Origin: a virus
IMG/VR virus record: IMGVR_UViG_3300009550_000043
Span: 1 to 30,437 of that record
Direction: 5' to 3' (one strand)
Length of the DNA stretch: 30,437 nucleotides
This document shows, one piece after another, positions 1 to 30,437 of the stretch. How positions within the stretch are numbered: the first letter of the stretch is position 1; every line of letters begins with the position of its first letter. The position numbers were made by a program, and so were the translations under genes. The notes below the pieces were generated by a model, which saw only the letters and a list, made by a program, of their open reading frames with translations, ran no database searches and was not told the DNA's origin.

Positions 1-47
1 AGGAGTATCATATTTCCATAACGACTTACATTAGTATAAAACTTCAT
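1..47 (-). CDS. 43: DNA polymerase gp43, N-terminal fragment (cut by window edge)
   Basis: Only the first 15 complete codons are inside the window, beginning MKFYTNVSRYGNMIL. This resembles the start of marine T4-like family B replicative DNA polymerases (MKFYTNV...) and the position after regA/hsp20 fits the T4 core order 45-44-62-regA-43. The ATG at 47-45 is preceded by a strong sigma70-like promoter whose -10 box ends only 9 nt upstream, and no Shine-Dalgarno sequence is visible. The identity rests on a very short peptide plus gene order, so it is likely but not proven here. Confidence 0.7.
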   Translation of the reverse strand, partial: MKFYTNVSRYGNMIL

Positions 48-56
48 AACATGTAT

Positions 57-85
57 ATTATATCACAGTTTACAGCGTTTGTACA
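57..85 (-). promoter_or_regulatory. sigma70-like promoter of gp43
   Basis: Read on the minus strand: -35 TGTACA (80-85), 17-bp spacer, -10 TATAAT (57-62) with an extended -10 TG (TGATATAAT). The expected transcription start lies at or within a few bases of the gp43 ATG, so the mRNA may be leaderless. It belongs to the same promoter family as those of gp45, gp55, uvsY, cobS and the VWA operon. Confidence 0.75.
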
Positions 86-90
86 CTGTT

Positions 91-125
91 TTTTTCAAAA
101 AGGTTGGGGGAAGTTTCCCTCCCCC
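91..125 (-). terminator. Rho-independent-type terminator after the 48-aa gene
   Basis: On the minus strand a GGGGGA/TCCCCC stem (106-111 with 120-125) closes an 8-nt loop and is followed after four bases by a T run (97-101). It sits 14 bp after the stop of the small membrane gene and before the gp43 promoter, so it probably ends the hsp20 transcript and insulates gp43. Confidence 0.7.
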
Positions 126-138
126 GCATGATTTTGTA

Positions 139-285
139 TTACCCCATATTCCCGTATGATGATAGCCATATTAAGGCAGGTGCTAATCCTAAGATTCCTA
201 CCATAATTACTGCCATTTCCATAAAGTCTATAAGGGTCCTACCAACATCATCATACTTATCCATAAAGTGGATTATAGTTTTCAT
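139..285 (-). CDS. small membrane protein, 48 aa
   Basis: An open frame of 48 codons with an ATG at 285 and a TAA at 139. The Shine-Dalgarno GGAG (293-296) is 7 nt upstream, which strongly supports translation. The N-terminal half is polar (MKTIIHFMDKYDDVG...), followed by one hydrophobic segment at about residues 21-42 (VIMVGILGLAPALIW), so a single-pass inner-membrane protein is likely. It lies 54 bp downstream of hsp20 and just before a terminator, so it probably shares the hsp20 late transcript. I do not recognise a family. Small membrane proteins of phages can act in lysis timing, superinfection exclusion or inhibition of a host protein, but nothing here selects one of these. Confidence 0.7.
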   Translation of the reverse strand: MKTIIHFMDKYDDVGRTLIDFMEMAVIMVGILGLAPALIWLSSYGNMG

Positions 286-339
286 GATTGTTCTCCGACA
301 AATAAGTTTATTACTTTATCTGCCAGGTTTTCGCTGATA

Positions 340-798
340 CTAGCCTTTCAAATATTGCTTTTTCTTTGATGCCCCAGCAGACCCTAATTCGATCTTTCTA
401 GGACGCTTCTCTTCAGGAAGTTCTACTCTAGCATACACTACTAGTATTCCATCCGTCAAATCAGCACCGTCTATTACTACAAATTCTGAGAGTCGAAAAC
501 TTTTCTCGAATTTGCGGGACGATATACCTTTAAATGCATAATCTCGGTCATCACTAGCCATCTCACCAGATATTTTAAGGATTCCATCTTTGACTTCTAC
601 ATTGATGTCTTCCTGTCTAAATCCTGCCAAAGCTAACTCGATTAAGAATTTCTCTTCATCGACTTTTACTATGTTGTGTGGTGGATAGTTATCGTTTCCA
701 GACCTGGCACTTTGATGAATCCTTTCTAAGTCTTCGAATAAAGTATCAAATCCGACGAATAATGAACGAGGCACGTTCAAGTTATTTCTTCTTACCAT
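340..798 (-). CDS. hsp20: small heat-shock protein Hsp20 (alpha-crystallin family)
   Basis: 152 aa. The alpha-crystallin domain covers roughly residues 40-135: it contains the ALAGFRQEDINVEVKDGILKI segment and ends with the usual C-terminal LPEEKRPRKIEL, whose K-I-E-L acts as the I/V-x-I/V-like tail contact. Hsp20 proteins are ATP-independent holdases that keep unfolding proteins soluble. In marine T4-like phages an Hsp20 gene is part of the common core and sits close to regA and gp43, as here. A good Shine-Dalgarno (AGGAGG) precedes the ATG, and a TATAAATA late promoter lies about 70 bp upstream, suggesting a late role such as helping capsid or tail folding. Family assignment is firm; the client proteins are unknown. 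Confidence 0.93.
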   Translation of the reverse strand: MVRRNNLNVPRSLFVGFDTLFEDLERIHQSARSGNDNYPPHNIVKVDEEKFLIELALAGFRQEDINVEVKDGILKISGEMASDDRDYAFKGISSRKFEKSFRLSEFVVIDGADLTDGILVVYARVELPEEKRPRKIELGSAGASKKKQYLKG

Positions 799-828
799 TT
801 TTATTTCCTCCTATAAATAGCAAGGTTA

Positions 829-848
829 TATTGGGAACCGGTCCAATA
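829..848 (-). promoter_or_regulatory. hairpin in the hsp20 mRNA leader
   Basis: Inverted repeat TATTGG/CCAATA (6-bp arms, 829-834 and 843-848) with an 8-nt loop that itself contains the palindrome ACCGGT. It lies between the late promoter and the hsp20 Shine-Dalgarno, so it would form near the 5' end of that mRNA and could affect stability or translation. Confidence 0.4.
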
Positions 849-864
849 CCGCATTCCTCGATTA

Positions 865-872
865 TATTTATA
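865..872 (-). promoter_or_regulatory. T4-type late promoter for hsp20
   Basis: Exact TATAAATA on the minus strand, the T4 late -10 element recognised by the gp55 sigma factor. It is in the noncoding gap between regA and hsp20 and gives a leader of about 60 nt. Confidence 0.65.
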
Positions 873-978
873 CCAGATTATATCCTAGTTTAAATAATTT
901 TTTCACTTAGTAGCCATTTTAACTACTTTATTTATTCTACCGCATTTCATGAATTTATGAAATTTCTGTAGATAGTGT

Positions 979-1407
979 CTAATTCTCTTTTGCATTGCTG
1001 TTTCCTATGTTGTACTTAGGGCACAGCTCCCATTGGACTTTCTCTTTAAAAGGTATGACCTTTATTTGTCTCAATGGCGCTAAATCTTTAGAAGCCTCTG
1101 GGTTAATTATATTAATTAATCCCCAATCGGCGAGTAGAGTTGCAATTGTATTTCTACGTTGTACATCATTTTCTATTAGGTTAGATGGCTTTCCGTCTAA
1201 CAAAAATAGTTCTTTAAAATGTACTATAAAGTATCTACCTTGCTTGTGCAAGATATGACACGATTGAAATAGCTTATTATCTTTTCTAGATGCTACTCCA
1301 ATTCTAGTTAATGTTTCTCTTATTTTGAGAAAATCATCGGGTTCGTTCAATGTCACTTCTAACATATCAGCCGGGACCCAATTTTTTATTTGATTATCGT
1401 TTTCCAC
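979..1407 (-). CDS. regA: RegA translational repressor
   Basis: 142 aa. The segment from residue 15 (MLEVTLNEPDDFLKIRETLT...) aligns along its length with T4 RegA (122 aa), including the Q-SCHIL-K-G-Y-IVHFKE core, the RR-TIA-LL-DWGLI segment and the C-terminal PKYNIGN. RegA binds translation-initiation regions of early phage mRNAs and represses them, including its own and those of clamp-loader genes in T4. Two starts are possible. GTG at 1407 has an AGGA Shine-Dalgarno 7 nt away inside the gp62 end and gives a 14-residue N-terminal extension; ATG at 1365 matches the T4 start but lacks a visible ribosome site. I kept the GTG. It overlaps gp62 by 14 bp. Confidence 0.93.
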   Translation of the reverse strand: MENDNQIKNWVPADMLEVTLNEPDDFLKIRETLTRIGVASRKDNKLFQSCHILHKQGRYFIVHFKELFLLDGKPSNLIENDVQRRNTIATLLADWGLINIINPEASKDLAPLRQIKVIPFKEKVQWELCPKYNIGNSNAKEN

Positions 1408-1771
1408 CTTTAAATCCTTTTCGTTTCAACTCTTCTATATCTTCATTACTAAATAATTCTAAAACAGATTTAGCTTTTTCGTTGCTATACCCATAATGTT
1501 GTTTGATGAGTTCTAGGTTTTTTACATCCTGTGGTTTAACCCACTTGGACCATCTTTTCTTCTTCTTAATTATATTTATAAAAAAATCGAATTGAAGACG
1601 GTGGTCTAGGTGGTGGAACCTATTCATTTCATTAGCATATAGAATGGTATCATTAAAAAATGAGAAATTCCTATTGATAATAAATGGGTTATATCCTTTT
1701 TCAGATATATCATCTACCATAATATCCTTTTTGGATTCATTAATAGATTTTATATATTCAAATGGATTCAT
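1394..1771 (-). CDS. 62: clamp-loader small subunit gp62
   Basis: 125 aa, clearly shorter than T4 gp62 (187 aa). The start MNPFEYIKSINESKKDIM and the middle part with YNPFIINRNFSFFNDTILYANEMN resemble gp62 of T4-like phages, and the order gp45-gp44-gp62-regA confirms it. With four gp44 subunits it forms the pentameric ATPase that opens gp45 and places it on primer-template DNA. Its ATG overlaps the stop of the 58-aa coiled-coil gene (ATGA), so translation is probably coupled. The short length suggests a minimal version lacking part of the C-terminal region. A TATAAATA at 1573-1580 lies inside the gene and I treat it as chance. Confidence 0.88.
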   Translation of the reverse strand: MNPFEYIKSINESKKDIMVDDISEKGYNPFIINRNFSFFNDTILYANEMNRFHHLDHRLQFDFFINIIKKKKRWSKWVKPQDVKNLELIKQHYGYSNEKAKSVLELFSNEDIEELKRKGFKGGKR

Positions 1772-1944
1772 AGGTCTAGTGCCTTTCGTACCTGCTCATC
1801 AAGTATTTTTGCTTGTCTCTTGGATTCACTTAGTTCATTATTAAGCGCCAAGATACGTTTGTTCGCATCAGCTAATTGCTGTTGCAAAATCTTTACATTG
1901 TTTTGAAGTATTGCTACTTCAGTTTCTGCGTTAAATTCTTTCAT
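1768..1944 (-). CDS. 58-aa coiled-coil protein between gp44 and gp62
   Basis: 58 aa from the ATG at 1944. This start is chosen over an upstream ATG at 1980 because AGGAG (1955-1959) lies 10 nt before it and because it forms an ATGA overlap with the gp44 stop. The protein is almost entirely one amphipathic helix with heptad-spaced hydrophobics (EVAILQNNVKILQQQL, then RILALNNELSESKRQAKIL), so a coiled-coil dimer is expected. It is wedged between the two clamp-loader subunit genes with overlaps on both sides, which implies coordinated expression with them. Function unknown; a partner of the clamp loader is only an inference from position. Confidence 0.8.
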   Translation of the reverse strand: MKEFNAETEVAILQNNVKILQQQLADANKRILALNNELSESKRQAKILDEQVRKALDL

Positions 1945-2876
1945 TTGAAACTTACTCCTGCCATTATTTCTGTTAAACACGCAACCATGTTCAATTCATG
2001 GTCAGCCACAAAACTGTCTTTGTACTGATAATCAGCAAGAATAAGCACTACTTGTGGAATGGATTGTGGTTCTACATATTCATTCATACTATCATATATT
2101 TTCCTAAACATTGCTGTAGGTTCTATATCGATATTATCGGCAACCCATTGTCTCATCTTTCTAAAGTCTTTTGTTTTTAAATGATTCATCAAGTTATTAA
2201 CTGAGATATCATTTACGTTAACTAATATACCAGAGTCAATTTGTCCTGATGTACCATACCTTTGTAATTCATTTATTGTTCTACGAAAGTCTGGAAAGTA
2301 TTTCATAATCAATTCAGCTAGTACTTCATTCTCATATTGTACGTTTTCAGTACCAAGAATATGTTGAAGTCTAGTCATGAATTGCATGGCCATATCTTCC
2401 TTTTGACCTTTTGGTATAGCAAATTCAACTACACTACATCTTGAGTGTAATGGTTCTATAATTCTATTTTTAAAATTACAAGTTAGAATAAACCTGCAAT
2501 TGGCTGAAAACTCTTCAATAAATCCACGTAAAGCGGGTTGGGTGGACTGGGGATTTAGATAATCAGCCTCATCTAATATAACCACCTTGTATCCACCCTC
2601 TAAACTAACTGAGCTAGCAAATTGCTTTATTTTATTTCTAAGGGTATCAATACCAGACTCTTCTGAGCCATTGATAATGATATAATCTAAATTTAATTCG
2701 TTGCACAATGCTTTGGCAACTGTTGTTTTACCAGTTCCTGCAGTGCCCGTTAAGAGCATGTTTTGCAGTTCCTTTTGTTTTAATATTTGCTTAAAATCTT
2801 TTTTAAGCTGCGAGGGTAGTATACACTCGCTAATGTTAGTTGGGCGATATTTCTCAACCCATAAAAATTCTTTCAT
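1941..2876 (-). CDS. 44: clamp-loader large subunit gp44 (AAA+ ATPase)
   Basis: 311 aa, close to T4 gp44 (319 aa). It shows WVEKYRPT at the N terminus, Walker A GTAGTGKT (residues 44-51), Walker B ILDEAD (100-105) and the SRC arginine-finger motif (145-147), followed by the C-terminal collar region. gp44 subunits bind and hydrolyse ATP to load the gp45 clamp for DNA polymerase gp43. The Shine-Dalgarno AAAGGA stands about 8 nt from the ATG. The gene follows a GC-rich hairpin after the 89-aa gene, and its stop overlaps the next small gene. Confidence 0.97.
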   Translation of the reverse strand: MKEFLWVEKYRPTNISECILPSQLKKDFKQILKQKELQNMLLTGTAGTGKTTVAKALCNELNLDYIIINGSEESGIDTLRNKIKQFASSVSLEGGYKVVILDEADYLNPQSTQPALRGFIEEFSANCRFILTCNFKNRIIEPLHSRCSVVEFAIPKGQKEDMAMQFMTRLQHILGTENVQYENEVLAELIMKYFPDFRRTINELQRYGTSGQIDSGILVNVNDISVNNLMNHLKTKDFRKMRQWVADNIDIEPTAMFRKIYDSMNEYVEPQSIPQVVLILADYQYKDSFVADHELNMVACLTEIMAGVSFK

Positions 2877-2898
2877 AATATAATCCTTTCAAATGTGT

Positions 2899-2917
2899 GC
2901 GGGGACTTTCACCCCGC
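2899..2917 (-). terminator. GC-rich hairpin between the 89-aa gene and gp44
   Basis: Perfect GCGGGG/CCCCGC stem with a 7-nt loop, six bases after the stop of the 89-aa gene. There is no U run after it on the minus strand, so it may be a partial terminator, an RNA-processing or mRNA-stabilising structure rather than a classical intrinsic terminator. Confidence 0.5.
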
Positions 2918-2923
2918 GTGATA

Positions 2924-3193
2924 TTAACTGTCTGAATCTTCTTCAGGAGTTTCAACTACAGGTACTTCACCTTCGGGTGCTTCACCATCTTTGGGTGCAG
3001 CCGCATTTACAAATGCCACCACTCTACTTCTTAAACCACCAACGGATTCAAGTTCAGGCCCTTCAAAGGCACCCCTTTTAGAGCACAGATCAATTATCTG
3101 TACTATAGTTGCTACGTCCTGGAGAGAAAGTCCAGTATCTTGACCACCTTCTACTGGTGCATCAACATTTTCAGTTTGTACTTCATCACTCAT
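2924..3193 (-). CDS. conserved-type hypothetical protein, 89 aa, late gene
   Basis: 89 aa. The middle (residues about 20-65, GLSLQDVATIVQIIDLCSKRG and GGLRSRVVAFVNAAA) is predicted helical, and both ends are acidic and rich in E, P and D, so a small helical core with disordered tails is likely. It has a strong AGGAGG ribosome site and its own TATAAATA late promoter overlapping the gp45 stop, so it is probably made late and perhaps abundantly, unlike its early-gene neighbours. I recall similar small proteins beside gp44/gp45 in marine T4-like phages but cannot name a function. Confidence 0.8.
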   Translation of the reverse strand: MSDEVQTENVDAPVEGGQDTGLSLQDVATIVQIIDLCSKRGAFEGPELESVGGLRSRVVAFVNAAAPKDGEAPEGEVPVVETPEEDSDS

Positions 3194-3223
3194 AATGTCC
3201 TCCTAGGTTTTAGACTTATTTTA

Positions 3224-3231
3224 TATTTATA
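3224..3231 (-). promoter_or_regulatory. T4-type late promoter for the 89-aa gene
   Basis: Exact TATAAATA on the minus strand, overlapping the TAA stop codon of gp45. It stands about 30 bp before the ATG at 3193, leaving room for a short leader with the AGGAGG site. Confidence 0.65.
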
Positions 3232-3922
3232 CATGAAAAACTGAGTTTTTCTCTAATGCAATAAAATATTCCACTGGATAATTGCTATTTGTCCAATTCG
3301 ATATTAATTTTGAAGATATACTTACAAAGTAATCTCCTGGTAGCAATTTCAAGTTTGGTATACTTATTACAAAATCAAATTCGTTTTTACACGAATTATC
3401 TTTATCCAACTCTATATCGAACGAATTAGAGGTGGCGTCTCTGCCATCGGAAACTTTAGCTGTTATAACTCCATTGCTTCCGGATAGCGTCAATTCAGTA
3501 TGTCCAAGAACTGCAGCTGCTTTACGTATTTGAGCCATTACATCTTCTGCAATGTTAACACCAAGCTCTGCATTTGGCATCTGAATATCTTTTTGAGGTG
3601 TGGTTAAAATATCCTGTTCAGCAAAGAAGTAATTTATCTTTTGCTGATTGGCTAGTTTATTCCCACCCACTGTATTGCTGATTACGACCGACTTTTCTTG
3701 AAAATCGACTTGAGGGTTTTCAATAAGACCATATACTGACAAGAACTCGTTTAAATCATAGATTCCAAACTCTTGTGGAAAGTCTTCTACAATTTCAGCT
3801 GTTGCCATTATTGTTTTAGCTTCCGATATGGTACTCACCCTTTGGCCTGGTTTCAATACCAAGTTGGGATTAATCGTTGCAAAGTTTTTTAACACATTAA
3901 GTGTATCATCAGATAGTATCAT
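3227..3922 (-). CDS. 45: sliding clamp gp45
   Basis: 231 aa against 228 in T4. The N terminus (LNVLKNFATINPNLVLKPGQ), the FGIYDLNEFLSVYGLI segment, and the C-terminal LKLLPGDYFVSISSK and VEYFIALE match T4 gp45. It forms the trimeric ring that tethers DNA polymerase gp43 to DNA and, on DNA, also activates gp55-dependent late transcription. It has its own sigma70-like promoter 26 bp upstream and an AGGA ribosome site, which separates it from the cobS operon. Confidence 0.95.
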   Translation of the reverse strand: MILSDDTLNVLKNFATINPNLVLKPGQRVSTISEAKTIMATAEIVEDFPQEFGIYDLNEFLSVYGLIENPQVDFQEKSVVISNTVGGNKLANQQKINYFFAEQDILTTPQKDIQMPNAELGVNIAEDVMAQIRKAAAVLGHTELTLSGSNGVITAKVSDGRDATSNSFDIELDKDNSCKNEFDFVISIPNLKLLPGDYFVSISSKLISNWTNSNYPVEYFIALEKNSVFHV

Positions 3923-3947
3923 ATTTTTTTCCTCATAATATTTATCT

Positions 3948-3976
3948 ATTATATCACATTTTTGAGTGTGTGTACA
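3948..3976 (-). promoter_or_regulatory. sigma70-like promoter of gp45
   Basis: Minus strand: -35 TGTACA (3971-3976), 17-bp spacer, extended -10 TGATATAAT with TATAAT at 3948-3953. Followed by an AT-rich leader with AGGA before the gp45 ATG. Confidence 0.75.
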
Positions 3977-3979
3977 CTG

Positions 3980-4444
3980 TTATTTTTTGAACCTTTTATG
4001 TACTGATAGACTTTTTGATAAATCTAACATTGCATTAGTTAGTTCAGGCTTATCGATTGTTTGTACATAATCCATTTGATTAATACCATACAACCTTCCA
4101 CTAGTTCCATTCATTTTCAAATCTGAAAACTCATCGGCATAGTATTCGTAAACTCTAATTTTATCTTCTGGTTTTTCTGGTATTCTTACCCAAAAGTTAT
4201 AATCAACACCATCTAATTTTTTGAATTGTGTTTTATCTATAAACAATCCTTGGTGTTTAAAATTTAATCTCATTGTTTTTACTTCGTAGATTTTCTCTAC
4301 TTTCTTTCCGTCAACCATTTCAGTAATGGTTCCGTCCTTAGTACTATCAAACCAATCGTCGGTTTTCTTAGCACCATGTATAATATCAGCAATTATTTTC
4401 TCGCCCATTGCTCCAAGGGTCACTGGTTTTTTATCTGTTGTCAT
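3980..4444 (-). CDS. uncharacterised protein, possible PD-(D/E)xK nuclease fold
   Basis: 154 aa. Not confidently recognised. The spacing of acidic residues suggests a PD-(D/E)xK-type nuclease core: GEKIIADI helix with E15, an aspartate pair in WFDSTKDGT (D33, D37), then YEVKTMR (E54-V-K56) and a following helix with TQFKKL (Q73). After this come two likely strands (DYNFWVRIP and KIRVYEYYA). It overlaps the DUF3310 gene upstream by 14 bp and belongs to the cobS operon, just before the gp45 promoter. The nuclease reading is an inference from motif pattern alone; a structure-based search could easily overturn it. Confidence 0.75.
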   Translation of the reverse strand: MTTDKKPVTLGAMGEKIIADIIHGAKKTDDWFDSTKDGTITEMVDGKKVEKIYEVKTMRLNFKHQGLFIDKTQFKKLDGVDYNFWVRIPEKPEDKIRVYEYYADEFSDLKMNGTSGRLYGINQMDYVQTIDKPELTNAMLDLSKSLSVHKRFKK

Positions 4445-4712
4445 GTTCGTGTAAAGCTATAATAGAATAATGGAGTACTTTCATTAAGTCACGACGTGCA
4501 TCTTCTGGCGTCCCCTTTTTACCATACCTTTGCGCATACTTTAAAATGTTTCCAATTGCAAAACCTATACCATGACCGCAGTCAGATATAAATTCTGTAG
4601 ATTGAAATTTGTTTTTAGAGTAGTGACCTTCATAGGTTTTATCAATATAGGTTTGGAGCTCTTTTATGAGAGCCCCTTCGCTAAACTTGTAATCTATTTT
4701 TTTATTAAACAT
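4431..4712 (-). CDS. DUF3310-type phage protein, 93 aa
   Basis: 93 aa. The segment GFAIGNILKYAQRYGKKG followed by a D-L-K-V-L-H-Y helix matches the pattern of DUF3310 (SaV-like) proteins common in phages, in which a G-N-x-x-K-Y-x-x-R-x-G-K-K-G core precedes a lysine-rich helix. These proteins are often found near nucleotide-metabolism or replication genes, but their function is not established. Its ATG overlaps the cobS stop by 8 bp and its stop overlaps the next gene by 14 bp, so the three are translated as one unit. Confidence 0.8.
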   Translation of the reverse strand: MFNKKIDYKFSEGALIKELQTYIDKTYEGHYSKNKFQSTEFISDCGHGIGFAIGNILKYAQRYGKKGTPEDARRDLMKVLHYSIIALHEHDNR

Positions 4713-5904
4713 AATCTTCCATATCGTTTATGTCATCATTGACTTCATCTACTTCTGGTGTTTGTACAAGTGATGGGTCATTGTTTGTGACTTTATCATA
4801 TAAATCTAAGAAAGCTGCTTTGGTATCTTCATCAAACCTTGAGATACATAAGTCAATTGCTTTATCGACTTTTCCAAAGATTGCATATGTTTGTACAATA
4901 TGGCAAAGTCTTCTTGTTGAAATAACTTCATCTACACCATCATCGTAAAAAGTTTTTCTTATGATATCAGCCCATGTGACTAAGTTTTGAGCTAGCTCAT
5001 CAGCAGTAATATCACCTTTAGCATCAGATGGAATGTATTTATCCATGTGCTTAAGTACAATTTTCTTTTCAATATTAATTGATGCAAACTTTTGGTCAAC
5101 TGATACTGTAAATCTTTCAAGGAAAGCTTCATCAATTATAGAAGCTGCTGTAAATCTACCATCATCAGAACCTTTACCTTTTGTATTGGCTGTGGCTATA
5201 ACATTAAATCCATTAGCAGGCTCAATAACTTCTCCAGTCTTTTTAACAAGTACGGGTTTACCTTCAAGGATTCCTTGTAAGCACATAATTTTATTTGTAG
5301 CTCTATCGATTTCATCCAATAAAAGGATTGCGCCATTTTCCATAGCTTTAAGTACTGGCCCTTTGGCAAATACAGTTTCTCCATTAACAAGTCTAAATCC
5401 ACCCAATAAGTCATCCTCATCAGTCTCAGGGTTTATTTGAACTCTAATGAATTCCTTACCAAGCTTTGCACAAGCTTGTTCAACCATGAAAGTTTTTCCA
5501 TTACCGGAAAGACCACTGATGTATGTTGGATAGAACATTCCAGACTTGACAATTTTTACTATGTCATGGTATGGACCCCAAGGTACGAATGTGTTATCAA
5601 CCTTAGCATATGTTTTTTCATCATTAACTACAGATTGAACCATTCTAGCTGCAGCTGTTGGAACAACTTCAACTTCGGTTTGTACATCATCCCTAAGTGG
5701 AATGATTAAACCAGCCAAATCGTATGTGCCGATTTTGACTCTATTTGATTTGTCAAAGATAGGACCGTAATCCTTTCCTTTGTATCCAAACGATAATCCA
5801 ACATCAACAATTTGTTGTTTTCTGAATTGGGTTTGGTCAGGATATCTCGAAATGAGTTCCTTTAAGATTACCTCGGTTTGAGGTTGTATATTCACGTTTT
5901 TCAT
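4705..5904 (-). CDS. cobS: CobS/MoxR-like AAA+ ATPase
   Basis: 399 aa. An N-terminal region of about 100 residues precedes an AAA+ module with Walker A GLSGNGKT (131-138), the loop INPETDEDDLLGGF, Walker B LLLDEID (194-200), sensor-1 ATAN (237-240), the segment GKGSDDGRF and the arginine-finger ERF (263-265). This arrangement is that of the MoxR/CbbQ/CobS class. Marine T4-like phages carry such a gene annotated as CobS, the ATPase partner of CobT in cobaltochelatase. No CobN is present, so a role in cobalamin synthesis is uncertain. It follows the VWA/protease-like gene and has a nearly identical promoter, which suggests the two proteins act together as an ATPase plus VWA-adaptor machine. AAGGAG precedes the ATG. 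Confidence 0.9.
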   Translation of the reverse strand: MKNVNIQPQTEVILKELISRYPDQTQFRKQQIVDVGLSFGYKGKDYGPIFDKSNRVKIGTYDLAGLIIPLRDDVQTEVEVVPTAAARMVQSVVNDEKTYAKVDNTFVPWGPYHDIVKIVKSGMFYPTYISGLSGNGKTFMVEQACAKLGKEFIRVQINPETDEDDLLGGFRLVNGETVFAKGPVLKAMENGAILLLDEIDRATNKIMCLQGILEGKPVLVKKTGEVIEPANGFNVIATANTKGKGSDDGRFTAASIIDEAFLERFTVSVDQKFASINIEKKIVLKHMDKYIPSDAKGDITADELAQNLVTWADIIRKTFYDDGVDEVISTRRLCHIVQTYAIFGKVDKAIDLCISRFDEDTKAAFLDLYDKVTNNDPSLVQTPEVDEVNDDINDMEDYV

Positions 5905-5941
5905 AATATAATTAACTCCTTATTTTTATTATATACTATCT

Positions 5942-5974
5942 ATTATACACCGTTTTTCTGCAAATGTAAACGGT
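5942..5974 (-). promoter_or_regulatory. promoter with overlapping inverted repeat, cobS
   Basis: Minus strand: -35 TTTACA (5965-5970), 17-bp spacer, -10 TATAAT (5942-5947). Perfect 7-bp inverted repeat ACCGTTT/AAACGGT (5949-5955 and 5968-5974, 12 bp between) spans the spacer and -35 box, like an operator. Almost the same block occurs at 8313-8345. Confidence 0.75.
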
Positions 5975-5999
5975 TTTTTCACTTTTTTTTCAATTATTT

Positions 6000-8210
6000 T
6001 TATGCTACTGCTCCACCAAAATTCTTTAATAATACTTTGTTTGTTTTACCAGACTTAGCAGCATTTTTAAATGATGAAGTAAGTTGCCCTTTAGTTGCAC
6101 CAATTTCTGGAGCAAATTCTGTTCCTTCTGTCTTTAATGTACCTATGCCACCTTTTAGCAAGTAGTAAGTATCATAACCATGAATGTCATTTTTAATAAT
6201 ACATTTATTTTTTCTGTATTCTTTATTAGCTTCTTTTCTCCAATCGTTAGCTTCATCAGTATGGAATCCCCATTGACCACTTTCAACTTCATACATATCT
6301 TGTAGTTTGTTTTTCCATCCATAATGTCCATCAGATATAAAGAACCCTAGAGTATTTACTGCATAATTTTTAGAAAGATTTTGTAGAAGTGCTGTTGTAA
6401 GTCCTCTTCTACTTGAATTTCCTATAATTAATCTTCCATCAAGTTTAATACTCATTCCGGCATAATACTCTGTTCTCAATCTTTTGATATCAAGGGAACT
6501 ATCAATATAAGGTCTTGAACCATTTGCATCACCATCAGATATTACTACTAAATTCATTTTATCTACATTATGCTTTCTTTGAAAATCTTTTACAATTTGA
6601 GTTGTTGCAACAAGAGCTTCGTTTAATGGTGTTGAACCATAACCTTCTTGAGTAGCCATTATATATCTTTCATCACCTGTCCAATAATTACTGGTCTTTT
6701 CTTTTCTTACAAAACAATGATATATTGCTTCTTCAAAATCAGCTTTTTTCAAGGTTGATGATATAATTTGTGGCATCGATAATGTTTGATTATCTAACTC
6801 ACCATCTATTTGTTTAAATTTAGCTTTATAATTTTCTGTAGTAAATCCATAGATATCAAAAGGAATATTTACTTTCCTACAAAATACTGCTAGGTGAACT
6901 ACTTGGTCAAGGACATCTCCCATACAACATGACATACTTCCTGAGTAATCAATTAAACCAATCATTCCATGATTTTTTGAATCAGCCAATCTTGTGACTC
7001 TTGAGAATATATCATCATCAGTTTTATATGCCCATAGTTTATTTACATTGATTGAACCAGTTCTAGCTGTTTGAGCTCTTGTCCATCTATAAGCTGCTTT
7101 TCTTAATTCAAATTCTTTGACTGCAAATCCAACATCTCTTTGAACTTTCTTATAGTACTCTTTAAAATCTTTTCTATATGATTCATAATCTTTATCATAC
7201 TCACCTAGAAGTTCTCTATATTTTTCTATATTTTCTTTTCTACTTTTGTCTAATGATTTATAGTCAATAATTATTTTTGATAATGTATCTTTAGAAAATT
7301 GAGATGCTAAAGCTTTAGTTCTACTCTTGCCTTCATCTGAAAAATCTAATAAATCTCTCTCTTTTCTTCTAAAGTTTTCATCAGTATTAGATACATCTTC
7401 TTCCATAGAATGTGATGGTGGATTAGATGAATCCTCCTCCGGGGAAGGCGTATTCTCTTCGTCGCTTCTTGAGCTAGAATCATTGGTCTCTTTGCGATCG
7501 TCAGAGTCCTCGCTAACATCCTCAGATTTGGATTCAAAACTTTGTTGTTCTTGTTCATAATCATCATGGCCACTTTGTGATGGTCCATCTTGATTTTCTT
7601 CATTACCATTATTCTCATTATCCAAATCTAGGTCTGGCATTTGAGGTGGTTCTAATAATTCTGGAGTATTTTCTTTTGTGTATGCTAATATAGCTTTTAC
7701 AACTTCAATAACATCGGCAAATGTATCAGTTTTCATTGTTCTATTATATAGTTCCATCTCTTCATCGTTAAATGGAATATCAAGGTGTGTACCTACTTTT
7801 GCTTTTAGATTAACTTTATCTATAAGTTTCATATCATCAAAATCATGGTCATCACCAAAAAATCCATCTTCGAATAATTTAGCATATCCTCTTTGGAAAG
7901 GTCCTATTAAACCAACATATCTAGATTTTATTTTTCTTTCAATCCTAGCATCTTCTACAACATTAATATATGTACGAGGACATCCTTCCAATTTTTCTGG
8001 AGAATCATGCCATCCTTCAAATGGTGTTTCCAATGCATGGCCAACTTCATGACCTATTAATAAATCATTTACGTCTTTACCTTTGTCCGCCCATTGTGGA
8101 AGACCAAGGATTCTATTTTTAATATCAAACCATGCTGTTTCATAGTTTCCATGTTGAACTGTAATATTTTCAGTTGCTAAGAGTTTAGCTAATATAGATT
8201 TTTGTGACAT
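6000..8210 (-). CDS. metalloprotease-like/VWA (CobT-like) protein
   Basis: 736 aa. Near the N terminus is a zincin-type HEVGH (54-58), followed by an N-x-x-EDARIE motif (residues 83-91) that could supply the third zinc ligand. Residues about 195-300 form a long acidic, Ser/Glu-rich disordered linker. A charged helical part follows, then a von Willebrand A domain with a full MIDAS: DYSGS (421-425), T527 in GSTPLNEAL and D559 in ISDGD. CobT-type cobaltochelatase subunits have the same acidic linker plus C-terminal VWA layout and work with a CobS-type ATPase, encoded immediately downstream. Its ATG directly follows the stop of a 22-aa gene whose G-rich end can serve as ribosome site. The domains are clear; the substrate is unknown. 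Confidence 0.88.
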   Translation of the reverse strand: MSQKSILAKLLATENITVQHGNYETAWFDIKNRILGLPQWADKGKDVNDLLIGHEVGHALETPFEGWHDSPEKLEGCPRTYINVVEDARIERKIKSRYVGLIGPFQRGYAKLFEDGFFGDDHDFDDMKLIDKVNLKAKVGTHLDIPFNDEEMELYNRTMKTDTFADVIEVVKAILAYTKENTPELLEPPQMPDLDLDNENNGNEENQDGPSQSGHDDYEQEQQSFESKSEDVSEDSDDRKETNDSSSRSDEENTPSPEEDSSNPPSHSMEEDVSNTDENFRRKERDLLDFSDEGKSRTKALASQFSKDTLSKIIIDYKSLDKSRKENIEKYRELLGEYDKDYESYRKDFKEYYKKVQRDVGFAVKEFELRKAAYRWTRAQTARTGSINVNKLWAYKTDDDIFSRVTRLADSKNHGMIGLIDYSGSMSCCMGDVLDQVVHLAVFCRKVNIPFDIYGFTTENYKAKFKQIDGELDNQTLSMPQIISSTLKKADFEEAIYHCFVRKEKTSNYWTGDERYIMATQEGYGSTPLNEALVATTQIVKDFQRKHNVDKMNLVVISDGDANGSRPYIDSSLDIKRLRTEYYAGMSIKLDGRLIIGNSSRRGLTTALLQNLSKNYAVNTLGFFISDGHYGWKNKLQDMYEVESGQWGFHTDEANDWRKEANKEYRKNKCIIKNDIHGYDTYYLLKGGIGTLKTEGTEFAPEIGATKGQLTSSFKNAAKSGKTNKVLLKNFGGAVA

Positions 8211-8211
8211 A

Positions 8212-8280
8212 TTAGTTTTCCCCCCATACTACCATGAGCGTGATTTGAATTGTTATGATTATGATTCCGATTATATCCAT
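8212..8280 (-). CDS. 22-aa hydrophobic microprotein
   Basis: ATG at 8280, TAA at 8212, 22 codons. It starts MDIIGIIIITIQITLMVV and ends with WGEN, so nearly the whole peptide is one transmembrane segment. An excellent AAGGAG (8286-8291) stands 5 nt before the ATG and the operon promoter lies just upstream, which supports real translation. The stop is one base before the ATG of the 736-aa gene, so it may be a leader peptide that couples translation, or a functional membrane microprotein. No family recognised. Confidence 0.6.
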   Translation of the reverse strand: MDIIGIIIITIQITLMVVWGEN

Positions 8281-8312
8281 TAAAACTCCTTACATTTTTA
8301 ATTTATATATCT

Positions 8313-8345
8313 ATTATACACCGTTTTTGCGCAAATGTAAACGGT
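8313..8345 (-). promoter_or_regulatory. promoter with overlapping inverted repeat, VWA operon
   Basis: Minus strand: -35 TTTACA (8336-8341), 17-bp spacer, -10 TATAAT (8313-8318), then TAGATA as at cobS. The 7-bp inverted repeat ACCGTTT/AAACGGT (8320-8326 and 8339-8345) overlaps it. The block is a near copy of 5942-5974. Confidence 0.78.
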
Positions 8346-8351
8346 TTTTTT

Positions 8352-8374
8352 AAAAAAAAGTGAATTATTTTCAC
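8352..8374 (-). terminator. Rho-independent terminator after gp46
   Basis: Minus strand: stem GTGAA/TTCAC (8370-8374 with 8360-8364), 5-nt loop, followed directly by eight T (8352-8359). It lies about 35 bp after the gp46 stop and before the VWA promoter. Confidence 0.65.
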
Positions 8375-8407
8375 AATTCCATTACCTGCCGTACACGCGG
8401 GTAGGAA

Positions 8408-10123
8408 TTATTTTATCTTAGAAAAGTTATTTTTCTTAAAAAACTCTATTTTTGATCTGAATTTATCTTGTAGAACATCACCTTTGTGTGATATAATAAA
8501 CACGTTAGTATCTTCTTCAAGAGTACCAAGTATCTTTGTTAAACAATCTACACCATCCACATCTAAACTTGAATCAAATGTTTCATCCAATACCAACAAA
8601 TTTGTTGATGCTGAATTTTTCATCTTGGCTATATGCCTCCAAGTAAATAGTAATGATAAATCGATTCTTTGTTTCTCACCTTCTGAAAAGGATGCATAGT
8701 TAAATGAATCTCTATGTCTTGACCTAATGGTCTCATTAAAGTTTTCATCTAAATGGAACGATACAAAGAAATCTAATATTTGTAAATAATGATTAATTAG
8801 TTTATTCATAACTGGTAAATACTGTTTGATTACTTTTGTTTTAATTCCAGTATCTTTTAACATTTCACCAATCACTTCATTATAAGTTCTTTCTTCTACA
8901 AACTCTAATTTCTTCTCAGTAAGTTTATTTCTTTTCTTATTAAGACTTGTTTTTTCTCTTTTAGCCTTTGATACATCTCCAGTTTGACTCATTAATCCAT
9001 CAATCTCTTTTTGTATCTTAGTAATCTCACCCTGATGTACACCAATGGTATCATTATTTCTATTTATCTTTTCTTGTCTCTGACGAAGTTGATTTAATAA
9101 ATTAGCATTCTCTACTTGTTCATTCTTTAATTGACCAATAGATTTCTTTAAATCAGCCTTTGCTACTTGTAGTTCATTTGCTTTGGACTTAATAGAAGTT
9201 TGTTTTTCTTCTTTTAAACTTTCATCTATCTCTTGGTCACATGTTGGACAGTTATCATTATCCTCATAGAATCTAGATTCCTTTACAAGGTCTCTTATTT
9301 TAGAATTAAAATTTAAATCATATCCTTCAAGGGTAGACATTTTCTTGGCTTGTTCTACCTGGTCCTTTTCACTACTCTTAAGTTGAACCATTAAACCTTC
9401 GCCAAGGTCTTTTGAATCTTCAAATAGTTTTGTTATTTCATCTTTATGAGAATTAATACTTTCTCTTTTCTTTTCTATTTGGTCATCGTTTAACTCTTGT
9501 AAATCTTTTATATATTTTTCAGATGCTGTGATTTTAGTTTTTGTAATATCTAATGTATGGTCTAAATCTACTAACTGTTCTCTAATTTTAATATTCCTTT
9601 CCTTTAATAGAATATTCATTTTAGTAAATATATTAATATCCAATAAATCTTCTATTACGTGTCTACGCGTCCATGCGGGTAATTGCATAAATGGAATAAA
9701 AGAACTACTACCTAATACAACCACCTGGTGAAATGATTTATGGTCAAGCTTTAGAATGTTTTGTTCAAGGAACTTTTGGTAATCCCTTACATTACTAGCT
9801 TGATTAATCATATTTCCATTTTGCCATATCTCAAATTTGTTAGGTTTAATACCTCTTACAATTTTAAAATCTACTTGGCCAATAGAAAATTCAATTTCAA
9901 CTAAAGAATCTTTACCATTAATTGAGTTAATTAACTGGCCTTTCTTTATATCTCTATGTGATTTACCAAACAAACCAAATGATAAGGCATCTAATAATGT
10001 AGATTTACCTGCACCATTTTGTCCTACGATTAATGTTGTTGGGGCTCTTTGTAAGTCGATTTCAATAGGGTCGTTCCCTGTTGACAGAAAATTCTGCCAT
10101 TTACATGATTTAAATGTTATCAT
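8408..10123 (-). CDS. 46: recombination nuclease ATPase subunit gp46 (Rad50/SbcC-like)
   Basis: 571 aa against 560 in T4. Walker A GQNGAGKS (34-41) is followed by long coiled-coil arms with a zinc-hook CPTC at 292-295, then the ABC signature FSEGEKQR and Walker B LLVLDETFDSSLD near the C terminus. With gp47 it forms the Rad50/Mre11-like complex that resects DNA ends for recombination-dependent replication and host DNA breakdown. Its ATG overlaps the stop of the 55-aa gene (ATGA). It is the last gene of the gp55-47-46 transcript, ended by a hairpin terminator. Confidence 0.97.
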   Translation of the reverse strand: MITFKSCKWQNFLSTGNDPIEIDLQRAPTTLIVGQNGAGKSTLLDALSFGLFGKSHRDIKKGQLINSINGKDSLVEIEFSIGQVDFKIVRGIKPNKFEIWQNGNMINQASNVRDYQKFLEQNILKLDHKSFHQVVVLGSSSFIPFMQLPAWTRRHVIEDLLDINIFTKMNILLKERNIKIREQLVDLDHTLDITKTKITASEKYIKDLQELNDDQIEKKRESINSHKDEITKLFEDSKDLGEGLMVQLKSSEKDQVEQAKKMSTLEGYDLNFNSKIRDLVKESRFYEDNDNCPTCDQEIDESLKEEKQTSIKSKANELQVAKADLKKSIGQLKNEQVENANLLNQLRQRQEKINRNNDTIGVHQGEITKIQKEIDGLMSQTGDVSKAKREKTSLNKKRNKLTEKKLEFVEERTYNEVIGEMLKDTGIKTKVIKQYLPVMNKLINHYLQILDFFVSFHLDENFNETIRSRHRDSFNYASFSEGEKQRIDLSLLFTWRHIAKMKNSASTNLLVLDETFDSSLDVDGVDCLTKILGTLEEDTNVFIISHKGDVLQDKFRSKIEFFKKNNFSKIK

Positions 10124-10287
10124 ACTATATATTTATCTCTATCCTTACTAGCTGTATATTTGGTACCAGTCTTACGACCATAGTAAGGTTTCTTTTCAAT
10201 TCCTTTTGTTCCTTCTCCGCTTAATACAAATAACATAATACAAAAAAGGCTAGATACAACTCCGAATGTTATTATTACTGCATCCAT
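10120..10287 (-). CDS. 55-aa membrane protein between gp47 and gp46
   Basis: 55 aa from ATG 10287 to TGA 10120. The ATG shares a base with the gp47 stop (TAATG) and the stop overlaps the gp46 ATG (ATGA), so all three are translationally coupled. A hydrophobic N-terminal segment (residues 3-22, AVIITFGVVSSLFCIMLFVL) is followed by a basic, tyrosine-rich tail (KKPYYGRKTGTKYTASK), giving a single-pass protein with the positive tail probably in the cytoplasm. T4 also has small unknown genes between 47 and 46. Position suggests a link to the recombination nuclease, possibly membrane tethering, but this is inference. Confidence 0.75.
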   Translation of the reverse strand: MDAVIITFGVVSSLFCIMLFVLSGEGTKGIEKKPYYGRKTGTKYTASKDRDKYIV

Positions 10288-11348
10288 TATACTACCTCTA
10301 AATTCTGTGCTTCAGTGTATAGCTTTTTCAATTCAACTTTTAAATGTTCTTTATCTAAATCAGTTTCTACAGCTTCCACATAAGTATCTAATAACGAGGT
10401 TGTATCTTCGAGAGATATCTTATCATCTTCTACGCTCTCTCCAAGATATTCTTCAAAGCTTTCCGCTATTTTTAACTCATAAGTATCTACACTTTGTAGC
10501 CTATCAACAAACTTATCAAACATATATAAGTCATTTTTATTTATAACAATAAGTTTTATGAATTTTTGACTGTATTGACTTACATCAACTTTGTCATAAT
10601 CTGTTTTTGTATCATCATATATTACCTTTTTAAACATAGTAATAGGATTTCTTATTGCTTCAATTTTTCTGGTATCAGTATCTAATATGTGGAAATACTT
10701 AGGGTCATCAACATCAGCCCAAGTAAATTCCATTTGAGAACCTAAATAATGTACGTTCCCTTTTGTAGATTTAGTATGGAAATGACCTGATAATACCATT
10801 TCAAATCTATCAAATATTTCTGAATTCATACCATGAGGGTTTGTTTGTCCTGGCATCATATCAAATCCTTTGAGTTCTAAATGAGCACCAAGGATTGAGG
10901 CCTTACAATTTTTTGACCACTCAACATATTCTTGATAGTTAGAATTATTAATCCATGGAAGAACAGCTACTTTTAATCCATCATAATCTAATACTGTAGG
11001 TTTCATACAGATATTAACGTTGGTTGTGAAATAACCTAATAGTTCTTTTAAGCTACAAAGCTCATTTGTATTTTTAAAATAAACATCATGATTACCAGGA
11101 ATGATATCCATAGAAATACCAGCATCACGCATTGGTTCTAAGAAATGATGTCTGTTTGCATTAAGTGCTTTAAAGTTAACAAATTTTCTATGCTCATAGT
11201 AATCACCTAAATGAAGTATTTGAGTTATACCATGTTCTTTTAAATATGGAAAGAATATTTCCCCATAGAATCTTTCATTATACTTTAGAAATATATCACT
11301 ACTATTCCTGACACCACAGTGAGTGTCGTTTAATATTGCTATTTTCAT
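10287..11348 (-). CDS. 47: recombination nuclease gp47 (Mre11/SbcD-like)
   Basis: 353 aa against 339 in T4. Calcineurin-like phosphoesterase motifs appear in order: NDTH (7-10), LGDYYEH (47-53), GNHD (85-88), a G-A-H-L-E segment and GHFH near residue 193. These supply the two-metal site of Mre11-type nucleases. The protein pairs with gp46 to process double-strand ends. Its ATG overlaps the gp55 stop by 4 bp and it is followed by the 55-aa membrane gene. Confidence 0.96.
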   Translation of the reverse strand: MKIAILNDTHCGVRNSSDIFLKYNERFYGEIFFPYLKEHGITQILHLGDYYEHRKFVNFKALNANRHHFLEPMRDAGISMDIIPGNHDVYFKNTNELCSLKELLGYFTTNVNICMKPTVLDYDGLKVAVLPWINNSNYQEYVEWSKNCKASILGAHLELKGFDMMPGQTNPHGMNSEIFDRFEMVLSGHFHTKSTKGNVHYLGSQMEFTWADVDDPKYFHILDTDTRKIEAIRNPITMFKKVIYDDTKTDYDKVDVSQYSQKFIKLIVINKNDLYMFDKFVDRLQSVDTYELKIAESFEEYLGESVEDDKISLEDTTSLLDTYVEAVETDLDKEHLKVELKKLYTEAQNLEVV

Positions 11349-11929
11349 TTAAAGAATAACTCCAGTTTTGCTTTATCTTTTGCTTTCTTTTTCTCTTCTT
11401 TTGCAAAGGTATTAATTGCTTGGTCTTTCTTTCTAACCTCACCAATTCTAGCTTTTAATGTATCAACATATGCCATTGTTTCTTGTGCAGTTTCACCATC
11501 CATACCAGCTTGTACAAAATCGTCAATACCCATTTTCTCAATGAATTTAAACTTAATCTCTTGTTGTTTCTTTTCTTTCATTATTCTACGTATAAATGCA
11601 TAATAACATATTTGTGTAAAATAAGAAAAAGCGTTTGGTTTTCCTGTCCTTGTAGCAGTTTCTATATTATAATTACCAATAGCTCTTAAGCAATTTTCTA
11701 CAGCATCCATAACCATTTCTTCTCTATAAGTATATCTTACAAAGTTTGGTCTGTGGGATAATCCTTCTGAAATTTTTATAAAACATCGAGCGATGTAATC
11801 TGTGACTTTTGGTACTTCTTTATTTTTTTCTCTTAAATCTCTGCATTCAACAGCATAGTCCATGACTGCTTCAGAGAATTCGCGATTGTTGACGTAATGA
11901 GCCTTTTCTTTAGGCTTTAATTTTGCCAT
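11345..11929 (-). CDS. 55: late-transcription sigma factor gp55
   Basis: 194 aa (T4 gp55 is 185). It shares the YVNNREF start, the ISEGLSHRPNF-YTYREEMVMDAVENCLRAIGNY region (sigma region-2-like) and the PNAFSYFTQICYYAFIRRIMKEKK segment. gp55 directs host RNA polymerase to TATAAATA late promoters and touches the gp45 clamp through its C terminus; here the last residues are LELFFK, a hydrophobic tail that fits such a clamp contact. Several exact TATAAATA sites in the window are its expected targets. It is the first gene after its own sigma70-like promoter and has a strong GGAGG ribosome site. Confidence 0.94.
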   Translation of the reverse strand: MAKLKPKEKAHYVNNREFSEAVMDYAVECRDLREKNKEVPKVTDYIARCFIKISEGLSHRPNFVRYTYREEMVMDAVENCLRAIGNYNIETATRTGKPNAFSYFTQICYYAFIRRIMKEKKQQEIKFKFIEKMGIDDFVQAGMDGETAQETMAYVDTLKARIGEVRKKDQAINTFAKEEKKKAKDKAKLELFFK

Positions 11930-11951
11930 AGGTTTTCCTCCATAATTATCT

Positions 11952-11980
11952 ATTATATCACATTTCTGCGTAAAAGTAAA
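11952..11980 (-). promoter_or_regulatory. sigma70-like promoter of gp55-47-46
   Basis: Minus strand: -35 TTTACT (11975-11980), 17-bp spacer, extended -10 TGATATAAT with TATAAT at 11952-11957. It faces away from the plus-strand promoter at 12016-12044, with an A/T-tract between the two. Confidence 0.75.
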
Positions 11981-12015
11981 CTGTTATTTATTTAAAAAAA
12001 AAATGAAAAAAACAG

Positions 12016-12044
12016 TGTACAAATCCTAGTTTTTATGATATAAT
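12016..12044 (+). promoter_or_regulatory. plus-strand sigma70-like promoter (antisense)
   Basis: Plus strand: -35 TGTACA (12016-12021), exactly 17 bp, extended -10 TGATATAAT with TATAAT at 12039-12044. It has the same form as the gp43 and gp45 promoters. The expected start is near 12051. No plus-strand gene follows, so the transcript would be antisense to the Sm-like gene and possibly uvsW. A weak ATCC/GGAT hairpin with a T-rich tail follows near 12110-12130. Confidence 0.6.
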
Positions 12045-12078
12045 AATATAGTACCCCAGGGAGGGAGAGTATACAAAA

Positions 12079-12474
12079 TTAGTGTATGGTATAATCTTTA
12101 TCCTTGAGGATTCTTTCTTCATCATATCGATCCATTAGTTCTTCTTCTAATTCTTTCATGATTTGAATGTCGGATTTAGGAGAAGGAACTGGCCTTCTTC
12201 TTTCATTTAACTTTAAAGCAAAGTCAATGTAAGCTTCTTTCACATCCTCAGCAACTTGAACATGACTTAAAATAGTTCTCTTTAGAACTTTAAAAGCTTT
12301 TGTTTCTGAGAATGGAAACCATGGAGTAAATTGGAATCCACCTATAAGATTACTTGTTATAACCAAAGGTCTTTCGATTATATAAGAATCATCGTTTTTC
12401 ACTGAACATAGTGCGATAATTTCTTCGCCATTCATTAGCTTAAAGTGTCTTATGTTTAGTTCCTTTACTTCCAT
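12079..12474 (-). CDS. Sm-like (LSm-type) phage protein, 131 aa
   Basis: 131 aa. The N-terminal part HFKLMNGEEIIALCSV, then IIERPLVI, the FTPWFPFSE motif and LSHVQVAEDVKEAYIDFALKL resemble a small beta-barrel (Sm-like) family that is common in marine T4-like phages. The C-terminal 35 residues are charged and probably helical. Sm-like folds often bind RNA, but for this phage family that has not been shown to my knowledge. It starts one base after the uvsW stop. A TATAAATA lies only 6 nt before the ATG and no ribosome site is visible. Its 3' end faces the antisense promoter. Confidence 0.8.
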   Translation of the reverse strand: MEVKELNIRHFKLMNGEEIIALCSVKNDDSYIIERPLVITSNLIGGFQFTPWFPFSETKAFKVLKRTILSHVQVAEDVKEAYIDFALKLNERRRPVPSPKSDIQIMKELEEELMDRYDEERILKDKDYTIH

Positions 12475-12475
12475 A

Positions 12476-13969
12476 TTATATATTTATATCATGCAGATTG
12501 TAATCAAACTTTTCTTTGGAATATATTTTAATTCTTTCAGCTGCATGGTTGAGTGTATAGTTTTTCCTTGACTTCCAATGTAAATCATCAGCTATGTCAA
12601 AGACCTTAGTATTTCTACCGTCCGGAGATTTCCTCAAACCTCTTCCTATTGATTGTAGGACTCTAATTTGAGATTTACTAGGACTTGCAAAAACAATATT
12701 GTGAAGACGCTTAATGTTAATACCAGTAGAAAAGGTACCAAGAGAAGCCACAATAATTGCATTGTCCTCTTTTTCAGTAATTGCACGGGTATCTTCTCTG
12801 CTATCAACATCGGTTTCTCCAGATACATAGAATAGTTTTCTATCATCTTTTATTTTTTCCTTTAATAAATTGTGTAATGGTTTTCCATGCTTTTCAACAT
12901 AATTAAATAATACTAATGTATTACCTTCTAGGTCTAAAGCCAGGTTAGCTATAAAGTTATTTCTTGGTTGATATCCTACTATAAAATCTATCTCTTCCTG
13001 ATAATCTCTTTGTACTTTACAGTATTCATCTTTATATTTTAATAATAACATATCGATACTTAACTTAGCAAGAGTATCATCATCCATTAATTGTTTTGTG
13101 GTTGTGACTTTATGTACAGGTCCAAATAAACCTTCCAATACTAATTGATGTGTTTGAGTACCATCTAACGTACCAGTACATCCTATACGATATTCAGCTT
13201 CAGTACATTTTTCCATAATTGATGTTAATGATTTAGCTTTAAACTGATGAGCTTCATCTCCAACAACCATACCAAACCTTTGATACCATTGTGGCCCTAA
13301 TTTATAAATCGATTGCCAGGTAGATATTATAACTCTATTCCTTATATTATCTCTATCTGCTCCACCATATACTTTATAACATAATTCGTCGTTATTAAAT
13401 GTATCATCTTGTGAAGAATACTCAGCAAAGTCAGAGTACATCTGCTCAACCAATGATGTGGTGGGTACTATTATTAATACATCATCTTTACAGTAATCTA
13501 AATACCATTTAATTGCCAGATATATAATCAGACTCTTGCCTGAGGCCGTAGGTGATAATAGTAATCCATTCTTATTCTGTAATGTGCACGACAGTGCATC
13601 TAGTTGATAGTTCCTAGGTATTATCCTATTACCTGCACCAGAAATCACCAGAGGGTCCAAAAAGGCTTTTAGGTCAATATTTTGAGTTTCACCCAAATTA
13701 CCGTAGCCCGCAGATGCGGCTGTTATAACCTTGTAGCCCCTCACTTCTGCGAACTCTTTTAAATATTTGAATAAACCGTTATATAAAGTTTGTCTTTTAT
13801 AATCATAAAGTCTTATCTTTCCATCCCACATACGATTACGGTATGCTGGCATAAATTTATAACCTGGAACGAAAAAACAAAAATGTTCGGACAATTCTTT
13901 CTCAATGCCCTTATCACATGATACGTACATAAACGTTTCATTCATTTTTGCTACTTTAATTACATCCAT
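12476..13969 (-). CDS. uvsW: RNA-DNA and DNA helicase UvsW
   Basis: 497 aa. Superfamily 2 helicase motifs: PTASGKS (motif I, 140-146), IVPT (Ia), GDEAHQF (motif II, DEAH at 238-241), CTGTLDG (motif III), and QSIGRGLRKS (motif VI, about 443). The N-terminal portion has the PGYKFMPAYRNRMWDGKIRLYD segment typical of UvsW. It unwinds R-loops and branched DNA and promotes the shift from origin- to recombination-primed replication. In T4 it is a late gene; a TATAAATA lies 54 bp upstream, inside the previous gene. It overlaps the glycosyltransferase-like gene by 10 bp. Confidence 0.95.
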   Translation of the reverse strand: MDVIKVAKMNETFMYVSCDKGIEKELSEHFCFFVPGYKFMPAYRNRMWDGKIRLYDYKRQTLYNGLFKYLKEFAEVRGYKVITAASAGYGNLGETQNIDLKAFLDPLVISGAGNRIIPRNYQLDALSCTLQNKNGLLLSPTASGKSLIIYLAIKWYLDYCKDDVLIIVPTTSLVEQMYSDFAEYSSQDDTFNNDELCYKVYGGADRDNIRNRVIISTWQSIYKLGPQWYQRFGMVVGDEAHQFKAKSLTSIMEKCTEAEYRIGCTGTLDGTQTHQLVLEGLFGPVHKVTTTKQLMDDDTLAKLSIDMLLLKYKDEYCKVQRDYQEEIDFIVGYQPRNNFIANLALDLEGNTLVLFNYVEKHGKPLHNLLKEKIKDDRKLFYVSGETDVDSREDTRAITEKEDNAIIVASLGTFSTGINIKRLHNIVFASPSKSQIRVLQSIGRGLRKSPDGRNTKVFDIADDLHWKSRKNYTLNHAAERIKIYSKEKFDYNLHDINI

Positions 13970-14859
13970 AATATATTTTGAATTCTTAGTTTAGTTGTCT
14001 CAACATCTGTACATAAATATCTATTTATATACCAATGAATAAACATCTCGTTTTCCTTATGGCTGTACCATGAGATATCTCTTATAGCACTCTTTAAGTG
14101 TGGTAATGTTTGTATTTTTTCTGTGACCCAATGATATTCAGGAAATCCATAAGATATAATAGGAACGTTATGCATCATACATTCTATACCTGCGGTACTA
14201 TTTTCTAGTACAGCTACGCGCGCGTGTGGGAGCACGTCATGTATACTCACGTAATCGGTTATAACTGTAATATCCCTTTCCTTCCATTTTTCTATTTCCT
14301 TTGCTCTCATTTGGATATCCCTATCCATGGCTGGGTGTAATTTAACTACGATAGGTGTATCTTCTATAGCATTTACTATTTGACTTAATTTTCTCCAATG
14401 GTCTCCAAATCCAAATCCATTTACTGTTTCATCGTGTGGCTGTTGACCTATTATTAATATATGGTCTTCAGGTATTTTTACTTTTGGTTTACGCCATTTA
14501 AGTAATATTGATTCATCCCATTTATTTGATTTTTTATCTATAAGTTCTCGTATATATTCTTTCTCGCCTTTATAATTCATTTGATAATCAAAAGGATTCA
14601 TCCACTCAGGTTCTATATATGCCATCTTAGAATCATTAGCATATCCCCAAGTATCTAAAGCAAAATGTTTATTAGTTGGAGCAGTTGGTTTTATTATAAT
14701 AGTATTATCAGTTCTTGGCCAATTTGATATATGATTATAGAAATTTAATTCAGCTTCATCACTAGTTTCTGTATGTCCTAGTTCATTCATAGCAGTACGA
14801 ACGATATTCTCGTATCGAGTCATATTAGTAAATTTGTATTGGTGTATCTTATATTCCAC
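13960..14859 (-). CDS. capsule-polysaccharide/glycosyltransferase-like protein
   Basis: 299 aa. The C-terminal half has features of capsule-synthesis (KpsC/KpsS-like) and CDP-glycerophosphotransferase-type GT-B enzymes: ILIIGQQPHDE, then VVKLHPAMDRD, and the donor-site-like ENSTAGIECMMHNVPIISYG. The N-terminal half includes FYNHISNWP and KHFALDTWGYAND. It could add a sugar to phage DNA, phage structural protein or host surface glycan; the sequence does not tell which. It lies between uvsY and uvsW, overlapping both (11 and 10 bp), an unusual place for such an enzyme. A TATAAATA within its 3' end may drive uvsW. Confidence 0.78.
   Translation of the reverse strand: MEYKIHQYKFTNMTRYENIVRTAMNELGHTETSDEAELNFYNHISNWPRTDNTIIIKPTAPTNKHFALDTWGYANDSKMAYIEPEWMNPFDYQMNYKGEKEYIRELIDKKSNKWDESILLKWRKPKVKIPEDHILIIGQQPHDETVNGFGFGDHWRKLSQIVNAIEDTPIVVKLHPAMDRDIQMRAKEIEKWKERDITVITDYVSIHDVLPHARVAVLENSTAGIECMMHNVPIISYGFPEYHWVTEKIQTLPHLKSAIRDISWYSHKENEMFIHWYINRYLCTDVETTKLRIQNILWM
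14023..14030 (-). promoter_or_regulatory. possible late promoter for uvsW
   Basis: TATAAATA on the minus strand inside the end of the glycosyltransferase-like gene, 53 bp before the uvsW ATG. T4 uvsW is expressed late, which makes this copy plausible, but in AT-rich coding DNA such matches also arise by chance. Confidence 0.4.
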
Positions 14860-15295
14860 TGGTAAACTTACGCCACTCTATCATGTTCTTAATGGTTTGA
14901 TGTCTCCATTTAACATTATCTAATATTTCTTTGAGTGTATCACATATCTCTTGCAGATATGCTATCTTAGCCTGTGCTTCTTGTATGTCTTTATCAGAAT
15001 CATAGAATTTATCCATATCACCTTTGAGTATAGTTAATCCATTCAATGGGTCATAATCCCATCCATGTTTATCTATATCTTCTTGAGATAACTTACCATT
15101 ATAATGCAACCATTTCTCTTTAAGTAATACCTTAAATTCAAGGTCAGCTTTTTTCAGCTTCATTCTATTGGCTGATAAAATTTCTAAGTATTTTCCGTGT
15201 AGTTTTGCAGAATCTCGAGAGGATTCATCTAAAGCCATTTCATCAATGACTGAATCCTTTTTCCACATATCTAGTATAGTTTGTAAATTATTCAT
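14849..15295 (-). CDS. uvsY: recombination mediator UvsY
   Basis: 148 aa (T4 UvsY 137). All-helical composition with matching landmarks: LHGKYLEILSANRMKLKKAD near residues 32-51, KWLHYNGKLSQEDID, LKGDMDKFYDSDKDIQEA and a C-terminal IKNMIEWRKFTSG, which parallels the T4 ending IKHIQDMRAFEAG. UvsY loads UvsX recombinase on gp32-covered single-stranded DNA. It sits directly after a sigma70-like promoter whose -10 box ends 8 nt before the ATG, with no Shine-Dalgarno, so it may be translated from a leaderless mRNA. Confidence 0.9.
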   Translation of the reverse strand: MNNLQTILDMWKKDSVIDEMALDESSRDSAKLHGKYLEILSANRMKLKKADLEFKVLLKEKWLHYNGKLSQEDIDKHGWDYDPLNGLTILKGDMDKFYDSDKDIQEAQAKIAYLQEICDTLKEILDNVKWRHQTIKNMIEWRKFTSGI

Positions 15296-15303
15296 ATCTA
15301 TAT

Positions 15304-15336
15304 ATTATAACACAGTTTTACGAAAAAGTAAACTGT
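15304..15336 (-). promoter_or_regulatory. sigma70-like promoter with inverted repeat, uvsY
   Basis: Minus strand: -35 TTTACT (15327-15332), 17-bp spacer, extended -10 TGTTATAAT (TATAAT at 15304-15309). A perfect inverted repeat ACAGTTT/AAACTGT (15312-15318, 15330-15336; 11 bp apart) overlaps it, in the same position as those at cobS and the VWA operon but with CAG instead of CCG in the arm. Confidence 0.75.
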
Positions 15337-15810
15337 TTATTCAAATTCAAAGTTTGTGTATGAGAATGTTATATCGCATGTAAGGTAATTGACACCTTCT
15401 GCTGTTGATGTAAATTCTAAGGCTCCTAAAGATGTAGGAAATATATCCTTAAATCTAATTGTTTTATTAACATTATTATGAGATGTAAATACTAATAGTA
15501 CTGCATCTTCTTTTAAATCTTCAGCTTCCTTTCCAGTTTGTGATTGGAGATTATGCATCCAATTAAATGTTTCTAAATAGTTATCAAAGTTTTCAGTTAT
15601 TTGAACTGTTAAATTAAAATCACCAAACTTTAATCTACTACCTGTTGCATCAAAATCCAATGTTTTATAATTCAAAGGTTGTGGGTCTAAAGATACTGAC
15701 GGTAAGCTTACCGTTGTAGCAAAATATTCTAAATTAGGATATCTTAAGCTATTGATTTTTAATTGAAATCCAGTAGGACTTAAATAGTTTATATTAGTTG
15801 TTAATGCCAT
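15337..15810 (-). CDS. virion structural protein with tail-tube-like features
   Basis: 157 aa. The pattern FATTVSLPSVSLDPQPLNY, then LKFGDFNLTVQITENFDNYLETFNWMHNL, and a C-terminal FTSTAEGVNYLTCDITFSYTNFE echoes gp19-type tail-tube proteins (compare gp19: KASKMPDSTIEQITVPFRG then FSDWSTTIINDTD-VRNDLEKW). I infer a tail-tube or baseplate-hub protein of that fold, perhaps gp48/gp54-like, rather than tube itself, because gp19 is encoded separately at 20897. It lies between gp23 and uvsY, separated from gp23 by a terminator. A TATAAATA only 5 nt before the ATG and no ribosome site suggest a leaderless late transcript. Confidence 0.78.
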   Translation of the reverse strand: MALTTNINYLSPTGFQLKINSLRYPNLEYFATTVSLPSVSLDPQPLNYKTLDFDATGSRLKFGDFNLTVQITENFDNYLETFNWMHNLQSQTGKEAEDLKEDAVLLVFTSHNNVNKTIRFKDIFPTSLGALEFTSTAEGVNYLTCDITFSYTNFEFE

Positions 15811-15815
15811 ATAGT

Positions 15816-15823
15816 TATTTATA
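15816..15823 (-). promoter_or_regulatory. late promoter immediately before the 157-aa gene
   Basis: TATAAATA on the minus strand in a noncoding gap right after the gp23 terminator, 5 nt before the ATG. It shares the longer string TATAAATAACTATA with the gp20 late promoter. Confidence 0.6.
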
Positions 15824-15840
15824 ATGATTTAAATGCTAAA

Positions 15841-15871
15841 CAAAAGAAAAGGGACCCCGAAAGGTCCCTTT
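15841..15871 (-). terminator. strong Rho-independent terminator after gp23
   Basis: Minus strand: 9-bp stem AAAGGGACC/GGTCCCTTT (15863-15871 with 15848-15856), 6-nt loop, followed by a T-rich tail (TTCTTTTG). It begins about 21 bp after the gp23 stop, as expected for the most strongly expressed structural gene. Confidence 0.85.
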
Positions 15872-15892
15872 AAAATGAGTGTTAACTCTGGC

Positions 15893-17233
15893 TTACACCA
15901 TTATGTCATCAACTCTGAAGATTCTGAAGTATTGGTTGCTTCTATCTGAACCGATAGTACCATCAATAGCTACATAAGGGTTAGCAATCATGCCGTACCT
16001 TGTTTTGAATCCCATTCTTGGTTGGAAATCATTCTCACCAACGGCTTTAACCATTGTTAGTGGAACGTATGGGCAGTAGAATAAACCTGCGTCATATGGG
16101 TTTGCACCTCTATAACCAACACAAACGAAGTCAACTGTTGCATAAGGATCGATGTAAACTTTAACTCTACCATTTAGTAATCCAGCGAATGTATTACCAG
16201 TATCGTCAACGTTTAAATCAACTGAAAGAGCAGGTGTGTAGTCTAAAAGACCAGCAGCTGCTAAAGCTGAAGCTACGTCTGAAGAACAGATAACAAAATT
16301 ACCTTTTCCACGTCTTGTTTCTTTAGCGATAACATTACATTCTCTTTCAATCTGCATGATTAAGCCTTTAAATCTCTCAACCATCCATCTTCCGTCTGAA
16401 TCAGTGTTTACATCAAAAATACCACTTACAGCAGTAGATGTTTGTAAAGCACCAATTTTAGCAGTTTTAAGGATAGACCTTACAACTTCTCTATTGATTT
16501 CAGCTAATATTTCAGCTGAAAGGATGTTAGCCAATTCGCCTTCAGCATCCAATCCGTGGATTGCTTTAAGGTCTTGTGCTAATTCCATTGTGTACTCAGC
16601 TTTTAAAGCTCTTGACTTAGCTGTGACTGTAGCTTTCTCGATTGTGAAAGCCATTTCACCGAATGAACCGTCTCCAGATTCACCAACACCTAATCTTTCA
16701 GCAGCGGCTGTGGATAAACCAGAACCGAATGTTGAAACAGTGTCAGCTGTATCTGCGATTGAACCGTCAGTGTCAGCATCAGTAACGCCTAGTAGACCTG
16801 TTGGGTCAGCTTGGTGAGTACCTGTACCTGAAAAATCAGTATCAGCTTCATCAAAGAATGCTTCTGATCCAGATTGTGAGGTATATTTTGATTTCATTGC
16901 AAAGATTAAGCCTGTTGGTCCACTCATAGGTTGAACTCCAGCTACATCATAAGCGATGAGGTTTGGCATTGCACGTCTTACTAAAGAAATCAATACTGGG
17001 TCAAAAGTTCCAATGTTATTTGGAGCTGAACCTGAACCAATGTTGTTAGCTGCAGCAGCCTCAGAAATGAAATTTCCTTGTGCTTGAGCTCTTTCTTCTT
17101 GTAATGCAACTTCCTGGTTTTCTAACAATCTAGCTGTGACAGCTTTCTTGTATTTACTTTGGATTGGGTCTACACCATCATGGTCTAGAACAGGACCCCA
17201 TTTTTCCATTAAGTTTGCGTCTGCATTAAACAT
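15893..17233 (-). CDS. 23: major capsid protein gp23
   Basis: 446 aa (T4 521). Contains the region EKWGPVLDHDGVDPI near the N terminus, the LVRRAMPNLIAYDVAGVQPM segment, and the C-terminal MIANPYVAIDG..NQYFRIFRVDDI typical of gp23. T4-like gp23 is processed by the gp21 protease after an (I/L)-x-E site; FISE at residues 55-58 followed by AAAA fits, which would remove about 58 residues. HK97-fold capsid lattice protein. It follows gp22 with 18 bp between and an AAAGGGG ribosome site. No exact TATAAATA is found directly upstream, so it is probably read from promoters before gp67 or gp20. Confidence 0.97.
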   Translation of the reverse strand: MFNADANLMEKWGPVLDHDGVDPIQSKYKKAVTARLLENQEVALQEERAQAQGNFISEAAAANNIGSGSAPNNIGTFDPVLISLVRRAMPNLIAYDVAGVQPMSGPTGLIFAMKSKYTSQSGSEAFFDEADTDFSGTGTHQADPTGLLGVTDADTDGSIADTADTVSTFGSGLSTAAAERLGVGESGDGSFGEMAFTIEKATVTAKSRALKAEYTMELAQDLKAIHGLDAEGELANILSAEILAEINREVVRSILKTAKIGALQTSTAVSGIFDVNTDSDGRWMVERFKGLIMQIERECNVIAKETRRGKGNFVICSSDVASALAAAGLLDYTPALSVDLNVDDTGNTFAGLLNGRVKVYIDPYATVDFVCVGYRGANPYDAGLFYCPYVPLTMVKAVGENDFQPRMGFKTRYGMIANPYVAIDGTIGSDRSNQYFRIFRVDDIMV

Positions 17234-17251
17234 TTTTTTATTCCCCTTTAT

Positions 17252-18397
17252 TTAAGAAATGTGTTTATTAATAGCTTGAGTATATCTAGCCATTGATTCT
17301 GAAACTACTGATTCATCAGCATTATCTTCACCAAGTAAACTATCTACTTCATCAGCTGATTCGTTAACTTCACTTTTAAAGTATGAACTCTTAATTGTAG
17401 ATACTTTTGTTTGGAAAGTATCTTCGTCTTCGAATTCAACATCTTCTACTAATGATGCTAGTTTTTCAGCTTCTGTTTCTGCAAGCCCTGAAGATTGTTC
17501 TCTTACTATTTCTTGTTTTCTGTATTCAGAAACCTTAGAGTGTAGATCGATATTATCTTCTGTGGTTTTATTTAAAATTCCTTCAAGCTCATTAACTTGT
17601 TCGTTGAGTTCATCAACTAAGTCAACTTTACCTTCTGGAACTTCGATGTAATGTTCTGTGAACACTTTCTGAAGTGAAGTCATAAATTCTTCAGCAATTT
17701 CAGTCCTAAGACCAGAACTTACTGCTAGTTCATTTTCTTTCATCCAATTTTCTACTACGTAGTCAAGATAACCATTTACCTTTTCTACCATATCATTTTG
17801 AATTTCAGATACTTCTTCTTCAAGATTTGAAGCATATTCAGACTCTAGTCTGTCAACTTCTTGTGTTAATTTTGAAGTTAACACTGCTTCGAAGATTGTC
17901 CCTGCTTTTACTTTAAAGCTATCTGACAATGTAGCCTCTTCAGCGATAAGGATATCTAAATCTTCATCGAAATCTGCTGATTCAACTTTAGCTTTAACCA
18001 CTTCTCCATGTTTGGAGTCGCCTTTCCCAGCTTTTGGGTCTTTGGCTTGTTTTGGTTTAACTGCGTTTTCAGCATCTTTCTCTGTTTTTATAGATTCTTC
18101 TTCCTCACCAGCTTCATCGACTTTAATCATTTTAGCAAAAAGCTTTTGGGCATCTTCTTTTTTAGCTTTCTTGAGCATCTCTACAGCAGCTTGAATTGTT
18201 CCAGCTTTAGTTTTCGGAATATTCATTTTCGGTGCTTCTTCTTTCTGCACGTCTTCTTCATACTCTTCTTCTTTTGCTTTATTCTTAGCAGCTTCTTCGA
18301 TAGTTTCGTCTTCAGAAACGGATGTTTCCTCTACTTGACTCTCTTGAAGTTGCTCTTCATCTACCATAGGCTCTTGATTTAAAATCTCTTCTGACAT
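17252..18397 (-). CDS. 22: prohead core scaffolding protein gp22
   Basis: 381 aa, longer than T4 gp22 (269). Very acidic and mostly helical: an E/K-rich N-terminal third, then alternating helices such as TQEVDRLESEYASNLEEEVSEIQNDM and a C-terminal SESMARYTQAINKHI that matches the usual gp22 ending. It forms the inner scaffold of the prohead and is degraded by gp21. Position between gp21 and gp23 is the T4 order. The extra length lies mainly in the low-complexity N-terminal part. Confidence 0.93.
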   Translation of the reverse strand: MSEEILNQEPMVDEEQLQESQVEETSVSEDETIEEAAKNKAKEEEYEEDVQKEEAPKMNIPKTKAGTIQAAVEMLKKAKKEDAQKLFAKMIKVDEAGEEEESIKTEKDAENAVKPKQAKDPKAGKGDSKHGEVVKAKVESADFDEDLDILIAEEATLSDSFKVKAGTIFEAVLTSKLTQEVDRLESEYASNLEEEVSEIQNDMVEKVNGYLDYVVENWMKENELAVSSGLRTEIAEEFMTSLQKVFTEHYIEVPEGKVDLVDELNEQVNELEGILNKTTEDNIDLHSKVSEYRKQEIVREQSSGLAETEAEKLASLVEDVEFEDEDTFQTKVSTIKSSYFKSEVNESADEVDSLLGEDNADESVVSESMARYTQAINKHIS

Positions 18398-18398
18398 T

Positions 18399-19070
18399 TT
18401 ATATTCCCCTATTATTTTGAGAGTTTATTTTAGAGAGGAAATTTTTAAAAGCTCTAATCTCTACCTCAGGTAGATTCTTAGATTTGGTGCTTTTAATTTC
18501 AGTCTCAATTAATTCAATATCTTGCGGTGCAAGAACGCCATTATCCCATACCCATTCAACACCTTCCATAACTCCATTTACAAATGCACTTGGAGCTGAA
18601 GGGTCTTGAACTATATCTATAGTAGATAACATAAAGTCATCCCCCACGTATTGTGCGCCCTTTTTCGATACAAGACTTCCCATACCACGACTTGATACAC
18701 CAAGCTTAACACCACCTTCGAGTAGTCCTTCGACTATTTTTCCCATAGGGGTTTTAAGAATTGATGCTTTTCCTACAACATCATTTCCCTGCCATTGCAG
18801 CGAATTAATTTTGTGTGAAACTTTATCCAGGTTTACAGTTGGTCCTTCCGGATGATTTAGTTCTCCAACTGCTCTGCCTGTTTTAACTTGTTCGGCTATA
18901 TACTTATCTACGGCTTTTTCCATAACAGCCTTTTCGTATACACGACCATTTTTGTTCTTTTTCTCGGATTGCATGAAAACGCCTTCAATAAAATAATCTT
19001 TGCCACCATCTTTCTTGGCTTCGATTAAAATATCTAGGTCGTTATCTACAAACTCAGTTATTAATCTCAT
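18399..19070 (-). CDS. 21: prohead protease gp21
   Basis: 223 aa (T4 212). Serine-protease motifs of the herpes/T4 assembly-protease type: GELNHPEGP with the catalytic His at 73, and LGVSSRGMGS with the catalytic Ser at 126 or 127; the segment FMLSTIDIVQDPSAPSAFV is typical. It cuts gp22, gp67 and gp23 during head maturation. It overlaps the gp67-like gene by 17 bp. Confidence 0.96.
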   Translation of the reverse strand: MRLITEFVDNDLDILIEAKKDGGKDYFIEGVFMQSEKKNKNGRVYEKAVMEKAVDKYIAEQVKTGRAVGELNHPEGPTVNLDKVSHKINSLQWQGNDVVGKASILKTPMGKIVEGLLEGGVKLGVSSRGMGSLVSKKGAQYVGDDFMLSTIDIVQDPSAPSAFVNGVMEGVEWVWDNGVLAPQDIELIETEIKSTKSKNLPEVEIRAFKNFLSKINSQNNRGI

Positions 19071-19269
19071 CTTGAGCTATTTCTCCTTCCATTTCAGAAG
19101 GCTCTTCTACAGCTACAGCCGGTTCTTGACCTGCCATAGTAGGTGCTAATTCTATTTTCTTAGCATCTAATACAGCCTGTAATTTTTGTGCCATTACAGT
19201 ATCATAGGCTTTTCCAGCTGCGACAGTATCGCCATCTTTTAGGTTTTGTACTAAATTTTCAACGCTCAT
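19054..19269 (-). CDS. 67: prohead core protein, gp67/gp68-like
   Basis: 71 aa. The N-terminal VENLVQNLKDGDTVAAGKAYDTVMAQKLQAVLDAKK parallels T4 gp67 (LIEAIKSNDLVAARKLF..AMAARTIDLIKEEK), followed by an acidic tail rich in E. It lies between gp20 and gp21 as gp67/68 do in T4. A minor component of the prohead core. It has an AGAGG ribosome site and its own late promoter. Some marine phage annotations call this gene gp68; the motif fits gp67 better. Confidence 0.82.
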   Translation of the reverse strand: MSVENLVQNLKDGDTVAAGKAYDTVMAQKLQAVLDAKKIELAPTMAGQEPAVAVEEPSEMEGEIAQDEINN

Positions 19270-19288
19270 AATTTACTTACCTCTATTT

Positions 19289-19296
19289 TATTTATA
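19289..19296 (-). promoter_or_regulatory. T4-type late promoter for gp67-21-22-23
   Basis: TATAAATA on the minus strand in the gap after gp20, giving a leader of about 15-20 nt before the gp67 ATG at 19269. Confidence 0.7.
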
Positions 19297-19313
19297 ATAT
19301 TTTATATTCTAAC

Positions 19314-20840
19314 TTAATTAAATCTTGGGTCATCTGGGTCTGGCATATCCAGCTCTCCAGCTTTATCCTCAGAATCAATTTGCTTTTGAATGTTTTCAAT
19401 TTCTTCTTCACTGAATCGCAGTACGTTCTTTCTTACCCATTCATTGGATATATAAGTACCTACATACTCATCGAGGGAACTCAACATTTCAAATCTTTCT
19501 CTTATCATTTCAGATTGTTTTAACTCAGAAAAATAGTTATCTTCAATATAATCGAAGGTTATTGAATTTTTCCAGTTATTCCAATCTTCTCTGGTAATAA
19601 TACCTTTTAACAAGAGTTGTGTTTTAAGTAGTTGCATGAATAAATCAGAGAATCTTTTTCTTAATCTGTCAATAAACTTCTTAAACTTAATTTCATCTCT
19701 GGTTATTTCAGTTGTTCTACCTAAACTAAACTGTGCTTCTTGTTCCAATCTATTTAAAGGAACGTTTAAAGCTTTATATAGTTTCTTTTGGAAATATAAG
19801 ATATCATCTATTTGACCTAGGTTTTCTCCACCTGGTAAGGTTGATATCTCAGTACCTCTTCCACCTTCTCTTCTTGGTAGGAAGAAATCTTCCAACATTG
19901 ACATATGTTTTTTATCATCTTTGATATCGCCAGTCTTAGCGTCATATACCAATTTATTTCTATACTGTTGCATTATACCACGTAAGTAATCTTCTGCTTT
20001 TCCTTTTGGTAAATTACCTACATCGATATAAAATATTCTTCTTTCTGGAGCTCTTGATATTCTATAGATTACCAATGAGTCTTCCATCATTCTTAACTGG
20101 TTTACTGGCTTTAAAGCCTTTTGTAAATATGAAAGTATTCTTTTTCTACTTGGGTCCATTACACCTGAAGTACAGTATGCAATTGCATCAGGTTTAATCT
20201 TTAATCCCTGATTGTATTTACCCATTGCGTTATCCTGGTACATAAAGTATTCTTCTACTTTCTTAATTATTTTTGCACCAGTCTTTTGGTCAGTTTCTTC
20301 TTCTACTTATTTGACCTTTCTTAATTTTGTTGGATCGATATATCTTAATTCTTTTATTCCGCCTTTAAGATTTTCATTATCTACTACGATATGATATGGT
20401 AATCTACCATCAACGTACCATCTTCTAAATATGTCATGTGCATACTGTCCAAAACTTAACATTGATAAAACATTATCAAATTCATGTCTCATCATTTCTT
20501 TTATCTTATCGGATATATCTAATTCATCTAATATAATATTAATAGGAGCCTCATCATGGTCTCCTACTATTGATTCATTTACGATATCTTCAATCGCGGC
20601 GTCACATTCTGGTTGAGATGCAATGTCTCTATATTTTAACATCATATCTATGTCTGATTTTGCTTTATCTCCATCTACATCTAGATATGCTCCAAAATGA
20701 CCACCGGCTTGTATTACACCTGCACCATCCTCATCCGTTTTAGTAACGAAGGAAGGTCTATCAGGTTTTTTGCTTTTGTCTTTAGCTCGGGTTATCTCAA
20801 ACCCAAACATTTGAATTCCGCCTTTTTTATCTTCTGCCAT
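19314..20840 (-). pseudogene. 20: portal protein gp20, interrupted by an in-frame TAA
   Basis: The gp20 frame runs 509 codons from ATG 20840 to the stop at 19314 (T4 gp20 is 524 aa), but codon 178 is TAA (20307-20309). The first part (177 aa) ends IDPTKLRKVK; the same frame continues at once with VEEETDQKTGAKIIKKVEEYF and the rest of the portal. Nothing else is damaged: both sides keep portal motifs (MEDSLVIYRISRAPERRIFYIDVGNLPKGKAE, REGGRGTEISTLPGG, SLGRTTEITRDEIKF). The portal is the dodecameric DNA entry ring and is essential in T4, so the stop is either a sequencing or assembly error, a real point mutation, or a readthrough site. An ATG 21 codons later (20243) has no good ribosome site. 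Other genes here use TAA as a normal stop, so general reassignment is unlikely. Confidence 0.88.
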
Positions 20841-20859
20841 AATCTCTCTTTAATATAAA

Positions 20860-20879
20860 GGGGAGAGAATTCCCTCCCC
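20860..20879 (-). terminator. GC-rich hairpin between gp19 and gp20
   Basis: GGGGAG/CTCCCC stem (6 bp, 20860-20865 with 20874-20879), with GAATTC palindromic bases in the loop, followed on the minus strand by TTTATATT. It can end gp19 transcripts, but because the late promoter lies just upstream it would also form at the very 5' end of gp20 mRNA. Confidence 0.6.
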
Positions 20880-20887
20880 GTTATAGT

Positions 20888-20895
20888 TATTTATA
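20888..20895 (-). promoter_or_regulatory. T4-type late promoter for gp20
   Basis: TATAAATA on the minus strand one base after the gp19 stop codon. The leader before the gp20 ATG (20840) is about 40 nt and contains the GGGGAG hairpin and an AAGAGAG ribosome-site-like stretch. Confidence 0.7.
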
Positions 20896-20896
20896 C

Positions 20897-21421
20897 TTAC
20901 GAAGTGGTATTGGATTCCCAATACTGAACTGCCCAAGTCACCTCAAATTCCTCAATAGCTTCGGATTCATATCCTACTGCTATCTCAGCAATTGCTGTAG
21001 GCCAACAACCTCTAAAGTTGTATGACTTAATTGTAGAACCATCTTTATCTAATTGGTCAATTTGCATATCACAGAAATAATCATTTGTATTAGTGAGACC
21101 CGTATTATTCGCGTGCTCATTAATAGCATTTGACCATTTTTCTAAATCATTTCTGACTCTGAAGTCTGTGTCATTTATAATTGTTGTACTCCAATCTGAG
21201 AAAGTTCTTCCACCAGCCATCTTTAATAATCTACCTCTAAATGGAACAGTTATCTGCTCAATTGTAGAATCTGGCATTTTTGATGCCTTGATTAAAAAGG
21301 ATGTAAGTTCAACATCTCCACCTACGAAAGATGGAAAGTTAACTGTAGCTTTGTATAAGGTACTTCTAGCACCTCCACCGGTAAGTTTTGATTTAAAATC
21401 ATCTATTCCTAAAATAGCCAT
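20897..21421 (-). CDS. 19: tail tube protein gp19
   Basis: 174 aa (T4 163). Matches gp19 across its length: FLIKASKMPDSTIEQITVPFRGR near the middle of the N-terminal half, then RTFSDWSTTIINDTDFRVRNDLEKW and a C-terminal FRGCWPTAIAEIAVGYES-EAIEEFEVTWAVQYWE. Hexameric rings of gp19 stack into the tube inside the sheath. It follows gp18 with 13 bp and a clear AAGGGGG ribosome site. Confidence 0.96.
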   Translation of the reverse strand: MAILGIDDFKSKLTGGGARSTLYKATVNFPSFVGGDVELTSFLIKASKMPDSTIEQITVPFRGRLLKMAGGRTFSDWSTTIINDTDFRVRNDLEKWSNAINEHANNTGLTNTNDYFCDMQIDQLDKDGSTIKSYNFRGCWPTAIAEIAVGYESEAIEEFEVTWAVQYWESNTTS

Positions 21422-21434
21422 GTCTTAATCCCCC

Positions 21435-23129
21435 TTACGAACCACTAATTTCTGAGAATGATACCCCAGAACGTGTAGCTACAAAATTTAAAGTAATAAA
21501 GTTAATAGACCTTGAAGGCTTGATAAAGATATCTGCTACAAATCTGTTAGCATCTATTACTTGACTTGTGTTATTAGTTCCATCACAAACTACTAATGAG
21601 TCTGTAATCCCTCTTCGACCTCTGACGTCTCTCAAGAAAGGCTCAACTAAGTTTTTGAATTGAGCTCTTGTAAATTCGTCATTGAATTCGAATAATTGTG
21701 CTTTTGCTGCTGTTGAAATTGCTTTCTCCAATACAATAAACAATCTTCTTACGTTAATTCTATCAAATGCTGAAGGTCTGCTTAATAAAGTTTTGTCACC
21801 AAATAATATTGTACCTTGTCCAGGTAGTGATACTACAGGGTTAACTCTTGCTTTATAAAGAGCATCTCTGTCTGCTTGAGTAGGATTATAAGCTAGTTTT
21901 GTGACACCAAGTAGTTGTCCACGATTCACACCAGCTGGTGAGAACCATGCATCTGCTACGTTATCAGTGTTTGCACATAAACCAGCAACATGACCAGCGG
22001 CTCCTATATATCTAAATACATCGTTGTATTTGTCATATATGTATAGAGCTCCTGAATCACATGACCCGTATGAGCTTGAAGTTAAAGTATCTGCGAATGC
22101 AATAACATCAGTTGATGGTGTTGCTGAACCTACGCTATCCTCTAAAGGAGGAGATACAAATGCCATACAATCTTTTCTAGCTGTTGCAATAGATATTAAA
22201 TCATTTGCTATAGTATTGGCGCCATTAGCGTCAGGTGTAGCAAACAATAGATTTACATCTACAGTTTCAGCATCTTCGAATTTATCGTATCCAAGTGCAA
22301 TCTCTCCAGTTGTTGGAGCGTTATCGTCGGTTCCACCACCCAATGAGTTATCAATCACAGCGGTATTAGTTGTCATAGCACCGGATTGAGAAGCAACTGT
22401 TTCCCCTGCATCAGTTAATGAAGTATCATGGTCAGCCCACCAAATATACTCGGATTGTGAGTTAATCACATCTTTGTAGAAGTTGGTTGTACCATCAGCC
22501 TTCTTCGCATCTGAACCTTGCGATACAAATGAGAATGTTTCTAATACAGTATTAGGAGTACCAGTTAATGCACCGTCTTCGTCAATTACAGCAACGTGAA
22601 GTTCATCAGCTGCTGAAGTTTTTCCAAGACCGGTTGCAAAGTCTGAAGTACCTGGTTTTTCATCAAATGAACCTTTGAAAGCCCATGAGTTGTAGTTGGA
22701 AGTCGAAACTCCAGCTGTCACCATAGATACCTTGAGACTATTACCTAGTACGCCAGGATATTTTGCTACCCAATTACCTTTACTAAGAGAACCATCGGCG
22801 TAATTATTTTCATAATCTTCGCCATTTTTTACTAATTGTCCGGCTCCATTCGCAGTCGCATTTAAGTGACCTGAAGAAACTCGAACTACTTTCAGTGCAT
22901 TGCCATACTTTAAGAATGATGCTGCAGTGAGAAAGTATTTAGCAGTATTAGAATCCGGTGAACCGAACTTTTCGGCTAGTTCATTTTCTGAACCAACTGT
23001 AATAAGTTCCTCCGTAGGACCCCAATTAAATGAACCTGCGAAACCACCAATAGATGATGATACAGCAGGAATCACGTTAGTGGCGTCAACCTCTTTGATT
23101 TGAACGCCTGGTGATACTAAAAATGCCAT
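21435..23129 (-). CDS. 18: tail sheath protein gp18
   Basis: 564 aa (T4 659). It starts FLVSPGVQIKEVDATNVIPAVSS, typical of contractile sheath proteins, and contains SIGGFAGSFNWGP and the C-terminal sheath core with INVRRLFIVLEKAISTAAK, FEFNDEFTRAQFKNLVEPFL-DVRGRRGI and INFITLNFVATRSG. The middle outer domain is the variable, shorter part. It contracts to drive the tube through the host envelope. It has a good AGAGGA ribosome site and its own late promoter with a leader of about 65 nt. Confidence 0.97.
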   Translation of the reverse strand: MAFLVSPGVQIKEVDATNVIPAVSSSIGGFAGSFNWGPTEELITVGSENELAEKFGSPDSNTAKYFLTAASFLKYGNALKVVRVSSGHLNATANGAGQLVKNGEDYENNYADGSLSKGNWVAKYPGVLGNSLKVSMVTAGVSTSNYNSWAFKGSFDEKPGTSDFATGLGKTSAADELHVAVIDEDGALTGTPNTVLETFSFVSQGSDAKKADGTTNFYKDVINSQSEYIWWADHDTSLTDAGETVASQSGAMTTNTAVIDNSLGGGTDDNAPTTGEIALGYDKFEDAETVDVNLLFATPDANGANTIANDLISIATARKDCMAFVSPPLEDSVGSATPSTDVIAFADTLTSSSYGSCDSGALYIYDKYNDVFRYIGAAGHVAGLCANTDNVADAWFSPAGVNRGQLLGVTKLAYNPTQADRDALYKARVNPVVSLPGQGTILFGDKTLLSRPSAFDRINVRRLFIVLEKAISTAAKAQLFEFNDEFTRAQFKNLVEPFLRDVRGRRGITDSLVVCDGTNNTSQVIDANRFVADIFIKPSRSINFITLNFVATRSGVSFSEISGS

Positions 23130-23197
23130 CGCTTTGTCCTCTGTTTTTTATTGAGTTAGTTAATATGATACATAATACGTTTATTTTCAATCATTAT

Positions 23198-23205
23198 TAT
23201 TTATA
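23198..23205 (-). promoter_or_regulatory. T4-type late promoter for gp18-gp19
   Basis: TATAAATA on the minus strand in the 81-bp gap between the RimK-like gene and gp18. Confidence 0.7.
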
Positions 23206-23210
23206 ATATT

Positions 23211-24641
23211 TTAGTCTTTAGTGTAAGCGTCATCTTTACCGGCATAATCGCTAACTACGAATTTTCGGTTTGGATGTACTGAGACCCTCAATTTGGTCAT
23301 AGTTTTACGATTAACTAACATTTCAGATGCAGTATCTTTCTCAGTTAACCCTAATTCTATTACATATTTTCTATTATTAAAAGTAATTCCATGTTCTACA
23401 ACAGGTCTTGTATCAAAATCTTTCTTACCTCTTTTAGGTTCGGATATATCTACTATCTCGCTTTCAAACTTTAATCCATTCTTTTCCCATTTAGCCATAT
23501 CACCATCAACTTCTAATTTATCTACATGTAGCATAGTTGCTGAGGCTGAATTACCTGTATCAAACTTAGCTCGAATAAGATTGTTTTCCATTCCATCTAG
23601 TTTGATTGATTCAATGAATCCTACTTCTTTTCTCATCATAGGTCTTCTATTTTCTTCTAATAATAACCTATCAATAACTTTTCCAAGTACTAATTCATCT
23701 TTTATTTTCTTAGTTGGTTCACCTTCTTCGTCATATCCCATAAAATGAGAACGAATACCAGGTGAACCATTTACTTCAAGTACATATATATTCTTACCAA
23801 TTTTACAATGGTCAACACCACAATATACAGCACCAGATGTTCTGGCTGCTTCTACAATTACGTGTTTTTCTTCATCGGTTAAAACATAAGGCTCTGTATC
23901 GGCTCCTAAATGTACATTATTTCTAAATTCTTTTGTGTCTCTTTTAATTCTTTCAGCTGCTCCAATGATTTCTCCATTTACTACAAGAGTTCTTATATCT
24001 GATTTAATATCAAAAAATTCTTGTATTAAAAGGTCAGCATCAAATTTCCATAATGATTGACAAACTGATGTTAAGGATGCCATATCATTTACTTTCGATA
24101 CACCAACACCCTGTGTACCTGTTAATGTTTTTATAATTACTGGGAATTTACCACCAACTCTTTTATGAGAATCTTCAATTGATTTAACATTATTCACAAT
24201 TGCTGTTCTTGGAATTGGTACATTATTTCTTTCTAATGCTAATGATGATGCCATTTTATTATCACATAATAACATAGATTCTAAATCATTAACTAAGAAA
24301 AATCCGATTGTTTGCATAGATGATACTAAGGCTTGTGCTGTCATTGATTGTATAGCTCCGGCCCTTACAAATATAATTGAGTTATGTATATTTACAGCAA
24401 TACTAGTATCCTCACCATCTATATTTCTTAATTTAACTTCACCAATTTCAACATCCGATGATGTAATATAAGCTTCAGTAATATCAACAAGAGTATGTTT
24501 TATTCCTCTCTTCTTAGCAACTTTCTGAATTAAATCCGCAAAGGTTCCTTCCTCATCACTAAGGCCAAGTACAACTATTTCAAGCTCGCTAGGCTTGAGC
24601 TCTTCTTCTTTTTCTACTAAAAATTCTGTGAACCTTTCCAT
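23211..24641 (-). CDS. RimK-like ATP-grasp ligase fused to a RimB/retropepsin-like domain
   Basis: 476 aa. Residues about 20-330 form a RimK-type ATP-grasp ligase: DNKMASSLALERNNVPIPRT, VIIKTLTGTQGVGVSKV (nucleotide-binding Lys and glycine-rich loop), GVDHCK and the metal-binding LEVNGSPG (288-295). Residues about 338-476 resemble the retropepsin-like "ATP-dependent zinc protease" family (PF05618, RimB-like): IRAKFDTGNSAS with D361-T-G, then FDTRPVVEHGITFNNRKYVIELGLTEK and MLVNRKTM. RimK adds glutamates to protein C termini (ribosomal S6 in bacteria) and RimB-type proteins are encoded with RimK in some bacteria; here both are one chain. It lies between gp17 and gp18, overlapping gp17 by 25 bp. 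Substrate unknown: ribosome or virion protein are both possible. Confidence 0.88.
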   Translation of the reverse strand: MERFTEFLVEKEEELKPSELEIVVLGLSDEEGTFADLIQKVAKKRGIKHTLVDITEAYITSSDVEIGEVKLRNIDGEDTSIAVNIHNSIIFVRAGAIQSMTAQALVSSMQTIGFFLVNDLESMLLCDNKMASSLALERNNVPIPRTAIVNNVKSIEDSHKRVGGKFPVIIKTLTGTQGVGVSKVNDMASLTSVCQSLWKFDADLLIQEFFDIKSDIRTLVVNGEIIGAAERIKRDTKEFRNNVHLGADTEPYVLTDEEKHVIVEAARTSGAVYCGVDHCKIGKNIYVLEVNGSPGIRSHFMGYDEEGEPTKKIKDELVLGKVIDRLLLEENRRPMMRKEVGFIESIKLDGMENNLIRAKFDTGNSASATMLHVDKLEVDGDMAKWEKNGLKFESEIVDISEPKRGKKDFDTRPVVEHGITFNNRKYVIELGLTEKDTASEMLVNRKTMTKLRVSVHPNRKFVVSDYAGKDDAYTKD

Positions 24642-26233
24642 ACTCTCTCTTCAAACCAAATATTTCCATCTTGGTCTCTAGTATATTTATTAGCGTTAAC
24701 ATTCTCCTCTGTGGTAAATCCAAATGGAAGCATGTCATCTTGTATTTCTTTTAACCTTTCCTTATATAACATATTTTTCATATCAATATTAGTTAATGAT
24801 TGGAATACATCAGTTGTAGTAAACCAAGCAAATAAAACTAAGTTCATCATTAAATCATCGTGGTTAGGTGCTATAGCCATAAATGAACTTCCCCTTGAAA
24901 CAAAGGTACTCATTTCAACTATAGTTTGTGCATCATATATAATCAGCTTATTCTGCTCAATCAGGTCTTTTATACCTGAGCATCCAATACGCTTAACTCT
25001 TCTAGTCATTGTCACACCAATCGCGTTGGCTTTAATACTAGATTCAACAAACACGTTTTCATATTCTAAATCATAATATAAACCATTACAAACTACAGCA
25101 CCTTGGTCATTACTTTCCACCACAACGTAAGCTTCATTATATAAGTTGGCATACTTATATATAATATCAGGTAATAGCATCGGAGATATATTATTATCTC
25201 TAAATACAGCTACCTGCTCAAAAGGCGTAGTGCTTACATCGATTATATTAAATGTACTATAATCTTGATTTCTACCCTTCGATACATCCACGGTCATAAT
25301 ATACTCATGTTCCTTAACAGGATTTTTGTATATTAAACACCTTTCATTTACAAACTCTGGGTCTACACTTTTTTGGCTCAATAAAGCATCAGCCGCTATG
25401 AGTGTATTCCCTCGCCCATGGAAAGTATTACCAAATTCTTGTTCGAACTGTAATTTGGATGTATTATTTACAGTTTGTTCTTTCCATTTTTCATCTCTTC
25501 CTGGTACATCCCACCAATCCACTCTAAAAGATTTAAAGTCATTTGTTTTTTGTACCGCACCCTCCCAGAGTTTATGATAAACATTACCTATCCCGTTTGC
25601 TGTTGAGCAAATAATGATTTGAGTATCTTTACCTGCTGTCACAACTGGATAAGTAGAAGTATAGAATTGTGCATCGTTATCTACAAATGCAAACTCATCT
25701 AGGAAAAGAAGATTAACTGACAAACCCCTAATGGAACTTGCAGATGTAGCATTAGCCACAATCTTTGAGTTATTACTAAACTCTATACTTCCCTTATTCA
25801 AAGCCTTACATCCTGGTTGAAGAAAGTAAGGCAAATTTTCTAATGCTAACGTTATCCTTGCTAACATTTCTCTTGCAATGGCTCCTTTATTAGCTAATAT
25901 AGCAATTGTTTTCTCTGGGTGAAAACACGCATACCATAAAAGATATACCACTGATGATATTGATTTACCACTTTGTCTGCAAGCTAAAACAATACTAAAT
26001 CTATTATCATTAAAATGTTTAAACATCTTTTCTTGATATGGATATAATTCAAATGGAACTAATCCTTCATCAAGAGATATTATCTTTACATATTCTCTTG
26101 CAAAATAAGATGGGTCTTTCATACACTTTTTATATTCGAGTACTTCTTCTTTCGTAAAAGAAGTTTCAACTCCATCTCTTTTTACGAGGTGATTACCTAA
26201 ATAACCAAACTCGTTATTTTTGACTCTCTGCAT
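24617..26233 (-). CDS. 17: terminase large subunit gp17
   Basis: 538 aa (T4 610). ATPase motifs: YPYQEKM upstream, Walker A CRQSGKS (85-91), Walker B LLFLDEF (175-181) and the coupling CSTANG. The C-terminal RNase H-like nuclease shows MTVDVSKGRNQD, VVESNDQGAV and NHDDLMMNLVLFAW with its acidic residues. It pumps and cuts DNA at the portal. It overlaps gp16 by 20 bp upstream and the RimK-like gene downstream. Confidence 0.97.
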   Translation of the reverse strand: MQRVKNNEFGYLGNHLVKRDGVETSFTKEEVLEYKKCMKDPSYFAREYVKIISLDEGLVPFELYPYQEKMFKHFNDNRFSIVLACRQSGKSISSVVYLLWYACFHPEKTIAILANKGAIAREMLARITLALENLPYFLQPGCKALNKGSIEFSNNSKIVANATSASSIRGLSVNLLFLDEFAFVDNDAQFYTSTYPVVTAGKDTQIIICSTANGIGNVYHKLWEGAVQKTNDFKSFRVDWWDVPGRDEKWKEQTVNNTSKLQFEQEFGNTFHGRGNTLIAADALLSQKSVDPEFVNERCLIYKNPVKEHEYIMTVDVSKGRNQDYSTFNIIDVSTTPFEQVAVFRDNNISPMLLPDIIYKYANLYNEAYVVVESNDQGAVVCNGLYYDLEYENVFVESSIKANAIGVTMTRRVKRIGCSGIKDLIEQNKLIIYDAQTIVEMSTFVSRGSSFMAIAPNHDDLMMNLVLFAWFTTTDVFQSLTNIDMKNMLYKERLKEIQDDMLPFGFTTEENVNANKYTRDQDGNIWFEERVWKGSQNF

Positions 26234-26624
26234 CGATTACATTATCCTTAGTATCTAATAACATTCTTTGAAGGTCTGTACTACTGCCCACGAAAACATT
26301 ATTATTTGTCACTTCTCGATTAACTTTATCTTCTTTTTTATTTTGTAAATCGTCTTTATCTTTTTGAAGTTTCATTAACTTCTCAGTTGTATCACCTAAA
26401 TCTTTTATTGTTTTAGATAATACCTCAAATGCTCGCGGGTGCTCGCTCTCGCGCGCGAGCTCAGCTAGAACATCTAAAGAACTGGTACCAGTTCTTATTA
26501 AATCTTTATAAGTTGCTCTTGAAAATTCATAATCATCTTTTATATCTTTATCTACGATAGGACGATTAGGAATCTTTTTTGGAAGATTTTTATCCAGAGC
26601 TTTCATCATTTTATCTTTTTTCAT
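26214..26624 (-). CDS. 16: terminase small subunit gp16
   Basis: 136 aa (T4 164). Helical protein with DDYEFSRATYKDLIRTGTSSLDVLAELARESEHPRAFEVLS followed by a central coiled coil (KTIKDLGDTTEKLMKLQKDKDDLQNK), the layout of T4 gp16, and VFVGSSTDLQRML near the C terminus. It recognises phage DNA and stimulates the gp17 ATPase. Its ATG overlaps the gp15 stop by one base. A very GC-rich palindrome lies inside the gene at 26448-26459. Confidence 0.92.
   Translation of the reverse strand: MKKDKMMKALDKNLPKKIPNRPIVDKDIKDDYEFSRATYKDLIRTGTSSLDVLAELARESEHPRAFEVLSKTIKDLGDTTEKLMKLQKDKDDLQNKKEDKVNREVTNNNVFVGSSTDLQRMLLDTKDNVIDAESQK
26448..26459. other. GC-only-core palindrome in gene 16
   Basis: Perfect 12-bp palindrome CTCGCGCGCGAG inside the gp16 coding sequence, within about 30 bp of unusually GC-rich DNA in an otherwise AT-rich phage. 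In T4 a packaging-initiation (pac-like) site has been placed in gene 16, so a recognition role is possible. Confidence 0.4.
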
Positions 26625-27712
26625 TATGTGACTATATCTATTCTTCCACCCATACCACTATGGTTTGCACAATAGTAGTAAAGTACAGATGGTGTGTTAT
26701 CATCTATTACAATTGTATTTGACCCTGAAGCTTCGGTTGTTCCAGTTTCATATTTAGTTCCACCATTGTGTGTTCCATCAGATGTAGTAGAAAAATTAAG
26801 TGGGTGAGCTGTTGGGAAATTAAATTGATAAGTTCCACCTCTTTGGAATGAGAACCCAGCTTGTTGAGTGGTATTCCAATAATAGGCATTACCGGTACCA
26901 TATTGTTTAGCTGCCACTGTTAGTGTATATACTGACAATCCAGTCTGTTCGTTTTGTCCGCCACCATCAATTACAGTTGTGACTGTATAATTATCATCTG
27001 CATCAGCTTCAGTTTGTGTGACTCTAATATCCATTTCTTCTAATATTTCTGTACCACTTACATTATTATTTAAATCTATATTTACTTCTCTTATTATACC
27101 TGTGTTTGAAGCTGGGCCATAGAATTTCATTTTCATTGTGAAATCTAATTGATAGGTTAATACTCTTCTACTAGTATAATCACCTTCATATTCATCAGCA
27201 ATACTAACACCACTTAATACGATAGGAACATCTTGTTTTAATGTTGTCCAACCATCAATTGGTTTTATTGTGACTGTATACTCAGGCTGAAAATATGGAA
27301 GTATTTGTTCCATAATTTGTAAACCATCATCTTGGTTTTTAGCTAATATAAACAATGACATACCAATATCATAGGTTGTATAATGTTTAATTAATTTTTT
27401 CTTATTTACATCTGAAGCATTTGTTTCTGAAACCGCAGCTTTCTTAGTTAATCTTTGAGCTGAATCTAATGATAAGGAAGTTATTTCAAAAGCCATCCTT
27501 GGTAATTTAATTGCCATGTTAGCATCAGCACCAGTTTCGTTATCTAATCTTGATAAGAACTTTTGCTTAGGACCATAAGCTAATGGTACTTTCATAGTAT
27601 TAATAATATTACCAGAAGAATTTCTTCTTACAACTTTCATATTATTAAACAATGTACCAAATACGGCCACTGATTTTCTCATTGTTGCATGATAGAACGG
27701 GTCACCAAACAT
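26624..27712 (-). CDS. 15: tail terminator gp15 with C-terminal cupredoxin-like domain
   Basis: 362 aa, against 272 for T4 gp15. Residues 1 to about 230 look like gp15: MFGDPFYHATMRKSVAVFGTLFNN, then PRMAFEITSLSLDSAQRLTK and MSLFILAKNQDDGLQIMEQILPYF. gp15 caps the sheath and joins the tail to the neck. Residues about 262-362 are an added domain with YQFNFPTAHPLNFSTTSDGTHNGG and a C-terminal YYYCANHSGMGG. The spacing H303, C348, H351, M354 is that of a type-1 copper (plastocyanin-like) site. Similar HPL...YYYC-NHSGMGG modules occur in other marine phage proteins as I recall. A likely displayed domain on the virion; copper binding is inference. Confidence 0.9.
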   Translation of the reverse strand: MFGDPFYHATMRKSVAVFGTLFNNMKVVRRNSSGNIINTMKVPLAYGPKQKFLSRLDNETGADANMAIKLPRMAFEITSLSLDSAQRLTKKAAVSETNASDVNKKKLIKHYTTYDIGMSLFILAKNQDDGLQIMEQILPYFQPEYTVTIKPIDGWTTLKQDVPIVLSGVSIADEYEGDYTSRRVLTYQLDFTMKMKFYGPASNTGIIREVNIDLNNNVSGTEILEEMDIRVTQTEADADDNYTVTTVIDGGGQNEQTGLSVYTLTVAAKQYGTGNAYYWNTTQQAGFSFQRGGTYQFNFPTAHPLNFSTTSDGTHNGGTKYETGTTEASGSNTIVIDDNTPSVLYYYCANHSGMGGRIDIVT

Positions 27713-28665
27713 TAGTATGTCTCCGATGGGTCGCCAAATGGATTGACCTCTGAAAAGTCTAAGAATCCATCAGCTACTGTTTCAAAATCTATATTTTGAG
27801 CACTTGCATCGTCAGCCCAAGCTATATTTTGTGTATCTGTTAAATCATTAAATATTGTGGATATACTACCGGTAGCTCCTGAATCTATCCCTATAACTGT
27901 ATTACCTGCAGTTGCTAAAAATTCTCTATACTCTGTTGTACCAGTAATCTGTATTTGGTCTACAAACACTCTTTCCTGATTAGCTGATATTTTAGTTCTT
28001 TGTACTATTTCTCCTGTTATAATAATATTAGGTGTTACGTTTGAATCTAAAATTTGCCTTACTCTCTCACCAACTTCTAAATATGTATTATCTTGTTGTA
28101 GTGATATATCAAATGCTGTTTGATAATTTTCATTTGCTAAGTCATCTATTCCTTCTATTTCTGTATCAAAATCTTCTCCAGAATATTCGAATAATTCTGT
28201 AGTTAATTTATAAACAGGTAAATTAGATAATTGATAAAATGGTTTGTCATCTTCAACAAACATAATTTCGAAGAACTTATTTGTCATTGGCATGAATAAC
28301 AAATCGCCTTCTCTAGGTTTTGGATTTATATCACCACTATATGATGTATCAGAAGCTGCAACTCTTCGTTCCCAGATTTTACGTGATATTACAAATTCAG
28401 CTTGGTCACGTATTTCTAATCCAAACTTAGAGTATAAATCTACAGTATTATTAAATCCATCTATATTTTCGAGGTATGCTTCAATAAGATATGCATCATC
28501 AAATTTAGATGCTGGGTCTTCATCTAATATGGCATCTCTATTAATAAGAGTACGAGGAATGTAATAAACATCCTGTCCAAATATCTTTAGAGACTCTATA
28601 ATCAGGTCTTCGTATAGGTTTTGTTCGGTCCTTACTGCCTGACTAAAATAAACGTTTCTAGGCAT
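27712..28665 (-). CDS. 14: neck protein gp14
   Basis: 317 aa (T4 256). The start MPRNVYFSQAVRTEQNLYEDLIIESLKIFGQDVYYIPR and the RKIWERRVAASD and PREGDLLFMP segments match gp14 of T4-like phages. gp14 and gp13 form the neck that closes the filled head and receives the tail. The C-terminal 100 residues include a variable section (GNTVIGIDSGATGSIS) that accounts for the extra length. Its stop overlaps the gp15 ATG by one base. Confidence 0.93.
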   Translation of the reverse strand: MPRNVYFSQAVRTEQNLYEDLIIESLKIFGQDVYYIPRTLINRDAILDEDPASKFDDAYLIEAYLENIDGFNNTVDLYSKFGLEIRDQAEFVISRKIWERRVAASDTSYSGDINPKPREGDLLFMPMTNKFFEIMFVEDDKPFYQLSNLPVYKLTTELFEYSGEDFDTEIEGIDDLANENYQTAFDISLQQDNTYLEVGERVRQILDSNVTPNIIITGEIVQRTKISANQERVFVDQIQITGTTEYREFLATAGNTVIGIDSGATGSISTIFNDLTDTQNIAWADDASAQNIDFETVADGFLDFSEVNPFGDPSETY

Positions 28666-28668
28666 AGT

Positions 28669-29643
28669 TTACCCCGAGAAAAAATCAACTGGTCTTTCCC
28701 AATTCAATCTTGCTTCTTCTTCTAATAATGTTATTTCTTCTTTGGCATCATCAAATAATTGACGTCCATTAAATGCAACACCACCCGGCATTTGCATTCC
28801 CTCAAATTTTAATAGGTTTTGGCCCCATTGCCTTTTAATTAAAGCAGTAGCATATTTCTTTAAATAATAATCATTGTATATATCAGTATAAGTTGCTGGG
28901 TCTATAACCCTTATACATTCAATAACCATATACTCATCTGGTAAAACTTCTTCATCCCAATCCATGAATATTTCTAATGTATTTCTATGACGATTAAAAT
29001 CTATGTGTTTTTGGTCTGAATCAATCACTTTATCTAATAAATCTAAATATTCCATACTCATTACGTATTCAGCTAAACTTCCCATAAAGCCAAGGTTATA
29101 CATATCGTGTAAATGTATTTGATATCTTACATCGAACATATCGCTTGAGGATACATCATCTCTTATTGGCATTACTCTAACAACGTCGGTAATTAAACTA
29201 TTAATTGGTATATAACGATTCTCTATATCACCCTTAGATATTCCATTTGCTGCAATTGTACCTGTAGCTCCTGACGTTCCACCAGTAATTACATCACCAA
29301 CTTGAAATGCTATATTAGAATCTACTAATGCGTTATATCTTAACTTAGTAGTACTTGTGACTGAATCGATAACAGCCTTTGCACCGGATGTTCCACCTGT
29401 AATAGTTTCTCCTTTTACAAATGTACCATTTGAAGCAGCTGCTGTTGTTAATTCTGAGTTTGTGACTTTATGTTTTAAATAGAATTTTTCTGTAGCATCA
29501 TCATGATATGTTTGCCAATATTGAATAGCTTCATCTACTCTATCGTCCAACTGGTCATCATCAACATTAATTTCTATCACTGGGAAACCCAGTTGACGTA
29601 AACAATAATCTTTAAATGTGTCTTTACTATTTGGCGCTGCCAT
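28669..29643 (-). CDS. 13: neck protein gp13 with repeat insertion
   Basis: 324 aa (T4 309). It starts with the gp13-like FKDYCLRQLGFPVIEINVDDDQLDDRVDEAIQYWQTYH and continues with YQIHLHDMYNLGF, SMEYLDLLDKVI and NFNRHRN-like FNRHRNTLEIFMDWDEE. Residues about 68-135 are an insertion with two copies of a G-(E/D)-x-I-T-G-G-T-S-G-A motif, a small beta repeat seen in many marine phage structural proteins. It starts after a late promoter and an AGGAAAGGA ribosome site. Confidence 0.94.
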   Translation of the reverse strand: MAAPNSKDTFKDYCLRQLGFPVIEINVDDDQLDDRVDEAIQYWQTYHDDATEKFYLKHKVTNSELTTAAASNGTFVKGETITGGTSGAKAVIDSVTSTTKLRYNALVDSNIAFQVGDVITGGTSGATGTIAANGISKGDIENRYIPINSLITDVVRVMPIRDDVSSSDMFDVRYQIHLHDMYNLGFMGSLAEYVMSMEYLDLLDKVIDSDQKHIDFNRHRNTLEIFMDWDEEVLPDEYMVIECIRVIDPATYTDIYNDYYLKKYATALIKRQWGQNLLKFEGMQMPGGVAFNGRQLFDDAKEEITLLEEEARLNWERPVDFFSG

Positions 29644-29666
29644 TATATTCCTTTCCTATTATATTC

Positions 29667-29674
29667 TATTTATA
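29667..29674 (-). promoter_or_regulatory. T4-type late promoter for gp13-14-15-16-17
   Basis: TATAAATA on the minus strand, 5 bp after the stop of the fibre-like gene and about 23 bp before the gp13 ATG. The genes downstream overlap or nearly touch as far as the RimK-like gene, so one late transcript probably covers all. Confidence 0.72.
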
Positions 29675-29679
29675 AGAGT

Positions 29680-30437
29680 TTATCCTTCCAATGTTGTTAT
29701 TCTAGCTTCTGCTGCTTCTAATTTTGTTTTTAATTCTTTGATTGCTTCAATTAAGAATGGTGTAATTCTACTATAATCCATTGTATAGTAATCAGTATCT
29801 TTACTGTTATCCTCTATATTTTCATTAGTCTCTAATGGGTCAACATTTAATGTTGGTAATTCAGAATCTACTTCTAACATATTTTGAGCTAAAACACCAA
29901 ATTGTTTTCCAGTATTTCCACTACCTCTATTTGCTGCATCCCTCCATTTAAATGTCACACCATTCATAACAGCTACTTTATCAAGAGCTCCTGTTATTGT
30001 TTCAACATCTTTCTTAAATCTTGCATCTGAATATGTAGAGAAACCACCTGAAGCTTGACATGCATTATCAAAATAATATAGGCTTGGTCCACTTAATCTC
30101 ATTTGATGATGATACGCAGAATTTAATGCGCCCAATCTAACTCCACCATCTTGAGTATAATATTGAATTGCTTCAGTACCAGCGGCTGACCTTTTTACAA
30201 CAAATTTTGTACTACCACTCATATTAAATACTGTATCAGCAGCAGAATAATTTGCAGCTAAAGTCATATTACCAGTAGAACTACTGTAAAGTTGAATAGT
30301 ATTACCTGAGGCTGAGCCATTAGATGGTCCCCAACCAGAACCAGCTCCTATATAACCATCATTACTAATTCCGATACTGCCTGATATTGATAATTTATCA
30401 TTATTACCGTCAGCACTATCGTGACCTATGAATACTC
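29680..30437 (-). CDS. tail-fibre-like protein with C-terminal S74 chaperone domain (5' end outside window)
   Basis: At least 251 codons are open to the window edge with no start needed inside; an ATG at 30267 is internal. The upstream part is a Gly/Ser/Asn-rich fibre-type repeat region (IGISNDGYIGAGSGWG). The C-terminal domain from about residue 140 of the visible part matches the peptidase S74 intramolecular chaperone: YSDARFKKDVETITGALDKV, GVTFKWRD, KQFGVLAQNMLEV, MDYSRITPFLIEAIKEL and a final helical coiled coil. Such domains fold the trimeric fibre and then cleave themselves off before the S-D motif. It is likely a host-recognition fibre or neck whisker protein encoded next to gp13. Confidence 0.85.
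   Translation of the reverse strand, partial: VFIGHDSADGNNDKLSISGSIGISNDGYIGAGSGWGPSNGSASGNTIQLYSSSTGNMTLAANYSAADTVFNMSGSTKFVVKRSAAGTEAIQYYTQDGGVRLGALNSAYHHQMRLSGPSLYYFDNACQASGGFSTYSDARFKKDVETITGALDKVAVMNGVTFKWRDAANRGSGNTGKQFGVLAQNMLEVDSELPTLNVDPLETNENIEDNSKDTDYYTMDYSRITPFLIEAIKELKTKLEAAEARITTLEG

What the first reader, a model, noticed from the sequence alone, without database searches (positions are those of the whole stretch)
23211..24641. Writer and possible eraser in one chain: RimK ligase fused to a RimB-type retropepsin domain
Seen: a full ATP-grasp module followed by a DTG-containing domain with RPVV..I..N.R.Y.IEL.L motifs. Known: RimK adds glutamates to protein C termini, and RimB-type (PF05618) proteins are encoded with it in some bacteria. 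Inference: the phage could remodel S6 or tag a virion protein, then trim it. The location between gp17 and gp18, in the late virion transcript, points to a late target. Candidate tails in this window with acidic C termini include the 89-aa protein and the gp67-like protein.
Basis: partly seen in the sequence, partly recalled or inferred. Interest (0 to 1): 0.8.

Follow-up and report, generated by a model that had tools for sequence, protein, structure and literature searches.

The report
Phage enzyme predicted to be injected
A marine T4-like phage gene encodes one chain that joins an enzyme for adding amino acids to protein ends with a protease of the type that trims them, and its first ten residues match the T4 tag that loads proteins into the phage head, so it may be injected with the DNA to modify host proteins.

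Summary
The 476-aa ORF lies on the minus strand (24641 to 23211), between gp17 and gp18. It is a RimK-family ATP-grasp ligase (PF08443, 3e-36) followed by a RimB-type retropepsin (PF05618, over cut-off). Structure prediction gives a retropepsin fold nearest RloA and Lpg0085. Candidate catalytic residues are invariant across 16 diverse relatives. RimK-RimB fusion itself is known, in the reverse order, in bacteria (RimBK, JBC 2025); a ligase-first fusion also occurs on a haloarchaeal plasmid.

The new element is the N-terminus, MERFTEFLVE. It matches the T4 capsid-targeting sequence (MKTYQEFIAE) at the four residues shown in T4 to control targeting (4, 7) and gp21 processing (8, 10). The strict form occurs in 55 of 71 gp17-linked relatives, in 78 of 78 complete Mosig-type proteins at another locus, and in no other window gene. 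A distant relative, YerA41 gp066, is annotated as a virion protein in a phage with a published particle proteome.

Best reading: a late-made enzyme packed in the head and injected, a protein-modifying counterpart of T4 Alt. Ribosomal protein S6 is the leading but unproven target. Packaging, activity and target are untested.

The parts
23211..24641 (-). RimK-RimB fusion gene, 476 aa, last gene of the gp13-gp17 block
24612..24641 (-). Residues 1-10 MERFTEFLVE, capsid-targeting-like sequence; F4, F7, L8 and E10 match the T4 residues that matter; predicted gp21 cut after E10
   Evidence: processing not tested
23748..24263 (-). RimK-type ATP-grasp core, residues 127-298, with K129, K171, E208, R217, R240, N242, D277, E289, N291
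   Evidence: Pfam; invariant in alignment A1; fold
23256..23624 (-). RimB-type retropepsin-like domain, residues 340-462
   Evidence: Pfam; PDB profile hits; fold
23553..23561 (-). DTG catalytic motif, residues 361-363 (DTGN in place of the DTGA seen in cellular RimB-like proteins)
24617..26233 (-). gp17 large terminase; its last 25 nt overlap the start of the fusion gene
23198..23205 (-). TATAAATA, T4-type late promoter motif of gp18, after the end of the fusion gene
   Evidence: present in 51 of 54 distinct gaps in relatives against 5 of 480 control windows
29667..29674 (-). TATAAATA before gp13, nearest upstream late promoter candidate for the gp13-gp17-fusion block
18399..19070 (-). gp21 prohead protease, the enzyme expected to remove the targeting sequence
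   Evidence: named by order and similarity; relatives
15893..17233 (-). gp23 major capsid protein with an ISE/A site, showing that the T4-type cleavage rule is kept in this lineage
   Evidence: 18 of 20 relatives

Best explanation
This is a two-domain protein-modifying enzyme that the phage makes late, packs inside its own head and injects with the DNA. Shown by computation: a RimK-family ATP-grasp ligase joined to a RimB-type retropepsin domain, with active-site residues intact across the family. Inferred: residues 1-10 act as a T4-type capsid-targeting sequence that draws the protein into the prohead core; gp21 then clips it after Glu10, leaving it in the mature head for delivery at the next infection. 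Inferred with less certainty: in the new host the ligase adds glutamates to a protein C-terminus and the retropepsin limits, trims or stimulates this, as RimB does to RimK. Ribosomal protein S6 is the leading candidate target. Since the phage makes the protein late but would use it early, it resembles T4 Alt in logistics while using different chemistry.
For: Domains: Pfam; folds; invariant catalytic residues. Targeting sequence: 55 strict and 16 relaxed of 71 distinct gp17-linked proteins; among 33 distinct strict 12-mers position 4 is F in 32 and Y in 1, position 7 F or Y, position 8 mostly L, position 10 E, while positions 9 and 12 vary freely (the search pattern itself required these classes, so the strict count is what informs). 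Those positions are the ones mapped in T4 IPIII (PMC9026906). Independent retention at another locus: 78 of 78 complete Mosig-type N-termini. Specificity: the pattern finds T4 IPII, IPIII and 61.1 plus two other T4 genes, only this gene in Mosig and only this gene among 32 window genes. A related phage contig has 9 of 127 proteins with the motif at the N-terminus against 0.30 expected from internal density, among them PAP2, nucleotidyltransferase-like and acid phosphatase B proteins. The gp21 site ISE/A is kept in gp23. The distant relative YerA41 gp066 is annotated as a structural protein, and 63 particle proteins of that phage were identified by LC-MS/MS (PMC7354516).
Against: No proteomics of any phage in this clade. 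YerA41 gp066 lacks the motif, and I could not read the supplementary table behind its annotation. Residue 11 is Lys or Asp here while T4 IPII and IPIII have Ala, so processing may differ. The L070-L081 lineages lack the strict motif. In G002 the motif is not significantly enriched (2 of 146, P 0.06). The ligase scores far below the curated S6-ligase model (89.5 of 331 bits) and just below the RimK subfamily cut-off (142.1 of 143.4), and three of the six poly-glutamate contacts considered from Pseudomonas RimK are changed, so the acceptor need not be S6. DTGN replaces DTGA in the protease.
Confidence: 0.6

Rival explanations
1. It acts inside the cell that makes it, late in infection: it polyglutamylates and trims host S6 to retune translation for the virion burst, and is not packaged.
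For: Placed after gp17 in the late gp13-gp17 block. Four of four large related contigs and Mosig encode bS21, and bS21, bS18 and bS6 share the 30S platform in Bacteroidia (PMC9976891).
Against: Does not explain a conserved targeting motif at two separate loci. Free-standing cyanophage RimK proteins lack the motif. bS21 is core to pelagimyophages anyway (PMC7029224), so it is not specific support.
Confidence: 0.2
2. It modifies a prohead or virion protein during assembly; the N-terminal motif docks it to the scaffold so that it can glutamylate or cut head proteins.
For: Late block, core-targeting motif, acidic runs in scaffold gp22, RimB cuts runs of six or more Glu (PMC11957791).
Against: No head protein in the window ends in a Glu tract. 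The gene sits in unrelated places in relatives and homologues exist in cells, so a dedicated virion substrate is not expected.
Confidence: 0.12
3. The ligase domain is a small-molecule or general peptide ligase of the ATP-grasp family rather than an S6 ligase, and the retropepsin domain is a regulatory part with no protease activity.
For: Higher score for the MptN model (121.8) than for the S6-ligase model (89.5); changed poly-Glu contacts; DTGN in place of DTGA. RimB is also known to stimulate RimK (PMC11957791).
Against: Best structural matches are RimK proteins, not small-molecule ligases; the DTG aspartate is invariant across 47 sequences; the partner domain is the one that works with RimK in bacteria.
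Confidence: 0.15
4. The N-terminal motif is a by-product of the 25-nt overlap with gp17 and has no targeting role.
For: Most copies overlap gp17 by 25 nt, which constrains codons 1-8.
Against: Glu10 lies beyond the overlap and is kept; members with 4 nt or no overlap keep MKLFNNFLEE; the Mosig type is next to regA and keeps the motif in 78 of 78.
Confidence: 0.05

Closest known systems
RimBK hybrid enzyme (Desulfotalea psychrophila DP2392; J Biol Chem 2025, PMC11957791)
   Same: RimK ligase and RimB retropepsin in one chain; the published hybrid cuts polyglutamylated S6.
   Different: There RimB is at the N-terminus; here it is at the C-terminus. The published hybrid is bacterial and no capsid-targeting sequence is reported.
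RimK with separate RimB (Pseudomonas rimABK; adjacent rimK-rimB in Vibrio)
   Same: Same two domain families; in Vibrio the same gene order, ligase then protease.
   Different: Separate proteins in cells; DTGA motif in the protease.
Haladaptatus plasmid protein WP_227778482
   Same: Ligase first, retropepsin second, one chain of 438 aa with both Pfam domains.
   Different: Archaeal plasmid; no targeting motif; annotated only as RimK family ligase.
RloA and RloA2 (PDB 9g58, 9g59; mBio 2025, PMC12239564) and Lpg0085 (2pma)
   Same: Nearest solved relatives of the C-terminal domain by profile and by fold.
   Different: RloA enzymes have signal peptides (predicted periplasmic or extracellular) and are single-domain proteins, with about 20-27% identity to this domain.
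T4 internal proteins IPII, IPIII and Alt
   Same: Late-made head contents; IPII and IPIII carry the same type of N-terminal sequence; Alt is an injected protein-modifying enzyme.
   Different: None of these is an ATP-grasp ligase or a retropepsin; Alt is an ADP-ribosyltransferase and its N-terminus does not fit the strict pattern.
Yersinia phage YerA41 gp066
   Same: Full RimK-RimB order, PF08443 and PF05618 over cut-off; annotated structural protein.
   Different: 30% identity; no targeting motif; different gene context.
Cyanophage S-RIM8, S-RIM12, S-RIM32 'S6 glutaminyl transferase' (phrog_2599)
   Same: Phage RimK-family ligase.
   Different: No RimB domain and no targeting motif.

Membership tests
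RimK (ribosomal protein S6 alpha-L-glutamate ligase) | RimK ATP-grasp domain PF08443 over curated cut-off | tested here: met
   125.1 bits against 21
RimK (ribosomal protein S6 alpha-L-glutamate ligase) | Subfamily TIGR00768 and S6-ligase equivalog NF007764 over curated cut-off | tested here: not met
   142.1 of 143.4 and 89.5 of 331 bits
RimK (ribosomal protein S6 alpha-L-glutamate ligase) | Nucleotide-site and catalytic residues (Lys, Glu, Arg, Asp, Asn) conserved | tested here: met
   Invariant in 16 relatives
RimK (ribosomal protein S6 alpha-L-glutamate ligase) | Poly-glutamate contacts of Pseudomonas RimK (R8, S14, R64, S68, R189, N262) | tested here: inconclusive
   R64, R189, N262 kept as R93, R217, N291; R8, S14, S68 changed, by one pairwise alignment to a Vibrio RimK
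RimK (ribosomal protein S6 alpha-L-glutamate ligase) | Adds glutamate to the S6 C-terminus | not testable with these tools
   Needs an enzyme assay
RimB-type retropepsin (PF05618) | PF05618 over cut-off | tested here: met
   32.6 and 37.6 bits against 27; 16 of 16 members match
RimB-type retropepsin (PF05618) | Retropepsin-like fold | tested here: met
   2pma, 9g59, 9g58 then HIV proteases
RimB-type retropepsin (PF05618) | Catalytic DTG | tested here: met
   80 of 80 Mosig-type loci, found with patterns that did not include DTG; also invariant in the 47 domains of A3, though those were collected by a DTGN pattern
RimB-type retropepsin (PF05618) | Extended DTGA motif of RloA, Lpg0085 and Vibrio RimB | tested here: not met
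   DTGN throughout
RimB-type retropepsin (PF05618) | Dimeric protease active on poly-Glu | not testable with these tools
   Needs an enzyme assay
RimBK hybrid | RimB and RimK in one chain | tested here: met
RimBK hybrid | RimB at the N-terminus, as described | tested here: not met
   RimB is C-terminal; description PMC11957791
T4 capsid-targeting sequence proteins | N-terminal sequence of about 10 residues with targeting residues 4 and 7 and processing residues 8 and 10 | tested here: met
   F4, F7, L8, E10
T4 capsid-targeting sequence proteins | T4-type prohead protease rule present in the same phage | tested here: met
   gp21 homologue and ISE/A in gp23
T4 capsid-targeting sequence proteins | Protein found in the virion and clipped | not testable with these tools
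   Only indirect: YerA41 gp066 annotation

The most novel reading that the evidence does not exclude
A widespread class of marine T4-like phages carries a tagged cargo set in the head, including a writer-eraser enzyme for protein C-terminal glutamylation that is injected with the genome and resets the host ribosome (S6) or another host protein in the first minutes of infection, taking the role that Alt-type ADP-ribosyltransferases have in T4.
Probability: 0.35. Interest if true: 0.85.

Novelty: new variant of a known kind. Interest (0 to 1): 0.62.

Why it matters
Pelagimyophages are reported to lack alt, modA and modB (PMC7029224), so how such phages seize their hosts early is open. A packaged ligase-protease would be an injected effector with new chemistry, in phages represented by hundreds of ocean contigs. 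The targeting motif gives a sequence-only way to list candidate injected proteins in marine T4-like phages, and the claim can be checked by virion proteomics of a cultured phage (Mosig).

Tried and rejected
Acidic C-terminal tails as substrates: no window protein ends in a Glu tract. A phage-encoded S6 as target: none in four large related contigs. bS21 co-occurrence as evidence for S6: found in 4 of 4 but set aside, since bS21 is core to pelagimyophages. A cellular origin from close relatives: the genome scan found one hit, a phage-like contig in an archaeal MAG that appears to be the same sequence as viral contig L074. YerA41 relatives in viral contigs: none. The C-terminal domain alone finds nothing by tblastn in phages or plasmids. 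The apparent full-length Vibrio 'fusion' turned out to be two adjacent genes. Overlap with gp17 as the cause of the N-terminal motif: rejected by Mosig-type genes. Literature on marine capsid-targeting sequences or phage RimK-RimB fusions: nothing found in the open-access library. The host was not determined.

Full report
What is there. The ORF is on the minus strand, from 24641 down to 23211, and lies between the terminase gene gp17 and the tail sheath gene gp18. It starts inside the last 25 nt of gp17. Pfam places a RimK ATP-grasp domain at residues 127-298 (E 3.3e-36) and PF05618, the RimB family, at 340-462 with 32.6 bits against a curated cut-off of 27. Sixteen diverse C-terminal domains all match PF05618. 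A profile of those domains matches only three distinct sequences in the PDB: RloA2, RloA and Lpg0085. AlphaFold2 on the C-terminal domain (47 sequences, pLDDT 83, pTM 0.74) gives a fold whose nearest solved neighbours are the same proteins, followed by HIV proteases and Ddi1. The full-length model is of moderate quality (pLDDT 74), but its best matches are RimK crystal structures.

Conservation. In 16 full-length relatives down to 46% identity, K129, K171, E208, R217, R240, N242, D277, E289, N291 and the DTG at 361-363 are invariant. The Mosig-type relatives, found with patterns that do not include DTG, have DTGNS in 80 of 80. One change is consistent: the residue after DTG is Asn, where solved relatives and Vibrio RimB have Ala.

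Distribution. A first scan of viral contigs gave 87 relatives, mostly between gp17 and gp18. A profile scan gave at least 563, and a scan with the Mosig protein gave 221. These sets were not checked for overlap. Other contexts are regA to gp43 (Mosig and the L070 group) and rows of genes with targeting-like N-termini (L067, L081). The bacterial and archaeal genome scan, which sees close relatives only, returned one hit, a phage-like contig in an archaeal MAG. A ligase-first fusion also exists on a Haladaptatus plasmid; Vibrio has the two as adjacent genes.

The overlooked feature. The N-terminus MERFTEFLVE resembles the T4 capsid-targeting sequence MKTYQEFIAE. In T4 IPIII, residues 4 and 7 mainly direct targeting, and residues 8 and 10 direct processing by gp21 (PMC9026906). 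The window protein has F, F, L and E there. Among 71 distinct gp17-linked proteins with a complete start, 55 have the strict form and 16 a relaxed form. Because the relaxed pattern is permissive, only the strict count carries weight. Among strict members, positions 9 and 12 vary freely. Overlap with gp17 cannot explain it: Glu10 lies outside the overlap, members with almost no overlap keep it, and Mosig-type proteins beside regA keep it in 78 of 78 complete starts.

Controls for the motif. In T4 the pattern finds IPII, IPIII and 61.1, plus mrh.1, trna.3 and a short ORF that is not a gene. In Mosig it finds one annotated gene, the RimK-RimB gene. In the window it finds only this gene of 32. In a 103-kb related contig (G001) it is at the N-terminus of 9 of 127 proteins where 0.30 are expected. 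Those include PAP2, a nucleotidyltransferase-like protein, an acid phosphatase B-like protein and DUF6267. In a second contig (G002) the excess is not significant (2 of 146). The regular expressions were written after seeing the sequences, so the enrichment should be read as descriptive; the T4 residues were mapped independently.

Expression. TATAAATA, the T4 late promoter motif, lies in the gap before gp18 in 51 of 54 distinct relatives against 5 of 480 control windows. None lies just before the fusion gene, and the nearest upstream one precedes gp13. The gene is thus the last of a late block (inference from T4 transcription). For a packaged protein this is the expected timing.

Packaging evidence from outside. 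YerA41 gp066 is a distant full-length relative, annotated as a structural protein. The phage paper reports 63 particle proteins by LC-MS/MS and suggests that particle enzymes are injected (PMC7354516). I could not open the supplementary table, so the link from annotation to peptides is inferred. gp066 does not carry the motif.

Target. S6 is the natural candidate, since RimB and RimK act on it in Pseudomonas (PMC11957791). Caution is due: the ligase fails the curated S6-ligase cut-off, and three of six poly-Glu contacts known in Pseudomonas RimK differ. bS21 is encoded by all four large relatives and by Mosig, but it is core to pelagimyophages in general (PMC7029224), so this is context and not proof.

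Verdict. The new claim, that it is a head-packed and injected enzyme, rests on a specific, conserved and independently mapped motif, and is testable with one proteomics run.

Noticed in passing
G001 (parent contig of L024), 11896-20476, 34047-34652 and 101123-102559: Nine proteins with T4-type targeting N-termini, including PAP2, DUF6267, nucleotidyltransferase-like and acid phosphatase B-like proteins: a candidate set of head-packed cargo.
   Followed up: partly
L067:5373-7925: One open frame of at least 851 aa joins a targeting-like start, a nucleotidyltransferase-like part and RimK-RimB, with the RimK-RimB targeting-like sequence still visible inside.
   Followed up: no
L017:12892-13368 and L028:5577-6053: A 158-aa protein between gp20 and gp21, in the prohead core gene block, begins with the same type of motif.
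   Followed up: no
window 19314-20840: The portal gene gp20 reads as two ORFs in the window, while the otherwise near-identical contig L004 has it as one; possibly a sequencing or assembly difference.
   Followed up: no
G001-G004: All four large related contigs encode ribosomal protein bS21 and none encodes S6.
   Followed up: partly
L252:2737-4053: Haloarchaeal plasmid protein with RimK followed by a retropepsin domain, annotated only as RimK family ligase.
   Followed up: partly
L094:3827-4705 (S-RIM8): Free-standing cyanophage RimK lies less than 1 kb upstream of gp17 in S-RIM8, without RimB or targeting motif.
   Followed up: no
Melnitz phages, L003:82-1131: OM43 phage RimK with a targeting-like start (MTQKFSQFITEE) but no RimB domain.
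   Followed up: no

Follow-up and report, generated by a model that had tools for sequence, protein, structure and literature searches.

The gp15-like tail terminator gene of a marine T4-like phage encodes a C-terminal extension, and this locus raises the question of what the added domain is and what it does on the virus particle. The window, that is, the whole stretch of DNA analysed here, is a 30.4 kb fragment (IMGVR_UViG_3300009550_000043) with genes for HSP20, RegA, the clamp loader and clamp, UvsW, the tail tube, the sheath, the terminase and neck proteins. Adjoining UvsW, the minus-strand ORF at 13960–14859 encodes a capsule polysaccharide biosynthesis-like protein (PF05159). Another minus-strand ORF, 23211–24641, lies between the gene for the tail sheath and that for the terminase; in its product a RimK-type ATP-grasp domain precedes a putative ATP-dependent zinc protease domain (PF08443 and PF05618).

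The gp15-like tail terminator, or tail sheath stabiliser, has 362 amino acids and is encoded at 26624–27712 on the minus strand, as are all the features of this protein given below. Its core comprises residues 1–243 (26984–27712) and belongs to the T4 gp15 family: PF16724 matches residues 6–242 (E 1.8e-65; 220.9 bits against a cut-off of 25), PHROG 227 matches residues 1–243, and the PDB structures of T4 gp15 (4huh and 3j2m) match residues 2–240 with E values of about 1e-22. T4 gp15 is homologous over this core and has no extension. At the core end lies the sequence YTVTTVI (residues 242–248; 26969–26989), a candidate sheath-augmenting strand by analogy with XM1 gp5. It runs into a linker that is modelled with low confidence (residues 244–258; 26939–26983), which is followed by a cupredoxin-like domain (residues 259–362; 26627–26938) recognised from an AlphaFold2 model, PDB matches and a profile alignment. 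The initial annotation had described some 100 extra residues beyond the core, and about 100–120 are indeed present after residues 242–243. The interval that it assigned to them, 26624–26929, corresponds to residues 262–362 plus the stop codon; the folded domain begins slightly sooner, near residue 259.

A structure model of the domain, proposed in the initial annotation as a check, returned a cupredoxin fold. The AlphaFold2 prediction, run with the gp15 domain aligned with 36 relatives, has nine strands, a pLDDT of 89.3 and a pTM of 0.80, and as predicted it is the Greek-key beta-sandwich of about 100 residues that characterizes cupredoxins. In this model, C348 closes the penultimate strand and H303 immediately precedes strand 56–59. 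The ligands of plastocyanin occupy these same places in its topology. Foldseek searches of the PDB gave top matches that are nearly all cupredoxins, including plastocyanin and a pseudoazurin with an amicyanin loop, with TM-scores of only about 0.5. With VIA-align, the top match was the N-terminal cupredoxin domain of the Hyphomicrobium denitrificans nitrite reductase (2dv6_A; model range 8–113, Z 10.1, rmsd 2.0 Å, 89 aligned residues), and small laccases ranked after it. This nitrite reductase domain (2dv6, 6tfo) is the best structural match as judged from the model but, unlike the phage domain, it belongs to a bacterial enzyme.

In a model of full-length gp15, the domain has a pLDDT of about 90–95 across most of residues 261–360, and residues 199–255 ahead of it fall below 50. 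A confident domain after a low-confidence stretch fits an independent, tethered unit, as far as the model can be followed; the mean pLDDT of the full-length model is 60, its core is poor and it gives no placement of the domain on the hexamer. The PDB search with the single gp15 domain sequence returned no match, and with the family profile the matches were weak, with pseudoazurin and plastocyanin near the top. Arrestin_N, Rab5-bind and similar weak single-sequence Pfam matches were dismissed as chance.

The putative copper ligands are H303 (26804–26806), C348 (26669–26671), H351 (26660–26662) and M354 (26651–26653), assigned from position, conservation and profile alignment. C348, the candidate thiolate ligand, is the sole cysteine of gp15, and M354 is the putative axial ligand. 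At the level of sequence, the four residues occupy the canonical type-1 copper positions, His and Cys-x(n)-His-x(m)-Met. Their positions had been given correctly in the initial annotation. The spacing is C-x2-H-x2-M and not the C-x2-H-x4-M of plastocyanin. This ligand loop has the spacing of amicyanin, a likeness in spacing alone and not in family membership. From the composition of gp15, the ligand pattern has a chance expectation of about 1.4e-4. The pattern H-x(35-60)-C-x2-H-x2-M occurs 127 times in the 99,338 residues of module-bearing ORFs and is absent from the 404,988 residues of module-free six-frame ORFs.

On one side of the profile alignment were 128 module rows, reduced to 71 by filtering; on the other were 18 sequences of PF00127 or plastocyanin type and one mis-picked fragment (L255). 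It joined the two profiles over 77 columns with P = 1.3e-4, against 0.071 for the reversed control, and paired the His, Cys, His and Met of the module with His37, Cys84, His87 and Met92 of plastocyanin. When only five cyanophage plastocyanins were used, P was 0.016.

In single-sequence searches against PF00127 the window copy is unlisted at E values up to 1, and 7 of 37 members match, the best with E 0.01. Over phage genomes, PF00127 finds module copies in P-SSM2 and P-HM2 at E of about 2e-4; phage copies other than that of the window score 19.8 and 19.3 bits, below the curated cut-off of 21.2. The At5g54830-like family PF25489 matches across most of the domain, again under its cut-off of 27, with 15.1 bits for the window copy and 26.7 bits for the best one, from Opitutae (L141).

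Among known systems, the module thus resembles the cupredoxins of PF00127 (plastocyanin, pseudoazurin and amicyanin) in predicted fold, in the His...Cys-x2-His...Met order and in the cysteine at the end of the penultimate strand. It differs from them in the greater distance from the first His to the Cys loop, in scores under the PF00127 cut-off and in its setting, since cupredoxins are free secreted carriers and the module lies within virion or surface proteins. Nor is it a plastocyanin proper: its C-x2-H-x2-M loop is two residues shorter, the first His is followed by Pro (HP) where plastocyanin has HN, and the domain, being part of a tail protein, is not a free carrier. Several module-carrying phages possess separate plastocyanin-type (petE-like) genes.

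The ligands are strongly conserved. Among 37 copies thinned at 80% identity, H303, C348 and H351 are present in all and M354 in 36, and the complete H-C-H-M set is kept in 80 of 91 non-redundant relatives; H and T occur as variants at the axial position. Because the IMG/VR retrieval was seeded partly on the Cys-loop peptide LYYYCANH, the conservation of C348 and H351 is inflated in that set; H303 and M354 lie outside the seed. The phage records, gathered by tblastn and a whole-genome profile, are less biased. Their 29 rows comprise 20 with HCHM, two that are halves of one intact site in S-RSM4, one with an axial Thr and six without the cysteine. The S-RSM4 copy (L117/L111) has an insertion between the first His and the Cys-His-Met loop and retains all four ligands.

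All six phage copies that lack the cysteine also lack H303, with D, K or N in its place, and they retain fold motifs such as G292, Y295 and P341. Masking the ligand columns of the model does not stop it from finding the family. The joint loss of H303 and Cys gave Fisher p values of 1.9e-5 among phages and 3.5e-6 among all copies thinned at 60% identity, where the counts are sequences and not independent events; the Cys-less copies probably represent four or five losses. Homologues that keep the fold without the ligands had been named beforehand as evidence that would tell against a metal site. They exist, but as a minority that loses His and Cys together, which is expected if the four ligands form one site and argues for a real one. 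The ligand-less copies also indicate that the fold can serve without metal.

The module is not restricted to gp15. The cupredoxin-type domain with a full type-1 copper ligand set that the initial annotation placed on the tail terminator is upheld by the AlphaFold2 model, Foldseek, VIA-align and the profile alignment, but it is not special to this protein. Searches across phages, also suggested there, showed that the module recurs in many marine phages: one query reached 74 phage records, mostly of cyanophages with a few pelagiphages and other marine records, and IMG/VR held 148 stretches with the module. P-HM2 and MED4-213 have five matches each, and P-SSM2 and P-SSM4 have four; within the 30 kb fragment only the gp15 gene matched, with no second copy.

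In phages, the carriers are tail fibres, baseplate wedge proteins, the T4-type terminator gp15, a gp17-type tail terminator and a head-tail adaptor (L036; phrog_211). The gp17-type terminator (L018; PF11367, phrog_176) is unrelated to gp15 and bears the module on its N-terminal side. Similar ORF size and module position are seen in L020, L022–L025, L032, L033, L044, L047 and L053. Cellular carriers were found in marine Bacteroidetes, Flavobacteriaceae, Opitutae, SAR86, SAR116 and archaeal genomes, in repeat-rich or surface-type proteins; within Flavobacteriales, 6 of 196 genomes match, the reference genome included. The marine bacterial and archaeal copies L135–L144, which lie in repeat-rich, collagen-like, RTX or lipoprotein-type proteins, suggest exchange between phages and cells. 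The module is a mobile unit of structural proteins in marine phages and of some surface proteins in marine bacteria and archaea. In BFVD, proteins named "Beta-sandwich" from Marseillevirus and Pithovirus genomes (A0A481YVH3, A0A481Z6J5 and others) match the module model with E of about 2e-7.

The extension is present on 16 of 59 distinct gp15 cores and absent from the other 43, and the tree of these 59 cores needs at least three gains or losses of it. All four ligands are kept in 14 of the 15 distinct gp15 module copies. The YTVTTVI sequence at the core end is retained in relatives with and without the extension. In phage XM1, the C-terminus of the tail terminator runs outward and joins a sheath beta-sheet; the crystal structure of T4 gp15 is missing its own C-terminal region (PMC10457771). 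The retained YTVTTVI, together with the outward course of the XM1 C-terminus, suggests by analogy that the added domain would lie outside the first sheath ring. Tethered by the linker to the core end of a hexameric gp15, it would be displayed in six copies per virion around the neck. Another neck protein of the window, the gp13-like head-tail adaptor encoded at 28669–29643 on the minus strand, also has an added module, an inserted GGTSGA-type repeat (about residues 60–135) that matches fibre and baseplate PHROG families.

Taking these data together, we consider it probable that the extension is a mobile, virion-displayed, cupredoxin-derived domain with one metal site, most likely for copper, and a role in decoration or adhesion. 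In this proposal, H303, C348, H351 and M354 would form one mononuclear type-1-like site. The phage protein would fold apo in the host cytosol and take up the metal after lysis, and the metal would mainly serve to lock a small beta-sandwich that acts generically in surface decoration or adhesion. Such a job could be common to the fibre, baseplate and bacterial surface copies. A metal-locked domain for decoration or adhesion would be the simplest role, given how many unrelated structural and surface proteins carry the module. A role in stabilising the sheath, also raised in the initial annotation, found no support. A point against copper is that phage virion proteins fold in a copper-poor cytosol.

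It is unlikely that the domain is instead a cupredoxin-derived beta-sandwich that binds zinc or another metal, or is usually apo, with the four residues kept for packing. Type-1 sites can accept zinc, and the ligand-less copies retain the fold motifs; against this, one buried Cys combined with two His and a Met makes a soft-metal set, and packing alone does not predict the joint loss of a His and a Cys that lie 45 residues from each other. That the same domain and site would have the metal itself as their function, with displayed copper or a scavenged metal acting as bait or cofactor for docking to a host metal-uptake receptor, is also rather improbable. Type-1 copper is largely buried, and copies also occur away from receptor-binding tips, in neck proteins and in surface proteins of bacteria and archaea. 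This docking role, a possible but unsupported copper version of the "Ferrojan/Trojan horse" idea for tail-fibre iron, would agree with the ligand set being kept in most module copies of tail, neck and fibre proteins, and it has a precedent in the iron proposed for HxH motifs in marine phage fibres (PMC11705849). Those HxH sites, in T4 gp37 and alterophage R22Y, resemble the module as metal-binding motifs in marine phage virion proteins, but they have another fold and other ligands (octahedral His, iron) and are located in tail fibres (PMC11705849).

A virion-borne device for redox chemistry, electron transfer or sensing, like that of a true plastocyanin, would agree with the complete ligand set, the axial M354 and the cupredoxin fold. 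It is nevertheless very improbable, and the redox sensing raised in the initial annotation found no support: neither a partner protein nor a docking surface was identified, many structural proteins unrelated to one another carry the domain as a fusion, and H and T variants occur at the axial position. Least credible of all is an ordinary immunoglobulin-like or other virion beta-domain in which the His, Cys and Met are coincidental. Ig-like decoration domains are frequent on phage virions, and BFVD names one of the module carriers as an Ig-domain protein; the fold search, however, is dominated by cupredoxins, all four ligands pair in the profile alignment, and the ligands are near-invariant over 37 diverse copies in a pattern that does not occur in 405,000 other residues.

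Cupredoxins are familiar as secreted carriers of electrons and as domains of enzymes. In the titles and abstracts searched, with subscription journals mostly outside coverage, no description of a cupredoxin-type domain in phage virions was found. The fold and the site are already known, and their use as a recurrent phage virion module seems new to the literature searched.

The cupredoxin fold with its ligand set appears here as a component used repeatedly in the particles of ocean phages, most of the records concerned being annotated as hypothetical, tail fibre or baseplate proteins. With the module profile, this domain can be annotated in many structural proteins of marine phages that currently carry the label unknown, and the recurrence of the module makes metal binding by marine virus particles directly testable. 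If the site holds copper, phage structure would be tied to trace-metal chemistry, and a simple colour-based test on one small domain would be available. More tentatively, and with some doubt on balance, genuine type-1 copper sites may be common on the virions of marine phages, supplied by a single cupredoxin module that moves horizontally and also occurs in surface proteins of marine bacteria and archaea. In that case, virus particles free in seawater would make up a pool that binds copper, and copper occupancy would affect particle stability or attachment.
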